Part shown: one piece after another, positions 1 to 64,000 of the stretch
Layout of the letters: the number at the start of each line of letters is the position of its first letter
How positions within the stretch are numbered: position 1 is the first letter of the stretch
Assembly: GCF_004363075.1 (NCBI RefSeq)
Contig: NZ_SNYN01000001.1
Coordinates: 287,938 to 351,937 of the forward strand
Origin: Actinorugispora endophytica
Lineage (GTDB): Bacteria > Actinomycetota > Actinomycetes > Streptosporangiales > Streptosporangiaceae
Length of the DNA stretch: 64,000 nt
Reading direction: 5' to 3'
Position numbers and translations under genes: made by a program
The notes under the pieces: generated by a model
Databases searched by the model: none
What the model was told of the DNA's origin: nothing
Seen by the model: the letters and a program-made list of their open reading frames with translations, nothing else

Positions 1-172
1 CGGTGTCCAGCGCGGTGGCCGCCAGCGAGGCGAACCGGCCGATGTCGTTGAGCCGGTCGACGTAGACCTCCTGGGTCTCCTGCTGGGCCACGACCGTGGT
101 CAGCGGCAGGCCGAGCGCTGTGACCAGGACGAAGGCCAGCGGAAGGAGGATCGCGAGGAGGCGGCGCAGCAT
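1..172 (-). CDS. Sensor histidine kinase, N-terminal fragment (cut by window edge)
   Basis: Only the first 57 codons are present; the gene runs off the left edge. The ATG at 172 lies 11 bases after the stop of the response regulator, the usual order for a two-component operon. Residues 1-30 have an arginine-rich start and a hydrophobic stretch (LLAILLPLAFVLVTALGLPL) that reads as the first membrane helix, followed by the start of an extracytoplasmic segment (VAQQETQEVYVDRLNDIGRF). No catalytic domain is in view, so the kinase call rests on this membrane segment and on the regulator next to it. Confidence 0.75.
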   Translation of the reverse strand, partial: MLRRLLAILLPLAFVLVTALGLPLTTVVAQQETQEVYVDRLNDIGRFASLAATALDT

Positions 173-182
173 CGTCGGCCCG

Positions 183-860
183 TCAGTCCGGTTCCGTGCG
201 GGCCAGGAGCCGGTAGCCCACGCCCCGGGTGGTCTGGATGCGCACCGCGGAGCCGAGCTTGCCGCGCAGGGCGGCGATGTGGGTGTCCAGCGTGCGCGAG
301 GAGGACTCCCAGGAGGCGCCCCACACCTGGTCGAGGATGGAGTCCCGGCTGACCACCGCGGGCGCGCGTCCGGCGAGCAGGGCCAGCAGGTCGAACTCCT
401 TGCGGGTGAGGGGGAGCGCCGCCTCGTCGAGCCTGGCCTCGCGCGCCTCGACGTCCACGGTGAGCGGGCCCACGCGCAGCGCCGGCTCGGGGCCGGCCCC
501 GGCCCGCGCCGTCCGGGTGCGGCGCAGCACGGCGTCGATCCGCGCCAGCAGTTCGGCGATCCCGAACGGCTTGACCACGTAGTCGTCGGCCCCCGATCGC
601 AGCCCGCGCACCCGCTCGCGCTCCTCGGCCCGGGCCGTGACCGCGATGATGGCGACCGCGGGGCGCTCGCGGAGCCTGCGCAGCAGGTCGATGCCGTCGG
701 CGTCGGGCAGCCCGAGGTCGAGCAGCACGACGTCCGCCGCGGGCGCCCTCAGCGCGGCCTCGGCGGTGGCCACCCGGTTCACCTCATAGGACGCGTTGCG
801 CAGCGCGGTGACCAGCCCCCGCGCGACGCGGTCGTCGTCCTCCACCACGAGTATGCGCAT
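183..860 (-). CDS. OmpR/PhoB-family response regulator
   Basis: A 225-residue DNA-binding response regulator. The receiver domain (about residues 1-115) has the acidic pair EDD at 7-9, the phospho-acceptor Asp48 in VVLLDLGLPDADG and the conserved lysine in DDYVVKPF. The C-terminal winged helix (about 125-220) has the OmpR signature LTRKEFDLLALLAGR and ends VRIQTTRGVGYRLL. The ATG at 860 is the only sensible start. It is followed directly by the histidine kinase that should phosphorylate it. The signal sensed cannot be deduced. Confidence 0.95.
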   Translation of the reverse strand: MRILVVEDDDRVARGLVTALRNASYEVNRVATAEAALRAPAADVVLLDLGLPDADGIDLLRRLRERPAVAIIAVTARAEERERVRGLRSGADDYVVKPFGIAELLARIDAVLRRTRTARAGAGPEPALRVGPLTVDVEAREARLDEAALPLTRKEFDLLALLAGRAPAVVSRDSILDQVWGASWESSSRTLDTHIAALRGKLGSAVRIQTTRGVGYRLLARTEPD

Positions 861-897
861 CGCAGAACATCGTAGGACCAGTGGACGCGCCGGCCGG

Positions 898-1380
898 TCA
901 GCCCGGCAGGTTCTCCTCGATCACGCTGATGATCTGGTGGTCCTCGGGCTGGACGCGGGGCCGGAAGCGGTCCAGGACCCGGCCGCCGGGGGCCACCAGG
1001 AACTTCTCGAAGTTCCACTCGACGTCCCCGGCCAGCCCCCGCGAGTCGCGGGCCTTGGTGAGCTCGGCGTAGAGGGGATGCCGATTGGGGCCGTTGACCT
1101 CGGTCTTCTCCAGCAGGGGGAAGCTGATCCCGTAGGTCATGGCGCAGAAGAGGCGGATCTCCTCCGCTGTTCCCGGCTCCTGGCCGGCGAACTGGTCGCA
1201 GGGCACCCCGATCACGGAGAAGCCCCGGTAGGCGTACCCCTCCTGGAGTCGCTCCAGACCGCTGTACTGGGGGGTGTTACCGCACTTGGAGGCCACGTTG
1301 ACGATCATCAGCAACTGGTCCTGCGGCAACCGGAACGGCTCACCTTCCAGGGAGCGCAATTCGCTCTGATAAATCCTCAT
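898..1380 (-). CDS. Glutathione peroxidase-family thiol peroxidase
   Basis: A 160-residue cytoplasmic peroxidase reducing hydrogen or lipid peroxides. The catalytic tetrad is visible: Cys in NVASKCGNT, Gln in DQFAGQEPG, and Trp and Asn in VEWNFEKF. The active residue is cysteine, not selenocysteine, as is normal in bacteria. Actinomycetes lack glutathione, so thioredoxin or another thiol is the probable reductant (family knowledge, not visible here). The start at the ATG at 1380 gives the normal family length; the frame stays open upstream but without family similarity. It is convergent with nothing close and looks monocistronic. Confidence 0.93.
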   Translation of the reverse strand: MRIYQSELRSLEGEPFRLPQDQLLMIVNVASKCGNTPQYSGLERLQEGYAYRGFSVIGVPCDQFAGQEPGTAEEIRLFCAMTYGISFPLLEKTEVNGPNRHPLYAELTKARDSRGLAGDVEWNFEKFLVAPGGRVLDRFRPRVQPEDHQIISVIEENLPG

Positions 1381-1534
1381 GGCACCGGAGCCTAACCCGC
1401 GCGACCCCGCACCATGGGTATTCGGTCCGCGCGGGTACCCACGGTGACGACACGGGCAGGTCTCGTGGTCGGTCCCGCCCGCGGGACCTAGGATCTCCCT
1501 ATCAGACACGTCGTTCGAGGGGGTTTCAGGGGAC

Positions 1535-3013
1535 ATGCGCAGCGGGCAGCGAGGCTCTCGGGCGCTGGCGACCGGCGCGGCCCTGCTGCTCGCCGCCACC
1601 GCCTGCGCCGACACCCCCGAACCGGCTCCGGAACCGACCACGCCGCAGCCGCCGCCCACGGTGTACGAGGGCGAGGTCCCGCCCGGCCTGGCCGAGGAGC
1701 CGCTGCGCTTCCTGCACGGCGGCGAGAGCCCCGGCCAGGAGATCCTCGCCGACCCCCTGGGCGTACGCATCCAGGCGGTCGGCGACGCCTTCCTGATCAG
1801 CTCCAACAGCGAGGAGCGGCACCTGCTGCAGGGCGCCGGCGACGGGCGGCTCCTGTGGGAGGGCGCCTCCCGGGTGGAGCGCTTCACCCGGGACGGCTCC
1901 GGCTCGGACGTGTTCGAGGTGAGCACGAGCGACGGCGACGCGAGCGTCCGGACGGTCCTGGACCAGACCGGCGAGCGGGTGTGGACCGGGACGGACCCGC
2001 GCGAGAGCTACCTCAACGGCCTGGTGGTCCGCGCTCCCGCCGACTGGAGCGCGGGGGAGCCGTACGGCGAGTTCTCGGTCGGCGGCCCCGGCGACGGCGC
2101 CGAGTGGACGTACGAGTTCACCGAACCCGCCGAACCGGCCGAGGACGAGCCGGAGGCGGGGTCCGAAGAGGAGCCCGGGGACGGGGGCCCGCCGGAGGAC
2201 GCTGAGGAGGACGCCGGCCACATGGGCGTCCCGGTGGCCGCGCGCGGCGACGTGGTGCTCCTGGACGACGGCGTCGGGATGCTCCAGGCCCGCGACATCT
2301 CGGACGAGGGCGCGCTGCTGTGGAGCGTCTCCGGCGACTCCCCCGGGTTCGAGGACGAGGCGCTGTCCCGCCCCCGGCCCCGGCTGGTCGGCTTCTACGA
2401 GCTCCCCGAGGGCGAAGGGGCGGAGGAGTCGGAGGAGCCCTCCGGCACCCCCTCCCCGGACCGGGACTCCGAAGAGCGGGCCGGGCCGCGCGAGACCGCG
2501 CTGATCCGCTGGGGCAGCCCCGAGGAGCCCTCCATGCTGTCCCTGCACGACCTGGGCGACGGCGAACTGCTGTGGTCGCTGCGCGAGCCCGGCACCAACG
2601 CCGCCGACGGCGGGTTCGACAGCGCCCCGGTCGCGGGCGTCGTCTGGGATCCCGCCACCGGGACCCTGCTGCTGCCGCAGACCGGCGGCCCGACCCCGAT
2701 GGTCGCCGTGGACCTGGCCTCCGGCGAGCCGCTCTGGGAGTTCGAGGACCGGGACGAGCGCTCCCTCGCCCCCCGCTTCGCGCTCTCGGGCTACGTGTAC
2801 GGCGACTCGCGCGCCGACGACGGCGTCTCCCAGGTGGTGCTGGAGGCCGAGACCAAGGACCTGGTCGTCGACGACCTTCCCGGCTACGTGGAGGCGGTCA
2901 CCGCCGACGGCCACGCCCTGGTCGTCCAGAACCGCCAGCGCTTCGTCTTCGCCCCCGAGACCCCGATCGGACCGACCGCCACCCCGCCCCCGACCCCGAG
3001 CGAGCAGGACTAG
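1535..3013 (+). CDS. Secreted lipoprotein with PQQ-like beta-propeller
   Basis: A 492-residue predicted lipoprotein. The signal peptide has a basic start, a hydrophobic run ALATGAALLLAATAC and a lipidation cysteine near residue 25, then a Pro/Glu linker. The body has recurring beta-propeller strands of PQQ/YVTN type such as DGRLLWEGAS, GERVWTGTD, GALLWSVSGD, GELLWSLREP and GEPLWEFEDRD. Acidic, Pro-rich insertions interrupt the blades around residues 190-230 and 290-320. Such proteins are usually surface scaffolds; no enzyme motif is visible. The stop codon TAG is the first triplet of a large repeat (see 3011-3367). Confidence 0.82.
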   Translation: MRSGQRGSRALATGAALLLAATACADTPEPAPEPTTPQPPPTVYEGEVPPGLAEEPLRFLHGGESPGQEILADPLGVRIQAVGDAFLISSNSEERHLLQGAGDGRLLWEGASRVERFTRDGSGSDVFEVSTSDGDASVRTVLDQTGERVWTGTDPRESYLNGLVVRAPADWSAGEPYGEFSVGGPGDGAEWTYEFTEPAEPAEDEPEAGSEEEPGDGGPPEDAEEDAGHMGVPVAARGDVVLLDDGVGMLQARDISDEGALLWSVSGDSPGFEDEALSRPRPRLVGFYELPEGEGAEESEEPSGTPSPDRDSEERAGPRETALIRWGSPEEPSMLSLHDLGDGELLWSLREPGTNAADGGFDSAPVAGVVWDPATGTLLLPQTGGPTPMVAVDLASGEPLWEFEDRDERSLAPRFALSGYVYGDSRADDGVSQVVLEAETKDLVVDDLPGYVEAVTADGHALVVQNRQRFVFAPETPIGPTATPPPTPSEQD

Positions 3014-3367
3014 GGAACCTCCGGCGCGGGGGTGAATTCGGGCACCGGTGGTTTTGTTGACGGTCGTGGGCTTTCTGCCCGTTTCGGGGCCGGGAAGGGC
3101 GGAAAGCCCGTGATCATTCCGGGTGGGTGCGGAACCGCCCTCGAATGTCCGGTGATCTTGCTGTCCCCCCCCCCCCCCGAAGTCAAGGTTCTCGGGGGGA
3201 AACAGCAAGATCACCAACGGAAACCACGCGAAACGGACGTCGTGGGCGCGGCCCCGACCCGCCCCCGCCGTCGCCGCCCGCCGTCACCTCGCGATCCGCG
3301 TGGCGTGAGGCCGAAAAACCTCCGAAGCATCGGTGCCCGAATTCACACCCGCGCCGGAGGTTCCCTA
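3011..3367. repeat. Composite palindromic repeat, copy 1
   Basis: This is the whole gap between the lipoprotein and mutA. The ends are 40-base inverted arms (3011-3050 and 3328-3367) that differ at only a few positions and begin TAGGGAACCTCCGGCGCGGG. Inside are hairpin type B (3068-3109, arms GGGCTTTCTGCCC/GGGCGGAAAGCCC), a second hairpin (3151-3215) and a core of about 90 bases (about 3240-3320) that recurs in copies 2 and 3. The first triplet is the stop codon of the lipoprotein gene. No convincing protein is encoded. It is probably a terminator-bearing mobile repeat; whether it moves itself is inference. Confidence 0.85.
3151..3215. repeat. Inner hairpin of repeat copy 1 with a 14-base poly-C tract
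   Basis: The arms GGTGATCTTGCTGT and ACAGCAAGATCACC pair perfectly. Inside the left arm is a run of 14 C at 3165-3178, facing only six G in the right arm. The terminal GGTGATCTTG/CAAGATCACC is shared with the stand-alone hairpins at 20.9 and 25.8 kb, while the rest of the stem differs. The homopolymer is either a real unstable tract or a sequencing artefact. Confidence 0.8.
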
Positions 3368-3484
3368 GGACCCCCGCCCCGGAAACCCCTGTCATCCGCT
3401 TCCCCGTTGGTCCCTGCTCAGGGATTCGGGGTTGACCGACCCTGGTGGCGGCGTTTCCGAGCGGCGTTCTCTACCATCTCGGGT

Positions 3485-5380
3485 ATGAGCGTGCCGGAGA
3501 ACACAGCCACGACGCCCGACGCCCTGGCCTTCGCCGCCGAGTTCCCCTCGGCGACCAAGGAGCAGTGGCGCGGTCTGGTCGCCGGAGTACTGCGCAAGAG
3601 CGGAATGGACGTCGAGGAGGCGGGCGGGGCGCCCGAGAGCCTCCTGGCCGCCACCACCTACGACGGGATCGTCATCCAGCCGCTGTACGACGAGGGCGAC
3701 GACGCCGAGTCCGGTTTCCCCGGCACCGCGCCGTTCACCCGGGGGTCGCGGCCGCAGGGCTCGGTCACCGGCGGCTGGGACGTCCGCCAGCGGCACGCGG
3801 ACCCCGACGCCGCGGCCGCCCGCAGAGCGGTGCTGGCGGACCTGGAGAACGGCGTCACCTCGGTCTGGCTGGGCGTGGGCGCGGCCGGCGTCCCGGTGGA
3901 CCGGATCGGCGAGGTGCTCACCGACGTCCACCTGGACCTGGCGCCGGTCGTCCTCGACGCCGGGGCCGACTTCGAGGCCGCCACCGCCGCGCTGCTCGCC
4001 GCGCACGCCGACCAGGGCCTGCCCGACAGCGCGGTCTCGGGCAGCCTCGGCATCGACCCGCTCGGCCTGGCGGCACGCACCGGCGAGCGCGCCGACACCG
4101 GCGCGGCCGCCCGGTTCGCCGCCCCGCTCGCCGCCGCCCGCCCGAACCTGCGGCTGCTGGTCGCGGACGGCACCCCCGTGCACGACGCGGGCGGTTCGGA
4201 GGCCCAGGAGCTGGGCGCCGCGATCGCCTCGGGGATCGCCTACCTGCGGGCGCTGACGGACGCCGGGCTGGACCTGGCCGACGCCGCGGCCCGGATCGAG
4301 TTCCGGCTCGCCGCGACGGCCGACCAGTTCATGACCATCGCCAAGCTGCGCGCCGCGCGCGCCATGTGGAACCGGGTCGCCGAGGTGTGCGGGCTCGCCG
4401 CCGAGCACCGCGGGGCGCGCCAGCACGCGGTCACCTCCGCGGCGATGACGACCCGGCGCGACCCGTACGTGAACATGCTGCGCACCACCCTGGCCTGCTT
4501 CGGCGCGGGTGTGGGCGGCGCCGACGCGGTCACCGTGCGGCCCTTCGACGCCGCCCTGGGACTGCCCGACGCGCTGGCCCTGCGCGTCGCCCGCAACACC
4601 CAGGCGCTGCTGCTGGAGGAGTCGCACGTGGCCCGGGTGATCGACCCGGCGGGCGGCTCGTTCTACGTGGAGCGCCTCACCGCCGACCTGTACGAGCGCG
4701 GCTGGGCGTTCCTCCGGGAGCTGGAGGCCGCGGGCGGCATGGCCGAGGCGCTGGCCTCGGGCCTGGTCGCGGAGCGGGTGGAGGAGGTGTGGCGCGAGCG
4801 CGGCGCGAACCTGGCGCACCGCCGCGACCCGCTGACCGGCGTGAGTGAGTTCGCCGACCTGGACGAGAGGCCGCTCGAACGCGCGGCCGCGCCCGGAGCA
4901 CCCGTTCCGACCGCGCCGGGCGCGCTGCCGGCGCGGCGGTACGCGGCCGGGTACGAGGCGCTGCGGGACCGCTCGGACGCGGTCCTGGCCGCCACCGGCG
5001 CGCGCCCGCGGGTCTTCCTGGCCACGCTCGGCCCGGTCGCCGCGCACACCGCGCGGGCGACCTTCGCCGCGAACCTGTTCCAGGCGGGCGGCATCGAGCC
5101 GCTGCCGGGCGGCCCGGCGGCCGGGCCGGACGACGCCGCCGCGGCGTTCACCGCCAGCGGCGCGCGCGTGGCGTGCGTGTGCTCCGGCGACAAGGTGTAC
5201 GCCGAGCACGCCGCCGCCACCGCGTCCGCGCTCAGGGCCGCCGGAGCCGAGCGGGTGCTCCTGGCGGGCAGGCCCTCCGACGACCTCGCGGCCGCCGGGG
5301 TGGACGACTTCGTGTTCGCCGGCTGCGACGCACTGACCCTGTTGACAGAACTCAGCGACTTCCTGGGAGCGGCCCGATGA
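3485..5380 (+). CDS. mutA: Methylmalonyl-CoA mutase, small subunit
   Basis: A 631-residue small (alpha-type) subunit of the adenosylcobalamin-dependent mutase interconverting methylmalonyl-CoA and succinyl-CoA. The mutase barrel (about 30-480) shows family blocks such as [20 protein letters not shown] and [19 protein letters not shown]. The C-terminal B12-fold domain lacks the DxHxxG cobalamin motif (here [14 protein letters not shown]), as expected for the non-catalytic subunit. The start at the ATG at 3485 (MSVPENTA) begins the family-like region; an in-frame extension upstream runs through the repeat and is not credible. It overlaps mutB by four bases (ATGA), so translation is coupled. Confidence 0.96.
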
Positions 5381-7599
5381 ACGCAGGCATCCCGAACTTC
5401 GCGGAGGTCCCCGCGGGCACGCCCGCGGCGGCCTCCGGTCCCGCCGAGGCCGCGCGCTGGCGGGAGGCCCTGGCCGAGGCCACCGGCAAGGGGCCCGACG
5501 CCCTGGTGTGGGAGACCCCCGAGGGCATCGGCGTCAAACCGCTGTACACCCGCGCCGACCGCGACGGCCTGGACTTCGTCGGCACCTACCCCGGCCTGGC
5601 GCCGTTCCTGCGCGGCCCGTACCCGACGATGTACGTCAACCAGCCGTGGACGATCCGCCAGTACGCGGGGTTCTCCACCGCCCAGGAGTCCAACGCCTTC
5701 TACCGGCGCAACCTGGCCGCCGGGCAGAAGGGGCTGTCGGTGGCGTTCGACCTGGCCACGCACCGCGGCTACGACTCCGACCACCCCCGGGTGGCCGGGG
5801 ACGTGGGCATGGCGGGGGTGGCGATCGACTCCATCTACGACATGCGCCAGCTCTTCGACGGCATCCCGCTGGACCGGATGAGCGTGTCGATGACCATGAA
5901 CGGCGCGGTGCTCCCGGTCATGGCGCTGTACATCGTGGCCGCCGAGGAGCAGGGGGTGCCGCCCGAGAAGCTGGCGGGGACCATCCAGAACGACATCCTC
6001 AAGGAGTTCATGGTCCGCAACACCTACATCTACCCGCCGCAGCCGTCCATGCGGATCATCTCCGACATCTTCGCGTTCACCTCGCGGAGAATGCCGCGCT
6101 TCAACTCCATCTCGATCTCCGGCTACCACATGCAGGAGGCGGGGGCCACCGCCGACCTGGAGCTGGCCTACACCCTCGCCGACGGCGTCGAGTACATCCG
6201 CGCGGGCCGCGACGCGGGGCTGGACGTGGACTCCTTCGCGCCCCGGCTGTCGTTCTTCTGGGCGATCGGGATGAACTTCTTCATGGAGGTCGCCAAGCTG
6301 CGCGCGGCCCGGCTGCTGTGGGCCAGGCTGGTCAACGGCTTCGAGCCCGCGAACCCCAAGTCGCTGAGCCTGCGCACGCACTCGCAGACGTCGGGCTGGT
6401 CGCTGACCGCCCAGGACGTGTTCAACAACGTGGTGCGCACCTGCGTGGAGGCGATGGCCGCGACCCAGGGCCACACGCAGTCCCTGCACACCAACGCCCT
6501 GGACGAGGCGCTGGCGCTGCCCACCGACTTCTCCGCCCGCATCGCCCGCAACACCCAGCTGCTGCTGCAGCAGGAGTCGGGCACCACCCGGGTCATCGAC
6601 CCGTGGGGCGGCAGCGACTACGTGGAGCGGCTCACCTACGAGCTGGCCGAACGCGCCTGGGGGCACATCCGGGAGGTCGAGGAGGCCGGGGGCATGGCCG
6701 GGGCGATCGACGCGGGCATCCCCAAGATGCGCATCGAGGAGGCCGCCGCGCGCACCCAGGCGCGGATCGACTCGGGGCGCCAGCCGGTGATCGGCGTCAA
6801 CAAGTACCGCCCCGAGTCAGCGGACGAGATCGACGTGCTCAAGGTGGAGAACGGCCGGGTGCGCGCCGAGCAGCTGGAGAAGCTGCGGCGGCTGCGCGAG
6901 GAGCGCGACGAGGAGGCGGTCGGGGACGCGCTGCGGCGGCTCACCGCCGCGGCGGCGGCCCCCTCCCACGGCGGGACGCTGGAGAACAACCTGCTCGCGT
7001 ACGCGGTGGACGCGGCGCGCGCCAAGGCCACCGTCGGCGAGATCTCCGACGCCATGGAGAAGGTGTTCGGGCGGCACTCCGGCCGGATCCGCACCATTTC
7101 GGGCGTGTACCGGAACGAGGCGGGGGCCGGCGGCGACGCGCGCGTGGACCTGGACGAGGTCACCGCCCGGGTCGAGGCGTTCGAGGAGGACGAGGGGCGC
7201 CGCCCGCGCATCCTGGTCGCGAAGATGGGCCAGGACGGCCACGACCGCGGCCAGAAGGTGATCGCCACCGCGTTCGCCGACCTCGGCTTCGACGTGGACG
7301 TGGGCCCGCTGTTCCAGACCCCGGCCGAGGTCGCCGTCCAGGCGGTGGAGGCCGACGTGCACATCGTCGGCGTGTCATCGCTGGCCGCGGGCCACCTGAC
7401 ACTGGTGCCCGCGCTGCGTGAGGAGCTCTCGGCGCTGGGGCGCCCCGACATCATGGTCGTCGTGGGCGGCGTCGTCCCGCCGGCCGACTTCGACGCCCTG
7501 TACGAGGCGGGCGCCTCGGCGATCTTCCCGCCCGGGACGGTCATCGCCGAGGCCGCGCTGGGCCTGCTCGACCGGCTCCGCGAGCGCCTGGGACACTGA
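5377..7599 (+). CDS. mutB: Methylmalonyl-CoA mutase, large catalytic subunit
   Basis: A 740-residue catalytic subunit. The substrate-binding segment has [17 protein letters not shown] followed by [20 protein letters not shown]. The barrel ends with the HTNALDEA and [11 protein letters not shown] blocks. The C-terminal B12 domain carries the cobalamin-ligand motif DGHDRG (in [10 protein letters not shown]) and the GVSSLAAGH and [10 protein letters not shown] loops. Together with mutA and meaB it forms the complete activity feeding propionate, odd-chain and branched-chain carbon into the TCA cycle, or supplying methylmalonyl-CoA for polyketides. The start ATG at 5377 sits inside the mutA stop. 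Confidence 0.97.
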
Positions 7600-7637
7600 C
7601 CGGTTCCGGTGGCCCGCCGCCCCCGGACACCGATCGA

Positions 7638-8684
7638 ATGGAAGACATGGCCAGAACCATCGACATCGACGCCTACGCCGAGGGCGTGCTCGCCGGACAC
7701 CGGCCCACCCTGGCGCGCGCGATCACCCTGGTGGAGTCGCGCCGGTCCGACCACGCCGAGCTGGCCCAGCGCCTGCTGGTCCGGCTGCTCCCGCACAGCG
7801 GGAAGGCGCACCGGGTCGGCGTCACGGGCGTGCCGGGAGTCGGCAAGTCCACCTTCGTCGACGCGCTGGGGAGCATGCTGACCGCGGACGGGCACCGGGT
7901 GGCGGTGCTCGCCGTGGACCCCTCCTCGTCCCGCAGCGGCGGCAGCATCCTCGGCGACAAGACCCGGATGTCGCGCCTGGCGGTGGACCCGAACGCGTTC
8001 GTGCGCCCCTCCCCCACGGCCGGGACCCTGGGCGGGGTCGCGCGCGCCACCCGCGAGACGATGGTCCTGATGGAGGCCGCCGGGTTCGACGTGGTGCTGG
8101 TGGAGACCGTGGGGGTCGGCCAGTCGGAGGTGGCGGTGGCCGCCATGGTGGACTGCTTCCTGTTCCTCACCCTGGCGCGCACCGGCGACCAGCTCCAGGG
8201 CATCAAGAAGGGCGTCCTGGAACTGGTGGACGTGGTCGCCGTGAACAAGGCCGACGGCCCGCACGAGACGGACGCCCGCAGGGCCGCCCGCGAGCTGGCC
8301 CGCGCCCTGCACCTGCTGCGGCCGGTCAGCCCGTCGTGGACGCCGCCGGTCCTCACCTGCAGCGGCCTGGAGGGCGCCGGGCTGGACGCGGTGTGGGAGA
8401 GGGTCCGGGCGCACCGCGCGGCGCTGGAGGAGGCGGGCGAGCTCGCCGAGCGGCGCAACCGCCAGCAGGTGGACTGGATGTGGGCGCAGGTGCGGGACCG
8501 GCTGCTGGGACGGCTGCGCACCGACCCGGGTGTCCGGTCGCTGGCCCCGGGCCTGGAGGAGGCCGTGCGCGCGGGGCGGGTCACCGCGACGCTGGCCGCG
8601 GAGGAGCTCCTCGCGGTCTTCTGGGGGGCCTCCGGGAAGGAGGGCGAAGGGATGCCCCGAACCGGCGGCACGGCCGAACCGTAA
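7638..8684 (+). CDS. meaB: MeaB: GTPase chaperone of methylmalonyl-CoA mutase
   Basis: A 348-residue G3E-family GTPase that protects and reloads the mutase cofactor. Visible are the P-loop GVPGVGKSTF (about residues 65-74), VLAVDPSSSRSGGSILGDKTRM, the ETVGVGQSE switch region and the NKAD base-recognition motif. The start is either the ATG at 7638 or, nine bases on, the ATG at 7647 (MARTID); both give normal lengths. It lies 38 bases behind mutB and is surely cotranscribed. A small hairpin at 8758-8774 may end the transcript. Confidence 0.95.
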   Translation: MEDMARTIDIDAYAEGVLAGHRPTLARAITLVESRRSDHAELAQRLLVRLLPHSGKAHRVGVTGVPGVGKSTFVDALGSMLTADGHRVAVLAVDPSSSRSGGSILGDKTRMSRLAVDPNAFVRPSPTAGTLGGVARATRETMVLMEAAGFDVVLVETVGVGQSEVAVAAMVDCFLFLTLARTGDQLQGIKKGVLELVDVVAVNKADGPHETDARRAARELARALHLLRPVSPSWTPPVLTCSGLEGAGLDAVWERVRAHRAALEEAGELAERRNRQQVDWMWAQVRDRLLGRLRTDPGVRSLAPGLEEAVRAGRVTATLAAEELLAVFWGASGKEGEGMPRTGGTAEP

Positions 8685-8757
8685 CCTCTCGTTCAACGCT
8701 TCGACCTCCCATAGTTCCCACAGGACCGCATATGTCCCCCGAATTTGTGACCGTGGA

Positions 8758-8774
8758 GCGGAAATTTCTTCCGC
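8758..8774 (+). terminator. Possible terminator after meaB
   Basis: GCGGAA-atttc-TTCCGC, a six-pair stem, lies in the 317-base gap between meaB and the STAS gene. The gap (8685-9001) otherwise holds no recognisable gene. Its right end must contain the STAS promoter and has a clear ribosome site (GGGAGGAG, about 8989-8996). Confidence 0.4.
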
Positions 8775-9001
8775 CCTGCCGTTCCCGATCGGCCCTTCGC
8801 CTAATACCGTGTGTTTCCAGAGCCTCGCGAGCGGCCAGGGGATCGGGAGTGGGCCCCCTACGGGCGGTGGAGGATGGAGACCGCACGGCGGGAGCGTCGG
8901 CGCGAAAAGGGACCGCGCCGAGGAGAACCGGTCTGTGATGTGGCCTATGGTCGCTGATGGGGATCCCTCATATACTCGCGCGAGGCCGGGAGGAGTAAAA
9001 A

Positions 9002-9373
9002 GTGCACAGGCTTGGGGTGAGCACCCGGGTCGAGAATCACAGCGTGATCGTGTCCGTCGAGGGTGAACTCGACATCGCGACCGCCGGCGACCTCCGTGAC
9101 GCCGTCCTGTCCGCGATCGACGCGCACGGACCATGGCTGATCCTCGATTTCTCCGCGCTGGACTTCATGGACTCCAGCGGGCTCAACGCCGTCATCAACG
9201 CCTACCGCCTGGTGCGGGAGCGCGGTGGCGGTCTTGCTCTCGCCGCGCCCAACGAGCGGGTCACCAAGGTGATCCGGCTGGTGGGCCTGCACCGCCAACT
9301 GGCGGTGCACCGCACGGTCGCGGCGGCGGTCATCGCCGTGGAGGCGCTGGAGGCCAAGAAGCAGGCGGGCTGA
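9002..9373 (+). CDS. STAS-domain anti-sigma factor antagonist
   Basis: A 123-residue single STAS domain of the SpoIIAA/RsbV type. The beta-strand opening VIVSVEGELDIATAG and the phospho-site block FMDSSGLNAVI (serines 58-59) are canonical. Dephosphorylated, such proteins bind an anti-sigma kinase and free a sigma factor. The start is the GTG at 9002 with GGAGGAG seven bases upstream. No partner kinase or sigma factor is adjacent, so it probably acts on an unlinked switch. Confidence 0.93.
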   Translation: MHRLGVSTRVENHSVIVSVEGELDIATAGDLRDAVLSAIDAHGPWLILDFSALDFMDSSGLNAVINAYRLVRERGGGLALAAPNERVTKVIRLVGLHRQLAVHRTVAAAVIAVEALEAKKQAG

Positions 9374-9479
9374 CCCGGTCCGGGAGGGCCGGACGGAACC
9401 GCCCCCGATGATCCGCGGGCCCCGCCTCAGGCCGGGCCCGCTTCTCCCGTGTCCGACCGACGACCGACGAGGGGGACCG

Positions 9480-10124
9480 GTGGCCCCGCACTGGAACCAC
9501 AACACCCACTACCACGACCTCCTGCTGCGGCACCTGCCCGTCGGGGCGGTGCGCGCGCTGGACGTGGGCTGCGGGACGGGCCGCCTCACCCGGCGGCTGG
9601 CGCTGCGGGTGGACCGGGTCGACGCCCTCGACCCCTCCCCCGTGATGGTCGCCGCCGCCCGGGAGCGCACCCCGGACCGGCTGAACGCGCGCTTCACCGA
9701 GGCGACGCTGGCCGACCACCCTCTCGAACCGGGTGCCTACGACTTCGTCACCGCGCTCTCCAGCCTGCACCACATGCCCCTGGGCCCGTCGCTGGCCCGG
9801 CTGCGCTCCGCGCTGGCCCCCGGCGGGGTGCTGGCCGTGTGCGGCCTGTACCGCAGGGAGGACCCCGCCGACCTGCTGTGGGACGCGGCGGCGCTGGTCC
9901 CCCAGTGGACCGTCGGCGCGTCCCTGGCCCTGGGCCGCGCGATGACGGGCGTCCCCGATCCGGACGACGAGGGCGCGCCCATGCCGATGCTCGCCCCTTC
10001 GACGTCCCTGGCCGAGATCCGGCGGGCCGCCGCCGAACACCTGCCCGGCGCCCGGACCCGCCGCCTGCTCTTCTGGCGCTACCTGCTCACCTGGCGCGCG
10101 CCGGGCGCCGTGTACCCCGCCTGA
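9480..10124 (+). CDS. Class I SAM-dependent methyltransferase
   Basis: A 214-residue Rossmann methyltransferase. SAM motif I is RALDVGCGTGRLTRRLAL, motif II VDALDPSPVMVAAARE, and YDFVTALSSLHHMPLG is the post-motif region common in Methyltransf_11/25 proteins. The GTG at 9480 follows a purine-rich AGGGGG site and starts where family similarity begins; an upstream in-frame ATG at 9408 adds 24 non-conserved residues. The substrate is unknown. It lies 106 bases after the STAS gene, which gives no functional link. Confidence 0.85.
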   Translation: MAPHWNHNTHYHDLLLRHLPVGAVRALDVGCGTGRLTRRLALRVDRVDALDPSPVMVAAARERTPDRLNARFTEATLADHPLEPGAYDFVTALSSLHHMPLGPSLARLRSALAPGGVLAVCGLYRREDPADLLWDAAALVPQWTVGASLALGRAMTGVPDPDDEGAPMPMLAPSTSLAEIRRAAAEHLPGARTRRLLFWRYLLTWRAPGAVYPA

Positions 10125-10170
10125 GACGCCCGCCGGGGTTCGCGGAAGCCGTGCGGTCCCGGGCACGGCG

Positions 10171-10215
10171 GCGGCCCCCGACCAGGGGAGTGAGGGGAGG
10201 TCGGGGGCCGCTTTT
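10171..10215 (+). terminator. Intrinsic terminator after the methyltransferase
   Basis: A perfect 13-base stem (GCGGCCCCCGACC at 10171-10183 with GGTCGGGGGCCGC at 10199-10211), a 15-base loop, then TTTT. It stands in the convergent gap between the methyltransferase and enzyme I and can serve both. Confidence 0.85.
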
Positions 10216-10233
10216 CACCGGAGGGCCGTTCTC

Positions 10234-11943
10234 CTAGAGGGCCGCGACCTCCGGGGAGGCCGCCGCGCGGACGGCCGCGCGGGCCTCTTCCGGGCCGGCC
10301 GAGGCCACCGCCAGGGCTGCGAGGTCACGGCAGGCCTGGAGGCTGTGCCTGGCCAGCGCGTAGCGCACGGCCGGCAGGGCGGGAGCGGACATGGACAGGC
10401 TGTTCACCCCGAGGCCGACCAGGACCAGGGCCAGCAGCGGGTCGGCTGCCGCCTCCCCGCACACGCCGACCGCCTTGGACAGGCGCTCGCCCGCCGAACC
10501 GGTCTCCTGGACCAGGCGCAGCAGCGCGGGCTGCCACGGGTCCAGCAGCCCCGGCAGGGTGTCCAGCATCCGGTCCGCCGCCAGGGTGTACTGGGACAGG
10601 TCGTTGGTGCCGATCGACACGAAGTCGACCTGCTCGAGGATGCGGTCGGCCAGCAGCGCGGCCGCCGGGACCTCGATCATCACGCCGACCTCGGCCAGCC
10701 CGGCCTCGCGGGCCAGCCCCGCGAACTCGGCGGCCTCGGCGGGCGTCGCGATCATCGGCGCCATCACCCGGACCCGCGCGCCGGTGGCGTCCACCGCGCG
10801 CGCGATCGCCGCGAGCTGCCGTTCCAGCAGCCTGGGCATCGCGCGCGTGATCCGGAAGCCCCGGACCCCGAGCGCCGGGTTGGGCTCCTCGCCCTGGTCC
10901 GCGAACGCCAGCGGCTTGTCCGAGCCCGCGTCGAGCGTGCGCACCGTCACCGCGCGGTCCCCGAAGGCCCGGAACAGCCGAGCGTAGCTCTCGTACTGCT
11001 CCTCGGGGGTGGGCTCGGTCTCCCGGTCCAGGAACAGGAACTCCGTGCGCAGCAGCCCCACGCCTTCGCAGTCGTGCGCCCCCGCCGCGTCCGGGTCCTC
11101 CGCGCCCACGTTGAGCAGCAGCTTCACACTGTGCCCGTCCTCGGTCCGCCCCGGCCCGACGCTGGTCTCCAGGACCTTGCGGCGGAGCTCGGCGCGCTGG
11201 GCCGCCGCCTCGACCCGCTCGGCGTCCGGACGGACGACCACCTCACCGGTGTCGCCGTCCACCGCCACGGGCGTCCCGTCGGCGAGCCGCTCCGCCCCCA
11301 CGCAGGCGATCACCGCCGGGATCCCGAGCGAGCGCGCCAGGATCGCGGTGTGGCTGGTGGGGCCGCCGCGCCGGGTGACGATCGCCAGCACCGTCGCGGG
11401 GTCCAGCTGCGCGGTGTCGGCGGGCGCCAGGTCGTCGGCGACGAGCACGAACGGGTGCCCGGGGTCGGGCAGTCCGGGCATCGGCGCGTCCAGCAGCACC
11501 GCCATCGTCCGGTTCCGGATGTCGTCGAGGTCGGCGGCGCGCTCGGCGAGGTAGCCCCCCGCCGAGCGGAGCAGCTCCTGGTACCCCGTGACGGCGGTGT
11601 CCAGCGCCCACTCCGCGGGCTCCCCGCCCTCGATCTCCTTGGCGATGTTCGCGGCCAGCTGCGGGTCGCGCGCCATGAGCGCCTGGGCGCCCAGGATCGC
11701 GCTCGCCTCGCTGTCGGCCGCCGCCGCGCGCTCCTGGAGCAGGTCGGCGACCCGCTCCAGCGCCGCGGCGGCACGGGCGGTCTCGGCCGCCGCGTCGACG
11801 GCCTGCGGCCGCCGCTCCGGCAGCGCGGGCGGCGGCGACATCACCGCCACCGGTCCTACCGCGGTCCCGGTACTGGCACCGGTACCGGTCAGCATCTCCG
11901 GCGCGGTCACCGGGCTCTGACCGCGGTCCTGTTGAACGTCCAC
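10234..11943 (-). CDS. ptsI: Phosphoenolpyruvate-protein phosphotransferase (PTS enzyme I)
   Basis: A 569-residue enzyme I, which takes phosphate from PEP and passes it to HPr at the start of the PTS. The phospho-histidine is His198 in RRGGPTSHTAILARSLG. The PEP-binding barrel has LLRTEFLFLDR, GVRGFRITR, MIEVPAAALLAD, IGTNDLSQYTLAADR and the active-site cysteine in VGVCGEAAADP. The GTG at 11943 follows a GGAG site. It is the last gene of the mannitol-type PTS locus; no HPr gene is in the window. An imperfect palindrome, GTTCCT-T-AGGAAC (11954-11966), just upstream could be an operator. Confidence 0.96.
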   Translation of the reverse strand: MDVQQDRGQSPVTAPEMLTGTGASTGTAVGPVAVMSPPPALPERRPQAVDAAAETARAAAALERVADLLQERAAAADSEASAILGAQALMARDPQLAANIAKEIEGGEPAEWALDTAVTGYQELLRSAGGYLAERAADLDDIRNRTMAVLLDAPMPGLPDPGHPFVLVADDLAPADTAQLDPATVLAIVTRRGGPTSHTAILARSLGIPAVIACVGAERLADGTPVAVDGDTGEVVVRPDAERVEAAAQRAELRRKVLETSVGPGRTEDGHSVKLLLNVGAEDPDAAGAHDCEGVGLLRTEFLFLDRETEPTPEEQYESYARLFRAFGDRAVTVRTLDAGSDKPLAFADQGEEPNPALGVRGFRITRAMPRLLERQLAAIARAVDATGARVRVMAPMIATPAEAAEFAGLAREAGLAEVGVMIEVPAAALLADRILEQVDFVSIGTNDLSQYTLAADRMLDTLPGLLDPWQPALLRLVQETGSAGERLSKAVGVCGEAAADPLLALVLVGLGVNSLSMSAPALPAVRYALARHSLQACRDLAALAVASAGPEEARAAVRAAASPEVAAL

Positions 11944-11996
11944 TCCGCTCTCCGTTCCTTAGGAACCGACATCGACAACACGGAGACCGTGTGTGC

Positions 11997-13037
11997 TCAC
12001 GGCTCGATCGTCACCTTGATCGCGGTCCCCGAGGCGACCGTCTCGATGGCGGTGAGCACGTCGTCCAGGGGCATGCGGTGCGTGATGAGGTCGGACACCG
12101 GGACCGCGCCGGACGCGATGAGCTCCAGGGCGCGCTTGTTGTGGTCGGGGCTGGACCCGTTGGCGCCGTAGATGGTGATCTCGCGGTAGTGCACCACGTT
12201 GGAGTCCAGCGTGATGGTCGGCTTGTCCTTGGGCAGGCCGCCGAAGAAGCTGATCCGGCCGCGGCGGGCCACCATCCGCAGGGCGTCCTCCTGGGCCTTG
12301 CCCGAGGCGGCGGCGGTGATGACCACGTCCACGCCGCGCCCCTCGGTCAGGTCGAGGACCTCCTGCACCGCGTCGACCTCGGCGCCGCAGATGGCGGCGT
12401 CGGGGTGCACGGCGTTGGCGGACATGTCCAGGCGGCCGCGGTTGAGCTCGACGAGGAAGACCTTCTCCGCGCCGCGCGCCCGCGCGAGCCGGACGTGCAT
12501 GCAGCCGATGGGCCCGGCGCCCACGACGACCACCGTGTCGCCCTTGCCCACGCCCGCGAACTCCTGGGCGTTGAGGGCGCAGGCCAGCGGCTCGGCGACG
12601 GACGCCTCGTCGAAGCCGACCCCCTCGGGGATGCGGTTGAGCCCGTCCACCGCCAGCACCTTGGCGGGAACGACCATGTACTCGGCGAAGCCGCCCTCGT
12701 ACTGGTAGCCCATCGACTCCTGGTTGGGGCAGATGGTCATCCAGCCGCGGCGACAGTCGGGGCACTCCCCGCACGGGATGGCGGCGATCACCTGGACGCG
12801 GTCGCCCGCCTCCCAACCGGACACCCCGTCGCCCGCCTCCACGACCTCACCGGCGATCTCGTGGCCGATGACGCGCGGCGGCGAGATGTGGTGGTGTCCG
12901 TGCCGGTGGATCTTGACGTCGGTTCCGCAGGTGGAGCAGTTGCGGACCCGGATCTTGACCTCACCCGGACCGGCTTGCGGCTCGGGCGCCTCCTCGAGGC
13001 GGACGTCGCCGGGTGCGTAGAAACGGGCGACCTTCAT
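11997..13037 (-). CDS. Zinc-dependent MDR alcohol/polyol-phosphate dehydrogenase
   Basis: A 346-residue medium-chain dehydrogenase. The catalytic zinc site has Cys in RVRNCSTCGTD and HE in VIGHEIAGEV. The structural zinc loop is CGECPDCRRGWMTIC. NAD binding is at VVVVGAGPIGCMHVRLAR. It resembles sorbitol/L-iditol and threonine dehydrogenases. Placed between the IIA gene and ptsI it probably oxidises the phosphorylated polyol imported by the PTS, a role usually filled by MtlD, which belongs to another family. That substrate assignment is inference. An AGAAGG site precedes the ATG at 13037. Confidence 0.9.
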   Translation of the reverse strand: MKVARFYAPGDVRLEEAPEPQAGPGEVKIRVRNCSTCGTDVKIHRHGHHHISPPRVIGHEIAGEVVEAGDGVSGWEAGDRVQVIAAIPCGECPDCRRGWMTICPNQESMGYQYEGGFAEYMVVPAKVLAVDGLNRIPEGVGFDEASVAEPLACALNAQEFAGVGKGDTVVVVGAGPIGCMHVRLARARGAEKVFLVELNRGRLDMSANAVHPDAAICGAEVDAVQEVLDLTEGRGVDVVITAAASGKAQEDALRMVARRGRISFFGGLPKDKPTITLDSNVVHYREITIYGANGSSPDHNKRALELIASGAVPVSDLITHRMPLDDVLTAIETVASGTAIKVTIEP

Positions 13038-13058
13038 GAACTGCCTTCTTTCTTGTTG

Positions 13059-13505
13059 CTAGTCGGTCGGACGGAGCAGGTCGATGACGGTGGCGGCGTC
13101 CTCGGCCTCTCGCAGCCGCGCGGCGCGGGCGGGGTCCATGAGGACCTTCGCCAGTGCGGAGAGCACTCCCACGTGCTCCTCGCCGCTCGCCGCGATACCG
13201 ATGGCGATGGTGACCCGCTGGCCGTCCCAGTCGACTCCCTCGGGGAACTGGATGACGCCCAGCGCGGTCTTCTTGACCAGGGCGCGGGCCGCGTCGGTGC
13301 CGTGCGGGATGGCGACGCCCTCACCGAGGTACGTCGGCACCGACTTCTCGCGCTCGTGCATGGCGGGCAGGTAGCCGGGCTCGACCGCGCCGAGCTCCAG
13401 CAGGAGCTTCCCGCACTGGTCGACGGCGTCGGCCTTGTCCGAGGCGGTGGCGCCCAGGCGCACCGCCTCGGGGGTGATCACGAGATCAGTCGGCAAGCGT
13501 CTCAC
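13059..13505 (-). CDS. PTS mannitol/fructose-type IIA component
   Basis: A 148-residue EIIA of the fructose-mannitol family. The phospho-histidine is His68 in GEGVAIPHGTD. Other family blocks are AVDQCGKLLLELG and RVTIAIGIAASGEEHVGVL. The GTG at 13505 overlaps the end of the IIB gene by 20 bases; a second GTG at 13480 would start after that stop and is an alternative. It accepts phosphate from HPr and passes it to IIB. Confidence 0.93.
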   Translation of the reverse strand: MRRLPTDLVITPEAVRLGATASDKADAVDQCGKLLLELGAVEPGYLPAMHEREKSVPTYLGEGVAIPHGTDAARALVKKTALGVIQFPEGVDWDGQRVTIAIGIAASGEEHVGVLSALAKVLMDPARAARLREAEDAATVIDLLRPTD

Positions 13506-13794
13506 CGGCCTTGATGGCCTGCTCCAGACGGGCGAACGCGGGGTCGCCCAGGAACATCTGGAACCCGATGACGACCTTGTCCGGCGCGCCGGCGCGGGCC
13601 CGGTCCACGAGGCCGGTGTGGCACAGCACCACGTCGGCGTCGCCGGGGATCCGGTTGACCGGCGTGTGCTCCACCTTGACCGAGTACGGGGCCAGGGTCT
13701 TGGACAGCTGGGAGGTCAGCAGGACGCTGCTGCCCATCCCGGCGTCGCAGGCGACGATGACCTTCTTGATGTCCGAGCCGTTGATGCTGCTCAT
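13486..13794 (-). CDS. PTS mannitol-type IIB component
   Basis: A 102-residue IIB domain. The phospho-cysteine is Cys16 in [15 protein letters not shown], the exact mannitol IIB signature. In enteric bacteria IIC, IIB and IIA are fused in MtlA; here each is a separate gene. The ATG overlaps the IIC stop by four bases (ATGA), so the two are translationally coupled. Confidence 0.94.
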
Positions 13795-14888
13795 GATGCG
13801 GAAACCTCCGAGTTGTCTGCTTGCTCAGCCTTCTCCTTGGCGCGCTCCGACCGACCGAAGCCCATCAGCAGGGCCGCGACCGCGAAGGAGACCGCCGTGG
13901 CGGCCAGCACGCCCGCCAGCACACCCAGGTGCTCACCACGCGGGGTGACCGCCATCAGGGCGATGATGCTGCCCGGGGACGGGGTGGCGACGAGTCCGGC
14001 GCCGAAGATCATAAACGTGGTGACACCCGCCATGCCGCCCGCGATGACCGCCAGGATCAGTTTGGGCTGGGCGAGGATGTAGGGGAAGTAGATCTCGTGA
14101 ATACCACCGAAGAAGTGGATGATCACTGCGCCGGGGGCGCTGGCGCGGCTCATCCTCGGGCCGAAGAACCAGCAGGCCAGCAGGACGCCCAGACCCGGGC
14201 CGGGGTTGGACTCGATCAGGAACTGGATGGCCTTGCCGGTCTCGGCGGCCGTCTCCACGCCGAGCGGGCCCAGGATGCCGTGGTTGATGGCGTTGTTGAG
14301 GAAGAGGATCTTGGCGGGCTCGACGATGATCGAGACCAGCGGGAGCAGGTTCAGGTCGATCAGGAACTGAACGCCGCTGCCCAGGCCCTTGGTCAGGCCG
14401 GCGGCGAGCGGGCCGACCGCGTACAGGCCCAGGGCGGCCATGATGCCGCCGATGATGCCGGCGCTGAAGTTGTTGACGAGCATCTCGAAGCCGACGCGGA
14501 TGCGCGGCTGCACGACCTTGTCGAACATCTTCATGATGTAGGCGGCGAGCGGACCGATGATCATCGCGCCGAGGAACATCGGGATCTCGGCGCCGACGAC
14601 GACACCCATGGTGGCGATGGCGCCCACGACCGCACCGCGCTGGTCGTGCACGAGCCGACCGCCGGTGTAGCCGATCAGGACCGGCAGCAGCACCTTGATC
14701 ATCGGGTCGACGAGGCCGCCGAGCGTCTCGTTGGGGATCCAACCCGTGGGGATGAACAGCGCCGTGATCAGGCCCCAGGCGATGAACGCCCCGATGTTGG
14801 GCATGACCATGCCGGCGAGGTGGCCGCCGAAACGCTGGATCACGGCCCGGCTGTTGCCGAACCTGCTTGGAGCTGCGGATGTGGACAC
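13791..14888 (-). CDS. mtlA: PTS mannitol-type IIC membrane permease
   Basis: A 365-residue membrane component that binds and translocates the sugar alcohol. The opening [20 protein letters not shown] and [15 protein letters not shown] match mannitol IIC. Several hydrophobic helices follow, with [16 protein letters not shown] and the conserved [13 protein letters not shown]. The GTG at 14888 has GGAGG seven bases upstream and is chosen over an in-frame start 39 codons earlier whose peptide is Arg/Pro-rich and not membrane-like. The last residues are charged, where fused MtlA proteins would continue into IIB. Confidence 0.94.
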
Positions 14889-15042
14889 GTACGACCTCCA
14901 GGGAGGTTTTCTCCGACGCCGCCGGGACGGTGGCGGCGCCGTGGGGATTTCATCGGGGGGATGCGTCCGCGTGCGGGGCGCATTGGGGAGGCGTGGGGGC
15001 CTCACGGCGTGGCTTGCTGTGTTGTCCGGTTTTCAGTTGTTC

Positions 15043-15087
15043 CCCGGAGCGGCCGGTCCCGGGAGGGGCTGGTCCGGCCGCTCCGGG
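15043..15087 (-). terminator. Terminator between the DeoR regulator and the IIC gene
   Basis: A perfect 14-base stem (15043-15056 with 15074-15087, CCCGGAGCGGCCGG) and a 17-base loop start immediately after the regulator stop. It separates the regulator transcript from the PTS transcript, so the IIC promoter should lie in 14889-15042, where I see no clear -35/-10. Confidence 0.8.
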
Positions 15088-15088
15088 C

Positions 15089-15850
15089 TCAGACGAGGAC
15101 GACCCTGGGCCCCAGGGCCGAGATGTCGTCCGCGAGTCCGTTCGCGAGCCCGGTGTCGGTGATCAGGCAGTCGAGGTCCTCGACCGCGGCGAACCGGGCG
15201 AAGTGGTCGTTCCCGACCTTCGTGTGGTCGGCCAACAGGACCGCGCGGCGGGCCGAGCGGACCATGGCGCGTTTGACCATGGCCTCCGCGGTGTCCGGAG
15301 TGGTGAGACCACGCTCGACCGAGACTCCGTTGGCTCCCAGGAAGGCGACGTCCACGTAGATCTCCTCGAGTGCCTGCAGCGCCCACCCGTCGACCGTGGC
15401 CTGGGTGCGGGTGCGCAGCCGGCCTCCCAGCAGCATCAGGTTGATGTTGGTCCGGGGGGTGAGGGCGAAGGCGATGGACAGCGAGTTGGTGACCACGGTG
15501 AGGTCGCGGTCCGAGGGAAGCTGCTCGGCGAGGCGCCCGGTGGTGGAGCCCGCGTCGAGCAGGACGGCCCCCTCGTCGGGCAGCTCGGCCAGAGCGGCCT
15601 TGGCGATACGCTCCTTCTCCTGGATCATCACGGTGTCCCGCACGGTCAGGGCGGGTTCGAACCCCAACCGTTCGACCGGGATCGCACCACCGTGTACGCG
15701 GCGCAGCACGCCGTGCCGTTCGAGAGCCGTGAGGTCGCGTCGCACCGTCTCGTAGGTCACCTCGAACTCCGAGGCGAGCTGCGCGACGTCCACACGACCC
15801 TCTCTGCGGGCACGCTCGAGAATCAGCCGTTGGCGCTCTTCCGCGTACAT
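15089..15850 (-). CDS. DeoR-family transcriptional repressor of the PTS locus
   Basis: A 253-residue DeoR/GlpR regulator. The N-terminal HTH (RQRLILERARREGRVDVAQL... VTYETVRRDLTALERHG) precedes the sugar-phosphate sensing domain, with LLDAGSTTGRLAEQL, TNSLSIAFAL and LLADHTKVG. By family it should bind a sugar phosphate and lose DNA binding. It lies upstream of the mannitol-type PTS in the same direction and probably controls it. Confidence 0.93.
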   Translation of the reverse strand: MYAEERQRLILERARREGRVDVAQLASEFEVTYETVRRDLTALERHGVLRRVHGGAIPVERLGFEPALTVRDTVMIQEKERIAKAALAELPDEGAVLLDAGSTTGRLAEQLPSDRDLTVVTNSLSIAFALTPRTNINLMLLGGRLRTRTQATVDGWALQALEEIYVDVAFLGANGVSVERGLTTPDTAEAMVKRAMVRSARRAVLLADHTKVGNDHFARFAAVEDLDCLITDTGLANGLADDISALGPRVVLV

Positions 15851-15885
15851 GTGGGTTCACCTGTGTTTCAGTGTTGTTTTGGTTG

Positions 15886-15914
15886 ATGTTAGAAGGGTGA
15901 TGCAGTACACACAA
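15886..15914 (-). promoter_or_regulatory. Predicted promoter of the DeoR regulator
   Basis: Read on the minus strand: TTGTGT (15914-15909), a 17-base spacer, TAACAT (15891-15886). The 178-base gap (15851-16028) is unusually AT-rich and has CAACCAAAACAAC-like repeats near 15872-15890 that could be DeoR sites. Nothing else is seen in it. Confidence 0.55.
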
Positions 15915-16028
15915 GGGCGACTGAGACTTATTTTTGGTTTTACGTGGGTTTTTTATGGGTGCGTTAGCGTCCCGCGACGCCCCGGGTACCTCCGGTGACG
16001 GACCGCTCCCGACGGGACAATAGAGAGC

Positions 16029-16706
16029 ATGAGCGAAACGGAGATCGACGCGATCGGCGCGCTGGCCGATCCCGTACGCAGGCGGCTGTACGAGTACGTG
16101 GCCGCCCGGGGCGGCGAGACCACCAGGGCCGAGGCCGCCGAGGCCACCGGCCTGCAGCGCACCCTGGTGGCCTTCCACCTGGACAAGCTGGTCGAGGCCG
16201 GCCTCCTGGAGGCGGCCGGCCGCAAGGCCCCGGAGCGCCGGGGCCCCGGGTCCGGCCGCCCCGCCAAGGTGTACCGGCGCTCCGCCCGGCAGATCGGCGT
16301 GCAACTGCCGCCCCGCGACTACGAGACCGCGGCGCACCTGCTCGCGGAGGCGGTCGAGCGCTCGGGGGCCGAGGACTCCCTGTACGAGGCGGCGCGCGCC
16401 GAGGGCGCCCGCCGGGGCGCCGCCGACCCCGCCCCCGAAGGGGTGCCGGACGAGGACGCCCTGCGCGAGCACCTGGCGCGGTTCGGGTACGAACCCGCCG
16501 ACGACGCGGACTCCCCCGGCACGCTGCGGCTGCGCAACTGCCCGTTCCACACCCTCGCCCGCGCGTTCCCCCCGCTGGCCTGCGGGATGAACCTGGAGCT
16601 GCTGAGCGGCCTGCTCGCGGGCTCGGGCGCCGAGGGGTTCACCGCGCGCATGGCCCCGCGGGCGGACGGCTGCTGCGTCGCCATTTCTAAAAACAAAATT
16701 GATTGA
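16029..16706 (+). CDS. ArsR-like HTH regulator with C-terminal cysteine cluster
   Basis: A 225-residue regulator. The winged helix is at about 5-75 (IGALADPVRRRLYEYVAAR, TLVAFHLDKLVEAGLLE). The C-terminal part has cysteines in NCPFH, ACGMN and DGCCVAI, a layout recalling SufR/metal-sensing relatives, so it may bind a metal or Fe-S cluster (inference). The final codons (ISKNKID) are AT-rich, unlike the rest of the gene, and lie inside a putative operator for the next gene (16685-16713). Confidence 0.85.
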   Translation: MSETEIDAIGALADPVRRRLYEYVAARGGETTRAEAAEATGLQRTLVAFHLDKLVEAGLLEAAGRKAPERRGPGSGRPAKVYRRSARQIGVQLPPRDYETAAHLLAEAVERSGAEDSLYEAARAEGARRGAADPAPEGVPDEDALREHLARFGYEPADDADSPGTLRLRNCPFHTLARAFPPLACGMNLELLSGLLAGSGAEGFTARMAPRADGCCVAISKNKID

Positions 16707-16713
16707 CTTAGAA
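16685..16713 (+). promoter_or_regulatory. AT-rich operator/promoter overlapping the regulator's 3' end
   Basis: Inverted TTCTAA (16685-16690) and TTAGAA (16708-16713) flank an A-rich spacer in a region otherwise above 70% GC. It covers the last codons of the regulator and lies 27 bases before the DUF3291 gene. It is probably the regulator's own binding site controlling that gene. Confidence 0.55.
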
Positions 16714-16739
16714 GCCGGGGACATGATGGACTCCTCCTC

Positions 16740-17195
16740 ATGAGTGGCTACCACCTCGCCCAGATGAACGTGGGCGTCCTCAACGCCCCCCTCGACACCC
16801 CCCGGATGTCCGACTTCGTCGCCATGCTCGACCCGATCAACAGCCTCGCCGACGCCAGCCCCGGCTTCGTGTGGCGGTTCCGCTCCGAGGGCGCCAACGA
16901 CGCCACCGAGGAGCGCCCCTTCGGCGACGACCTGCTGATCAACTTCTCGGTGTGGGAGTCCTCCGAGTCCCTGTGGGACTTCACCTACCGCACCGACCAC
17001 CTCGAACTGCTGCGCCGCCGCCGCGAGTGGTTCACCCGGCTGGACGGCGTCTTCCTGGTCCTGTGGTGGATCCCCGCGGGACACGTACCCACTCTGGCGG
17101 AGGCCGGCGAACGCCTCGACCTGATCCGGGAAAAAGGTCCCACCCCCGAGGCGTTCGACTTCCGCACCCCCTTCCCCGCCCCGGTCCCGGCCTGA
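16740..17195 (+). CDS. DUF3291-domain protein
   Basis: A 151-residue single-domain protein. It opens with YHLAQMNVGVLNAPLD and has NFSVWESSESLWDFTYRTDH and FLVLWWIPAGHVPTLAEA, the hallmarks of DUF3291, which has a dimeric alpha/beta-barrel-like fold related to monooxygenases. The function is unknown. It follows an ArsR-like regulator and its apparent operator, so it probably answers to the same signal. Confidence 0.85.
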   Translation: MSGYHLAQMNVGVLNAPLDTPRMSDFVAMLDPINSLADASPGFVWRFRSEGANDATEERPFGDDLLINFSVWESSESLWDFTYRTDHLELLRRRREWFTRLDGVFLVLWWIPAGHVPTLAEAGERLDLIREKGPTPEAFDFRTPFPAPVPA

Positions 17196-17290
17196 GCCCC
17201 CCGACTTACCGGAAACCCTGTGCATTCGCTCGAACACTTTGGGTAACGTGTCGGCTGTTCGTCCGCCACCGACCCGGGGAGCCCTCCACC

Positions 17291-17905
17291 GTGCGCACCA
17301 CACCGACCGTCATCGGGATCGCCCTGTCCGCTCTGCTGCTCACCGGCTGCGAGAACGCGGCGACCAACCCCGACGGACCGCCCGAGCCGGGGCCCACCGC
17401 CCTTCCCGGGACCGCCGAGTCGTCCGGGCAGTCGCTCCAGGTCTCGGAGTCCTTCGCGGCCTGGAGCGAGGGGGCGACCGCCGTCACCTACGACGAGGAG
17501 GCCGTCCCCGCGGAGTCCACCATCCAGGTGTCGGTGGCCCCCGCGGGCTCGGCCACCGGCTTCACCCTCTCCGTGACGGGCCTGCGACCGGACCGCGACT
17601 ACGGCGCCCACCTGCACACCGAGCCCTGCGGCGAGGACCCGGCCGACTCGGGGCCGCACTACCAGAACGAGGCCGACCCCGAGCAGCCCTCCACCGACCC
17701 CGCCTACGCCAACCCCCGGAACGAGGTCTGGCTGGACTTCCGCACCGACGCCGAGGGCGCCGCCTCCGCCCAGACGTCCGTCACCTGGGCGCCCCGCGCG
17801 GGCGAGGCCAACTCGGTGGTGATCCACAAGGAGCACACCCAGACCGCAGCCGGCCACGCCGGAACGGCCGGAGACCGCCTGGCCTGCGTCAACGTCCCCC
17901 TGTAG
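17291..17905 (+). CDS. Superoxide dismutase-like lipoprotein, probably copper-only
   Basis: A 204-residue lipoprotein of the Cu/Zn-SOD fold. The lipobox LLLTGC puts the lipidated cysteine near residue 20. The four copper histidines are present: two in GAHLHTEPCG, one in SGPHYQNE and one in VVIHKEH. The disulfide cysteines are in EPCG and RLACVN. The loop that normally holds the zinc ligands reads PAYANPRNEVWLDF and has no histidines, so zinc binding should be lost, as in mycobacterial SodC. It probably removes superoxide outside the membrane. The GTG at 17291 opens the signal peptide. Its stop TAG is the first triplet of repeat copy 2. Confidence 0.85.
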   Translation: MRTTPTVIGIALSALLLTGCENAATNPDGPPEPGPTALPGTAESSGQSLQVSESFAAWSEGATAVTYDEEAVPAESTIQVSVAPAGSATGFTLSVTGLRPDRDYGAHLHTEPCGEDPADSGPHYQNEADPEQPSTDPAYANPRNEVWLDFRTDAEGAASAQTSVTWAPRAGEANSVVIHKEHTQTAAGHAGTAGDRLACVNVPL

Positions 17906-18164
17906 GGAACCTTCGGCGCGGGGGTGGTTCGGCGTGCCGGTGCTTCGGGTGGGTCTTTCGGCCTCACGCCACGCGCATCGCGAGGTCACGGCGGGCGGCG
18001 ACGGCGGGTGAGGGCCGAGGCCGCGCCCATGACGTCCGTCGCGTGAGGGGTTCGTTGACGGTCGTGGGCTTTCCGCCCTTCCCGGCCCCGAAACGGGCGG
18101 AAAACCCACGACCGTCAACAAAACCACCGGTGCCCGAATTCACCCCCGCGCCGGAACCTCCATA
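17903..18164. repeat. Composite palindromic repeat, copy 2
   Basis: It has the same architecture as the copy at 3.0 kb but in the opposite orientation. The left arm, starting at the SOD stop TAG, reads TAGGGAACCTTCGGCGCGGG. Then come the conserved core (about 17955-18050) and a perfect 25-base hairpin of type B (18054-18119, GTTGACGGTCGTGGGCTTTC...). The right arm holds GGTGCCCGAATTCACCCC. At the right end the motif reads GGAACCTCC where the other copies have its reverse complement GGAGGTTCC. It fills the gap between SOD and the PfkB gene. Confidence 0.85.
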
Positions 18165-18210
18165 AGCTCTCCGTCCCCGGCCGCTCCGGCGCCCCCGGCG
18201 CCGGGCCCCG

Positions 18211-19368
18211 TCAGTGCCGCAGCCCGATGGTGGCACTGGCCCGGCGCTGGTCGGTGGGACGCCACGGCAGGGGGACGAGGTCGGACAGGAAGTCGTACTC
18301 CCTGCTCAGCCTCAGCCAGTTCGCGTCGTGGCGGGCCGCGTGCAGCTGCCCCCACCACGCGGCGATGTCGGCCCAGCCCGGGGCGGACAGCGAACCGCCG
18401 GTGTGCTGCACCGACAGCGCGGCGCACAGGTTGGCGAACCGCAGCCGCCGCTCCAGCGGCCACCCCGCCAGCGTGCCCACGATGAACCCGGCCCCGAACA
18501 CGTCCCCCGCGCCGGTGGTGTCGACCGCGTCCAGCACGATGCCCTCGACCTCGGCGCGCTCCCCCGTGGTCTGGTCCACCGCGAGCGCGCCGCGCGGACC
18601 GTCGGTGACGACCGCGACCGGCACGTACTCGGCCAGCGCCTCCAGCGCCAGCGCCGGGCTGCCCGTACGGGTGTAGGACATCGCCTCGATCGCGTTGGGC
18701 ATGAACGCGTGGCAGTGCCGCAGCTGGTCCAGCACCGAGCTCGGCCACCGCTGGCTGTCGTCCCAGCCGACGTCGGCGAACAGCCGCGTGCCCTCCCCCG
18801 CCTGGTCCAGCGCCCACTGCGGCACGTCTCCGTCCGCGCTCAGGCTGACGAAGGCGGCACGGGCGCGGGGCAGTTCGCGGGCCATGTCGTGCAGCGGGAC
18901 CGGCGAGGGGTGCTCGTGCGTGACCATGCTGCGGTCGTCCCGGTAGGCCAGCGAGACCGTGAACGGCGAGTGCCAGTCGGGGATCCGCTTGGACGCCGAG
19001 AGGTCGACCATCTCCTGCGCCGACAGCGTCTCCCAGCAGAAGTCGCCGTACACGTCCTCCCCGAAGGCCGCCGCGACGGCGGTGTGCAGGCCCAGCCGGG
19101 ACGCGGCCACCGCCATGTTGGCCACACCGCCCGGACAGGACCCCATCCCCTTCGCGCCGACCTCGGTCCCGCTGGCGGGCGGCGTGGCCAGTCCGGTCAG
19201 CACGATGTCGAAGAAGACGGTCCCGCTCAACGCCAGGTCGATCGCGGGCCCGTCGGGTTTGCGCGACCCCTCCAGCACGTCCCGCGGCTCGCCGACGAGG
19301 GGAGTCGATTCGAGTTTCCCGTACCCCGACGCCAGCTCCTGGGCTGCTGCTTCTCCGTTCGTCGCCAT
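18211..19368 (-). CDS. PfkB-family carbohydrate kinase
   Basis: A 385-residue ribokinase-fold kinase. The first signature is CPGGVANMAVAASRLGL and the second, with the catalytic aspartate, DAVDTTGAGDVFGAGF. The N-terminal 45 residues are an extra, polar extension. The substrate is a sugar or nucleoside not determinable from sequence. It is divergent from the GH4 glycosidase gene (133-base gap), so a joint role in glycoside use is possible. Confidence 0.9.
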   Translation of the reverse strand: MATNGEAAAQELASGYGKLESTPLVGEPRDVLEGSRKPDGPAIDLALSGTVFFDIVLTGLATPPASGTEVGAKGMGSCPGGVANMAVAASRLGLHTAVAAAFGEDVYGDFCWETLSAQEMVDLSASKRIPDWHSPFTVSLAYRDDRSMVTHEHPSPVPLHDMARELPRARAAFVSLSADGDVPQWALDQAGEGTRLFADVGWDDSQRWPSSVLDQLRHCHAFMPNAIEAMSYTRTGSPALALEALAEYVPVAVVTDGPRGALAVDQTTGERAEVEGIVLDAVDTTGAGDVFGAGFIVGTLAGWPLERRLRFANLCAALSVQHTGGSLSAPGWADIAAWWGQLHAARHDANWLRLSREYDFLSDLVPLPWRPTDQRRASATIGLRH

Positions 19369-19501
19369 GCCGGCCCCCTGCGCGTCTCGTGGTTTAGAAC
19401 CGTAGGGTAGCCGCCTCCACCGTCACCGCACCGGCGGAAAAACGCCATCGGCCCCGCGTGGATAGGCTGGCGGGCGTCGGCGGACCGAAAGGGGAACGGA
19501 C

Positions 19502-20881
19502 GTGCGGTTGACCATCCTCGGCGGGGGCGGCTTCCGTGTCCCCCTGGTGCACCGGGCCCTCCTGGCGGACTCCCTGCGCGCGGACGCGCCCGTCACCGAG
19601 GTCGTGCTGTTCGACGACGACCCCCGGCGCCTGGCCGCGATCGGCGCGGTGCTGGAGCGCCAACGCGACGCGCACCGCGCCGCACACGGGGAACCGCCGC
19701 TGGCCGTGCGCGTCGAGAGCGGGCTGGAGGCCGCGCTGCGCGGCAGCGACATGGTCTTCTCCGCGATCCGGGTGGGCGGGACGGCGGGCCGGGTGCTGGA
19801 CGAGCGGGTGGCGCTGGCCGCCGGGGTGCTCGGGCAGGAGACGGTGGGCGCGGGCGGGATCAGCTACGGGCTGCGCACCCTGCCGGTGGCCGTGGAGATC
19901 GCGCGCGCCGTCGAACGGGTCGCGCCCGAAGCGTGGACGATCAACTTCACCAACCCGGCGGGCCTGGTCACCGAGGCGATGGCGCGGGTGCTGGGCGACC
20001 GCGTGGTGGGGATCTGCGACTCCCCCGTGGGGCTGGGGCGGCGGGCGGCGCGCGCGCTCGGGCTGGACCCGGCGCGGGCGCGCTTCGACTACGCGGGGCT
20101 CAACCACCTGGGCTGGCTCCGCGGCCTGCACGCGGACGGGCGGGACCGCCTCCCGGACCTGCTGGCCGACGAGGCGGCGCTGGACTCGTTCGAGGAGGGG
20201 CGGCTGTTCGGCGCGGCGTGGCTGCGCGCGCTGGGGGCGCTGCCCAACGAGTACCTGCACTACTACTACCTGGCCCGCGAGTCCCTCGCGGCGGTCGCGG
20301 GGACGGCGGACGGCGGGCGGACGCGCGGCGAGCAGATCGTCGAGCAGCAGCGCGACTTCTACCGCGCGGCCGCGGAGCACCCGGAGCGGGCGTACGAGCT
20401 GTGGGACCGCACCCGGCTGGAGCGGGAGGAGACCTACATGGCCGACAACCGCCGCGCCGCCGGGGGCGTGCGGCGGGAGGCCGCCGACCTCGACGGCGGC
20501 GGCTACGAGCAGGTGGCCCTGGCGGTGATGCGCGCGGTCGCCCGCGACGAGCCGACCCGGCTGATCGTGAACGTCCGCAACCGGGGAGCCCTGCCCGGCC
20601 TGGACGCCGACGCGGTGGTGGAGGTCCCCTGCCTGGTCGACGGCTCGGGCGCCCGCCCCCTGGCGGTCGACCCGCTCGCCCCGCACCAGGCCGCCCTGGT
20701 GCAGACGGTCAAGGCCGTGGACCGCGAGGTGATGGAGGCCGTCCGCACCGGATCGCGCACCGCGGCCCTGCGCGCCTTCGCCGCGCACCCCCTGGTGGAC
20801 TCGGTCACCACCGCGCGGACCCTGCTCGACGGCTACCTCGGCGCGTTCCCCGCCCTGGCCCGGACCCTGCCCCGCCCCTGA
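19502..20881 (+). CDS. GH4-family 6-phospho-glycosidase
   Basis: A 459-residue glycoside hydrolase of family 4, enzymes that use NAD+ and a divalent metal. The NAD motif is TILGGGGFRVPLV. The block TINFTNPAGLVTEA, the metal cysteine in GICDSPVGLG and the second metal site in GLNHLGWL follow, then LPNEYLHYYYL. 6-phospho-beta-glucosidase is the likeliest activity in this subgroup. It starts at the GTG at 19502. It would suit a PTS-fed pathway, though no matching PTS gene is adjacent. Confidence 0.9.
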   Translation: MRLTILGGGGFRVPLVHRALLADSLRADAPVTEVVLFDDDPRRLAAIGAVLERQRDAHRAAHGEPPLAVRVESGLEAALRGSDMVFSAIRVGGTAGRVLDERVALAAGVLGQETVGAGGISYGLRTLPVAVEIARAVERVAPEAWTINFTNPAGLVTEAMARVLGDRVVGICDSPVGLGRRAARALGLDPARARFDYAGLNHLGWLRGLHADGRDRLPDLLADEAALDSFEEGRLFGAAWLRALGALPNEYLHYYYLARESLAAVAGTADGGRTRGEQIVEQQRDFYRAAAEHPERAYELWDRTRLEREETYMADNRRAAGGVRREAADLDGGGYEQVALAVMRAVARDEPTRLIVNVRNRGALPGLDADAVVEVPCLVDGSGARPLAVDPLAPHQAALVQTVKAVDREVMEAVRTGSRTAALRAFAAHPLVDSVTTARTLLDGYLGAFPALARTLPRP

Positions 20882-20887
20882 CCCCGG

Positions 20888-20969
20888 CCCTCTTCCCGGT
20901 GATCTTGACGTTTTCGGGGCCTCAGAAGCGGTTGAGACCCCGAAAAGGTCAAGATCACCGGGAAGAGGG
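20888..20969. terminator. Stand-alone type A hairpin, bidirectional terminator
   Basis: A long stem beginning CCCTCTTCCCGGTGATCTTG and ending with its complement fills the 89-base gap between two convergent genes almost exactly, seven bases from one stop and one base from the other. The inner stem GGGGTCTCA-type sequence is shared with 25815-25886 and 35165-35236. Confidence 0.85.
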
Positions 20970-20970
20970 G

Positions 20971-21378
20971 TCAGCGGGGCTTGACCGTGCCCATCGTCCT
21001 CGTGACGGTGATCTCGATGACGACGCGCTCGGGGTTGGGCCTCGGCGGGCGGTAGCGGCGGGTGTACCGCTCCACCGCGTCGGCGACGGCCGCCGGGTCG
21101 TCGTTGACGACCGCGGTCCCCTCCAGGGTCGCCCAGCGCGCTCCGTCGGCCTGGCTCACCGCGACGACGGCCCCCGGCCCGCCGGCGCGGACGTTGCGCG
21201 CCTTCCTGCTGCCCCCGCTGGTGATGACGCGGGCGACGCCGGCCTCGCTGTCGTAGGTGACCCCGACGGGGACGAGGTGGGGCGTGCCGTCCGGCCGCGC
21301 CGTGGACAGGAAGCCGATGTGGCGCTCCTCCCAGAACGCGAGGAAGGCGGGGTCGGAGCGCAGGTGGGGTGCTGCCAT
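20971..21378 (-). CDS. PPOX-class (F420/FMN) pyridoxamine-oxidase-like protein
   Basis: A 135-residue split-beta-barrel flavin or F420 protein. Family blocks are FWEERHIGFLSTARPDGTPH, VPVGVTYD, SRKARNVRAGG and the tail NPERVVIEI. Such proteins reduce unsaturated substrates with F420H2, or act as heme or FMN binders. The ATG at 21378 begins the family-like region; an upstream in-frame start would run through the tRNA terminator hairpin. It is convergent with the GH4 gene. Confidence 0.85.
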   Translation of the reverse strand: MAAPHLRSDPAFLAFWEERHIGFLSTARPDGTPHLVPVGVTYDSEAGVARVITSGGSRKARNVRAGGPGAVVAVSQADGARWATLEGTAVVNDDPAAVADAVERYTRRYRPPRPNPERVVIEITVTRTMGTVKPR

Positions 21379-21436
21379 GGTCTTCACTCCCGGTGTCGGC
21401 CGCCGGCGTCCGCGCCCGCGTCGGCGGGGCGTCAAC

Positions 21437-21474
21437 GTGAAAGGCCCCTCCCGAAGCCGGGAAGGGCCTTTCAC
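21437..21474 (-). terminator. Terminator after tRNA-Thr
   Basis: A near-perfect 17-base stem (GTGAAAGGCCCCTCCCG with CGGGAAGGGCCTTTCAC) lies seven bases downstream of the tRNA on the minus strand. Confidence 0.85.
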
Positions 21475-21480
21475 CTGGGA

Positions 21481-21553
21481 GCCGCCTAAGGGAATCGAAC
21501 CCTTGACCTACGCATTACGAGTGCGTCGCTCTGGCCGACTGAGCTAAGGCGGC
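21481..21553 (-). tRNA. tRNA-Thr (anticodon CGU)
   Basis: The minus strand folds as a cloverleaf. The acceptor GCCGCCT pairs with AGGCGGC, the D arm is GCTCAGTCGGCCAGAGC, the anticodon arm ACGCA-CTCGTAA-TGCGT has anticodon CGT, and the T arm contains TTCGATTC. It is 73 nt with no encoded CCA. Confidence 0.97.
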
Positions 21554-21648
21554 GTGGCCTCGTGGCGAGGCGCAATCAGTCTAGCGTGTGCGGCGGTGTG
21601 GCCGGAACGGATACCGGTCCGGTGTCGGCGGGCCGGGCGGGTCCGGTG

Positions 21649-23205
21649 TCAGCAGGCCAGGCGGGACGGCAGGTCCCGCGTGTCGGGGAAGCGGTCGAGG
21701 TAGGTGGCGAGGGCGAAGTCGAGGAAGCGGGACACGTCGGCGATGTTGCTGACCAGCCCCGTCGAGACGCGGATCGCGCCTCCCGACGGCATGCCCAGCG
21801 CGCTCATGACGTCGTCGAGGGTGGCGGCGGTGCGCAGGGCCCGGGAGGCCAGAACGTCCCGGTCCAGCTCGAAGGCCGCCTCGCCCGCCCCCGGGTTGCA
21901 GAAGCAGCCGGTCCGCAGGGAGATGCGCCGGGCGGCCGCGTCACGGGCGACGACGCGCTCGTCGACGACCGTCCCCGCCGGGTCGAGGAAGTTGAAGGCG
22001 ACCGTGCCCCCGCGCGCCTCGGTGGTGACCGGCCCGTAGACGCGCGCCAGCGGCTCCCCGGTGGCGTGCCGGGCCGCGGTCAGGCGGTCCAGCAGCCACC
22101 CGGTGAGGCATCGGACACGGGCGCGCACGGTCTCCACCCCGATTCCGGACAGCCAGCGCAGTCCCACCTCCACGTCCGGGATCGAGAGGTAGTTGAGGGT
22201 GCCGTCCTCGAAGGCGGACTCCCCTTCGGCCGGGTGGTGCCAGTCCCCGGCCACGCTGGCGGACCGGATCGTGCCGCCCGAGAACCACGGGCGCTCCAGC
22301 CTGGCCAGTGCCTCCCTGCGCACCACCAGGCAGCCCAGGCCCGTCGGGTAACCGAAGATCTTGTACCAGCTCACCGGCATGAAGTCGGGTTTGGTCTCGC
22401 CCAGGTCGATCCGGTTGGCGGGCGCGTAGGCGGCCGCGTCCAGGAGCACGTCGAAGCCGTGGTCATGGGCGGTCTCGATCCACCCCAGGGGGTGCTGGAC
22501 CCCGGTGAAGTTGCTCTGCGCCGGATAGGCGAGGAGCCCCGACCGCCCGGCGGGGCGCAGCGTCGGCGGCACCGGGCGGCTCAGCGCGGCGCGCACCCCT
22601 TCCTCGTCCCCGCGGAGCTCGGGGCCGGTGAGGCCGACCGTGTCGATCTGCGCCCCCCGCGAGCGCGCGAACTCGCGGATGCCGTTCACCGAGTTGTGGT
22701 TGTCCACCAGCTGCACGAACCGCCGCCCCGGCTGGAACGGGTACGCCTCCCCGACCAGCCGGCACGCCCCCGTCGCGTTGGCGGTGAAGACGGCCGCGTA
22801 CTCCTCCGGCTGGGCGTTGAAGTAGCGCAGCACCGCGGCCCGCGCCCGCTCCACGAGCTCGGTCGAGGCCGTCGACGCCGGGCTGGTCGAGTGCGGGTTC
22901 CCGAAGCATCCGCGCGCCACCCGCTGCGCGTGCGCCCGGATCTGCGCCTCGGCGGGCAGGCCGCCCCCGGTGTAGTCCAGGTAGAGGTGGCCGTTCTCGT
23001 CCAGGTAGCGGTATTCGGCCGCCCGCAGCTCGTCCAGCCCGGCCGTGTCGACGTACCCCGGATACGCGTCCAGGAAGTCCGTCTGCTCCGGGACCCGGGG
23101 TCCCGCCGATGTCTGTACCGCCGTCGCGGCCGTACGCCCCGAGGCTGCGCCGCCGTCCTCCGGCCCGTGGGAAAGCGGGGCCGGAGGGGATTCCGTCCGC
23201 TTCAT
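21649..23205 (-). CDS. Class V PLP aminotransferase, MoCo-sulfurase-like
   Basis: A 518-residue PLP enzyme of the cysteine-desulfurase fold. The PLP lysine is in PVSWYKIFGYPTGLG, the phosphate-binding loop in FTANATGACRLVGEAYPF, and the sulfur-carrying cysteines in LRTGCFCNPGAGE. This pairing matches the N-terminal domain of eukaryotic molybdenum-cofactor sulfurases better than IscS/SufS. The C-terminal MOSC domain of those proteins is absent. The first 40 residues are low-complexity. No molybdenum genes are nearby, so the acceptor is unknown. Confidence 0.85.
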   Translation of the reverse strand: MKRTESPPAPLSHGPEDGGAASGRTAATAVQTSAGPRVPEQTDFLDAYPGYVDTAGLDELRAAEYRYLDENGHLYLDYTGGGLPAEAQIRAHAQRVARGCFGNPHSTSPASTASTELVERARAAVLRYFNAQPEEYAAVFTANATGACRLVGEAYPFQPGRRFVQLVDNHNSVNGIREFARSRGAQIDTVGLTGPELRGDEEGVRAALSRPVPPTLRPAGRSGLLAYPAQSNFTGVQHPLGWIETAHDHGFDVLLDAAAYAPANRIDLGETKPDFMPVSWYKIFGYPTGLGCLVVRREALARLERPWFSGGTIRSASVAGDWHHPAEGESAFEDGTLNYLSIPDVEVGLRWLSGIGVETVRARVRCLTGWLLDRLTAARHATGEPLARVYGPVTTEARGGTVAFNFLDPAGTVVDERVVARDAAARRISLRTGCFCNPGAGEAAFELDRDVLASRALRTAATLDDVMSALGMPSGGAIRVSTGLVSNIADVSRFLDFALATYLDRFPDTRDLPSRLAC

Positions 23206-23406
23206 GTCTCCCCCCGCACTTCAGTCCCCGGGAACGGACGTTCCCTCAACGGAGGGGTGCGACCCGGCGCGGCCCGGACTTGGCGAAGTTTTGGTCCGGG
23301 CAGGCGCTCCGTCGCCGACCGGTTGCGGGTCTCCGCTCCGCCGGTGGCCGTGTGCGAGGCCCGGGCCCGGCGCACGGCCACCGGCGGAGGCCCGGGAGCG
23401 AGGCCC

Positions 23407-24945
23407 CTACGGGAGGTCGCAGACCGTCCCCTCCGCGGGCGCCGTGGTCTCCAGGAGGTAGGTGTCGACGGCCTGGTCGACGCAGTCGTCCCCCGACCGG
23501 TAGGCGGTGTGGCCGTCCCCCTCCCAGGTGAGCAGCACGCCCGTGTCCAGGGCCGCGGCCAGGTCCTCCGACCACTGGTACGGCGTGGCCGAGTCCCGGG
23601 TGGTGCCCACGACCAGGATCGGCGGCGCCCCGTCGCCGTCCAGCTCGATCGGCTCGGCCACCGCCTCCTCCGGCCAGTACGCACACGTCAGCGCGCCCCA
23701 GGCCAACGTCGGACCGAACAGCGGCGAGGTCTCGGCGGCGGTGCGCGCGGCCTCCTCGTACACGGCGATGTCACGCGGGCTCTCGCGGTCCGCGCAGTTC
23801 ACCGCCACCAGCACGGCGGTGGAGTTCTCGTACTCGTCGCGGTTCTTGCGGGCGTACAGCATGTCGCCGAGCTGCAGCAGCGCGGTGCCGTCTCCGCTGT
23901 CGATCGCGTCGGCCAGGCCCGCGCGCACGTCCGGCCAGAACGACTCGCTGTACAGCGCCGCGAGTACGCCCATCTCCGTGCGGGGCCGGTTGACCTCGCG
24001 GTCGTCGGCCCGGTTCTCCAGCGGTTCGCGGGCGGCCTGTTCCAGCAGTTCGCCGATCCGGTCGACGCCCTCCTCGACGGTGGTGTCGGGGCCGTCGGAC
24101 AGCGGGCAGTCGGGCAGGGCGAGGCAGTCCCCGACGAAGGCGTTCAGCGCCGTGGTGAAGCCGCCCGCCTGCTCGACGCTGATCTCCAGCTGGTCGCCCT
24201 CGGGGTCGACGGCGCCGTCCAGCACCAGCGCGCGCACGTTCCGCGGGAACAGCTCCGCGTAGTAGGTGCCGATGGAGGTGCCGTACGACTTGCCGAGGTA
24301 GGTGAGCTTGTCGTCGCCGAGCACGGCCCGCAGCACGTCCATGTCCCGCGCCACGTCGGCGGTGCCCACGTGCGCCAGGAGGTCGCCGGACCGGTCCTGG
24401 CAGGCCTGGACGAACCCGCGGTTGGCCTCCTCCAGCTCCGCCAGCCCTTCGTCCGTGACCTCGGTGGGGTCTCCGTCACCGTCCTCGCTGTCCATCTCCA
24501 GGCCGAGGAAGTCGTCCAGCTCCTCCGTTTCGAGGCAGTACAGCGGGTTGCTCCGGCCGACTCCGCGCGGGTCGAAGCCGACGACGTCGAACCGCTCGCG
24601 GACCTGCTCGGAGATGACGCCATGGGCCGCTCCGACGTATTCGACGCCCGAACCGCCGGGCCCGCCGGGGTTGACCAGCAGCGAACCGATCCGGTCCGCC
24701 CCCGAGGCGGGCAGCCGCTTCACCGCGATCTCCAGCCGCCGCCCGTCGGGGTCCTCGTAGTCCATCGGCACCTCGTAGGCGCCGCACTCGAAGCCGCCTC
24801 CGCAGTCCTCCCAGTCGATCTCCTGGGTGTGGAACGCGGACAGCGGGTCGGCCGAGGCGCCCGGCCCACCGGCCCCCTCTCCCGAGCATCCCGCCGCGAC
24901 CAGCACGACGGCCAGCGCTCCGGTGATCCAGCCAGTTGTCTTCAC
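23407..24945 (-). CDS. Secreted alpha/beta-hydrolase, tripeptidyl aminopeptidase-like lipoprotein
   Basis: A 512-residue secreted peptidase of the SCO/SlpD-E type. The lipobox is LVAAGC (Cys near residue 20). The hydrolase core has LLVNPGGPGGSG (oxyanion), the nucleophile serine in LGKSYGTSIG, and the C-terminal Asp and His in TTRDSATPYQW and GDGHTAYRSG. The GTG at 24945 overlaps the ricT stop by four bases (GTGA), so it is translationally coupled to that unrelated gene. It probably trims peptides outside the cell. Confidence 0.9.
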   Translation of the reverse strand: MKTTGWITGALAVVLVAAGCSGEGAGGPGASADPLSAFHTQEIDWEDCGGGFECGAYEVPMDYEDPDGRRLEIAVKRLPASGADRIGSLLVNPGGPGGSGVEYVGAAHGVISEQVRERFDVVGFDPRGVGRSNPLYCLETEELDDFLGLEMDSEDGDGDPTEVTDEGLAELEEANRGFVQACQDRSGDLLAHVGTADVARDMDVLRAVLGDDKLTYLGKSYGTSIGTYYAELFPRNVRALVLDGAVDPEGDQLEISVEQAGGFTTALNAFVGDCLALPDCPLSDGPDTTVEEGVDRIGELLEQAAREPLENRADDREVNRPRTEMGVLAALYSESFWPDVRAGLADAIDSGDGTALLQLGDMLYARKNRDEYENSTAVLVAVNCADRESPRDIAVYEEAARTAAETSPLFGPTLAWGALTCAYWPEEAVAEPIELDGDGAPPILVVGTTRDSATPYQWSEDLAAALDTGVLLTWEGDGHTAYRSGDDCVDQAVDTYLLETTAPAEGTVCDLP

Positions 24946-25790
24946 GCGCTCCCGCTCTCGGTGCCGTCGTCGCCCCCATGGGAGCCCTCGTATGCCTGCC
25001 GCGGACCGCACACGTCCGAGCGGTCGCACGCGCAGCGCCGCCCGCTCGCGCTGAGGCGGACGACCACCTTCTCGGCGGGAACATTGTGCCCGACGACGAC
25101 CCCGTCCCCGTCCGGGGTCCGCACCCTGCCGCCCGCGGGGACGTCCGCCTTGAACTCCTGGTACAGCGGGTGCTCGTACTTGAGGCAGCACATGAGCTTG
25201 CCGCACGCGCCCGAGATCCGCATCGGGTTCGCGGGAAGGCCCTGGTCCTTGGCCATGCGCATCGTCACGGGCTCGAAGTCCTTGAGGAAGGTCGCGCAGC
25301 ACAGGTCCCGCCCGCACGGGCCGATCCCGCCCTGCAGGCGGGCCTCGTCGCGCGCGGCGACCTGGCGCAGCCTCACCCGCGCCTCCAGGGTCCTGGAGAG
25401 TTCGCGCACGAGGGCCCGGAAGTCCACCCGGGACGGCGCGGAGAAGTAGACGGTGAAGGCGTTGCGCGCGGCGACGTAGTCGACGCCCACGATCTTCATC
25501 CGCAGTCCCCGGGCACGGATCAGCCGCTTGGCCACCGGCCGCACCTCGGCCCGCCGCCGCCGGACGTACTCGTCCCTGGCGAGGTCGTCCTCGGTGGCGA
25601 TCCCCTCGCACACCGGCAGCCCGTCGACCTCCTCGCTCACCCACTGCGGCGCCCAGACGCACTCGGCGACCTCGGGCCCCTCGTCGGTCGGCACGAGCAC
25701 CTTGTCCCCGACCCGCGGGCTGGTCGCCCCCGGGTCGAGGTAGTGGAGCCGCCCGTACCGTTCGAAGCTCACCGCCATCATCATGGGCAT
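24942..25790 (-). CDS. ricT: PSP1-domain protein (RicT/YaaT-like)
   Basis: A 282-residue PSP1 protein. The cysteine-rich signature IGPCGRDLCCATFL and GACGKLMCCLKYEH binds an Fe-S cluster in Bacillus RicT, which works with RicA/RicF in mRNA processing. No such partners are seen here. The start region MPMMMAVSFERYG has three possible ATGs. In actinomycetes this gene usually follows holB, as here, with a strong hairpin between the two. Confidence 0.9.
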   Translation of the reverse strand: MPMMMAVSFERYGRLHYLDPGATSPRVGDKVLVPTDEGPEVAECVWAPQWVSEEVDGLPVCEGIATEDDLARDEYVRRRRAEVRPVAKRLIRARGLRMKIVGVDYVAARNAFTVYFSAPSRVDFRALVRELSRTLEARVRLRQVAARDEARLQGGIGPCGRDLCCATFLKDFEPVTMRMAKDQGLPANPMRISGACGKLMCCLKYEHPLYQEFKADVPAGGRVRTPDGDGVVVGHNVPAEKVVVRLSASGRRCACDRSDVCGPRQAYEGSHGGDDGTESGSA

Positions 25791-25814
25791 GGGAGAAGCC
25801 TAGGCGATGGCCCT

Positions 25815-25886
25815 CTCGCGGTGATCTTGACTTTTCCGGGGTCTCAACCGCTTCTGAGACCCCGGAAAGGTCAAGATCACCGCGAG
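25815..25886. terminator. Stand-alone type A hairpin between holB and ricT
   Basis: A near-perfect stem of about 32 bases (CTCGCGGTGATCTTGACTTT... with its complement) and an 8-base loop. It begins three bases after the holB stop and lies 25 bases before the ricT start. Its core GGGGTCTCA stem is the same module as at 20.9 and 35.2 kb. Confidence 0.85.
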
Positions 25887-25888
25887 GA

Positions 25889-27061
25889 TCAGCCCGTGTA
25901 CAGCGCCGCCGTCATCGCCTCCATGGCGATCTGCGGGTGCACGTTGGCGCCGATGCGGCGGCGGCACTCCATGATGGCGTCGATGCGGCGCAGGGTGGCC
26001 TCCGGCGTGGACGACCGGGCGACCCCGCGCAGGTCGGCGTCGCGGTCGGCGGTGGGCAGCTCCACCCGGGCGCCGAGCTGGATCGCCAGCACGTCGCGGT
26101 AGAAGGCGACCAGGTCCATCAGGGCGAGGTCGTAGGTGTCGCGCTTGATCCTGGTGGCGCGGCGCTTCTGCTGGTCGTCGAGGTCCTTGAGGGCGCCCGC
26201 CGCCCCGCGCACCGCCTTGGCCACTCCCTTCCCGGTGGACCCCTCGCCGAAGGCCGCCCTCATGTCGGCCTTCTCCTGCTCGTCCAGCGCGCCGGTGGTC
26301 TCCTTGGCCTCGGCCTCGGCGAGCTCGTACAGGCGGGCGGCCGCGGTGACGCAGGCCCCCAGGCCGTCCAGGCGGGCCGGGATGGCCAGCACCTCCTCGC
26401 GCCGCCTGCGGGCCGCGGGGTCACCCGCCAGCGCCCGCGCGCGCTCGAAGTGCCCGGCCGAGGCGCGTGCGGCCTCGGCGGCCAGGTCCGGGGCGACGCC
26501 GTCCCGGCCCACCAGGGCGTCCACCACGGCCCGCGTGGTGGGGGTGCGCAGGGTCACCAGGCGGCACCGGGAGCGGATGGTGACGAGCAGGTCCTCGGCG
26601 GTGGGCGTGCACAGCAGCCAGATCGTGCGCGGGGACGGCTCCTCGACGGCCTTGAGCAGCGCGTTGGAGGCGGCCTCGGTGGCGCGGTCGGCGTCCTCGA
26701 AGAGCACCACCCGGAACCGGCCCCCGGTGGGCCTGGAGGCCGAGCGCAGGACGAGGTCGCGCGTCTTGTCCACACCGAAGCTCAGCCCGCTGGGCCGCAC
26801 GTACAGCAGGTCGGGGTGGGTGCCGGAGAACACCTGGTGGCAGGAGGAGCAGTGCCCGCAGCCGCCGTCGGGGCACTGCAGCGCGGCGGCGAACGCCCGC
26901 GCCGCCTCCGACCGCCCCGACCCCGGCGGCCCGGTGAACAGCCAGGCGTGCGTCATCCCCGCGCCGCCGCTGCCCGCGAGCAGCCCGTCGGCCGCCCGCG
27001 CGGCCGAGCGCAGCTGCTCGATCACCGTGTCCTGGCCCACCAGGTCGTCGAAGACGCTCAT
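25889..27061 (-). CDS. holB: DNA polymerase III delta-prime subunit
   Basis: A 390-residue clamp-loader subunit. It starts at MSVFDDLVGQDTVIEQL, the usual actinobacterial opening; in-frame ATGs at 27073 and 27091 would only add a few residues. It has the AAA+ P-loop-like GPPGSGRSEAARAF, in which the Walker lysine is replaced by arginine as often seen in delta-prime, the zinc cysteines in CPDGGCGHCSSC, and SNALLKAVEEPSPRTIWLL. It is separated from tmk by a strong hairpin at 27166-27198. Confidence 0.93.
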   Translation of the reverse strand: MSVFDDLVGQDTVIEQLRSAARAADGLLAGSGGAGMTHAWLFTGPPGSGRSEAARAFAAALQCPDGGCGHCSSCHQVFSGTHPDLLYVRPSGLSFGVDKTRDLVLRSASRPTGGRFRVVLFEDADRATEAASNALLKAVEEPSPRTIWLLCTPTAEDLLVTIRSRCRLVTLRTPTTRAVVDALVGRDGVAPDLAAEAARASAGHFERARALAGDPAARRRREEVLAIPARLDGLGACVTAAARLYELAEAEAKETTGALDEQEKADMRAAFGEGSTGKGVAKAVRGAAGALKDLDDQQKRRATRIKRDTYDLALMDLVAFYRDVLAIQLGARVELPTADRDADLRGVARSSTPEATLRRIDAIMECRRRIGANVHPQIAMEAMTAALYTG

Positions 27062-27165
27062 CACGACCAGCATAGGAGCCCCCGGCGACATCGGGGCGCG
27101 GTCCGCGCGGTTGCGGCCGCCCCGCCCGCGCGGACGCGGCCCGGACCAGCGGGGTCCCGGACGAC

Positions 27166-27198
27166 GAGGGGCGGCGCCGTGGCACGGCGCCGCCCCTC
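27166..27198. terminator. Hairpin between tmk and holB
   Basis: A perfect 15-base stem, GAGGGGCGGCGCCGT, with a three-base loop, in the 157-base gap. It may terminate or attenuate transcription from tmk into holB. There is no U-tract. Confidence 0.7.
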
Positions 27199-27218
27199 AC
27201 CGGACTCCGGTCGGTCGG

Positions 27219-29282
27219 TCAGTCCCGGATCACCGGGAGCATTCCGGTGATCTCCTCGGCGTCGTCGGGGACCGGGTCGGGCAGGAGCGGACGCAGGCGG
27301 CGCTGGATGGCCTTGGTGACGGCCTCCTGCGGGTCCTGGGCGTCCAGGACCAGATAACGGTCGGGGTCGCGGTCGGCCAGCTCCAGGAACCCCTTGCGGA
27401 CGCGCTCGTGGAACTCGTCGGACTCGGCCTCCAGGCGGTCGGCGGGGCGGCCGCCGTGGCGCTCCATCCCCTGGCCCACCGGCAGGTCCAGCAGGATGGT
27501 CAGGTCCGGCACCAGCCCGCCGGTGGCCCAGCCGTTGAGCTCGGCGATCTCCTCCTGCACCAGTTCCCGGCCGGCGCCCTGGTAGGCCAGCGTGGAGTCG
27601 ACGTAGCGGTCGCTGATGACGATCGCCCCCCGCTCCAGCGCGGGCCGGATCACCGAGTCGACGTGCTCGGCGCGGTCCGCCGCGTACAGCAGCGCCTCGG
27701 CCCGCGCCGACATGCCGGTGTTCTCCTTGTCCAGGAGCATCGCGCGCAGCCGCATGCCGATCTTGGTGGCGCCGGGCTCCCGGGTGGTCAGCACGTCGAA
27801 GCCCTCCTCGCGCAGCCAGATCGCGAGCTGGCGGGTCTGGGTGGACTTGCCCGCGCCCTCGCCGCCCTCCAGGACCAGGAACATCCCGCCGGCCCCGGCC
27901 GACTCGGGAGCCGGCTTGGCCGGCACGCCCCGCAGCGAGGCCACCAGCTCGGCCAGCAGCGACACCTCGTGCTCGTCGTTCATCTGCCGGTAGGCCACGA
28001 AGGAGACGATGACGAGCAGCACCGCGGCGATCAGCAGCACGCCCGCCGTGCCGTGGAAGTCGTAGCTGAGCTCGCCCACCTCGAAGCCGTACGAGCCGAT
28101 CAGGGCCGCCACCAGCGGCGCCGCGGCGACCGAGCCCATCAGCACGATGCGGGCGGTGGCGTGCAGGAAGGCGAAGGTGCGGCCGCGGATCTCGTCCTCG
28201 ACCTCGTGGCCCAGCATGGTCAGGCCGATCGCCCAGGCGACTCCCGCGCCGACGCCCAGGAAGGTGGTGAGCACCGCGGCCATCACCATGTCGGGGATCA
28301 GCCCGACCAGCAGGAGTGCGAAGCCCGACACGCCCAGGGCCAGTCCGAACAGGCGGCGGCGGTTGAAGTCGCGCAGGACCCTGGGTCCGGCGAACATGCC
28401 GATCGCCATACCGGTGAAGACCGCGCCGAACATCACGCCGAACCCGGCGTTGCCCGCTCCCAGGTCGCCCACGAAGATCCGCGCGACGCCGATGACCGCG
28501 CCGCCCGCGGCGAACGCGCCGAGCATCCCCAGCAGCAGGCCGCGCACCAGCGGGGTCGTCCCCGCGAAGCGCCAGCCGTCCCAGACCGCGCGCAGCACGG
28601 ACGGCCGGGGGGTGCCCTCGACGGACCGGCTCCGGGGGATCGGCAGGGTCCAGACGACGGCGGCCGCGACCAGGAAGGCGGCGCCGTTGATGTAGAGGGC
28701 GAGGTCCGCCTCCGGCGCCTGGAGCGCGGGGAACAGCGCGCCCAGGACCGAGCTGAAGGAGGCCAGGAGCGCGAACAGCCCCGCGGCCACCGGCGCCGAG
28801 CCGTACGTGGTGAGCAGGCCGAGCTGGTTGGCCTGCTCCAGCCTGCGCTTGGGGACCAGGTCGGGGACGGTGGCGTTCTTGGCGGAGCCCCAGAACAGCG
28901 CCACGCACTCGGCCAGGAAGTTGGCGATGAGCAGCCAGTCCAGGCGTCCCACGATCGGGATCGAGATGTACAGCAGGCCGCGGATGATGTCGCCCACGAC
29001 CATGGTGAGGCGGCGGTCGACGCGGTCGGCCAGCGCTCCGGCGATCGGGCTGAGCAGCACCGACGGCAGCACCTTGAGGACCACCACGCCGCTCACCGCG
29101 AAGTACTGCACGAGCGGCCCGTTGTCCTCGGTGAGGATCGTGGCCAGCGACACGAGGGCGAGCAGGCTGAGCCAGTCGCCGAGGCTGGACAGCGACAGCG
29201 AGATCCACAGCCGCCGGAACGGCTTGATCGCGAGAACGTTGCGCGCCTCGCCAGGCGCTCCGAGGGGTGCGGGTCTGCTCAT
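27219..29282 (-). CDS. tmk: MFS transporter-thymidylate kinase fusion
   Basis: A 687-residue two-domain protein. Residues about 1-440 are a 12-helix MFS permease (LADRVDRRLTMVVGDIIRG is the loop signature). After a cytoplasmic linker, residues about 472-687 are dTMP kinase, with P-loop LEGGEGAGKST, DR in VISDRYVDSTLAYQG and the lid region. The kinase makes dTDP for DNA synthesis and has all its motifs. The fused permease is a known actinobacterial arrangement without agreed function. The ATG at 29282 (MSRPAPLG) is chosen because the sequence upstream is repeat-derived. Confidence 0.93.
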   Translation of the reverse strand: MSRPAPLGAPGEARNVLAIKPFRRLWISLSLSSLGDWLSLLALVSLATILTEDNGPLVQYFAVSGVVVLKVLPSVLLSPIAGALADRVDRRLTMVVGDIIRGLLYISIPIVGRLDWLLIANFLAECVALFWGSAKNATVPDLVPKRRLEQANQLGLLTTYGSAPVAAGLFALLASFSSVLGALFPALQAPEADLALYINGAAFLVAAAVVWTLPIPRSRSVEGTPRPSVLRAVWDGWRFAGTTPLVRGLLLGMLGAFAAGGAVIGVARIFVGDLGAGNAGFGVMFGAVFTGMAIGMFAGPRVLRDFNRRRLFGLALGVSGFALLLVGLIPDMVMAAVLTTFLGVGAGVAWAIGLTMLGHEVEDEIRGRTFAFLHATARIVLMGSVAAAPLVAALIGSYGFEVGELSYDFHGTAGVLLIAAVLLVIVSFVAYRQMNDEHEVSLLAELVASLRGVPAKPAPESAGAGGMFLVLEGGEGAGKSTQTRQLAIWLREEGFDVLTTREPGATKIGMRLRAMLLDKENTGMSARAEALLYAADRAEHVDSVIRPALERGAIVISDRYVDSTLAYQGAGRELVQEEIAELNGWATGGLVPDLTILLDLPVGQGMERHGGRPADRLEAESDEFHERVRKGFLELADRDPDRYLVLDAQDPQEAVTKAIQRRLRPLLPDPVPDDAEEITGMLPVIRD

Positions 29283-29478
29283 GGCGAACAGCGTATCGAC
29301 GGTTGCGGGTCGCGCAACGCTTACGGACGGCCCTTTAACAACGAATGCGCGCGCCTGTTGCCACTCCACTGGGTGTTCACCGGCACACCCCGAAACGTGA
29401 TTCGCCCCACTCCGCCGCGGACCCGGGTTCCCGGCCCGGTGGTGCGCGGGCTGTTCGGCGTCCGGAGGAGGGACTACC

Positions 29479-29587
29479 GATGATCGTGACGCCAGCGTCC
29501 CTCGAAACGGACACCATGGAACGCTGACGTCACGATCATCAACGAAGCCCTCACGCGGCGGACGGCCCCCGCGCCCGAGGATCCCTA
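29479..29587. repeat. Composite palindromic repeat, short copy at the topA 3' end
   Basis: Read on the minus strand from the topA stop: TAGGGATCCTCGGGCGCGGG, then GTCCGCCGCGTGAGGGCTTC, which matches the core edge of copy 2 (GTCCGTCGCGTGAGGGGTTC). Then comes a hairpin (29479-29540, GATGATCGTGACGCCAGCGT...) whose sequence is unlike types A and B. The rest of the topA to MFS-tmk gap (29283-29478) holds no gene that I can see. Confidence 0.8.
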
Positions 29588-32335
29588 GGGCTTCTTCGTC
29601 GTGCTCCGCTTGGCCGCGGGCTTCTTGGCCGGGGCTTTGCGGGTGGCCGCGGGCTTCTTCTTCACCGGGGCCTTCGCGCGGCGCTCGGCCAGCAGTTCGG
29701 CCGCGCGCTCCACCGTGATCGACTCCACCTCGTCGCCCTTGCGCAGGGAGGCGTTGCTCTCGCCGTCGGTGACGTAGGGACCGAAACGCCCCTCCTTGAT
29801 CACCATCGGCTTGCCGGTCTCGGGGTCGTCGCCCAGTTCGCGCAGCGGCGGCGCGGCCGCGCGGCGGCCTCGCTGCTTGGGCTTGGCGAAGATCTCCCTG
29901 GCCTCCTCGACGGTGACCGTGAACATCTGCTCCTCGGTCTCCAGCGAGCGGCTGTCGGTGCCCTTCTTCAGGTACGGGCCGAACCGGCCGTTCTGCGCGG
30001 TGACCTCGGCGCCGTCGATCTCGCCGACCACGCGCGGCAGCGACAGCAGCTTGAGGGCGTCCTCCAGCGTGACCGTGTCCAGCGACATGGACTTGAGCAG
30101 CGAGGCGGTGCGCGGCTTGGGCGCGGCCGCCTTCCTCGTCCGGGCCTTCGGCTTGGGGTCGGCCTCGGCCGGGGCCGGCGCCTCGGGCTCCTCGATGACC
30201 TCGGTGACGTAGGGGCCGAACCGGCCGTTCTTGGCCACGACCGCGCGGCCGGTCGCCGGGTCCGTGCCGAGCTCGCGGTCCCCGCTGGGCTGCGCGAACA
30301 GCTCCTCGGCCATGTCCTTGGTGAGCTCGTCGGGGGCGAGGTCCTCGGGCACGTTCACCCGCTGCCCGTCGCGGTCCAGGTAGGGGCCGTAGCGGCCGAC
30401 CCGCAGCATGATGTCGGTGCCGGGCAGGGGGAAGGAGCTGATCTCCTTGGGGTCGATCTCGCCGAGCTGGTCGCCGACCAGCTCCTTGAGTCCGCTCTCC
30501 TCGCCGCCGCCGTGGTAGAACCGGCGCAGCCACGGCACCCGCTCGGCCTCGCCCCGCGCGATGTCGTCGAGCATGTCCTCCATGCGCGCGGTGAAGTCGT
30601 AGTCGACCAGGTTCCCGAAGTGCCGCTCCAGCAGCTGCACCACGGCGAAGGCCAGGAAGGACGGCACCAGCGCCGAGCCCTTCTTGAACACGTACCCCCG
30701 GTCCAGGATGGTGCCGATGATCGAGGCGTAGGTGGAGGGCCGGCCGATCTCGCGGTCCTCCAGCTCCTTGACCAGCGACGCCTCGGTGTAGCGGGCGGGC
30801 GGGCGGGTGCTGTGCCCCTCGGCCTCGACGCTCTCGGCCTTGAGCGCGTCGCCCTCGTCCACCGGGGGCAGCCGCCGCTCGCGGTCGTCGAGTTCGGCCT
30901 GCGGGTCGTCCGAGCCCTCCACGTAGGCCTTGAGGAAGCCGTGGAAGGTGATGATCTTGCCGGTGGCGGTGAACTCCACGGCCTCGCCCGTGGCGGAGGC
31001 GCCCGCGATCCGCACGGTCACCGACTCGCCGACGGCGTCCTTCATCTGGGAGGCGACGGTGCGCTTCCAGATGAGGTCGTAGAGGCGGAGCTCGGTGGCG
31101 CGCAGGCCGGTCTCGGCGGGCGTCCGGAAGGACTCCCCGGCCGGGCGGATCGCCTCGTGCGCCTCCTGGGCGTTCTTCACCTTGCTGGCGTAGACCCGCG
31201 GCGCGGGGGGCAGGTAGTCGCCGCCGTACAGGCGGGTGACCTGGTCGCGGGCCGCGGCCACGGCGCTCTCGGACAGCGTGGTGCTGTCGGTGCGCATGTA
31301 GGTGATGTGGCCGTTCTCGTACAGCTTCTGCGCCACCTGCATGGTCTGCTTGGCGGACAGGCCGAGCTTGCGCGACGCCTCCTGCTGGAGGGTGGTGGTG
31401 CGGAACGGCGCGTACGGCGAGCGGCGGTAGGGCTTGCGCTCCACCGAGCGCACCGCGAACTCGGCTCCGGCCAGGCGGGCCGCGAGGCCGCGGGCGGCCT
31501 CCTCGTCCAGGTGCAGGACGCCCTCGGGCGAGCGCAGCACCCCTTCGGAGGTGAAGTCGCGGCCCTGGGCGACGCGGGCGCCGTCCACGGTGACCAGGTT
31601 CGCCGGGAAGCCCGCCGGGGTGTCGTCGGAGCCGCCGGCGACGGTGTCGAAGACGGCTTTGAGGCCCCAGTACTCGGCGGAGGTGAACGCGATGCGCTCA
31701 CGCTCGCGCTCGACCACCAGCCGGGTCGCGACGGACTGCACGCGGCCCGCCGAGAGCTTCGGCATGACCTTCTTCCACAGCACCGGGGAGACCTCGTAGC
31801 CGTACAGCCGGTCGAGGATCCGGCGGGTCTCCTGCGCGTCGACCAGACGCAGGTTGAGGTCGCGGGTGTTCTCGGCGGCTCGCCGGATGGCGTCCTTGGT
31901 GATCTCGTTGAACACCATGCGCTTGACCGGGATCTTGGGCTTGAGCTCCTCGCGCAGGTGCCACGCGATCGCCTCGCCCTCGCGGTCCTCGTCCGTGGCG
32001 AGGTAGAGCTCGTCGGCCTCGGCCATCAGGTCCTTGAGCTTTTTGACGTGCGACTTCTTGTCGGTGTTGACGACGTAGAGCGGCTCGAAGTCGTGGTCGA
32101 CGTTCACGCCCAGACGCGCCCACGACTCTTCCTTGTACCGGGCCGGGATCTCCGCCGCCTTGGTGGGCAGGTCGCGGATGTGGCCGATGCTGGACTCCAC
32201 GACGTAGCCGCGGCCGAGGTAGCCCGCGATCGTCTTGGCCTTGGCCGGTGACTCGACGATGACAAGCCGGTTCCCCCCGCCGCCTGCGGTGTCCTTCGAG
32301 CCGTTGCTACCGGAGCTGCCCTTCTTGGGTGGCAC
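29585..32335 (-). CDS. topA: DNA topoisomerase I
   Basis: A 916-residue type IA topoisomerase. The Toprim domain starts at LVIVESPAKAKTIAGYLGRG with the metal triad in TDEDREGE (about 115-121). The catalytic tyrosine is Tyr346 in HITYMRTDS. The C-terminal part has repeated NGRFGPYV/KEGRFGPYV-type topo C repeats instead of zinc fingers, then a lysine/alanine-rich basic tail, as in other actinobacteria. The GTG at 32335 follows AGGGGAAG. The TAG stop belongs to a repeat arm. Confidence 0.97.
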   Translation of the reverse strand: MPPKKGSSGSNGSKDTAGGGGNRLVIVESPAKAKTIAGYLGRGYVVESSIGHIRDLPTKAAEIPARYKEESWARLGVNVDHDFEPLYVVNTDKKSHVKKLKDLMAEADELYLATDEDREGEAIAWHLREELKPKIPVKRMVFNEITKDAIRRAAENTRDLNLRLVDAQETRRILDRLYGYEVSPVLWKKVMPKLSAGRVQSVATRLVVERERERIAFTSAEYWGLKAVFDTVAGGSDDTPAGFPANLVTVDGARVAQGRDFTSEGVLRSPEGVLHLDEEAARGLAARLAGAEFAVRSVERKPYRRSPYAPFRTTTLQQEASRKLGLSAKQTMQVAQKLYENGHITYMRTDSTTLSESAVAAARDQVTRLYGGDYLPPAPRVYASKVKNAQEAHEAIRPAGESFRTPAETGLRATELRLYDLIWKRTVASQMKDAVGESVTVRIAGASATGEAVEFTATGKIITFHGFLKAYVEGSDDPQAELDDRERRLPPVDEGDALKAESVEAEGHSTRPPARYTEASLVKELEDREIGRPSTYASIIGTILDRGYVFKKGSALVPSFLAFAVVQLLERHFGNLVDYDFTARMEDMLDDIARGEAERVPWLRRFYHGGGEESGLKELVGDQLGEIDPKEISSFPLPGTDIMLRVGRYGPYLDRDGQRVNVPEDLAPDELTKDMAEELFAQPSGDRELGTDPATGRAVVAKNGRFGPYVTEVIEEPEAPAPAEADPKPKARTRKAAAPKPRTASLLKSMSLDTVTLEDALKLLSLPRVVGEIDGAEVTAQNGRFGPYLKKGTDSRSLETEEQMFTVTVEEAREIFAKPKQRGRRAAAPPLRELGDDPETGKPMVIKEGRFGPYVTDGESNASLRKGDEVESITVERAAELLAERRAKAPVKKKPAATRKAPAKKPAAKRSTTKKP

Positions 32336-32562
32336 GTCTTCCCCTACGTCTAGCCTTGCGTCGTCTACGCGCTCGCCACGCGAGGCGCGAACTGTCGGTT
32401 GCCCAGCCACTGACGGTAACCGACGTCGCCGGGCTTCGCCTCCCCCGTCCCGTCCGCGCGACGGACCGTGAGGCTCGGAACTTCCCCGTATGAGCAAAGT
32501 GATTCACCAGCGTGTGCGAACGGTGTGGCACAACACCCGTCGGCAGTCGCAGAATAAACGCA

Positions 32563-32748
32563 ATGCTTGACTACGAGTACCAAGAACTCCGTTTCCCTCG
32601 CGGCACTTCCAGGAACGTCGCCCGACAGGCTCTCACCGAGCACGCCGAGTACGGCCGGTGGGAGCTCGCCCGGGTCCGGGTGTACCTGGACGGCAGCCGC
32701 CACGTCACCCTGCGGCGCAGGATCATCCGCCAGATGAGGACCATGTGA
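32563..32748 (+). CDS. DUF5703-family small protein
   Basis: A 61-residue basic protein (YEYQELRFPRGTSRNVARQA... EYGRWELARVRVYLDGSRHV). This short family is widespread beside topA or similar housekeeping loci in actinomycetes. The function is unknown. The ATG at 32563 matches the family start. It is divergent from topA; the 227-base gap (32336-32562) must hold both promoters, but I cannot pick them. Confidence 0.85.
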   Translation: MLDYEYQELRFPRGTSRNVARQALTEHAEYGRWELARVRVYLDGSRHVTLRRRIIRQMRTM

Positions 32749-32849
32749 GTTAGCCCACACCGACGGCGCGGACCGTGCCGGTGGAGCGGACGGCGCGGAC
32801 GACCCGCGGCCGGTCCCGGCCACCGGGCGGCCCCGCCGGACAGGAACAA

Positions 32850-32888
32850 GGGCGAGCCCCGCGGAAAAATTCCGCCGGGGCCCGCCCC
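32850..32888. terminator. Terminator between DUF5703 and the chaplin-like gene
   Basis: Arms GGGCGAGCCCCGCGGAA and TTCCGCCGGGGCCCGCCC pair with a short internal mismatch around an AAA loop, in the convergent gap between the two genes. Confidence 0.75.
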
Positions 32889-32908
32889 CCTGTGCTCCCG
32901 GCCGCCGA

Positions 32909-33652
32909 CTAGAGGGTCGGGCCGTCCTTGCGCCCGCGGTGGCTGTAGCCGATGTAGAGGGCGACCATGCCCAGCACGATCGCCACGATCCCCCCGCTGA
33001 CCAGGGTCGTCGTCTCGGCGCCGGTCAACGGGAGGACGGGCGTGGTGATCCCCGACGACTCGGTCCCGGTCCGCTCCTCAGGGTCTGCCGGGGCGTCCGC
33101 GGGAGGCCGGGGGAGGTCGCTCCTGTCCCCGGGGTCCTCGCTGCCCTCCTTGTCGTCCCCTCCCCCGGGCTTCTCCCCGCCCTGGTTCGGGGGCTCCTCC
33201 GGCCGGTCCTCGCCTCCGCAGCCCCGGTCGCGGCCGTCGCACTCGCCGGACGGCTCGTCGTCGTCATCGTCCGTGCCGCTCACGTTGATGTCGGAGCAGG
33301 CGGTCCCGACGCTTCCCAGCACCCCTCCGACCGCGTTGCCGCAGACGTTGACCGGCGCGTCGGCGCCGGTGGCCGCCTGGTTTCCGCCGAGGGCGTGGAC
33401 GTCCCCGGAGCCGGTGGCGTCGCGGTCGCCGCTCCTGTCCGCGGCGGTCGCCCCGCCGCCCTCGCAGAGGGATCCGAACGAGCCCAGGACGATCGCGTCA
33501 CCGCAGATGGCGGCCGAGGAGTTCATGTCCTCGAGGATCTGGTCCACTCCGAGCGCGGAGGCGGCGGCGTCCGCGTGGGTGATCGGGGCGACCGTGAAGA
33601 ACCCGGCCGCGAGGAGGGCCGCGAAAGCCGTCTTTCGCATCTTTCCGTGCAT
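32909..33652 (-). CDS. Chaplin-like LPXTG cell-wall protein
   Basis: A 247-residue secreted protein. The signal peptide (FAALLAAGFFTVAPITHADA) precedes two degenerate chaplin units: ICGDAIVLGSFGSLCEG and the clearer PVNVCGNAVGGVLGSVGTAC. An acidic/Pro-rich spacer follows, then the sortase signal VLPLTGAE (LPxTG type), a membrane helix and the basic tail YSHRGRK. Long chaplins of this type are covalently fixed to the wall and help coat aerial hyphae. A GAAGGA site precedes the ATG at 33652. No sortase gene is nearby. Confidence 0.88.
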   Translation of the reverse strand: MHGKMRKTAFAALLAAGFFTVAPITHADAAASALGVDQILEDMNSSAAICGDAIVLGSFGSLCEGGGATAADRSGDRDATGSGDVHALGGNQAATGADAPVNVCGNAVGGVLGSVGTACSDINVSGTDDDDDEPSGECDGRDRGCGGEDRPEEPPNQGGEKPGGGDDKEGSEDPGDRSDLPRPPADAPADPEERTGTESSGITTPVLPLTGAETTTLVSGGIVAIVLGMVALYIGYSHRGRKDGPTL

Positions 33653-33845
33653 GGTGTTTTTTCCTTCTGGTGTCGAGAAGAGAATTGCGGGACAGGTCGG
33701 CGACCGGGAATTCGGAAACGAGGTCGCCGGTGGACGGTCCGACCGGAAACGGGTCTCCGCGGCAGGCCGGTGCGGTTCGCGCCCTGGACGGCGCGGCGCT
33801 CACCCGGGCCCGGACGCGGGTGTTCCGGACGGCCCGGAGGCTTGG

Positions 33846-34751
33846 CTAGTCAGGCGAGAAGGAGGGGTCGTCCGCGGCGTCGCGCGCGGCCGGGGCCGGG
33901 CCGCCGGACAGCGCGGCGCCCCCGGCGACGAGCCGCGGCGTCTCGACGCGGTGCGCCAGGTAGCCCGCGGTCGGGCTCGGGGCCGACGACGGGGAGACGG
34001 TCCCGGCGGAGTCGGCCCCGGGCCGCCACGGCTTGCCGGAAGGCGCGGCCGGGGCCTCGGACGGGTCGCCCGCGTGCGCGGCGTCCCCCGCCGGCGAGCG
34101 GTCGGCGTTCGCGGGCGCGCCCGCGCTCCGGAGGAACAGGCCGTCGGGGACGCCCGGAAGGTGTGCGGAACGGCGGCTCGGGACCTCGTGGCCCGCGCGG
34201 GCCACCGCGTCCCCGCCGTCCTCGCCGGCGGAGGAACGCTCCGTCGCGGTCGGCGCGGGCGGGGGGCCGAGAGGGGCGGCGGCGTCCGGATCGGGGGTCC
34301 GGCGGAGGCCGGGAGTGTTCCAGACGGTCCCGCGCAGTCCGTCCGCGATCTCCCCGGCGGGGCGCGCGAGTCCTCCGGGAACGCCCTCCGCGAGGGGTTT
34401 CTCTTCTCCGACCAGGGAGGACTCGGTGTAGGCGCCGATCCTCCCCCCGGTCTCCACCGTCTCGGAGACGAGGTCTCCGGCGTCGCGGGGCGACTCGTCC
34501 AGCACACCGCCGACCCGCGAGAGGTCGGCGGTGTCCTCGGCGATCCGCTCGAGCTCCTCGGCCACGGCCGACGTTTCGGCACGCGGCTCCGTGGGGAAGG
34601 CGTCGTCGGCGAACGCGGTGCCGACTCCGGCGAGCAGCCACCCCGCGACGGTCAGACCGCCCAGGGTGAGGAGGCGCGCCAAGAGGGGGTTCGCGGAGCG
34701 CCGGACCGCACGGACGGGGACGCCCCGCCGCTTACGGTCCGTGGACACCAT
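33846..34751 (-). CDS. Secreted Pro/Ala-rich protein of unknown function
   Basis: A 301-residue protein I do not recognise. The N-terminus has a basic segment and a signal peptide (LARLLTLGGLTVAGWLLAGV, cleavage likely after GTAFA). The mature part opens with an acidic helical stretch (AEELERIAEDTADLSRVGGV), then is low-complexity, rich in Pro, Ala and Gly. The ATG at 34751 has GAGGGG upstream. It lies 193 bases before the chaplin-like gene in the same direction, so a cell-surface role is plausible. Upstream (34752-35021) are a terminator and no other gene. Confidence 0.7.
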   Translation of the reverse strand: MVSTDRKRRGVPVRAVRRSANPLLARLLTLGGLTVAGWLLAGVGTAFADDAFPTEPRAETSAVAEELERIAEDTADLSRVGGVLDESPRDAGDLVSETVETGGRIGAYTESSLVGEEKPLAEGVPGGLARPAGEIADGLRGTVWNTPGLRRTPDPDAAAPLGPPPAPTATERSSAGEDGGDAVARAGHEVPSRRSAHLPGVPDGLFLRSAGAPANADRSPAGDAAHAGDPSEAPAAPSGKPWRPGADSAGTVSPSSAPSPTAGYLAHRVETPRLVAGGAALSGGPAPAARDAADDPSFSPD

Positions 34752-34883
34752 GAATAACCCCTCGCTGACGACGACGTGGCCGAGGTTGAGCTGATCACAT
34801 CCCTTAGTCACGAAGAGCTATCGCTCTTGGACTGTGAGTAACCGTAGCACCGGTGCGGAACCGCCACGACCGTCTCCACGGAA

Positions 34884-34908
34884 AAGCGCCGGGGGCTCCC
34901 CGGCGCTT
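34884..34908 (-). terminator. Intrinsic terminator
   Basis: A perfect 11-base stem, AAGCGCCGGGG with a three-base loop, followed by TTTTCC on the minus strand. It could end the M20 peptidase transcript beyond repeat copy 3 and insulates the secreted-protein gene. Confidence 0.75.
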
Positions 34909-35021
34909 CGGACGCCATTATCCGAAATGAATTGGATTTCCGGCGCGGCCCATTGCTTTTCCCACATGGCGGCCGAACCGGACCATTTCCCGTAATCCCG
35001 CCGAGCGGGACGACCCCGCTC

Positions 35022-35273
35022 CAGGGATTCTCCGGCGCGGGGGTGTTCCGCGCACCGGCGTTGGGAGGGTTTCTCGGCCTCATGCCGTGCGGATCGCGAG
35101 GTCACGGCGGGCGGCGACGGCGGGTGCGGCCCCGGACTGCGGGAAGGTGTCCGCTTCCTGGCACTCTCCGGTGATCTTGACCTTTTCGGGGTCTCAGAGA
35201 CGGTTGAGACCCCGAAAAGGTCAAGATCACCGGGAGGCAGCGCCTGAAACGCCCCCGCGCCGGAGGTTCCCTA
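35022..35273. repeat. Composite palindromic repeat, copy 3
   Basis: The outer arms are AGGGATTCTCCGGCGCGGGG at the left and CCCCCGCGCCGGAGGTTCCC at the right. The right end contains the TAG stop of the M20 peptidase on the minus strand. The core (about 35085-35135, GGATCGCGAGGTCACGGCGG...) matches copies 1 and 2. The inner hairpin is type A (35165-35236, GGTGATCTTGACCTTTTCGG...), not the type B found in copies 1 and 2. Confidence 0.85.
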
Positions 35274-36590
35274 GCTGAGGTCGATGAAGCGGTCCAGGAC
35301 ACGCGTTCCGAACTGGAGGGCGTCCACCGGGACGCGCTCGTCCACACCGTGGAACATCCCCGAGAAGTTCAGCTCCGGCGGAAGGCGCAGCGGCGCGAAC
35401 CCGAAGTTCCGGATGCCCAGCTCGGCGAAGGCCTTCGCGTCGGTGCCCCCCGACAGGCAGTAGGGGACGGCCATGGCTCCGGGGTCCTCGGCGAGCAGGG
35501 CCTCGGTCATGGCGTTGACGATGCCGCCGGTGAACCCGGTCTCCACGGCGGGCAGGTGCTGGATGAACTCGCGGGTGACCCTGGGCCCCAGCAACCGGTC
35601 GACGTCGGCGAAGAACTCCTCCTCCAGACCGGGCAGGAAGCGCCCGTCCACCTGGGCGGTGGCCTCGCCCGGGATGACGTTGGCCTTGTACCCGCCCGCC
35701 AGGACCGTGGGGTTGACCGAGTTGCGCAGGGTCGCGCCGATCATGCTGGCGACCGGTCCGAGCCTGGCGACGGTGGACTCGACGTCGTCCTCGCTGAACT
35801 CGATGCCGAACGCCTCGCACACCTCTTCGAGGAAGGTCCGCACGGTCTTGGTCAGCCGGACGGGGAACTCGTGCCGCCCGAGGCGGGCCACCGCCGCGGC
35901 CAGCTCGGTCACCGCGTTGTCGTCGTTGACCATCGAGCCGTGCCCCGCGGTCCCGCGCGCGGTGAGCCGCATCCAGGCGAGGCCCTTCTCGGCGGTCTCG
36001 ATGAGGTACATCCGGCGGCCCTCGCCGACGGTGACGCTGAACCCGCCGACCTCGCTGATCGCCTCGGTGCAGTCGGCGAACAGCTCGGGGTGCTCCCTGA
36101 CCAGCCAGTGCGCGCCGTACGCCCCGCCCGCCTCCTCGTCGGCGAGGAACGCCAGCACGATGTCCCGCGGGGGTTTGCGCCCCTCCCGCAGCCTCTGGCG
36201 CACGACCGCCAGCATCATGGCGTCCATGTCCTTCATGTCCACGGCGCCGCGGCCCCAGACGCACCCGTCGGCGACCTCGCCGGCGAACGGGTGGTGCGTC
36301 CAGTCGTCGGCGTTGGCCGGCACGACGTCCAGGTGCCCCTGCAGCAGCAGCGGCGGCCGGCTCGGGTCGGCCCCCTCGATCCGCGCCACCAGGCTGCTGC
36401 GCCCCGGGTGCGGCTCGTAGATCTCACTCGCCACCCCGACCTCGTCGAGCCTGGCCGCGACGTACTCGGCCGCGACCCGCTCCCCCGGCCCCGAGTGGTC
36501 CCCGTAGTTGGACGTGTCGATCGCGATGAGCTCCCGGCACAGATCCGCCACCTCGGCCCCGGCGCCGTTCACTCCGCCCTTGTCACCCAT
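35271..36590 (-). CDS. M20-family metallopeptidase
   Basis: A 439-residue zinc peptidase of the M20 (ArgE/DapE/CPG2) family. The metal ligands are His in LQGHLDVVPA, the bridging Asp in GRGAVDMKDMD, the Glu pair in LADEEAGGAYGA and the C-terminal His in MFHGVDERV. The dimerisation domain is inserted from about 190 to 320. There is no signal peptide, so it is a cytoplasmic dipeptidase or deacylase. The stop TAG is part of repeat copy 3. Confidence 0.93.
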   Translation of the reverse strand: MGDKGGVNGAGAEVADLCRELIAIDTSNYGDHSGPGERVAAEYVAARLDEVGVASEIYEPHPGRSSLVARIEGADPSRPPLLLQGHLDVVPANADDWTHHPFAGEVADGCVWGRGAVDMKDMDAMMLAVVRQRLREGRKPPRDIVLAFLADEEAGGAYGAHWLVREHPELFADCTEAISEVGGFSVTVGEGRRMYLIETAEKGLAWMRLTARGTAGHGSMVNDDNAVTELAAAVARLGRHEFPVRLTKTVRTFLEEVCEAFGIEFSEDDVESTVARLGPVASMIGATLRNSVNPTVLAGGYKANVIPGEATAQVDGRFLPGLEEEFFADVDRLLGPRVTREFIQHLPAVETGFTGGIVNAMTEALLAEDPGAMAVPYCLSGGTDAKAFAELGIRNFGFAPLRLPPELNFSGMFHGVDERVPVDALQFGTRVLDRFIDLS

Positions 36591-36721
36591 GCCGCATCTC
36601 CGCTTCTCTCGGTTCCCGACCTTCCTCCCACCATCGTCCCCGTCTCCGCAAATCGTGTACGTGGCACCTCAGAGTTTTGCTATGGTTGTCCTGTCCGGCG
36701 CTGAGGTGCCGAGACCACCCT

Positions 36722-36806
36722 GTCCGGGTGGCGGAATAGGTAGACGCGCTAGCTTGAGGTGCTAGTGCCCGTTAAGGGCATGGGGGTTCAAGTCCCCCCT
36801 CGGACA
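36722..36806 (+). tRNA. tRNA-Leu (anticodon GAG)
   Basis: A class II tRNA of 85 nt. The acceptor GTCCGGG pairs with CTCGGAC, the D arm is GGCGGAATAGGTAGACGC, and the anticodon arm CTAGC-TTGAGGT-GCTAG has anticodon GAG. The long variable arm is GTGCCCGTTAAGGGCAT and the T loop contains TTCAAGT. CCA is not encoded. A partial integrase lies just behind it. Confidence 0.97.
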
Positions 36807-36811
36807 CAATG

Positions 36812-36837
36812 AAAAGCCCTGGTCACAGGGCTTTTTT
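36812..36837 (+). terminator. Terminator after tRNA-Leu
   Basis: AAAAGCCCTG-gtca-CAGGGCTTTTTT, a strong stem with a T-run. Confidence 0.92.
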
Positions 36838-36875
36838 CATGCCCGGATCGCAACGGAGGATGCAACGGGATCGTG

Positions 36876-37040
36876 TCAGCCGAAGAGGGCTGCCACCTGC
36901 TCAGCCGCGTGGGCCTGCATGCCCGGGAGCGCATGAGCGTAGATGTTCATCGTGATGGACGGGTTGGCGTGACCCAACCTCTCCTGAACCACCTTGACGG
37001 GAACCCCGGCCGGCTGACGGACCACCGCCGTCTTGGCCTC
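36876..37040 (-). pseudogene. Tyrosine-recombinase (integrase) C-terminal remnant
   Basis: About 50 codons encode GVPVKVVQERLGHANPSITM and NIYAHALPGMQAHAAEQVAA before a stop at 36876. This is the C-terminal core of phage/AICE integrases, with RLGH and the catalytic tyrosine region (NIYAHA). The rest of the gene, including the other catalytic residues, is missing. The reading frame runs at once into repeat sequence (copy 4). Its position behind tRNA-Leu is that of an integrase whose element used the tRNA as attachment site. GCAACGG occurs twice (36850-36870), possibly arm-type or att sequence. Confidence 0.85.
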
Positions 37041-37160
37041 AAGGCCGAGGCCACGCCCATGGTGTCCGTTGCGTGAGGGTTTCGGTGGCGGTCTTGGGCT
37101 TTCCGCCCGCTTCGGGGCCGGGAAGGGCGGAAAGCCCACGATCATTCCGAGCGAGGTCGG
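37041..37160. repeat. Composite repeat fragment, copy 4
   Basis: It matches the core edge (GCCCATGGTGTCCGTTGCGT) and type B hairpin (37096-37137, GGGCTTTCCGCCC with GGGCGGAAAGCCC) of copies 1 and 2. It ends GATCATTCCG exactly as copy 1 does after its hairpin. The outer arms are absent. It abuts the truncated integrase. Confidence 0.8.
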
Positions 37161-37198
37161 GGCAGGGCCGCGGGGCCCTGCCCCGACCGGTCCCCGGT

Positions 37199-37654
37199 TC
37201 AGCTGAGCTGGAGGGTGAAGCACCTGGCCAGCGGCTCGCCGACGTAGGGCCCGTAGCCGTCGGTCCGTTGATAGCCCTCGCGCTCGTAGAAGCGGATCGC
37301 GTCGGGCTGCTTCACGCCGGTCGACAGCACCAGCGAGCTGACCCCGTGCCGTCGGGCGTGGTCCTCCAGCGCACGCAGGATGCGGGTCGCCACGCCGGTG
37401 CCGCGTGCCTGCGGGGCCACGTACATCCGTTTGACCTCGGCCGTGCCGTCGTCCAGCAGGCGTAGGGCGCCGCAGCCGATCGCGTCGCCGCCCGGGGCGC
37501 GGGCGACGAGGAACACGCTGACGGTCTCGGCGGTCGGCGGCTCGGTCTCCTGGTCGGGCATGTTGTAGCGGGCGGCCAGTTCGACCTGCATGGCCCGGCG
37601 CAGCCGGACGCCGTCCTCCCCGTCCCACGGATGCTCAGCGATGGCCACGGTCAT
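37199..37654 (-). CDS. GNAT-family acetyltransferase
   Basis: A 151-residue N-acetyltransferase. The acetyl-CoA motif is VKRMYVAPQARGTGVATRIL, followed by LVLSTGVKQPDAIRFYEREG. The ATG at 37654 has a GGGGAA site. The substrate is unknown. It is followed on the minus strand by repeat copy 4. Confidence 0.9.
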   Translation of the reverse strand: MTVAIAEHPWDGEDGVRLRRAMQVELAARYNMPDQETEPPTAETVSVFLVARAPGGDAIGCGALRLLDDGTAEVKRMYVAPQARGTGVATRILRALEDHARRHGVSSLVLSTGVKQPDAIRFYEREGYQRTDGYGPYVGEPLARCFTLQLS

Positions 37655-37737
37655 GGTGTTCCCCGTTTCCTGGTTCTCGTGTTCCACAGGCGATGTGTAC
37701 TTCACAGGCAGGCTCGCGACCGCACGGTCCGTCTCGT

Positions 37738-38922
37738 TCACGCCGACGCCCTGGCACGGGCCTTCGCCGACCTGCGCTCCCTCGCCGCGCAGGCGAGGCG
37801 CAGGACCACCGAGCGGAGTTCCTCGACGGGACGGCTCGACGGCACGAACATCTGCTGCTTCAGCCGCGCGATCCGCTGGTGCCTCCTGACGAACGGTCGC
37901 AGCCCCGACTCCCAGGCGGCCAGGGCGGCGTCGAGGTCGTCCGGGGACTCCAGCAGTGCCCTGCCGAGCTCGGCGCCACCGCGGAGGGCGGTTGTGGCCC
38001 CCATCCCCGAGTAGAGGTTCGGACACCACGCCGCGTCGCCCAGAAGGACGACCCGTCCGCTGCTCCACCGGGGCATCCTCACCTGGTGCACCGAGTCGAA
38101 CAGGAACTCCGGCGTCCTCTCCAGGGCCGCCAGGGCGTGCCGCACCGCGGGATCGTCCATCCCGGAGAATACCGTGCGCAGGCGCTGGACCGCGGACCCG
38201 GAGAACTGCTTCCGGGTGTCTTCGGTGCGGTAGGTCAGCAGGACGGTGGGGGGCCGGTCGACGAGCCCGAACACCCACACCGCACGGCCCGCGCGGGCGC
38301 TGATGACACTGTCCGCCTCGGCGAAGGACGGCACCTGTTCCTGGAGCTGGAACGCGCAGACCATCGCGCCCCAGTCCGTCATGTAGTCCTCGTCCGGGCC
38401 GAAGACCGTGCGGCGCACGCTCGACCGCAGCCCGTCGGCGCCGACGACCAGGTCGAAGCCCTCGGAGTACCGTGCGCCGGTGCCGGCGTCCTCGAACAGC
38501 ACCCGCACGTCGCCGCCGACGGTGTGGATCTCGACGGGTGTGGTCGCGAACCGCACGTCGACGGGCTCGTCCGTCCCGTCCCCGCAGGCGCTCCACCAGA
38601 GAGCTGATTCTATGTCGCCGCGGACCACCGCCACGGGGTCGCCCGGCTGGTGCAGGAAACCCACGCCCGGCTCACGCCTGCCGCGCCGGTCCAGCGACCA
38701 CGCCTTCCCGCCGTCGGGCGGATTGCGGGTGTGGAGGTGGTCGGCGATACCGAGGGCGACGGCCGCCTGCCTGCCCTCCGTCATCAGTCCGACGAAGTAA
38801 CCGCCTCTCCGGCGTTCCGGGGCCCGTTCGACGATCACCGGTGTCCAGCCGGCCTGCCGCAGCCCGATCGCCGCGGCCATGCCCGCGATGCCCAGGCCGA
38901 CGACCAGTGCGCGCTTTCGCAT
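37738..38922 (-). CDS. FAD-dependent aromatic-type monooxygenase
   Basis: A 394-residue class A flavoprotein hydroxylase. The dinucleotide fold is VVGLGIAGMAAAIGLRQAG, the DG motif DLVVGADGLRSSVRR, and the GD motif VVLLGDAAWCPNLYSGMGA. Such enzymes hydroxylate aromatics, polyketides or antibiotics such as tetracycline. It lies 35 bases after the MDR reductase, whose divergent TetR-family regulator probably controls both. Confidence 0.9.
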   Translation of the reverse strand: MRKRALVVGLGIAGMAAAIGLRQAGWTPVIVERAPERRRGGYFVGLMTEGRQAAVALGIADHLHTRNPPDGGKAWSLDRRGRREPGVGFLHQPGDPVAVVRGDIESALWWSACGDGTDEPVDVRFATTPVEIHTVGGDVRVLFEDAGTGARYSEGFDLVVGADGLRSSVRRTVFGPDEDYMTDWGAMVCAFQLQEQVPSFAEADSVISARAGRAVWVFGLVDRPPTVLLTYRTEDTRKQFSGSAVQRLRTVFSGMDDPAVRHALAALERTPEFLFDSVHQVRMPRWSSGRVVLLGDAAWCPNLYSGMGATTALRGGAELGRALLESPDDLDAALAAWESGLRPFVRRHQRIARLKQQMFVPSSRPVEELRSVVLRLACAARERRSAKARARASA

Positions 38923-38957
38923 GATGCCGTTCTCCGTTCTCCTTGGACCGGGCCCGA

Positions 38958-39917
38958 TCAGTCCGGGACGATGACGGCGCGGGCGCGCCCCTGGTGCGCC
39001 CAGGCCTCGCCGACGCGGCTGAGCGGATAGACGGTGTACGGCGCGTCGAAGGTACCGTCGCCGAACCGGGCGATGATCTCGGGAAGTTCGGCGATCACCC
39101 GGGCCTTCGAGACCGAGCCCGTACCGCTGCCGCTGATCCGGATCCGCCGGCTGCGCAGCAGCGCCGCGGGCAGGGCCGCCTCGGTTCCGGCGAGCGAGCC
39201 GATCTGTACGTAGTCGACGGGCGCGCTGTCGTCCTCCGTTCCGGTCCTGCCCAGAGCGGCGAAGGCGGCCTCGGCGACGGGGCCCCACACGAAGTCGAGT
39301 ACGAGCGCGGGCTGCGCCTCGGCGACGACCGCGCCGAGGGCGGCCGCCCAGGCTTCGGGTGCGGCGGCCGCGAGCGGGACGGTGACGGCGCCGAGGCCGC
39401 GCAGCGCCTCCAGCGCCTCGGGGTCGCGCCCGGCCGCGACGACCCGTTTCGCGCCGAGGGACAGCGCCGCCCGGACTGCCAGGCCGCCCGACACGCCGGT
39501 CGCGCCGAGCACCAGCACGGTGCCCGGCTCGCCCGCCTCCTCACGGCGGGCGGTCAGCGGCATCCATCCCGACATGGCGGGGTTCATGCCGGCGGCGACC
39601 GCGAGCGGGTCGGCCCCGGCGGGCAGTTCCACCTCGAAGGGGGTGACCAGCAGTTCGGCCATCGTGCCCCACGGCGACCGGGCGAGCCCCGTGTAGACCA
39701 GCCGTCCGTCCTCGGTCCGGGCCACGGCGTCGACTCCCGGTACGAGGGGATACGCGTGTTCGCTGCCGTAGTGGCGGCCGGATGCCAGCCCGCGGACGAC
39801 GTGGTGCAGACCCGCGCCCACGAGACGCAGCGGCGGCCGGTCGGGCCTGTGTTCCGGGTCCGGGAACTCCGCGCAGACGGGGGGCGATTCGGGGCTGTTG
39901 ACGACGGCAGCACGCAC
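38958..39917 (-). CDS. Quinone oxidoreductase-like MDR protein (zinc-less)
   Basis: A 319-residue medium-chain reductase-like protein. The nucleotide motif is VLVLGATGVSGGLAVRAALS. There are no zinc-ligand cysteines, as in quinone oxidoreductases. The GTG at 39917 has AAGGAG seven bases upstream and is preferred over a start 13 codons earlier that would lie inside the operator. It is divergent from the TetR gene. Confidence 0.87.
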   Translation of the reverse strand: MRAAVVNSPESPPVCAEFPDPEHRPDRPPLRLVGAGLHHVVRGLASGRHYGSEHAYPLVPGVDAVARTEDGRLVYTGLARSPWGTMAELLVTPFEVELPAGADPLAVAAGMNPAMSGWMPLTARREEAGEPGTVLVLGATGVSGGLAVRAALSLGAKRVVAAGRDPEALEALRGLGAVTVPLAAAAPEAWAAALGAVVAEAQPALVLDFVWGPVAEAAFAALGRTGTEDDSAPVDYVQIGSLAGTEAALPAALLRSRRIRISGSGTGSVSKARVIAELPEIIARFGDGTFDAPYTVYPLSRVGEAWAHQGRARAVIVPD

Positions 39918-39927
39918 GGCGCACTCC

Positions 39928-39976
39928 TTAACTAAGTTCAATTCTGGCGCCTCCAAACCTGCCTGAACTTTGTTAA
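39928..39976. promoter_or_regulatory. Twin TetR operator between the MDR and TetR genes
   Basis: TTAACTAAGTTCA (39928-39940) and TGAACTTTGTTAA (39964-39976) are inverted copies with one mismatch. Each contains a small dyad of the form AACTNAGTT (the second imperfect). They lie in the 69-base divergent gap, where a TetR-family protein would repress both directions. Confidence 0.75.
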
Positions 39977-39986
39977 GCTGTCAACC

Positions 39987-40625
39987 GTGGCAAAAGGCAT
40001 CACGAGGGAGCGGATCGTGGCGGCGGCGCTCGAGCTGCTCAACGAGGAGGGCATGGACGCCCTCACCGTCCGCGCGCTCGCTTCCCGGCTCGGCGTGAAA
40101 GCCCCCGCGCTCTACTGGCACGTCCGCGACAAGCGGGAACTGCTGGACGAGATGAGCACGGTCGTCATGCGCCGCGTCACCGACGCGCTCTCGGGGATCG
40201 CTCCCGGTGCCGGCTGGCGTGACGACGTGGCCGCCTACGCCCGCGTCCTGCGCTCGGAGTACCTGCTCTACCGGGACGGGGCGCGCATCTTCAGCGGCAC
40301 GCGGATCTCCGACCCGGAGGTGGTGAAGGCGAAGGAGCCCTGGCTCGCGCGCCTGACCGCGGCCGGGTTCACGCTCGCCGAGGCGGACGACGCCCTCGAC
40401 CTGGTCACCGCGTTCGTGATCGGCTTCGTCATCGAGGAACAGGAGCGGGGCCAGCCGGTCGGCGCCGACCCGGACCGTTACTCGCTCGCCGGGCGTGACG
40501 CGTGGCTGGGTGACGGCGCCGAACTGGTCAAGGCCGCCGGGCACCTCCGCGACGACGGCCCCCCGAGGTTCGAACGGCAGCTCGGCGTGCTCCTCGACGG
40601 GCTCGCGGCCCGCCCGCGCCGCTGA
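39987..40625 (+). CDS. TetR-family repressor (TetR_C type)
   Basis: A 212-residue repressor. The HTH is ITRERIVAAALELLNEEGMD... VRALASRLGVKAPALYWHV, very close to TetR itself. The ligand domain follows, with FVIGFVIEEQERG. The GTG at 39987 lies ten bases past the twin operator. Likely ligands are substrates of the divergent reductase/monooxygenase pair (inference). Confidence 0.93.
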   Translation: MAKGITRERIVAAALELLNEEGMDALTVRALASRLGVKAPALYWHVRDKRELLDEMSTVVMRRVTDALSGIAPGAGWRDDVAAYARVLRSEYLLYRDGARIFSGTRISDPEVVKAKEPWLARLTAAGFTLAEADDALDLVTAFVIGFVIEEQERGQPVGADPDRYSLAGRDAWLGDGAELVKAAGHLRDDGPPRFERQLGVLLDGLAARPRR

Positions 40626-40821
40626 CGGGCCGGGGGAGGCACTCCTCACCGGAGACGTGGCGGACCGGACTGTTTCGTTCCGGGGGTGATGGAGGCTCGG
40701 GCATGTACCGGCTTCGGTGGAGCCGCTGAACACGCGGGCTCCTCCACCCGGAGCACCTTCCTCCCCTCCCCGGCGCCAGTCGAGCCTCCCGCGTCCGGAC
40801 CGTGCGAAGGCGGTCCGCGGG

Positions 40822-41199
40822 TCAGTCCTCCGGGCTCGCGGACAGACGCTCCCGATTCTCGCGAGCGGTCTCCATCAGACCGTCGATCGCGATCCTGGCC
40901 CGAACCAGGTCGTCGATGTGCCCGGTGATGCGGTCGCGCTCCCGGGCCAGGCGCCCCATCGCCTGGTCAATGGTCTCCTGACTGGGCGCTTCCGCGCAGG
41001 GCAGCATCTCGGCGATGGCGTGGCTGGGCACCCCGGCGACCAGCAACCGCCGGACGAACGCCACCCGGTCGACCGCGGCCTCGGTGTACCGGCGCTGACC
41101 GCTGTCGCTGCGGGCGCTCACGAGCAGGCCTTTCTCCTCGTAGTAACGCAGCAGTCGCACCTTCACCCCGGTCCGCTTCGAGAGCTCCCCGATCCTCAT
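40822..41199 (-). CDS. MerR-family transcriptional regulator
   Basis: A 125-residue regulator. The HTH is MRIGELSKRTGVKVRLLRYY (winged part GLLVSARSDSGQRRY), followed by a dimerisation helix. There is no cysteine cluster for metals: only one Cys (MLPCAEAP). A GGGGAGAG site precedes the ATG at 41199. It is divergent from the old-yellow-enzyme gene, whose promoter has the MerR layout. The upstream gap 40626-40821 shows nothing else. Confidence 0.93.
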   Translation of the reverse strand: MRIGELSKRTGVKVRLLRYYEEKGLLVSARSDSGQRRYTEAAVDRVAFVRRLLVAGVPSHAIAEMLPCAEAPSQETIDQAMGRLARERDRITGHIDDLVRARIAIDGLMETARENRERLSASPED

Positions 41200-41230
41200 C
41201 GTCTCTCCCCTGTGAACCACGACACCTCAC

Positions 41231-41262
41231 TTGCCCCTCACATCGATGTGAGGATTTAGCGT
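41231..41262 (+). promoter_or_regulatory. MerR-type promoter with 18-base palindrome
   Basis: TTGCCC (-35, 41231-41236), then the perfect palindrome CCTCACATCGATGTGAGG (41236-41253), then TTTAGC/TAGCGT as -10 (about 41257-41262). The spacer is about 20 bases, the over-long spacing that MerR proteins correct by bending DNA. Confidence 0.8.
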
Positions 41263-41308
41263 ATCCGCTGGTCCCAACACGGGCACCGATACGCGAAGGA
41301 GCTTTCCC

Positions 41309-42382
41309 GTGTCCACACTCCTGCGGCCCTACCGACTCAGCGGGCTCACCCTGCCCAACCGGGTGGTGATGGCGCCGATGAGCCGGGTGCGCGCCACCGC
41401 CGACGGTCGGGCGACGACGTCCATGGCCGCCTACTACGCCCAACGGGCCTCCGCCGGCCTGATCATCACCGAGGGGGCGCACCCGAACCAGGTCGGTCAG
41501 TCCAATCCGGGCACACCGGGCCTCAGCACCGACGAGCAGGCGGACTCCTGGCGGCAGGTCACCGACGCCGTGCGCGCCAACGGCGGCCGGATCTTCGCCC
41601 AGATCATGCACGGCGGCCGTGTCTCGCACCCCGACACCACCGGCACACACCCGGTCGGCCCGTCGGCCGTGGCCGCGGTGGGCGAGGTGTTCACCCCGAA
41701 CGGACCGCGGCCCACTCCGGTTCCGCGCGCCCTGGAGACCTCGGAAGTGCCCTTGCACGCCCGCTCCTACGCCGAAGCCGCTCGTAGAGCCGTCCGGGTC
41801 GGATTCGACGGGGTGGAACTGCACGGGGCGACCGGTTACCTCATCTCCCAGTTCCTCTCCTCCAACGCCAACCTGCGCACGGACGAGTACGGGGGGTCGA
41901 TACCCAACCGCATCCGGTTCGTCGTAGAGGCCGTGGCCGCCACGATCGACGCCGTGGGCGCCGCCCGGACCGGTATCCGCCTGTCGCCGGGCGGGGCGTT
42001 CTGGGGCGTGTCCGAGACGGACGTGCTCGACCTGTACACCGCCCTGTTCCGGGAGTTGACCCGCCTCGGCCCGGCCTACGTCCACCTGGAGGCGACCGTC
42101 GACGACGAGCTGCTGCTGGAGCTGCGTCGGGCCTGGCCGGGGACGCTGATCATGAACCCGTCCGTGCCCGGGGAATCCAAGCAGACCGACCGGGAGGGAG
42201 CCGAGCGCTGGCTCGGCCAAGGTGCCGACCTGATCAGCTTCGGCCGCGCCTTCCTCTCCAACCCGGATCTGGTCGAACGTCTGCGGATCGGGTTGCCGAT
42301 CGCGCCGGCGGACGAGGCCACCTACTACCAGGGCGGCGACCAGGGCTACCTGACCTATCCGGCCTACCAGCACACCGCGTGA
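41309..42382 (+). CDS. Old yellow enzyme-family FMN ene-reductase
   Basis: A 357-residue FMN-dependent alkene reductase (NemA/OYE). The barrel starts LTLPNRVVMAPMSRVRA. The GYLISQFLSSNANLRTDEYGG block is the family signature, and the FMN site includes RIRFVVEAVA and LISFGRAFLSNPDLV. The GTG at 41309 follows AAGGAG. It probably detoxifies electrophiles such as enones, nitro-compounds or quinones sensed by the MerR regulator. Confidence 0.94.
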   Translation: MSTLLRPYRLSGLTLPNRVVMAPMSRVRATADGRATTSMAAYYAQRASAGLIITEGAHPNQVGQSNPGTPGLSTDEQADSWRQVTDAVRANGGRIFAQIMHGGRVSHPDTTGTHPVGPSAVAAVGEVFTPNGPRPTPVPRALETSEVPLHARSYAEAARRAVRVGFDGVELHGATGYLISQFLSSNANLRTDEYGGSIPNRIRFVVEAVAATIDAVGAARTGIRLSPGGAFWGVSETDVLDLYTALFRELTRLGPAYVHLEATVDDELLLELRRAWPGTLIMNPSVPGESKQTDREGAERWLGQGADLISFGRAFLSNPDLVERLRIGLPIAPADEATYYQGGDQGYLTYPAYQHTA

Positions 42383-42464
42383 CGTAGGCCGTTTCCGCCC
42401 CGGTGGAAGTCCGCCGGGGCGGCGGGCGGCGAACGACGGCTGGGCCGCACTCCGGACCACGCGC

Positions 42465-43457
42465 TCAGGGCGGGTCCTCCGCCGCGTGGCCGGCGTCCGC
42501 TCCACGCATCCTGCGGTATGCGCTCGGGGTGACGCCCACCTCGCGCCGGAAGATCGTCCTGAGGTTCACCGGGGAGCCGAACCCCGTCTCCGCCGCGATC
42601 CTCTCGATCGTCCAGTCGGTGACCTCCAGCAATCGGCGCACGGCCACGATCCGCCGAAGCGTGACCCACCGCATGGGCGGCATCCCGGTCTCACGAACGA
42701 AATGCCGGACGAGGGTCCGCTTCGACATGCGGCTGCGCTCTGCCAGGACCGCGACGGTGATGGGGTCCCCGAGATGGTCGGCCGCCCAGCCGAGCGTGGC
42801 GCGCAGAGTCTCACGGGTGTGCGGCCGAGCGGTGCTGTACTGCGCTTTCTCCGCCGGTCGGGCGGGCTCCGTGACCACCTCCCGCGCTACTCCGTCCGCG
42901 GCCGCCGTCCCGAGGTCCGCCTCGATGAGGTGCAGGCACGTATCGATTCCGGCGCTGGCCCCCGCCGAGGTGAGGACGCGTCCGTCCTCGACGAGCAGCC
43001 GGTTCCCGACGACTTCGATGTCCGTGAAGCACTCCCGCAGGTACTCGGCGTACCGCCAGTGGACGGTGGCCGTACGACCCGACAGCAGGCCGGCGTCCGC
43101 GAGGGCGAACACGCCCGTGCAGATGCCGACGATGCGCGCTCTCCGCTCGTAGGCGACCCGCAGCGTTCTCCGGTAGCGCTCCGGAACCGGCAGGTACGGT
43201 TCCCCGTACCCGGGAACGATCAGGATGTCGGCGTCGACCGCGTCACCGAGCGGATGGGTCGTCCGGACACCCGCCACCGCCTCGTCCAGGGACGCGGACT
43301 CCCGCCCCCCGGGGCGGTCCTCGTTCCCGTCACCGCAGACCATGACCCGATACGCCGGGTGGCGGCCGAAGACATGAACCGGGATCGTGACGTCGAGTCC
43401 GAACAGGCGCGGCATCGCGAGGACCCCCACGACCACGGTTGCGTCCTTCGGCTCCAC
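42465..43457 (-). CDS. GlxA-type AraC regulator with DJ-1/PfpI domain
   Basis: A 330-residue regulator. The N-terminal DJ-1/PfpI-like domain (about 5-190) has ARIVGICTGVFALADAGLLS, with the nucleophile-elbow cysteine of the family. The C-terminal AraC DNA-binding domain (about 215-320) has LAERSRMSKRTLVRHFV and the second HTH GFGSPVNLRTIFRREVGVTP. The GTG at 43457 follows AGGGAAG. It is divergent from the RidA gene, its likely target. Confidence 0.92.
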   Translation of the reverse strand: MEPKDATVVVGVLAMPRLFGLDVTIPVHVFGRHPAYRVMVCGDGNEDRPGGRESASLDEAVAGVRTTHPLGDAVDADILIVPGYGEPYLPVPERYRRTLRVAYERRARIVGICTGVFALADAGLLSGRTATVHWRYAEYLRECFTDIEVVGNRLLVEDGRVLTSAGASAGIDTCLHLIEADLGTAAADGVAREVVTEPARPAEKAQYSTARPHTRETLRATLGWAADHLGDPITVAVLAERSRMSKRTLVRHFVRETGMPPMRWVTLRRIVAVRRLLEVTDWTIERIAAETGFGSPVNLRTIFRREVGVTPSAYRRMRGADAGHAAEDPP

Positions 43458-43623
43458 GCTCTTCCCTCTTTCCTCCAGCCCCGTGACCGGGTCGTGCGAC
43501 GGGTTCCCGGAGCGCCCACCCGGCACGATGCTTGCCGTGGACGGCACGATCGGATCTGGTCCGCGTCCCGGCGCGTCCGTAGCGTTTCCACCGGACACAC
43601 AACCGGTCGAACAGGAAAAAACC

Positions 43624-44055
43624 ATGGTCAGCAAGAATACGGTCGAATCCTTCGGCGTCCCGTGGGAGCAAAGCTACGGGTACGTCCAGGCGGTCAAGCA
43701 CGGGGACACCATCTACCTGTCGGGCCAGGTGGCACACGAGGGAACGGAACTCGTGGCCCCGGCACCGGTCGGACCCGACGGACGGGTCACCGACTTCACC
43801 AACACGGCCGCGCAGATGCGCCAGTGCTACGCCAACGCGGCGCGGCTGCTGAAGAGGTTCGGCGCCTCCCTGGACGACGTCGTCGACGAGGTCATCTACG
43901 TGGTCGACGCCGACGCGGGAGACGCCGCGGCCGGCCCGGTGCGCAAGGAGGCCTACGGGCGACCGGACCCGCAGGTGGCGAGCACGATGATCGGCACACC
44001 GCGGCTGGCGTTCCCCGAACTCCTGGTGGAGGTCAGACTCCTCGCCCGGATGTGA
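43624..44055 (+). CDS. RidA/YjgF-family protein
   Basis: A 143-residue Rid-family deaminase-like protein (IYLSGQVAHEG opening, GASLDDVVDEVIYVVD, STMIGTPRLAFPELLVEVRL). RidA proteins hydrolyse reactive enamines/imines. The arginine typical of true RidA near the C-terminus is not evident at the expected position, so it may be a Rid-like member with another role. The ATG at 43624 matches the family start. Confidence 0.88.
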   Translation: MVSKNTVESFGVPWEQSYGYVQAVKHGDTIYLSGQVAHEGTELVAPAPVGPDGRVTDFTNTAAQMRQCYANAARLLKRFGASLDDVVDEVIYVVDADAGDAAAGPVRKEAYGRPDPQVASTMIGTPRLAFPELLVEVRLLARM

Positions 44056-44171
44056 TCCCGCTGAGGCCGCGCCTCCCGGGGACCGGCTTCGCGGTTCCCC
44101 GGACCGAGCGAGGCGACGGCGCCGTGCCGTCGCTCTGCCGGGTTGCCGCCTCTCGCGTTGACCAGTCCACC

Positions 44172-44197
44172 GGCGCGCCTCGCGAACGAGGCGCGCC
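44172..44197 (+). terminator. Terminator after the RidA gene
   Basis: GGCGCGCCTCG-cgaa-CGAGGCGCGCC, a perfect 11-base stem with a tetraloop. The rest of the 367-base gap (44056-44422) holds the Zur-like box and no gene. Confidence 0.75.
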
Positions 44198-44360
44198 GCG
44201 TTCTGCCCACCGGTGAACAGAGAGTCATCCGGTTGCCGGTTCTCCGGCGCCTGCCTCCAGGCGTCCCGCTGAATCCGGGAAGGAAGCCGCTTCCCTTCCC
44301 CTCTCCCGCCATCGGCCCGGCCCCGCCGATGGCGGACATGGCGAGACTCGCGAATATTGA

Positions 44361-44378
44361 GAAAACGGTTATCATTTC
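44361..44378 (+). promoter_or_regulatory. Zur-like box upstream of rpmG
   Basis: GAAAACGGTTATCATTTC is a partly palindromic AT-rich site in a GC-rich context, closely resembling actinobacterial Zur boxes. It lies 45 bases before rpmG, where zinc-free ribosomal protein paralogues are usually repressed by Zur. Confidence 0.65.
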
Positions 44379-44422
44379 CAAAAAGTCTCGTCCACTTCCC
44401 GATCACAGCAAGGAGGACCGCC

Positions 44423-44587
44423 ATGGCACGCGACGGGACGCGGCCGATCATCAAGCCGAAGTCCACAGCCGGGACCGGCTACGCCTACGTGACCCGGGAG
44501 AACCACCGCAACACCCCTGAGCGGCTCGTACTGCGCAAGTTCGATCCGAAGGTCCGGCGCCACGTGGAGTACCGCGAGGAGCGCTGA
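44423..44587 (+). CDS. rpmG: Ribosomal protein L33, zinc-independent form
   Basis: 54 residues ([20 protein letters not shown]... [19 protein letters not shown]). It has no cysteines, so it is the C-minus paralogue that replaces the zinc-binding L33 when zinc is scarce. The AAGGAGGA site is ideal. It lies 84 bases before rpmF and behind a Zur-like box. Confidence 0.95.
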
Positions 44588-44671
44588 CATCTCGGGCCGG
44601 GTCGAACGCCCCGACCAGCGCGGCACCCACCCGGCCCCGTCCACGCCCGCCACTGACGAACAGGAGCCCTC

Positions 44672-44842
44672 GTGGCAGTCCCCAAACGCAAGACATCCCG
44701 GTCCAACACGCGCGTCCGCAGGTCCGCCTGGAAGGCCGAGCGCCCCCACCTGGTCGAGATCACCGTCGAAGGCCGCACCGCACGCGTCCCCTACCGGCTG
44801 GTCCCCGCCTACCGGCGCGGACTCCTGCCCCTGCCAGACTGA
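44672..44842 (+). CDS. rpmF: Ribosomal protein L32, zinc-independent form
   Basis: 56 residues starting at the GTG at 44672 with CAGGAG upstream: [20 protein letters not shown], then [20 protein letters not shown]. The first block is the L32 signature. The zinc-ligand cysteines of standard L32 are absent. It pairs with the cysteine-free rpmG as a zinc-starvation module. Confidence 0.93.
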
Positions 44843-45204
44843 CCGGACACGACCGCGGCCGGCGTGAGACCCGAGGCGGTGTTGACCGCGGTGCGGGCGA
44901 TCACGGCGGCCGGCCGTCCCTGGAGGAGTTGAGAACGAAGGAGAAGCGGACGGTGAGGCTGACGACGAGGACGGCGTATACCGGAAACGACATCGCCGCG
45001 CCGCTGGACGCGCCTGACGCCCCCGCCCCGTGGTCCCCGCGCTTCGACCAGGTGCTGGACCTACTGGTGGAGGGGATCCGGATCAGCCCCGCCCGGGAGG
45101 GGCCCTGCCCCGGGGAACAGGTGGCGGGGAGGGCCCGGTCCGCGGGCGGCTACCGTCGTACCCGGCATTGTCGTCGGACACGGGGGGTGGCGGTGGAGGA
45201 CGGC
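44843..45204. other. Gap without a recognisable gene
   Basis: A 362-base stretch between rpmF and the sigma factor gene. The sigma factor frame stays open through most of it and gives a peptide with some protein-like composition (APWSPRFDQVLDLLVEGIRI), but with no family match that I recognise. No strong hairpin or repeat is seen. It should contain the sigma factor promoter. Confidence 0.5.
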
Positions 45205-46227
45205 GTGACGGCCGCGCCGGCCGACGACGGTGCGTTCGGCGCACTGCTCGAACGGCACCGGTGGGAGCTGCGGGTGCACTGCTACCGCATGCTGGGCTCG
45301 TACGACGACGCCGAGGACGTCGTCCAGGAGGCGTTCCTGCGGGCGTGGCGCGGACGGGAGACGTACGAGGGGCGGTCGACGTTCCGGGCCTGGCTGTACA
45401 GGATCGCGACCAACGCGTGCCTCGACCTGATCGACCGGGACAGGCGGCGGGCGTCCCCCCACCGGGTGCCGCCGCTGGTCGGGTCGGACGCGGCGACCGC
45501 GCCGCCCGCCGACGTCCCGTGGTTGCAGCCGGTCCCGGACCGGCTGCTGGAACCGGTCTCCCACGAGGCGGAGCCGGCCGCCGCGGCGGTCGCGCGGGAG
45601 ACGGTCGAACTGGCCTTCCTGGTGGCGATCCAGCAGCTGCCCGCCCGGCAGCGGGCGGTGCTGATCACCAGGGACGTTCTGGGCTGGCCCGCCGCCGAGA
45701 CCGCCGCACTGCTGGAGACCAGCGTGGCGTCGGTGAAGAGCGCGCTGCAACGGGCGCGGGCGACACTCAGGCGGCACCTGCCGCCGCGCCGGGACGAATG
45801 GGCGGCGTCCGGTGAGCCGGACGCGGGCGAGCGGGCGCTGCTGCGGCGCTACGTCGAGGCGCACCAGCGCGCCGACCTCGACGCGCTGGCCGGGCTGCTG
45901 GCCGAGGACGTACGGGTGACGATGCCGCCGCACCCGGCGTGGCTGGCCGGCCGGGACGCGCTGGTCGCCCTCACCGGGCAGGTCTTCGACCGGGGCTCGC
46001 CGCTGTACCACGGCCGCTGGCGCGGCGTGCCCACCAGGGCGAACCTGCAGCCCGCGGTCGCGTACTACGCGCAGTACCCGACAGCGGAGGAGACGAGGGA
46101 CCTGACCGGGGAGTACCGGGCGCAGGTGCTGGACGTGCTGCGGATCGACGGCGGCCGCGTCACCGCGATCACGTCGTTCGAGCCGCGCCGGTTCGAGGCG
46201 TTCGGCCTGCCCCTGGTCCTGCCGTGA
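45205..46227 (+). CDS. ECF sigma factor with SnoaL-like C-terminal domain
   Basis: A 340-residue sigma-70 family protein. Region 2 is CYRMLGSYDDAEDVVQEAFL... FRAWLYRIATNACLD. Region 4 is LPARQRAVLITRDVLGWPAA and ETSVASVKSALQRARATLRR. A SnoaL-like domain of about 130 residues follows (LLRRYVEAHQRADLDALAGL...), typical of anti-sigma-independent ECF groups (SigX5/SigJ/ECF41-like). Several GTGs are possible; 45205 is chosen because GGAGGA lies four bases upstream. It precedes an alpha/beta hydrolase it may control. Confidence 0.9.
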   Translation: MTAAPADDGAFGALLERHRWELRVHCYRMLGSYDDAEDVVQEAFLRAWRGRETYEGRSTFRAWLYRIATNACLDLIDRDRRRASPHRVPPLVGSDAATAPPADVPWLQPVPDRLLEPVSHEAEPAAAAVARETVELAFLVAIQQLPARQRAVLITRDVLGWPAAETAALLETSVASVKSALQRARATLRRHLPPRRDEWAASGEPDAGERALLRRYVEAHQRADLDALAGLLAEDVRVTMPPHPAWLAGRDALVALTGQVFDRGSPLYHGRWRGVPTRANLQPAVAYYAQYPTAEETRDLTGEYRAQVLDVLRIDGGRVTAITSFEPRRFEAFGLPLVLP

Positions 46228-46338
46228 GCGGCGGCGCACGCCGTTCGTGACCGATCGCCGCGGGAGCGATTCCTTTTCCGGCCGACCGCCGTCACACAGT
46301 CGACAGTACGGCGGAACATCCGAAACGGAGCAGCACCC

Positions 46339-47175
46339 ATGCCCATGACCGGTAAGAAGGAAGCCCCGGTGGAATCGACGGTCGTCTCCGGGGACGGGAC
46401 GCGGATCGCGTACGAGCGCGTCGGCGAGGGGCGCCCGGTGATCCTGGTCTCCTCCGCGCTCGCCGACCGCAGGGACGCCGGGAAGCTCGCCCGGCTGCTC
46501 GCGCGGCGGTTCACCGTGGTCAACTACGACCGCCGCGGCCGGGGCTCGAGCGGGGACGGGGCGGTCTACGCGGTGGACCGCGAGATCGAGGACATCGCGG
46601 CGCTGATCGACCAGGTCGGCGGCTCGGCTTCGCTGTTCGGCAGCTCGTCCGGCGCGGTGCTCGCCCTGCGGGCCGCCGCGGCCGGGCTGGCCGTCGAGCG
46701 GCTCGCGCTCCACGAGCCGCCGTTCTCGGTCGACGCCGACGGCTTCGGACCGCCGGAGGGCTTCGCGTCGCGCGTCGACACGCTGCTGGCCGGCGGCAGG
46801 CGCGGCGACGCGGTGAAGGACTTCATGACCGAGGCGCAGGGCATGCCCGCGTTCATGGTGGGCGCGATGCGGCTGCTGCCGGGGGTGTGGTCGGGCCTCA
46901 CCGCCCTGGCGCACACCCTTCCCTACGACATCGCGGTCATGGGCGACACCCAGCGCGGCGGGCCGCTGGACGCGGACGAGTGGTCGGCGGCGGCGTCACC
47001 GACGCTGGTGCTGACCGGCGGCGCGAGCCCGGCCGGTTTCCACAGCGCCGCCAGGGCCCTGACCGGGGTGCTGCCCGCCGCCGAGCACCGGACCCTCCCA
47101 GGTCTGAACCACGGCGCGGTGGCCATGGCGCCGAAGAGGCTCGCGCCCGTCCTCGCGGAGTTCCTCGACGGCTGA
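46339..47175 (+). CDS. Alpha/beta hydrolase
   Basis: A 278-residue hydrolase. The nucleophile elbow is LFGSSSGAVLAL, the oxyanion region GRPVILVSSALADRR, and the histidine LPGLNHGAVAM. The YDRRGRGSSGDG block is common in this subfamily, often annotated as esterase or peroxidase-like. It starts at the ATG at 46339 with CGGAG upstream, 111 bases behind the sigma gene. Confidence 0.9.
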   Translation: MPMTGKKEAPVESTVVSGDGTRIAYERVGEGRPVILVSSALADRRDAGKLARLLARRFTVVNYDRRGRGSSGDGAVYAVDREIEDIAALIDQVGGSASLFGSSSGAVLALRAAAAGLAVERLALHEPPFSVDADGFGPPEGFASRVDTLLAGGRRGDAVKDFMTEAQGMPAFMVGAMRLLPGVWSGLTALAHTLPYDIAVMGDTQRGGPLDADEWSAAASPTLVLTGGASPAGFHSAARALTGVLPAAEHRTLPGLNHGAVAMAPKRLAPVLAEFLDG

Positions 47176-47254
47176 GCCCCGGCGGGGACCGCGCGGGAAG
47201 CGGCCGCCGCGGCCCCGGGCGCGGCGGGCTTCCCGTGTCCCGGGGTCCGGCGGG

Positions 47255-49432
47255 TCAGACGCCTCGGAAGCGGTCGGTGCAGACGTTCTCGGACGGGGCC
47301 ACCTCGTCCACGCTGACGACGGCGACGACGGTGAAGCAGTAGTCGAACGCCGGGTTCAACCCGCTGATCTCCATCCTGGTGGTCATCGGCTCCCCCTGGG
47401 CCAGGGTTCCCGGAGCCGTACCGACCGGACCACCGACCACGTGGTAGGACGCCCGGCCCTGGGAGTTGTCGGTCCAGGCCAGGGTGAGCGTCTCCTGGTC
47501 GTCGGCGACGATCCGCACCTCCGTGGGCGTCCACCGGGGGTTCTGGGACGCCTCCGAGGGCAGCGTCGCCAGAGAGGGCGGCGCGGTCGGCGCGGTCGGC
47601 GCGGCCGGTCCGCTTCCGCCCCCCGGCAGCACCAACCAGGCCGTCACCAGTGCCACCGTGCCGACCACGGCGATCACGATGCTCGCCGCCAGGGTCGCGG
47701 CGACCACCATGCGGCCGAACCCGGAGCGCTCCCCGGTGTCGGCGGCCGCGCGCGGGGCGCCCGCCCCGGCGTCGGGGTCCTTCGCGACGCGCTCGACGGC
47801 GGGGGCCGCGTGCGGCTTCCCCCTTCCGGTTCGGCCCGCGTCCGGAACCGCCGCGAAGAGAGCCTCCCCGACAGGGTCCGGCGCCGCCGCCCGGGTCCGC
47901 GCGGCGGTCCCGAACGGCGCGGTCAGCGGGCGCGCGACGCCGTCCGGCTCCCGCACCGAAACCGGGGCCCCGCTGTCCGCCCCCTCCGAGGCGGCTCCGG
48001 TCTCCCGCTCCGGCTCGACCGCCGCCGACGTCTCCGCCGCCTCCACGTGGTCGCGTTCCGCCTCGGAAGGCCCGTCGGGAGCGGCCTGGGAGCCGTCCGC
48101 CGCCTCGGAGGCCGCTTCCTCCTCCGGCTCGGCGGTCCGCGTCCCGGCGGGCACCGGGGACGTCGGGGACGCCGCCGGTTCCGGGGCGGGGGCGACCGGC
48201 TGCTCCTCCGGCCTCTGCTCCGGAGGCTCCACCGGCCCCGGCTCGGGCTCCGGTTCCGGCTCGGGCTCCGGCGCGGCCGGTTCAGGAGCGACAGGTTCCG
48301 GTTCGGTGGACTCCAGTCCGACCGGCTCGGGCTCCGGTTCCGGCTCGGGCTCCGGCGCGTCCAGGGGTTCCGGCACGTCCGGCTCGACAACGACCGGCTC
48401 CGGCTCCGGCACGACGGTGTCACCCGGGAGACCAGACCGGGCGCCGGTCCACGCCTCCTCCACCACGTCGTCCCGCACCGGCCCCGGCGCGTCCAGGGGT
48501 TCCGGCACGTCCGGCTCGACAACGACCGGCTCCGGCTCCGGCTCCGGCACGACGGTGTCACCCGGGAAGCCGGACCCAGCGCCGGTCCACGCCTCCTCCT
48601 CCACCACGTCGTCCCGCACCGGGTCCGGAGGCTCCGGGGCCGCCGGTAGCCCGGTGGACGCCACCGGTCCGGGCCGGTCCGGGGCGTCGTCCTCCGACAT
48701 GCCGTCGCGGACCGCGGCCAGGGCCGAGGCGAACGCGCGGGCGTCGGGGTAGCGGTCCGCCGGCACCCGCGCCATGGCGACGCGGAGCACCCGGTCGAGC
48801 CCGCGCGGCAGACCCGTCCGGGGCGCGCCGGGCCCCTCGGAACCGGCCACGCGCTCCCGGTACGCCTCGAAGGAGACGTACTCCCCCGGGGCGCGCGAGT
48901 AGGGCGCGCGCCCCGCGAGCAGGGTCCACAGGGTCGACGCCAGGCGGTAGACGTCCGACCTCGGCGTGGCCCGCCCTCCGTCGAACGCCTCGGGCGGCAG
49001 GTGCTCCACGCTCTCCCTGCCGAGGACCAGCGGGGAGAACGCGTCTCCCGCCGACAGCGCCGGACCGCGGGTCGCGGCGAGTTCCGCGCCCGGACCCCGC
49101 ATGAGCAGCGTCCGGGGGCTGATGAGGTCGTGCGCCATCCCGGCCTCGTGTAGCGGCTCCAGCTCGGCCGCGACCTCGAGCCCGACCTCCACGACGTGGT
49201 CGGCCGCCAACGCGCCCTCGCGCCCCAGCAGCACGGCGTAGGAGTCCGGCGGCTCCTCCCCGACGACCGAGTACGGCGCGTCGGGGTCCTGGGCGCCGCG
49301 CGGGACGCGGACCAGCACCGCCGCCCCGGTCCGCTCCGCCCGCGCGTGGAACAGGCCCGGCCGCCCTGTCGTCACCGCCCCGGTGATCCTGTGTCCCGGC
49401 ACGTCCGGGGTGTGCTCACCGGCCGTCATCAC
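47255..49432 (-). CDS. Kinase-like membrane protein (pseudokinase) with C-terminal FN3 domain
   Basis: 725 residues (GTG at 49432, or ATG three bases on). Residues about 10-260 have a Ser/Thr-kinase-like fold, with DVYRLASTLWTLLAGRAPYS matching the F-helix region. Key residues are lost: the VAIK lysine position reads VLVRVPRG, the HRDxKxxN loop reads AHDLISPRT, and no DFG is found (ATRGPALS). A long Pro/Glu linker with a 44-residue tandem repeat follows, then a membrane helix (VVAATLAASIVIAVVGTVAL) and an external FN3 domain (about 635-725). It is the last gene of the MoxR operon and is probably a scaffold rather than an enzyme. Confidence 0.85.
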   Translation of the reverse strand: MMTAGEHTPDVPGHRITGAVTTGRPGLFHARAERTGAAVLVRVPRGAQDPDAPYSVVGEEPPDSYAVLLGREGALAADHVVEVGLEVAAELEPLHEAGMAHDLISPRTLLMRGPGAELAATRGPALSAGDAFSPLVLGRESVEHLPPEAFDGGRATPRSDVYRLASTLWTLLAGRAPYSRAPGEYVSFEAYRERVAGSEGPGAPRTGLPRGLDRVLRVAMARVPADRYPDARAFASALAAVRDGMSEDDAPDRPGPVASTGLPAAPEPPDPVRDDVVEEEAWTGAGSGFPGDTVVPEPEPEPVVVEPDVPEPLDAPGPVRDDVVEEAWTGARSGLPGDTVVPEPEPVVVEPDVPEPLDAPEPEPEPEPEPVGLESTEPEPVAPEPAAPEPEPEPEPEPGPVEPPEQRPEEQPVAPAPEPAASPTSPVPAGTRTAEPEEEAASEAADGSQAAPDGPSEAERDHVEAAETSAAVEPERETGAASEGADSGAPVSVREPDGVARPLTAPFGTAARTRAAAPDPVGEALFAAVPDAGRTGRGKPHAAPAVERVAKDPDAGAGAPRAAADTGERSGFGRMVVAATLAASIVIAVVGTVALVTAWLVLPGGGSGPAAPTAPTAPPSLATLPSEASQNPRWTPTEVRIVADDQETLTLAWTDNSQGRASYHVVGGPVGTAPGTLAQGEPMTTRMEISGLNPAFDYCFTVVAVVSVDEVAPSENVCTDRFRGV
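48357..48624. repeat. Two 132-base tandem units inside the pseudokinase linker
   Basis: Units start at 48357 and 48489 and are nearly identical, with a 6-base and a 3-base insertion in the second. Each encodes VRDDVVEE(E)AWTG... GDTVVPEPEP and VVVEPDVPEPLDAP. In-frame expansion of this kind changes the length of the intracellular spacer without breaking the protein. Confidence 0.88.
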
Positions 49433-49447
49433 GTGCCCCTCCGAGTT

Positions 49448-51673
49448 CTATGGTGCCCGCCAGAACAGCGGGCGCGGATCCAGCCACCAGCTCCACCGCC
49501 GCCACCGGCTCTGGCCCCCGCGCAGGTCTCGCACGTAGGAACGCACCTCCTCCACGGCGCGTTCCGCCCCCTGGCCCGTCACGCTCCCCGCGGTCCCGAA
49601 GGCCATCGCGTTGACGGACCGGTGCAGGAAGCGCAGGCGGCGCGTGCCGCCCTGGGTCGGGTCGGCGTGCGCCGCGGCCCTGACCACGTCGGTCACCGTG
49701 GAGCCGCTGCGCGGATTGGAACCGGTCAGGCGCAGGGCCTCGCGCAATTCGCGCCACGCGCCCAGCACCGCGTCGACGTCCGGCCGCCCCGCGGCCAGCC
49801 GCCGCCTGGAGCGGCCCACGCGCAGCAGGACCACGAGCAGTGTCCCCGACGCGGCGACGGCCGCCGCCCCCAGCGCCGCCCAGAGCGGGGCGCGCCCGGT
49901 CTCCTCGGAAGGAGCGGGGGCCGCGTTCTCGCCCGGTTCGCCGCCCGGCCGGTCCGGGACGGCTCCCGTGCCGTCGTCCGCACCTGCGGCCGCGCCGGAC
50001 TCCTCGGGGTCCCCGCCCGGCTCGCGCCCTCCGGGGGTGACGTCGAAGGGGACCCATCCGGCGCCCTCGAAGTAGACCTCGCCCCACGCGATGGCGTCAC
50101 CGGTGGTCACGGTGTACTCCCCCTCGGTCTCCTGCGAGCCGGAGTCGAACCCGATGACGACCCGGCTCGGCAGCCCGGCGGCGCGGGCGAGCACCGCGAA
50201 GGCGCTGGCGAACTGCTCGGAGGTCCCGCCACCGCCCTGCTGCCCCGGTTCCACCAGAAACCGGCCGAGGTCGGCGAGGCCGTGCCCGCTGGGCGCCCGC
50301 GGATCGAACGTGTAGCTGGTCCGCAGGTAGCGCGCCAACCGCACCGCGTGCTCGTAGGGGGACCCCTCGGCTGTCGCCTGGTCGACGACCGCCCCGACCT
50401 GCGGAGGCGTCTCGGCGGGCAGGTAGCGGTAGCGGTCGAACCGGTCGTCGGCGGGGGGCCGCAGATCCGTCAGCTCCTCGGGCCGCCAGTGCGCCACGTC
50501 CCCGCTCACGGTGTAGCTCGCTCCCGATGCCTCCCCGTCGAGCAGGACCGCGGTGCCCGAAGCGGGGTCGAAGCCCGCGCCCGCGGCGCCGAGCGACCTC
50601 GGCGAGCCGACGACGGGCAGCCAGGGGCCGGGAAGCCCCTCCACCTCCACCTCGGCCTCCTGCCGGGTGGCGTGCGGGGGCTCCGGATCGGGAGCGGGCA
50701 GCAGCCGCCCCGCGGCGGGGTAGCGGCTCTCGGGCAGCCAGGTGGTGCCGGTGAAGTCCGCCAGCGCCACCCACCGGAGCTGGTTCGCGCGGTCGCCGCG
50801 CACGGTCATGAGCACGGTCTCGGGGTTCGCCGCCCAGGTCGGCAGGTAGCCGAGCGGGTTGAGCGCCACCTGCGCGGCGGCCTGCGGCCGGCCGCCGGGC
50901 CTCGGGTCGTAGGGCTCGGCCCGCCACCCCGCCAGGGCGGTCGGCGCGGCCACCGCGACGGCGGCGCAGACCGCCACGCATCCCAGCAGCCGGACGGCCC
51001 ACCGGCGCCCGTTCCCGGGCTCGCCGCGCCGCCTGCCGTCCACCCGGACGCCGCCGACGAGCGCGGTCGGCGCGGCCCGTTTCCCGGCCGACAGCACGAG
51101 CAGCACGGCGGCCGAGCACGCCAGCAGGCAGGCCGGCCAGAGGGCCGCGCCCCCGCCCAGCGCGGTGGCGCCGACCAGCAGCAGCGTCCCCGGGAGCAGG
51201 GCGGGGAGCGCGCGGCCGGACCGCCACGCCAGGGCGCCCGCCGCGCCCCCCAGCCAGACCGCCAGGGCCGGGAACAGCAGCGTGTCCACCATGACCGGGA
51301 CCGGCGAGGGGCTGTCCAGGAGGCGGCTTCCCGCTCTCGGGAGCGCGTCGAGCACGTCGGCGAGCGGCGCGCCGCGTCCGCCGGGCGCCCACGCGGCGAG
51401 CGCGAGCGCTCCCGCGAGCGCCGCCGGCAGGCCCGCGAGCAGCGCGGCGGCGGGGGGCAGCCTCCGGTTCAGGAGCATCGTCAGCGGCACGCTCGCCACC
51501 GCCCACAGCGCCAGGACGGCGCCCGCGCCGAACGGCGAGGCGTAGGCGGGGGCCGCGGCGAACCCGCTGGCGGCGGTCCCCGCCGCCAGCGCGGCCCCGG
51601 CGACCAGGGGCAGCGCCCGGGGGGCGCCCGCCGGGCCGGGGGGCGCCGCGTCCTCGGAGCGCTTCAGGATCAT
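49448..51673 (-). CDS. Transglutaminase-like membrane protein (TgpA/DUF3488 type), catalytic residues lost
   Basis: 741 residues. The N-terminal third has six or so membrane helices, the middle an external transglutaminase-like domain, then another helix (ALGAAAVAASGTLLVVLLRV) and a DUF4129-like tail. The catalytic cysteine site reads GGTSEQFASAF where active members have CEQFA/CEHFA. The histidine site reads DAIAWGEVYF instead of HAW. The aspartate (PFDVTPG) remains. So two of the three catalytic residues appear replaced and the domain is probably inactive. The ATG overlaps the DUF58 stop by four bases (ATGA). Confidence 0.87.
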   Translation of the reverse strand: MILKRSEDAAPPGPAGAPRALPLVAGAALAAGTAASGFAAAPAYASPFGAGAVLALWAVASVPLTMLLNRRLPPAAALLAGLPAALAGALALAAWAPGGRGAPLADVLDALPRAGSRLLDSPSPVPVMVDTLLFPALAVWLGGAAGALAWRSGRALPALLPGTLLLVGATALGGGAALWPACLLACSAAVLLVLSAGKRAAPTALVGGVRVDGRRRGEPGNGRRWAVRLLGCVAVCAAVAVAAPTALAGWRAEPYDPRPGGRPQAAAQVALNPLGYLPTWAANPETVLMTVRGDRANQLRWVALADFTGTTWLPESRYPAAGRLLPAPDPEPPHATRQEAEVEVEGLPGPWLPVVGSPRSLGAAGAGFDPASGTAVLLDGEASGASYTVSGDVAHWRPEELTDLRPPADDRFDRYRYLPAETPPQVGAVVDQATAEGSPYEHAVRLARYLRTSYTFDPRAPSGHGLADLGRFLVEPGQQGGGGTSEQFASAFAVLARAAGLPSRVVIGFDSGSQETEGEYTVTTGDAIAWGEVYFEGAGWVPFDVTPGGREPGGDPEESGAAAGADDGTGAVPDRPGGEPGENAAPAPSEETGRAPLWAALGAAAVAASGTLLVVLLRVGRSRRRLAAGRPDVDAVLGAWRELREALRLTGSNPRSGSTVTDVVRAAAHADPTQGGTRRLRFLHRSVNAMAFGTAGSVTGQGAERAVEEVRSYVRDLRGGQSRWRRWSWWLDPRPLFWRAP

Positions 51674-52812
51674 CGTCTCCACGGCGCCTCGTCCCACGCG
51701 TCCCCGAACTCCGCGGCGCCGGTCGCCGCCACCAGGGCGACCCCCGGCACCTCCCCGGGTCGGGGATCCGGTCCCACGGCCGCCGCCACCAGCTCCGAGC
51801 CCCTGCCGCGCAGCTCGGCGAACACCCGGAGGTCGGACTCGCCCAGGGCGTCGCTGACGAGCACCACCGTCCCGCCGCCGGCGCGGACCCGCAGGTCCCG
51901 CAGCGCGGCCGCCAGGTCCGCCCCCGGGACGGGGTCGGCGGCGGCCAGCAGGTCGAGCATCGCCGGAAGCCCCGCGCGGTCGTCCACGATCGGACCGCTG
52001 GCCAGCACGAGCGCGCAGGGCATCCGGGAGAGCACGGCGGTCGCCGCGACGCAGGCCGCGGCTTCGGCCGTCGCGTCGAGCCGCTCCCGTCCGCCGACGG
52101 CGCGGTCGTCGAGCAGCACGGTCAGCCGCGCGTCGGAGGTGTCGGCGTACACGCGCGTCAGGAGCCGGCCGGTGCGGGCCGTGCTGCGCCAGTGGATGTG
52201 GCGGATGTCGTCGCCCGGAGCGTAGTCGCGCAGCGTCCGGAAGGTGAGGGTGCCGGCGCGCCCGCTGCCGAGAGTGCTGTCGGGCGCGCTCGCTCGCCCT
52301 GCGGGCAGCGTGCGCAACCGCCGCCAGCGGGGGTGCACGCAGACGCGGTCCGCGGGCCCGTGCTCCGCGCCCGCGGCCGCCAGGCCCAGGACGTCGGTCC
52401 GCTCCACGCGCACCGGGCCGAGTTCGACGACGCCCCGCCGGGACGGCTCCAGACGGTACGCGGCCCCCGGCCGACCGCTGCCGGAGGAGGAGGCGGGGGC
52501 GAGCGTGATCCTCCGCTCCTCGCCCGTCGCGGCCACGCGCTCGCGCAGCACGACGGGCCCCAGCCGCCCCGCGCCCTCCACGGACAGGCGCACCGTGACG
52601 GCGCCGCCCGCGCCCACGCGCCTGACGGGGACCGTCCGCCGCACCGCGGCCCGCGAGGGGCGGCCCCACAGCACGAACAGGGACGCCCCGGCGACGGCGA
52701 GGACCGCGAGCGCGCCCAGCAGCGCCACGCCGCGATACCCCAGGAGCACCCCGAGGACGCACAGCGCCAGCCCGGCCCCGGCGACCTGGAACCCCCGTGC
52801 CGTCGGCATCAT
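51670..52812 (-). CDS. DUF58-domain membrane protein
   Basis: 380 residues. Two N-terminal helices (GFQVAGAGLALCVLGVLLGY, GALAVLAVAGASLFVLWG) are followed by a cytoplasmic von-Willebrand-like DUF58 domain with the signature RTLRDYAPGDDIRHIHWRST. DUF58 proteins accompany MoxR ATPases in assembly or quality-control complexes. It is translationally coupled to the transglutaminase-like gene. Confidence 0.92.
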   Translation of the reverse strand: MMPTARGFQVAGAGLALCVLGVLLGYRGVALLGALAVLAVAGASLFVLWGRPSRAAVRRTVPVRRVGAGGAVTVRLSVEGAGRLGPVVLRERVAATGEERRITLAPASSSGSGRPGAAYRLEPSRRGVVELGPVRVERTDVLGLAAAGAEHGPADRVCVHPRWRRLRTLPAGRASAPDSTLGSGRAGTLTFRTLRDYAPGDDIRHIHWRSTARTGRLLTRVYADTSDARLTVLLDDRAVGGRERLDATAEAAACVAATAVLSRMPCALVLASGPIVDDRAGLPAMLDLLAAADPVPGADLAAALRDLRVRAGGGTVVLVSDALGESDLRVFAELRGRGSELVAAAVGPDPRPGEVPGVALVAATGAAEFGDAWDEAPWRR

Positions 52813-52852
52813 GCTCCCCGGGCCGCGCGGGGCGCCGCCGACGCGGACCGCA

Positions 52853-53872
52853 TCAGCGGTTCACCGCCTGCTCGGGCTGCGGCGCCGCGACCCCGGCGAG
52901 GACCTCGTCGAGCACGTCGAGCTCCGACCGCCCGCTCACCAGCGCCTCGGGCGTGAGGACCAGGCGGTGCGCCCAGACCGGGGCCGCGAGGCGCTGCACG
53001 TCCTCGGGGATGACGTAGGTGCGCCCGCGCGCGACCGCGTACGCGCGCGCGGCGCCCGCGAGCGCCGCGGTGGCCCGGGGGGAGAGCCCGAGTCGCAGCC
53101 GGGAGTGGCCGCGGGTGGACTCCGCGATCGCGCGGATGTAGCCGTAGACGCTGTCGGCCACGTGGACCCGCCCCGCCGCCGCGCGGACGCGGGCGAGGTC
53201 CTGGGCGTCGGCGGCCCCGTTCAGGGTCTCGGGCTCCGGCAGGCCGGTGCTCCGCATGATCGCGAACTCCGCCTCGCTGTCGGGGTAGCCCAGGGACAGC
53301 CGCATCAGGAACCGGTCGAGCTGCGCCTCGGGCAACCGGTACGTCCCGTCGAGCTCCACCGGGTTCTGGGTCGCGACAATGAGGAAGGGGTCGGGGACGA
53401 CGTAGCGCACCCCGTCGACGGTGACGAGCCCCTCCTCCATCACCTCCAGCAGCGCCGCCTGCGTCTTGGGCGCCGCGCGGTTGATCTCGTCGGCGACCAC
53501 GACGTTGGCGAAGACCGGACCGGCGTGGAAGTCGAACTCCCGCGTCGCCTGGTTGAAGACGTTCACTCCGGTGAGGTCCGACGGCAGCAGGTCGGGGGTG
53601 AACTGCACGCGCCGGTGGTCGCCGCCGACGCACGCGGCGAGGGCCCGCGCCAGGCGCGTCTTGCCCACCCCCGGCACGTCCTCGATGAGGATGTGCCCCT
53701 GGCACAGCATCGCCACCAGCGCCAGGCGCGCGGTCTCGGCCGTGCCGACGACGGTCGATCCGATGGCGGCGGTGAGGCCGTCGATCACGGCGGCGTGGTC
53801 GCCCGCCTCCGCCGGGGACAGGGGACGCGCCCGCCCCTCTTCGCCGTCACCGTTGGTGTTCATGGTCGTCAC
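52853..53872 (-). CDS. MoxR-family AAA+ ATPase
   Basis: 339 residues. Walker A is DVPGVGKTRLAR (GVGKT at 68-72), Walker B VVVADEINRAAPKTQAALLE, sensor 1 LIVATQNPVE, and the family block YRLPEAQLDRFLMRL. All nucleotide-binding residues are intact, so it is the one clearly active enzyme in the operon. It starts at the GTG at 53872, or the ATG at 53863, three bases past the FN3-protein stop. It probably works on DUF58 and the transglutaminase-like protein as a chaperone-like motor. Confidence 0.94.
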   Translation of the reverse strand: MTTMNTNGDGEEGRARPLSPAEAGDHAAVIDGLTAAIGSTVVGTAETARLALVAMLCQGHILIEDVPGVGKTRLARALAACVGGDHRRVQFTPDLLPSDLTGVNVFNQATREFDFHAGPVFANVVVADEINRAAPKTQAALLEVMEEGLVTVDGVRYVVPDPFLIVATQNPVELDGTYRLPEAQLDRFLMRLSLGYPDSEAEFAIMRSTGLPEPETLNGAADAQDLARVRAAAGRVHVADSVYGYIRAIAESTRGHSRLRLGLSPRATAALAGAARAYAVARGRTYVIPEDVQRLAAPVWAHRLVLTPEALVSGRSELDVLDEVLAGVAAPQPEQAVNR

Positions 53873-53875
53873 TGG

Positions 53876-56188
53876 TCATCCCGTGGGTTGGAGTTCGGCC
53901 GCGCCCGGGTCGCCGGCACGTCGACCGGCGCACTTGACGCTGCTGGGGTCACTGGGGCCGCTGCCGCCGCCGACCGCGTCCACCGCCCGCACGGTGAAGG
54001 AGTGGCAGCCCGGGGCCGCCCCGCCGTAGACGACGCTCTGGAACGGCTTCCCGCCGACGTACACGGGCTCGGCCTCGGCGACGTGGCGGGGCTCCAGCGA
54101 GGGAACCTCCGGGGCGACCTCGTACCCCGCGGCGCCCTCCACCGGCGTCCAGTAGACGTACGCGTCCCCGGTGTCGCTGAACGCGAACCAGACCTCCTGC
54201 GGGGGGTCCAGGGTCGGCGTCGTCACCGCCGGGGCCTCGGCCGCCGCGCTCTGCGCGCCGCCCGGGGTGCGGGCGGCGACGGTGAGGACGTAGGTCTTCC
54301 CCGGCTCCAGCCCGGCCAGGTCGATCGCCGTGTCCGAGGTGCTGCGGGCCGCGACGCCGCTGCCGTCGGTCGCCTCGCCGGACACGACGTAGTCGTGGGC
54401 GTCGGGCGAGGGGCTCCAGGTCAGCGTGGCCGAGTCGGTTCCGGTGGCCTCGGCCTCGACGTCCGTCGGCGGTCTGGGCGGGGGCTCCTGGTCGCCGAAC
54501 ACGACGGTCTGGGACGTCGCCGCGCCCCCGTGGCCGTGGGCGTTGACCGCCTGGACCTGGAAGCGGTAGGAGGCGCCGTCGCTCAGACCGCCGATGACGG
54601 CGCTGTTCTCGCCCCCGCCCACGGTCACGCTCCCGTCGTCCCAGCTGACGACGTAGTTGGCGACGGGGGCGTCGGCGGAGTAGGCGTGCTGCCAGGTGAC
54701 GGTCACCTCGTCGGCCCCCGTCGAGGCCGTGACCGGGACGGGCGCCCCGGGGGCCAGCGCCGCCGTCCCGCCGGGAGTCGTCGAGCCCACGGGAGCCGCG
54801 CCCCCGGGCGGCTGCGCGCCGCCGAGGGGGGGCGGCGTCGTCGGCGCCGGCTCGGTGGGCTCGGGCAGGACCGGCTCGACGCCCTCCTCGGGTTCGGTCC
54901 CGGGGTCCACGTCCGGCGGGGGCGGGACGCGTCCGGGCTCCTCGTCCGGCTCCTGCGAGGGCTCCTCTTGCCCCGGCTCCTGTGGGGAGGGCCCCACCGT
55001 CCCCGGTTCGCCCGTTCCCTGGTCGACGCCGCCCCCGGGGGCGGGCTCGTCCGTGGGCGTGCCGCCCGGGCCCGGGGGCTGCTCGTACTTGTCGACCTCG
55101 ACGCCCTCCCCGGACGGGCCGATGACGAGCGCGGAGCCGGAGCCGGGGTCGTTGACGAACAGGTGGCCCTCGCGCACCTCCAGGTCGAGTGCCCCCTCGG
55201 CGCCGGGCACGACCAGCGGTTCGGCCTCGCCGCCGTCGCCGTCGAACACCCGGAGGGTGCCGCCGTCCCCGGCGGGCAGGTAGACGCGGCCCTCGTAGGG
55301 GACCGCGGCGGCGGAACCGATCCCGTCCGCCTCGACCACCGCGATCCCGTCCCCGTCGTGCGGCCCCGCCAGGGTGAGGATCGCGTCGGCGCCCGGCGCG
55401 GTCACCGCGACCAGCGCCCCGGAGGTCCGCTCCGGCACGACGGCGTCCGCCAGGTCGACGGGCGACTCGACCTCGGCGGTCGCGCCGTCGCGCACCTCGA
55501 CGATGGTGTCGTCGGACCGGTTCACCACGAGGGGGCCCTGGTCCCGCACCGTGACCGCGATGTCGTCGGCGGGGTCGGACACCCCGACCGTCTCCCCGGC
55601 CTTCGCGGTGCCGTCGGCGATCCGCATCCCGGCGACCGTCCCCTGGCTGGGGACCCCGATCCACAGCGTGCCGTCGGCGGCGAACGCGCCGCCCTCCAAC
55701 GGGGCGGGGAGCTTCAGCGTCTCGCCCGTCGCCGTGAGGGTGGCGGGGTCGATCGCGCGCACCTCCCCGGCGCGCCGGTCGACGACGACCCCGCGGTCCC
55801 CGTCGAGGAAGACGCTGTGGTCGCCGTCCGCGTCCAGGTCGAGCCGCCCGGAGAACGCCATCTCGCCCAGGTCGACAGAGGTCATGCGGCCGGTGTCGAG
55901 GTCGTGCAGGATCAGGTGGTCGTCGCTCTGGGTGACCTCGACCCGGTGCCCGGCGGACTCGGGGACGTTGGTGACCAGGTCGACCCGGCCGTCGTGCGGG
56001 TTCGTCCGCGACAGCTGCCCGGCGGGGCTGCTCCACAGCCAGACGTTGCCGTCGGCGAGCCGCACCGCGCCGCTGATCGCCCCCGCGCCGAGGAGCGTGC
56101 AGCACAGCGCGATCGTGAGGGCGACGACCGTGCCGGCGGAGGCTGCCCGGCGCACCGCCGCGTACACCGCGGTGACTCGCTGCCGCAC
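53876..56188 (-). CDS. Secreted/anchored beta-propeller and fibronectin type III protein
   Basis: 770 residues. The N-terminal helix TVVALTIALCCTLLGAGAIS is an anchor or signal. Residues about 45-350 form a beta-propeller-like region (ADGNVWLWSSPAGQLSRTNP opening). A Pro/Gly/Glu-rich linker (353-475) follows, then about three FN3 domains (for example VTVTWQHAYSADAPVANYVV, TLTWSPSPDAHDYVV). It is the first gene of a five-gene operon and its largest exported part. It is probably a cell-surface scaffold. Upstream (56189-56470) is a gap with a short stem at 56225-56257 and otherwise nothing. Confidence 0.88.
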   Translation of the reverse strand: MRQRVTAVYAAVRRAASAGTVVALTIALCCTLLGAGAISGAVRLADGNVWLWSSPAGQLSRTNPHDGRVDLVTNVPESAGHRVEVTQSDDHLILHDLDTGRMTSVDLGEMAFSGRLDLDADGDHSVFLDGDRGVVVDRRAGEVRAIDPATLTATGETLKLPAPLEGGAFAADGTLWIGVPSQGTVAGMRIADGTAKAGETVGVSDPADDIAVTVRDQGPLVVNRSDDTIVEVRDGATAEVESPVDLADAVVPERTSGALVAVTAPGADAILTLAGPHDGDGIAVVEADGIGSAAAVPYEGRVYLPAGDGGTLRVFDGDGGEAEPLVVPGAEGALDLEVREGHLFVNDPGSGSALVIGPSGEGVEVDKYEQPPGPGGTPTDEPAPGGGVDQGTGEPGTVGPSPQEPGQEEPSQEPDEEPGRVPPPPDVDPGTEPEEGVEPVLPEPTEPAPTTPPPLGGAQPPGGAAPVGSTTPGGTAALAPGAPVPVTASTGADEVTVTWQHAYSADAPVANYVVSWDDGSVTVGGGENSAVIGGLSDGASYRFQVQAVNAHGHGGAATSQTVVFGDQEPPPRPPTDVEAEATGTDSATLTWSPSPDAHDYVVSGEATDGSGVAARSTSDTAIDLAGLEPGKTYVLTVAARTPGGAQSAAAEAPAVTTPTLDPPQEVWFAFSDTGDAYVYWTPVEGAAGYEVAPEVPSLEPRHVAEAEPVYVGGKPFQSVVYGGAAPGCHSFTVRAVDAVGGGSGPSDPSSVKCAGRRAGDPGAAELQPTG

Positions 56189-56470
56189 AGTGCCTCCCCA
56201 GTCTGGCTCGCGGGACCGCGAGGACGGCCGACCCCGTCAGGGGAACGCGGTCGGCCGGACATTCGGTCGAATGATACGGAAAAAGCGCATCCGGTGCATC
56301 GAGGATGATTCACCTGTGGAGAACGCCGGGCCCTCCGTCTTCTCCGCCCTGCCCGGGACGGTCCTTCCGGCGGTCAGACGGCCTCCGGGAGAAAGCGGTT
56401 CCGCCTCCGCCCCGAAAACCACCGATCCTCCGCGAAGCCATTCCGGACCGGCTTCCACGACATCGGAAAA

Positions 56471-56492
56471 TTTGACGTCCTCGCACGTCAAA
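56471..56492 (-). terminator. Terminator after the glycosyltransferase
   Basis: TTTGACGT and ACGTCAAA with a six-base loop, followed by TTTTCC on the minus strand, 44 bases past the glycosyltransferase stop. It separates that unit from the FN3 operon. Confidence 0.7.
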
Positions 56493-56535
56493 GCCCTTAT
56501 TCCGATCTATTTCACGACCATCGCCCGGCCACCCG

Positions 56536-58017
56536 TCACATTCCCTTCCGCGACGACCGGTCGGGGCCGGGAAGACGCGGCGCCGAGCTCCGCCCCGACC
56601 GGGCCGACCGGCCCTCCTCCGCTCTCCTCCCGGCGCCCGCCCCGGGAGCCATCCCGTTCGGGTAGTCCATCGCGCCCAGGGACATGCCCCTCGTGTCCCG
56701 GAGCGCGGGCACCTTGCTGCCGTCCGGCCTCAGAAGCACCCCGTTCGGCCCCTGGACGGTGTGCCCGCGCGGGTCGACCGCGACGCGCCGGAACGCCTCG
56801 ACCAGACCGGCTGCGGCGTCGCGCCGGGAGTAGTCCCCCAGGACGGCGCGCAGTTGAGCGGCTCTGTCCACCATCTGGGGGTAGTCGGTGATCACGTTGT
56901 TGATCGCCCGCGCCCACACCTCCGCCCGTTCACCGGGACGTTCGTCCATCCCCAGGTCGGGGACCACGAACGAGCGGCCGACGGCCTCGGGCACCCGGGT
57001 GGTGTCGGAGATGAACTCGCCGAATCCGCTCTCGGCGTTGACCAGGACCGGCAGCCCGCGGGACGCGGCCTCCGCGGCGACCAGCCCGTAGCCTTCGGAC
57101 ACCGACGGCATGACCGCCAGATGTGATTCCGCGAGGTCGGCCTCCAACTCGGCGCTGTCAGCGGTGTAGGGGCGGATGTCCACGAACTCCGCGCCCCCCA
57201 CGGCCTCGGCCGCGCGGCGGCTCTCGGCCTCGACAGCCCAGTCCGCGACACCCCGCACGCGCAGGCGCGCGTCGACGCCGCGCTCCCGGAGCTCGGCGAC
57301 CACCCGAAGCAGGTGGTCGTACCCCTTGATCGCGTCGTTGACCCGACCGGTGAACAGGATGTTGGTGGTCTCCCCGCGAACCGGCGCGACCGGCGGCCCG
57401 ACGATCTCGGCTCCCGGGATCATCTCGTGGAAGGCGGGCTGCCGGGGGTTGGCCGCGGCCATCTCCCGCGCGACTCCGGTGAGCAGCCGTCCGACCCCGA
57501 CCGCGAGGTCCGCGCGGCCCAGCACCTCCTGTTCGATGCGGGCGATCTTGTCCTGCTCCTCCTGGGGCCGCCCCTGGATCTGGGCGTAGCGCCGGACGGG
57601 CATGTGCACGAAGTGGCCGAGCCCGGCCTCGGGGTACCACCGCTCCTTGATGGCCGCCGCCGCCGGACCGGAGTACCGGGAGTGGCCGAAGACCAGGTCC
57701 GGCCGCCACTCCTCCGGCGACGGCAGACCGGGGACGTCCGAGGGCTGCCCGTTGCGGGCCACGTCGAGCAGCCGCACGGACTCCCAGTCCTCGGTCTTGG
57801 GGATCAGCGCGATCCGGGCGTCGCCGTGCTTCTCGGTGGAGCCGACGGTGAGCAGGGTGACGTTGACGTTGGGCAGCGCGGCGAGGCTCTCGGTGATCTC
57901 GCCGCTGACCACCGGGACCCCGCCCAGCTTGCTGCCCCGACCGCTGACGTCCGACACCACCAGGACCTCAAGGGGGGAGTCCGCGGACGCGCTGAGGTCA
58001 ACCGGCTGTGAGGGCAC
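56536..58017 (-). CDS. GT4-like glycosyltransferase
   Basis: A 493-residue GT-B fold protein. The acceptor domain begins EVLVVSDVSGRGSKLGGVPV. The donor domain has TNILFTGRVNDAIKGYDHLL and the E-x7-E motif region SVSEGYGLVAAEAASRGLPV. The last 50 residues are basic and disordered. It overlaps the end of the preceding unknown gene by 20 bases, so they form one unit. The sugar and acceptor are unknown. Confidence 0.87.
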   Translation of the reverse strand: MPSQPVDLSASADSPLEVLVVSDVSGRGSKLGGVPVVSGEITESLAALPNVNVTLLTVGSTEKHGDARIALIPKTEDWESVRLLDVARNGQPSDVPGLPSPEEWRPDLVFGHSRYSGPAAAAIKERWYPEAGLGHFVHMPVRRYAQIQGRPQEEQDKIARIEQEVLGRADLAVGVGRLLTGVAREMAAANPRQPAFHEMIPGAEIVGPPVAPVRGETTNILFTGRVNDAIKGYDHLLRVVAELRERGVDARLRVRGVADWAVEAESRRAAEAVGGAEFVDIRPYTADSAELEADLAESHLAVMPSVSEGYGLVAAEAASRGLPVLVNAESGFGEFISDTTRVPEAVGRSFVVPDLGMDERPGERAEVWARAINNVITDYPQMVDRAAQLRAVLGDYSRRDAAAGLVEAFRRVAVDPRGHTVQGPNGVLLRPDGSKVPALRDTRGMSLGAMDYPNGMAPGAGAGRRAEEGRSARSGRSSAPRLPGPDRSSRKGM

Positions 58018-59080
58018 GGCGGAACCGTCCTTTCAGGAACAGGTGGACCGGGTAGGCGGTGAAGTGGATCGTTCCGGTGCTCGCGCCCGGGGCCAGCCGG
58101 GCGGCGAGCTCGTCGAGCAGCTCGGCGCCCACCAGCGCCGCCGCACGGGAGACGGCGACCAGGGACCCGTCGGGGGGCGGATCCTGGAGCACGGGGTCGT
58201 CCGGCGCGGCCGCGCGGGGCGCGGGACGGCCCGCGAGGTCGGCACGCAGCTCGGCGGCGCGCTCGACGAAGGAGAGAGGGCGACCCGCACCGCCGCTCCA
58301 CCGGTACCCCCAGACGAGATGGCGGTCCGGTTCGACGTCCGGGTAGCGCTCCCGCCAGCCCGGAGCCGCCTCTCCCCCGACGATCCGCTCCAGGTCCGCG
58401 GCGGCGTCGCAGGCGGCGACCCGCACCGAGAAGTCCGCCTCGCGCTCGGCCTCCGCGCGGGAGGGCATGGCCCGCGCCGCCGCCCGGGCGGCCTGGCTCA
58501 GCCTGTCGTGGTCCCCTTCGGCAACGGGCCTTCCGGCTTCGGGGCCTCCCTCGGGGAGCGGTGCGGCGCTTCCGACCGGAGGCTCCGCCCGGTCTCCGAA
58601 GGGCGCGCGAAGGGCGGCCGCCATCTCTCCCACCGCCCCGGCCAGGTCCGCGGCGTCCTGCGTGACGACGCATCCGGGACGGCCGGGGGCCAGCCGGGCG
58701 GCGAGCTCGTCGAGCAGTTCGGTCACCGTCGTCTGCCACACGGCCTCGACGACCGCCGCGCCACCGCCGACGGGGGCCGACGGCCCCGGGTCCGCGTCGA
58801 GCCGGGCCTCCCACCCGCGGACCGCGGCGTCGAAGGGGATCCCGCCCCCGGCGCCCGCGCGTCCGGAGGCGAGGTGGAACGCCGGATCGACCGGGCCCGC
58901 CGAGGGGGTGGATCCGGTCGGGACGTCCAGGAGCGCCTTCTCCAGCGCGCGCCAGGTCCGCGCGCGCTCCTCCGGCCAGCGGTCCCCGCGCCATACGGGG
59001 TCGCCCTGCGACCACATCATGCGGGCCGCCGCCGAGTAGAGCCTCCGATGGCGCTCGGCGAGATCGGACATTGTCGTCAT
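57998..59080 (-). CDS. Unknown protein coupled to the glycosyltransferase
   Basis: A 360-residue protein I do not recognise. It has no signal peptide or membrane helix. The segment ELLDELAARLAPG occurs twice, near residues 120 and 330, each preceded by a similar hydrophobic stretch, which suggests a duplicated fold. The opening MTTMSDLAERHRRLYSAAAR is helical. The ATG at 59080 follows AAGGGTGG. Given the 20-base overlap it probably works with the glycosyltransferase, as partner or target (inference). Confidence 0.7.
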   Translation of the reverse strand: MTTMSDLAERHRRLYSAAARMMWSQGDPVWRGDRWPEERARTWRALEKALLDVPTGSTPSAGPVDPAFHLASGRAGAGGGIPFDAAVRGWEARLDADPGPSAPVGGGAAVVEAVWQTTVTELLDELAARLAPGRPGCVVTQDAADLAGAVGEMAAALRAPFGDRAEPPVGSAAPLPEGGPEAGRPVAEGDHDRLSQAARAAARAMPSRAEAEREADFSVRVAACDAAADLERIVGGEAAPGWRERYPDVEPDRHLVWGYRWSGGAGRPLSFVERAAELRADLAGRPAPRAAAPDDPVLQDPPPDGSLVAVSRAAALVGAELLDELAARLAPGASTGTIHFTAYPVHLFLKGRFRRALTAG

Positions 59081-59377
59081 ACCACCCTTCTTCCTCGTCG
59101 GGCTCCGCCCGTCTCCACCGGCTCCACTGGCACGTGGCACCCGCGTTCGACCTGCGATCGGTCTCGACGGAACCGCGAAGGTGACCCCGGTCCCGGGGCG
59201 TTCGACTTTCCGAGGCGCGCGCCGGTTCCCGCCGAGCAGAAACAATTCCTCGTCACTTCGTCGAAAACGCGAGCGGATCCCCCGGAATCTCGAACAGATC
59301 CTTCCACGTTCCGCGAACACCGTGCCACCGGGATTCGCTCTCCGCTCCAATGCCCTGGTCCCCTGTCGGCCGCGCGT

Positions 59378-59401
59378 TAGGGAGCCTCCGGCGCGGCGGA
59401 G
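59378..59401 (+). repeat. Isolated outer arm of the composite repeat
   Basis: TAGGGAGCCTCCGGCGCGGC matches the outer arm of the family, but without core or hairpin and with no real gene ending at it. It lies in the 389-base gap 59081-59469, which otherwise holds no gene that I can support. Confidence 0.6.
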
Positions 59402-59469
59402 ATTCCATGGTCACCCGGACAGAACCGAGCATCCCGCTTCATCGTCACTCCCCTCAATATGATGGGAGA

Positions 59470-60321
59470 ATGAATTGGGAATCGTCTTTCTACGAGTTGT
59501 CGACCATCGCGGCTCGTCAGCAGGGCCTCGTCACCGCCGCGCAGGCGAAGCGCGTCGGAGTCCCCTCGGAAGCCCTCGACCACTTCCTCGACGCCCGCCT
59601 GCTGATGGACCTCGACCTGTCGGTGTTCCAGCTCGTGAGCAGCCTGGCCGCGCCGGTCTACGCCTACCCTTACGCCGCCTGGCTGGCGACCGCTCCCGAG
59701 CTCTACGCCTGGGAGCGCGCCGAGGCGCCGCACGAGGAGGTCGTGCTCTCGCACCAGTCCGCGGCCCGCCTGCACCGCATAGGCGCCGGCCTCTCCCTGG
59801 CGAGCACGGCGTTCACCGCCCCGACGGAGAGGGAGGCACCGCGCGCCACGATCATCCACGTGGCCCCCCTCGCCCCCCACGAGGTCACCACCGAGGGAGG
59901 AGTCCCCCTCACCACCCCGCACCGCACCATCGTCGACCTCGTCCGCATCGGTACGGGCCACGACGAGGTCGGCGGAGTCATGACCAGGGCCCTCAAACAC
60001 GACCTCGTCGACATCCGGGCGCTGCACTCCGACCTCGTCCCGCTCGCCGAACGCCACGCCTTCCCCCCGGACGGCCCCGGCTTCGTCGACCACTTCCTGA
60101 TCGGCCCCCTCAGAAGGTCGCTGCCCCGGCCGCTCTCACCGCGCAACCTCCGGGGCCTCGCGGAGCTCCGCTCGCCCGACAGCGTGCGCGGGGTCGAGGA
60201 GCTTCTGAGGAAGCTGGCCGCCAGCGGCGGCAGCCCCGCCGCGGCCGTGCTGACCGAGGACCCCGGTTTCACCCGCGACATCGCGGCGGAGATCGTCGGC
60301 CGGAACGGACCGGTCGGATAG
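59470..60321 (+). CDS. AbiEi-like antitoxin (type IV toxin-antitoxin)
   Basis: 283 residues. The N-terminal winged helix reads SFYELSTIAARQQGLVTAAQ AKRVGV, and the antitoxin domain has LSHQSAARLHRIG, VTTEGGVPLTTPHRTIVDLV and the HDEVGGVMTRAL region typical of AbiEi. It counteracts the downstream nucleotidyltransferase and autoregulates its operon (family knowledge). The ATG at 59470 follows a GGGAGA site. Its TAG stop shares one base with the toxin GTG. Confidence 0.88.
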   Translation: MNWESSFYELSTIAARQQGLVTAAQAKRVGVPSEALDHFLDARLLMDLDLSVFQLVSSLAAPVYAYPYAAWLATAPELYAWERAEAPHEEVVLSHQSAARLHRIGAGLSLASTAFTAPTEREAPRATIIHVAPLAPHEVTTEGGVPLTTPHRTIVDLVRIGTGHDEVGGVMTRALKHDLVDIRALHSDLVPLAERHAFPPDGPGFVDHFLIGPLRRSLPRPLSPRNLRGLAELRSPDSVRGVEELLRKLAASGGSPAAAVLTEDPGFTRDIAAEIVGRNGPVG

Positions 60322-61454
60322 TGGACTACGGGCCCCACTCCTACGTCTCGTTCAAGAATGAGCTGGACGCGAAGGTCAACCAGCACGCGCGCCAACGCGG
60401 GACCATGCCGGACGACGAACTCCAGCAGTGGGTCCTGCAGCGGGTCATGGTCCGGCTGTTCGACACCCAGCCCCACGACTGGATCGTCAAGGGCGGGCAG
60501 ACCCTGCTGGCCCGTTGGCCCGACGCCCGCTCCACCAGCGACGTCGACCTGATGTCCGCCGAGGAGGTGCCCTCCAGAACCCTGGTGGAGCGCTACAACC
60601 ACGCGCTGAGCCGCGACTACGGGGACTACCTCAGCTTCGTCCCCGATGAGATCGACCTCGAGATCATGGGCACCGGCAAGGCCGCGCGAATGAACCACGT
60701 CGCCTATTTCGGCGACCAGGAGCTCATGGTGGTCCAGACCGACGCGGTCCCCCCGGACGCCCGTCCGGAGTGGAAGCCGCTGGAGACGGCGCCCTTCCCC
60801 CAGCAGATCCACGGTTCGGGCACCGACCAGGAGAACCCGGACCTGCGGATCGTGTCGGCCCACGACTCGCTGCTGCACAAGATCTCGGGGATGTTCATGA
60901 TGACCTGGCGCCACGACCCCCCGATCCGGGTCCAGGACATGGTCGACACCCTCTTCCTCGCGGACCGGTTGGCGCTGGACGGCCCCGAGACCCACGAAAT
61001 GCTCAGGAAGGAGATCGCCTACCAGCACTCCCAGCACGACCGGCTCGTGATCCCCGACCGCTTCGAGGTTCCCAACCCGGCCTGGCGGGAGGGGTTCGCC
61101 ACCCACGCCGCCGCCACGCCGGGGCTTCCGTACAAGACCCTGGAGGAGGCGGTCCCCGCCGCGCGGAGGTTCCTCGACCCGCTGCTGGCCGCGGAGCCGC
61201 CGCAGGCCGACTGGGACCCGCGGCGCGGCCAGTGGGTGGAGCGGACCGCCCAGGACGCCAAGGGCGGCGCGGCGCGGCTGGAGCAGGCCGACATGACCAG
61301 GCTCGACTCGCCGACCGGGTTCCCCCGGCTCGGCCCCCCGTCGGGCCCCGCGAAGGGCGCCGGGCGGCCGGGTCCCTCCCCGAGGCCCCGCCAGGGTCGC
61401 GGGCCCACCACCCCCGACAACGGCCAGGGCCGGGGCCCGCGCAAGGGGGCGTGA
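60321..61454 (+). CDS. AbiEii/AbiGii-family nucleotidyltransferase toxin
   Basis: 377 residues. The NTase motif is WIVKGGQTLLARWPDARSTS followed by DVDL, the catalytic aspartates. AbiEii-type proteins modify tRNA 3' ends or other targets and abort phage infection. The C-terminal 60 residues are Pro/Gly/Arg-rich and not part of the usual domain. The GTG at 60321 overlaps the antitoxin stop (TAGTG). With its neighbours it looks like defence cargo on a conjugative element. Confidence 0.9.
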   Translation: MDYGPHSYVSFKNELDAKVNQHARQRGTMPDDELQQWVLQRVMVRLFDTQPHDWIVKGGQTLLARWPDARSTSDVDLMSAEEVPSRTLVERYNHALSRDYGDYLSFVPDEIDLEIMGTGKAARMNHVAYFGDQELMVVQTDAVPPDARPEWKPLETAPFPQQIHGSGTDQENPDLRIVSAHDSLLHKISGMFMMTWRHDPPIRVQDMVDTLFLADRLALDGPETHEMLRKEIAYQHSQHDRLVIPDRFEVPNPAWREGFATHAAATPGLPYKTLEEAVPAARRFLDPLLAAEPPQADWDPRRGQWVERTAQDAKGGAARLEQADMTRLDSPTGFPRLGPPSGPAKGAGRPGPSPRPRQGRGPTTPDNGQGRGPRKGA

Positions 61455-61475
61455 CCCCGCCCCGCATGCCCCGGT

Positions 61476-61531
61476 GATCTCGACGCCGGCGCCCCGCGCA
61501 ACGGACACGGCAGGGCGCCGGCGTCGGGATC
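61476..61531. terminator. Convergent terminator hairpin
   Basis: A 19-base stem, GATCTCGACGCCGGCGCCC with one G-T wobble, preceded by GGT as in the GGTGATC hairpins. It sits between the AbiEii toxin and the convergent DUF4913 gene. Confidence 0.8.
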
Positions 61532-61555
61532 AACAGCGGGGAACGGGGACCGCTC

Positions 61556-61951
61556 CTACCACTCGTTCTCGAACCAGCCCTCGGGCGCGGGCTCGGCCGG
61601 GAGCGGGCGGGGGTCCTGGTGGCGGCGCGACGTGCACTCGCGGAACGGCCCGGTGTCGCCCATGAGGTAGGCCATCTGGTAGTCGAGGTGGTCGCGGTAC
61701 CACACCGCCATGCCCGTGCCCGGCTCCCAGCGCAGCACCTCCCACGCGTGCCACAGGGCGTGGAAGCGGGAGACCGCCTCGGAGTGCCGCCACCACTCCC
61801 GGCACCAGCGGAACTGGCCGCCCTCGGGGCGGCTGTACATGGGCAGGAACCGGTAGGTGACGAACTCCTCGACGTTCCTGAAGACCGGCTTGTTCTCCTG
61901 CTCCGCGCCGTCCTCCTGGGGGTCGTACAGGGCCTCGGGGGTGGTGGTCAT
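61556..61951 (-). CDS. DUF4913-domain protein
   Basis: 131 residues, with VEEFVTYRFLPMYSRP and WCREWWRHSEAVSRFHALWH, both typical of DUF4913, a family found mostly on actinobacterial plasmids and integrative conjugative elements. The biochemical function is unknown. It starts at the ATG at 61951, 32 bases past the large unknown gene, in the same direction as the conjugation fragment. Confidence 0.85.
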   Translation of the reverse strand: MTTTPEALYDPQEDGAEQENKPVFRNVEEFVTYRFLPMYSRPEGGQFRWCREWWRHSEAVSRFHALWHAWEVLRWEPGTGMAVWYRDHLDYQMAYLMGDTGPFRECTSRRHQDPRPLPAEPAPEGWFENEW

Positions 61952-61983
61952 CGCTGCTGGCGTCCTTTCGTCGGTGTGCGGTC

Positions 61984-63621
61984 TCACAGGGATGCGCGCC
62001 GTTCGGCGGACCGCTCCTGCCTCTGCCGGTGCTCGCCGGGGGTCCGCGCGCCCGGGTACTTGCTCAGTGTCGTGTTGCCGTCGATGACGACCGGGCCGAG
62101 GTCCGCGAAGTCGGCCCGCCGGACGGCCTCGGGCGTCAGCTCCGCGCCCTCCCTGACGGCCAGGACCAGTTCGGCGCCGGTGCCCGCTCCACGGCGCTCC
62201 CCGGTCCCGGCCCGCTCCGCCTGCTCGGTCCCCGTCCGCTCGGTCGGCTCCGCCGGGGCGGCGAGCCGCGAGTCGGGGTCGAAGAGGTGGCCGCCGGAGC
62301 GCCGGGACACCTCGTCGAAGGCCCCGACCGGGTCCTTCGTCTCCTGGAGCCGCCGCAGGTACTCGGTTCCGACCTCGGGGTTCGCTTCGAGGAGCCGCTC
62401 GCTGAACCCCACGAGCGACCGCAGCGCGGGCTCCGCGAGCGCGGTGGCCCCCGTGTCCCCCAGACCGCCGTGCGTGGTCCAGGCGTCCACGAGGTCGCGG
62501 AGCTCGCCCCGCTCCATCCCGCGCAGCCTGTCGGGCTCGGCGGTGAGGCGGGCCCACTGCTCGGCCAGGGGAACCGGTCCCCCGTCGGCCGAGGCGACCG
62601 GTTCGTCGACGTGCAGCGCGGCGTTCTCGACCGCGCTGATCCGGTCGACCGCCGCCGAGTCCGGGTCGGTCAACCCGGCCTGCGCCGCCTCCCGCATCAG
62701 CGACCGCGTCGACGCCTCGTAGAGCTGCGGCTCCCAGCGGGCGACGAGGCCCTCCACGCGCTTTCGCGCGTCGACGGCCTCGCCGTCCAGCGAGGCGATG
62801 GAGCTCAGCCAGGCGGCGTTGAGGTGGTCGAGCACCTCGCCGGTCGGCTTCGTCTCGGGGTCCCACTCCGCGAACCGCTGCCACGCCCCGTCCGGCCGGC
62901 CCTCCAGTCCCACGCCGTCCGGGTCCCCGACGGCCGGGTTGGCCACCGCGTACTTCCAGGCGTCCTCGAACCGGCCCTCGAACCCGAGCCCGCTGTTCCA
63001 CTGCTCCGAGAGCCTGTCGATCAGCTCCTCCTGGCGCTTGTTGAGGCGCAGCGCCGAGTCGACGTCGCGGACGTCCATCGAGGCGAGCAGCCCGTCGACC
63101 GCCCCGTCCCCGTCCGGCCCGGCGACGTGCTCCCTGACGCGCGCCGGGACGTCGGGGTTGTTGGCGATCGCCGTTCTGATCACCCCGGTGAGCTCGCGGT
63201 TGCCGACCTCCTCCCGGGCGGTCCGGACGACCTCGACGTGCACCGTGTTGGCCGGCCTCGGGTTGGCCACGTGCACGATCTGGTTGCCCTCGGTGCCGTT
63301 GCGCGCGGCCCTGTTGCGCAGCGCCCGCGCCAGCAGGGCGCCCGCCACGAGCACGGTCAGTCCGGTTCCCACGGCCCGGCCCGCCCTGCGGCCGCGCCGG
63401 GCGCTGCCGCGCAGGAGCGCCATCAGCACCTCGAACACGGCCTCCCCGATCGCCCCGGGGGTCTGCTGCACCTGGTCGGCGATGGGCGTGCCCACGCTCC
63501 CGCGCCGGTCCGTCGCGTCCGCCCGCGCGACCGCCGTCGCGAACGCCGCCGCGCGGCCGTCCCGCCGGTCGGTCTCCGGCCGGTCGGCCTGCTGCCGGTC
63601 GGCCTGCTGTCCGTCGCTCAT
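61984..63621 (-). CDS. Large unknown membrane-anchored protein of the conjugative region
   Basis: 545 residues, not recognised. The N-terminus has a short QQADR repeat (DGQQADRQQADRPETDRRDG). Two weak hydrophobic segments (AIGEAVFEVLMALL, GTGLTVLVAGALLARALRNR) at about 57-105 suggest one membrane anchor. The remainder is charged and helical (LNKRQEELIDRLSEQWNSGL). It lies 70 bases behind the TraG-like gene, so a part in the transfer apparatus is plausible. Confidence 0.75.
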   Translation of the reverse strand: MSDGQQADRQQADRPETDRRDGRAAAFATAVARADATDRRGSVGTPIADQVQQTPGAIGEAVFEVLMALLRGSARRGRRAGRAVGTGLTVLVAGALLARALRNRAARNGTEGNQIVHVANPRPANTVHVEVVRTAREEVGNRELTGVIRTAIANNPDVPARVREHVAGPDGDGAVDGLLASMDVRDVDSALRLNKRQEELIDRLSEQWNSGLGFEGRFEDAWKYAVANPAVGDPDGVGLEGRPDGAWQRFAEWDPETKPTGEVLDHLNAAWLSSIASLDGEAVDARKRVEGLVARWEPQLYEASTRSLMREAAQAGLTDPDSAAVDRISAVENAALHVDEPVASADGGPVPLAEQWARLTAEPDRLRGMERGELRDLVDAWTTHGGLGDTGATALAEPALRSLVGFSERLLEANPEVGTEYLRRLQETKDPVGAFDEVSRRSGGHLFDPDSRLAAPAEPTERTGTEQAERAGTGERRGAGTGAELVLAVREGAELTPEAVRRADFADLGPVVIDGNTTLSKYPGARTPGEHRQRQERSAERRASL

Positions 63622-63691
63622 CTGCTCCTCGGCTCCTCTCCGTGCCGCGTCCCCGCGCCCTGGGCGGCGGGGGCGGCCCCTGTCGTCGGCG

Positions 63692-64000
63692 TCACGCGCT
63701 CCGGTCGTCGCCGTACCTCCGCTGGGCGCCCTCGGTGACCGACTTCTCGGCCGCCTTGATCGACGCGCTGACCAGCGGCGCGTCCGCGCCCGTGTACCAG
63801 GGGCACATCTTCAGCAGGGTCGCCTGGGCCGCGGTGGCGAAGAGCAGGGCCTCGCCCTTGCCGATCCTGCGAATGTCGGCGCCCTCCATGATCTCCTGGC
63901 GGCGCAGCTGCACCGAGTGGTTGCCCTTGCCGTCTCCGTAGCTGAACGACGTCGTGGACACGTCGTGCTGGCCGATCAGCTTGGACAGCGCTTCGACGAT
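63692..64000 (-). CDS. TraG/VirD4-like conjugation coupling protein, C-terminal fragment
   Basis: The frame enters from the right edge (IVEALSKLIGQHDVSTTSFS...) and stops at 63692; about 102 codons are in view. The block RRQEIMEGADIRRIGKGEAL, followed by LFATAAQATLLKMCPWYTGA, resembles the C-terminus of type IV coupling ATPases (TraM-recognition part). No Walker motifs are in view, so the call is by local similarity and context (DUF4913, unknown membrane protein). Confidence 0.7.
   Translation of the reverse strand: MVEALSKLIGQHDVSTTSFSYGDGKGNHSVQLRRQEIMEGADIRRIGKGEALLFATAAQATLLKMCPWYTGADAPLVSASIKAAEKSVTEGAQRRYGDDRSA

Follow-up and report, generated by a model that had tools for sequence, protein, structure and literature searches.

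A dispersed family of palindromes with conserved ends, mostly behind genes, in Actinorugispora endophytica and other actinomycetes

The 64,000-nucleotide stretch of Actinorugispora endophytica DNA analyzed here, hereafter called the window, contains members of a dispersed family of palindromes that probably form transcript 3' ends from both directions. The family combines high copy number, near-fixed length, conserved ends and compensatory change with a position past genes, and many of its copies lie within larger repeats, some of which are IS630-like MITEs. Its members are mostly 58-62 nt long, with conserved outer arms, G-N-TGATC-[KT]-TG, and complementary interiors specific to each lineage. 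The palindromes hint at a portable signal for transcript ends of a type little known so far, and no description of them was found in open-licence PMC texts.

The sequence-only reading of this DNA had singled out three hairpins with long near-perfect stems, the third of them inside a repeat, and the arms bear this out (table 1); two further family members, with class B and class C stems, are also present in the window. The first hairpin was said nearly to fill a convergent gap and the second to begin three bases past the holB stop (25889), and both positions are correct: the first takes up 82 bases of the 89-base gap that separates the stops of a GH4 glycosidase gene (20881) and a PNPOx-like gene (20971). 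The further claim that the hairpins fill their gaps "exactly" holds for the first one only, because the second covers 72 bases of a 98-base gap. Near the class C palindrome, a MITE-type end lies at 29586, where the topoisomerase gene has its stop codon.

Table 1. Palindromes and MITEs in the window (positions are those of the window)
Feature	Position	Core	Arms	Predicted RNA fold	Locus	Remarks
Stand-alone class A palindrome	20888..20969	20898-20959 (62 nt)	20888-20924/20933-20969; 37 nt, 95% complementary	-70.8 kcal/mol, z -10.2	L003	10-bp site-specific stem extension
Stand-alone class A palindrome	25815..25886	25820-25881	25815-25846/25855-25886; 32 nt, 97% complementary	-62.7 kcal/mol, z -9.9	L004	Between holB stop and PSP1-family gene
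MITE-borne class A palindrome	35168..35233	35170-35231	35168-35196/35205-35233; 29 nt, 100% complementary	-60.1 kcal/mol, z -12.0	L005	
MITE-borne class B palindrome	3151..3215 (65 nt)				L020	C run expanded
Class C palindrome, GATGATCGTGAC ends	29479..29540 (62 nt)			z -8.5		
IS630-like MITE	35022..35273 (252 nt)					Right-hand TAG serves as stop codon for M20 peptidase gene 35271-36590; holds class A palindrome
IS630-like MITE	3011..3367 (357 nt)					Left-hand TAG serves as stop codon for gene 1535-3013; holds class B palindrome

A genome-wide search, in which a lack of further copies would have spoken against the earlier reading, showed the element to be multi-copy. The 5.25-Mb genome contains 42 strict copies, 97 palindromes of the form GGTGATC-N42-60-GATCACC and 101 copies of the pattern with R/K/Y ends, whereas the reversed-pattern controls gave 0 each time; a chance origin was rejected on these controls. 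When lengths of 44-74 nt were allowed, 39/42 of the strict copies measured 62 nt and the remaining 3/42 measured 61 nt; in the set of 99 own copies, in which L153 was kept although only 14/25 of its pairs matched, the core is 62 nt long in 84/99 and ranges from 56 to 65 nt. Two other identities were rejected. Rfam gave nothing above gathering score for the palindromes in 15 loci, the sole match being a tRNA, which speaks against a known RNA family; a phage or plasmid origin was discarded after the GGTGATCTTG pattern was found in no viral contig and a blastn comparison of one own core with plasmid and phage records gave nothing.

The position of the copies with respect to genes is markedly biased. 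Among the copies listed, 0/99 lie inside genes, a figure that holds after two coding look-alikes (C3:321200 and C5:182388) were set aside, and 94 of the 98 classifiable ones occupy gaps with a gene 3' end on at least one side: 43 copies are in convergent, 51 in codirectional and 4 in divergent gaps, with 1 unclassified. The other gaps of at least 60 nt in the same loci divide into 3 convergent, 38 codirectional and 32 divergent, so that the divergent share is lower for the palindromes (p=2e-10; p=0.006 when compared with the gaps of the window). Stand-alone copies lie at a median of 18 nt from the nearest stop, and the corresponding medians are 16.5 nt in N. potens (G072) and 20 nt in G212, L262 (at a contig end) having been dropped from this comparison of relatives and from that of the flanks. 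Against the 3'-end reading stand N. terrae, with a median of 63.5 nt to the stop among 12 copies, and some other lineages, whose copies are hundreds of nt distant or occupy divergent gaps (L030, L034, L029, L358; L033, L110). The match in G433 sits within a gene.

A terminator function is plausible from this position and from the bidirectional placement. A stable hairpin close behind the stop codon is indeed present, the three hairpins first noted folding with z scores of -10 to -12. The canonical U-tract is missing: at least five T in 8 nt were found at 1/137 transcript-oriented ends, which separates the palindromes from intrinsic (Rho-independent) terminators, and a terminator scan called no site at the hairpins. 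Since no U-tract follows the hairpins, the case for termination is one of position and structure. According to a review (PMC12288462), transcript ending in high-GC actinomycetes is poorly settled because U-tracts are scarce there, and U-less terminators are discussed for mycobacteria; these share with the palindromes a strong hairpin shortly past the stop codon, but differ from them in lacking a conserved outer sequence and a dispersed repeat family. The palindromes could be ordinary U-less terminators of this actinobacterial type, alike within one genome by chance or recent duplication, as their position past stops would allow; this is quite improbable, given that the copy numbers far exceed those of the controls and that other actinomycete families have the same ends and length with unrelated interiors. 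The earlier suggestion that sequence conservation exceeds what a terminator needs is upheld, with the outer 10 bp kept across genera and the interior free, and a protein may bind the element, as was also suggested; a plain terminator has no need of these 10 bp, and their conservation also counts against the 3'-end reading.

Palindromes of 58-62 nt with G[GA]TGATC[KT]TG ends and self-complementary interiors specific to each lineage also occur in some other actinomycetes, namely Nocardiopsis and one Frankiaceae MAG. Matches were found in 20/341 genomes of the family and 10/296 of the class, counts that include the own genome and some coding look-alikes, several single matches appearing to be coding. 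At least 84 stretches matched in the scan of relatives; 29 of the 80 listed were read, of which 23 were palindromes (21 from Nocardiopsis, 2 from the Frankiaceae MAG) and 6 were not. Counts obtained in relatives with model R1 are lower bounds, 150 candidates having been scored per genome, and the matches examined exclude those of G001, G055, G133 and most of G071; in the comparison of loci from other lineages, L249 has no pattern match and L352 and L073 are one place.

Complementarity of the arms is maintained while their sequence changes. Double changes occur at 17/25 stem pairs, and the g9 copies show 180 double-changed Watson-Crick cells versus 11 non-Watson-Crick cells, of 1664; pairing figures of sets found with R1 lean upward, the model being biased to well-paired 62-nt forms. 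We judged RNA-level selection by comparing G-U with A-C on the transcript strand of own codirectional copies and found no G-U excess (9 vs 19), so that RNA stability alone is insufficient to explain the pairing. Paired flanks are seen only in the own genome, G072, G212 and N. terrae having none, and this too weighs against the 3'-end reading; one idea is that the flanks derive from insertion of the palindrome into older terminator hairpins.

The lack of G-U preference, together with symmetry on both strands, the kept outer 10 bp and the near-fixed spacing, would also suit a protein site or structural element acting in the DNA at convergent and 3' ends, any effect on RNA being secondary, much as BIMEs are said to be DNA-level sites for gyrase. 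This is rather improbable, for no binding protein is known and the exact-type 12-mer is nearly restricted to palindromes. Among 160 sites of the 12-mer in 367,100 bases (own loci plus window, partly overlapping), 24 lack a full partner, and of these only two lie outside any hairpin core (L152:2244 and L183:2898). The same count led us to reject the uptake-sequence type: DUS/USS terminators likewise present a conserved 10-12-mer as an inverted pair behind genes, but the palindrome 12-mer is almost missing outside hairpins.

We infer a 3'-end function in which the stem of about 29-37 bp would stop or anchor transcript ends, either by U-less termination or by blocking 3'-5' decay after Rho, and would insulate neighboring genes. 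The arms may be kept complementary by arm-to-arm copying of the DNA (template switch or gene conversion) plus selection, some factor may read the conserved ends, and part of the family may have moved as MITE cargo. More specifically, and only tentatively, a hitherto undescribed actinobacterial 3'-end system can be proposed in which a dedicated factor recognizes G[GA]TGATC[KT]TG ends at a near-fixed spacing of 58-62 nt, with the interior free to change because arm-to-arm copying keeps the palindrome; the cassette would be lineage-owned, and in one lineage loaded in MITEs at stop codons. The family can be recognized by sequence, and its roughly one hundred copies, some on their own and some in MITEs, would make a ready test set for actinomycete transcript ends.

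The proposed mobility of the element stood in part, since some copies lie inside IS630-like MITEs, but the link to a RAYT-like transposase, for which a search was run, fell: PF01797 (Y1_Tnp) has 0 matches in the 44 contigs of the own genome, whereas 5/14 control genomes match, and the GTAG tag occurs within 8 nt of the ends in 0/99 own copies (GTGG 0/99, CGTC 3/99) and 0/64 g9 copies (GTGG 0/64, CGTC 2/64). The palindromes do resemble REP/BIME elements with RAYTs in being short, extragenic, of high copy number, near gene ends and in part within composite repeats. However, their core of 62 nt (58-62 nt across lineages) exceeds the 20-40 bp given for REPs in PMC3733652, and their ends are conserved while the interior varies between lineages. 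An identity as REPs that owe their movement to a RAYT transposase is therefore rejected as extremely improbable.

About half of the own copies lie within larger repeats. Where the ends are intact, these repeats are IS630-like MITEs, and many of them begin exactly at a TAG stop codon; their inverted ends, bounded by TA, gave 158+150 matches compared with 4+5 for the reversed pattern, and 27 paired elements were found in the own genome. Part of the copies share with IS630/Tc1-mariner-type MITEs the inverted ends and the adjoining TA. A possible DDE_3 relative is the one match above cut-off, at C6:273475, whose end-like site has 5 differing positions, and a fragment below cut-off (27.6 bits vs 28.6) adjoins an end differing at 4 positions; no intact two-ended element was seen. 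The palindrome differs from such MITEs in occurring also without MITE ends in the own genome, g9 and N. terrae. It could itself be a selfish, fully palindromic mini-transposon, with GGTGATC[KT]TG as the terminal inverted repeat at which a transposase supplied in trans would cut, and the 3'-end position merely tolerated by selection; the conserved ends and length with a free interior, the lineage-specific amplification and the patchy distribution agree with this. We nevertheless consider it unlikely, as direct repeats of at least 3 nt at the core ends number 0/99 in own and 0/64 in g9 copies, and those of 2 nt 2/99 (0.10 expected) and 10/64 (13.2 expected), with no target duplication. No empty site was seen against G053 and G055 (at the four places compared, intergenic DNA or neighbor genes are too divergent to read one), and some sites are common to different genera.

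The comparison of orthologous sites covered 99 own, 43 G072 and 22 G212 loci, and gave no pair of own and G212 loci. With G072, a match on both sides was obtained for L019-L284 alone, the holB site being found in a separate comparison; one-sided matches were L010-L289, L150-L287 and L048-L255, with identities of 54-83%, besides two that stayed below 47%. In the own copy of L019 the stop codon coincides with a MITE-type end, which makes independent arrival likely there. Kept ends, near-fixed length and drifting paired interiors render homogenization of the palindrome at the DNA level testable via orthologous sites, and at two gene ends common to two relatives, 5/5 and 6/6 of the differing base pairs are compensated.

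The three hairpins recognised by the sequence-only reading are present where it had placed them and share a core of 62 nt (GGTGATCTTGAC...GTCAAGATCACC); on RNA folding they reach -60 to -71 kcal/mol, versus means of -22 to -33 for shuffled sequences. That they fill their intergenic gaps holds for the first hairpin, which occupies nearly the whole of its gap (82 of 89 bases), but not for the second, where 26 of the 98 bases are unoccupied. The same reading had set further genomic copies as a test, and dozens to about 100 were found in the own genome (GCF_004363075.1; 5,253,007 bases in 44 contigs), reversed controls giving none: 42 with 12-base ends when 44-74 nt were permitted (62 nt long in 39 cases and 61 nt in 3), 97 with 7-base ends, a few of them coding in appearance, and 101 with R/K/Y ends. 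A covariance model built on 22 sequences, including 4 taken from relatives, gave at least 150 strand matches with E values of 1.3e-11 or better. The palindromes have common ends and three stem classes, namely A (CTTTTCGGGGTCTCA), B (CTGTTTCCCCC) and C (ACGCCAGCGTTC). The motif AAACGGACA, which lies inside class C loops (in the window and at loci L018 and L008), is also found outside, flanking many palindromes of classes A and B, as if the modules had been turned inside out.

Coordinates of palindromes and MITE features in the window
Feature	Position	Remark
First hairpin	20888-20969	
Second hairpin	25815-25886	behind holB
Third hairpin	35165-35236	inside a MITE
Class C palindrome	29479-29540	AAACGGACA inside loop
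Second large hairpin module	3050-3132	GTTGACGGTCGTGGGCTTTCYGCCC
Element with second module	17903-18164	carries GTTGACGGTCGTGGGCTTTCYGCCC, lacks GGTGATC palindrome
IS630-like MITE end	3011	TAG is neighbour gene's stop codon
IS630-like MITE end	17903	TAG is neighbour gene's stop codon
IS630-like MITE end	29586	TAG is neighbour gene's stop codon
IS630-like MITE end	35272	TAG is neighbour gene's stop codon

Genes around 99 fetched copies were called by a script that used codon usage learned from the window and, with two coding look-alikes excluded beforehand, none of the copies lies inside a gene. Their gaps are convergent in 43 cases, codirectional in 51 and divergent in 4 (1 unclassified), versus 3, 38 and 32, respectively, for the remaining gaps of at least 60 nt at the same loci and 7, 20 and 7 for such gaps in the window; palindromes are thus rarer in divergent gaps by either comparison (p=2e-10 and p=0.006). 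The 53 stand-alone copies lie at a median of 18 nt from the nearest stop codon, and their own two flanks pair past the core with a mean perfect run of 4.15, as compared with 1.92 when flanks are swapped (by a one-mismatch measure, 0 of 5000 permutations reached as high a value), a feature absent in the other 46 copies, which have a repeated flank of at least 40 nt (2.13 versus 2.71). TAG is the stop codon of 59 of the 137 genes ending at a hairpin versus 24 of 128 other genes at the same loci (p=2e-5). The 64 copies of G072 and G212, relatives in genus g9, comprise 33 convergent, 27 codirectional and 4 divergent cases (divergent share, p=5e-6). Position is looser in other lineages: 12 copies of Nocardiopsis terrae (3 convergent, 7 codirectional, 2 unclassified) lie at a median of 63.5 nt from a stop, and two of the single loci inspected, L110 and L033, sit in divergent gaps. 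Taken together, the palindromes agree with a family of 3'-end hairpins working in both directions.

A U-tract (at least 5 T per 8-nt window within about 28 nt) follows 1 of the 137 transcript-oriented hairpin ends, the first 12 nt past which contain 0.49 T on average; the same measure gave 0 behind the stops of 52 window genes, and a simple scan found no terminator-like site at the hairpins. For mycobacteria, a review on transcription mentions terminators that lie close to the stop codon and have no poly-U tail; among the works it cites are titles calling the U-tract dispensable and others calling it required (PMC12288462). Transcription termination at the hairpins is therefore plausible; a canonical intrinsic terminator is excluded by the tested features, among them the U-tract.

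Among 341 family genomes, the own included, 20 match GGTGATCKTG-N36-46, although some single matches are coding in appearance. Sequences or coordinates equal to those of named records suggest that G208 is N. terrae, G176 N. alkaliphila and G072 N. potens. Counts in genus g46 are 31 in G208, 5 in G196, 4 in G174, 3 each in G176 and G181 and 2 in G183, with 6 in G212 of g9; Nocardiopsis palindromes occur in named records among the matches listed. The covariance model gave strand matches of at least 150 in G072, 143 in G212, 113 in G071, 51 in G001, 21 in G006, 17 in G055 and 12 in G133, with low numbers in G208 (at least 2) and G211 (at least 1); G053 has the most similar holB, yet few matches (at least 2). 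A sample drawn across the class contained 10 matching genomes of 296, again including the own; among them are G457 (a Frankiaceae MAG) and, with copies of 58 nt, G447 (10) and G440 (3). Across lineages the ends and the length stay almost constant, whereas interiors differ. Only 2 of 30 relatives, G212 and G072, carry a palindrome behind holB, and both share the PSP1-family neighbour; the other 28 yielded no such neighbour and showed no palindrome in the 200 nt inspected.

Across the alignment of 22 sequences, pairing holds for 96.3% of cells (37-53% in slid controls), with two-sided changes in 17 of 25 pairs and 90 double-changed cells. Of 1664 cells in the 64 g9 copies, 180 are Watson-Crick with both sides changed and 11 are not Watson-Crick, the corresponding figures being 61 and 61 of 2132 in 82 own class A copies, counts that lean to paired forms because many of these copies came from the model search. 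Between G212 and G072 all 5 differing pairs are compensated at holB and all 6 in another shared gap, none being broken; a third shared gap, almost identical, has 2 base differences, which break 2 pairs. The own holB palindrome shows 9 compensated pairs and 1 broken against G212, and 4 and 1 against G072. On the transcript strand, own codirectional copies have no G-U excess (9 G-U versus 19 A-C), the g9 copies having 4 and 2. Since RNA stability alone predicts such an excess, we infer that the palindrome is kept up at the DNA level or for both strands. Six paralogous loci (L006, L022, L162, L180, L188 and L199) carry near-identical genes whose ends lie 16-27 nt from the palindrome, the product being, as we take it, a HATPase-like protein. 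Counted by eye, L022 and L162 differ on both arms at stem pairs 11, 12 and 19, and the loop of L006 and its kin is the exact inversion of that of L162, the pattern expected from arm-to-arm copying or inversion.

The outer ten base pairs are kept across actinomycete families, so that conservation does exceed the needs of a terminator, as had been proposed; a plain terminator leaves this unexplained, together with the near-fixed length and interiors changing in step on both arms. A candidate factor reading the ends would account for the kept ends, length and paired interiors, as would, alternatively, recombination or transposition acting through these ends; neither was seen in our analysis. The search for the suggested RAYT-like transposase found no Y1 transposase in the own genome, and REP identity is excluded by this and other tested features; a search of 15 loci likewise excludes a known Rfam family. 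The palindromes are best filed among dispersed extragenic palindromes, as a variant new to that group; no description of them was found in open-licence PMC texts.

The larger repeats end in TAGGGARNCTCCGGCGCGGGG, with 158 and 150 matches per strand in the own genome at up to 3 mismatches (controls, 4 and 5). Fetched loci and window contain 27 paired-end elements of 143-855 nt, of which at most 23 carry the palindrome, the loose hairpin pattern also catching a second module common to MITEs (table). Of 78 distinct MITE ends examined in these loci and the window, 41 fall on the outer gene's own TAG stop codon; as a baseline, of the window's 109 non-coding TA dinucleotides 13 belong to stop codons. 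DDE_3 (PF13358) has one match above cut-off in the own genome, and a sub-cut-off fragment adjoins an end-like site (4 positions differ) beside a MITE with a class B palindrome; DDE_3 and TA targets presumably indicate the IS630/Tc1-mariner group. Stand-alone copies show no target duplication and hence give no support for mobility of their own. In other genera the palindrome is found with no MITE ends around it, so that its capture by a MITE is the preferred order of events. Of note, CTAG is depleted about tenfold in the window (positions 1-64000; 14 observed versus 152.6 expected from base composition), and 6 of these 14 sites are stop codons.
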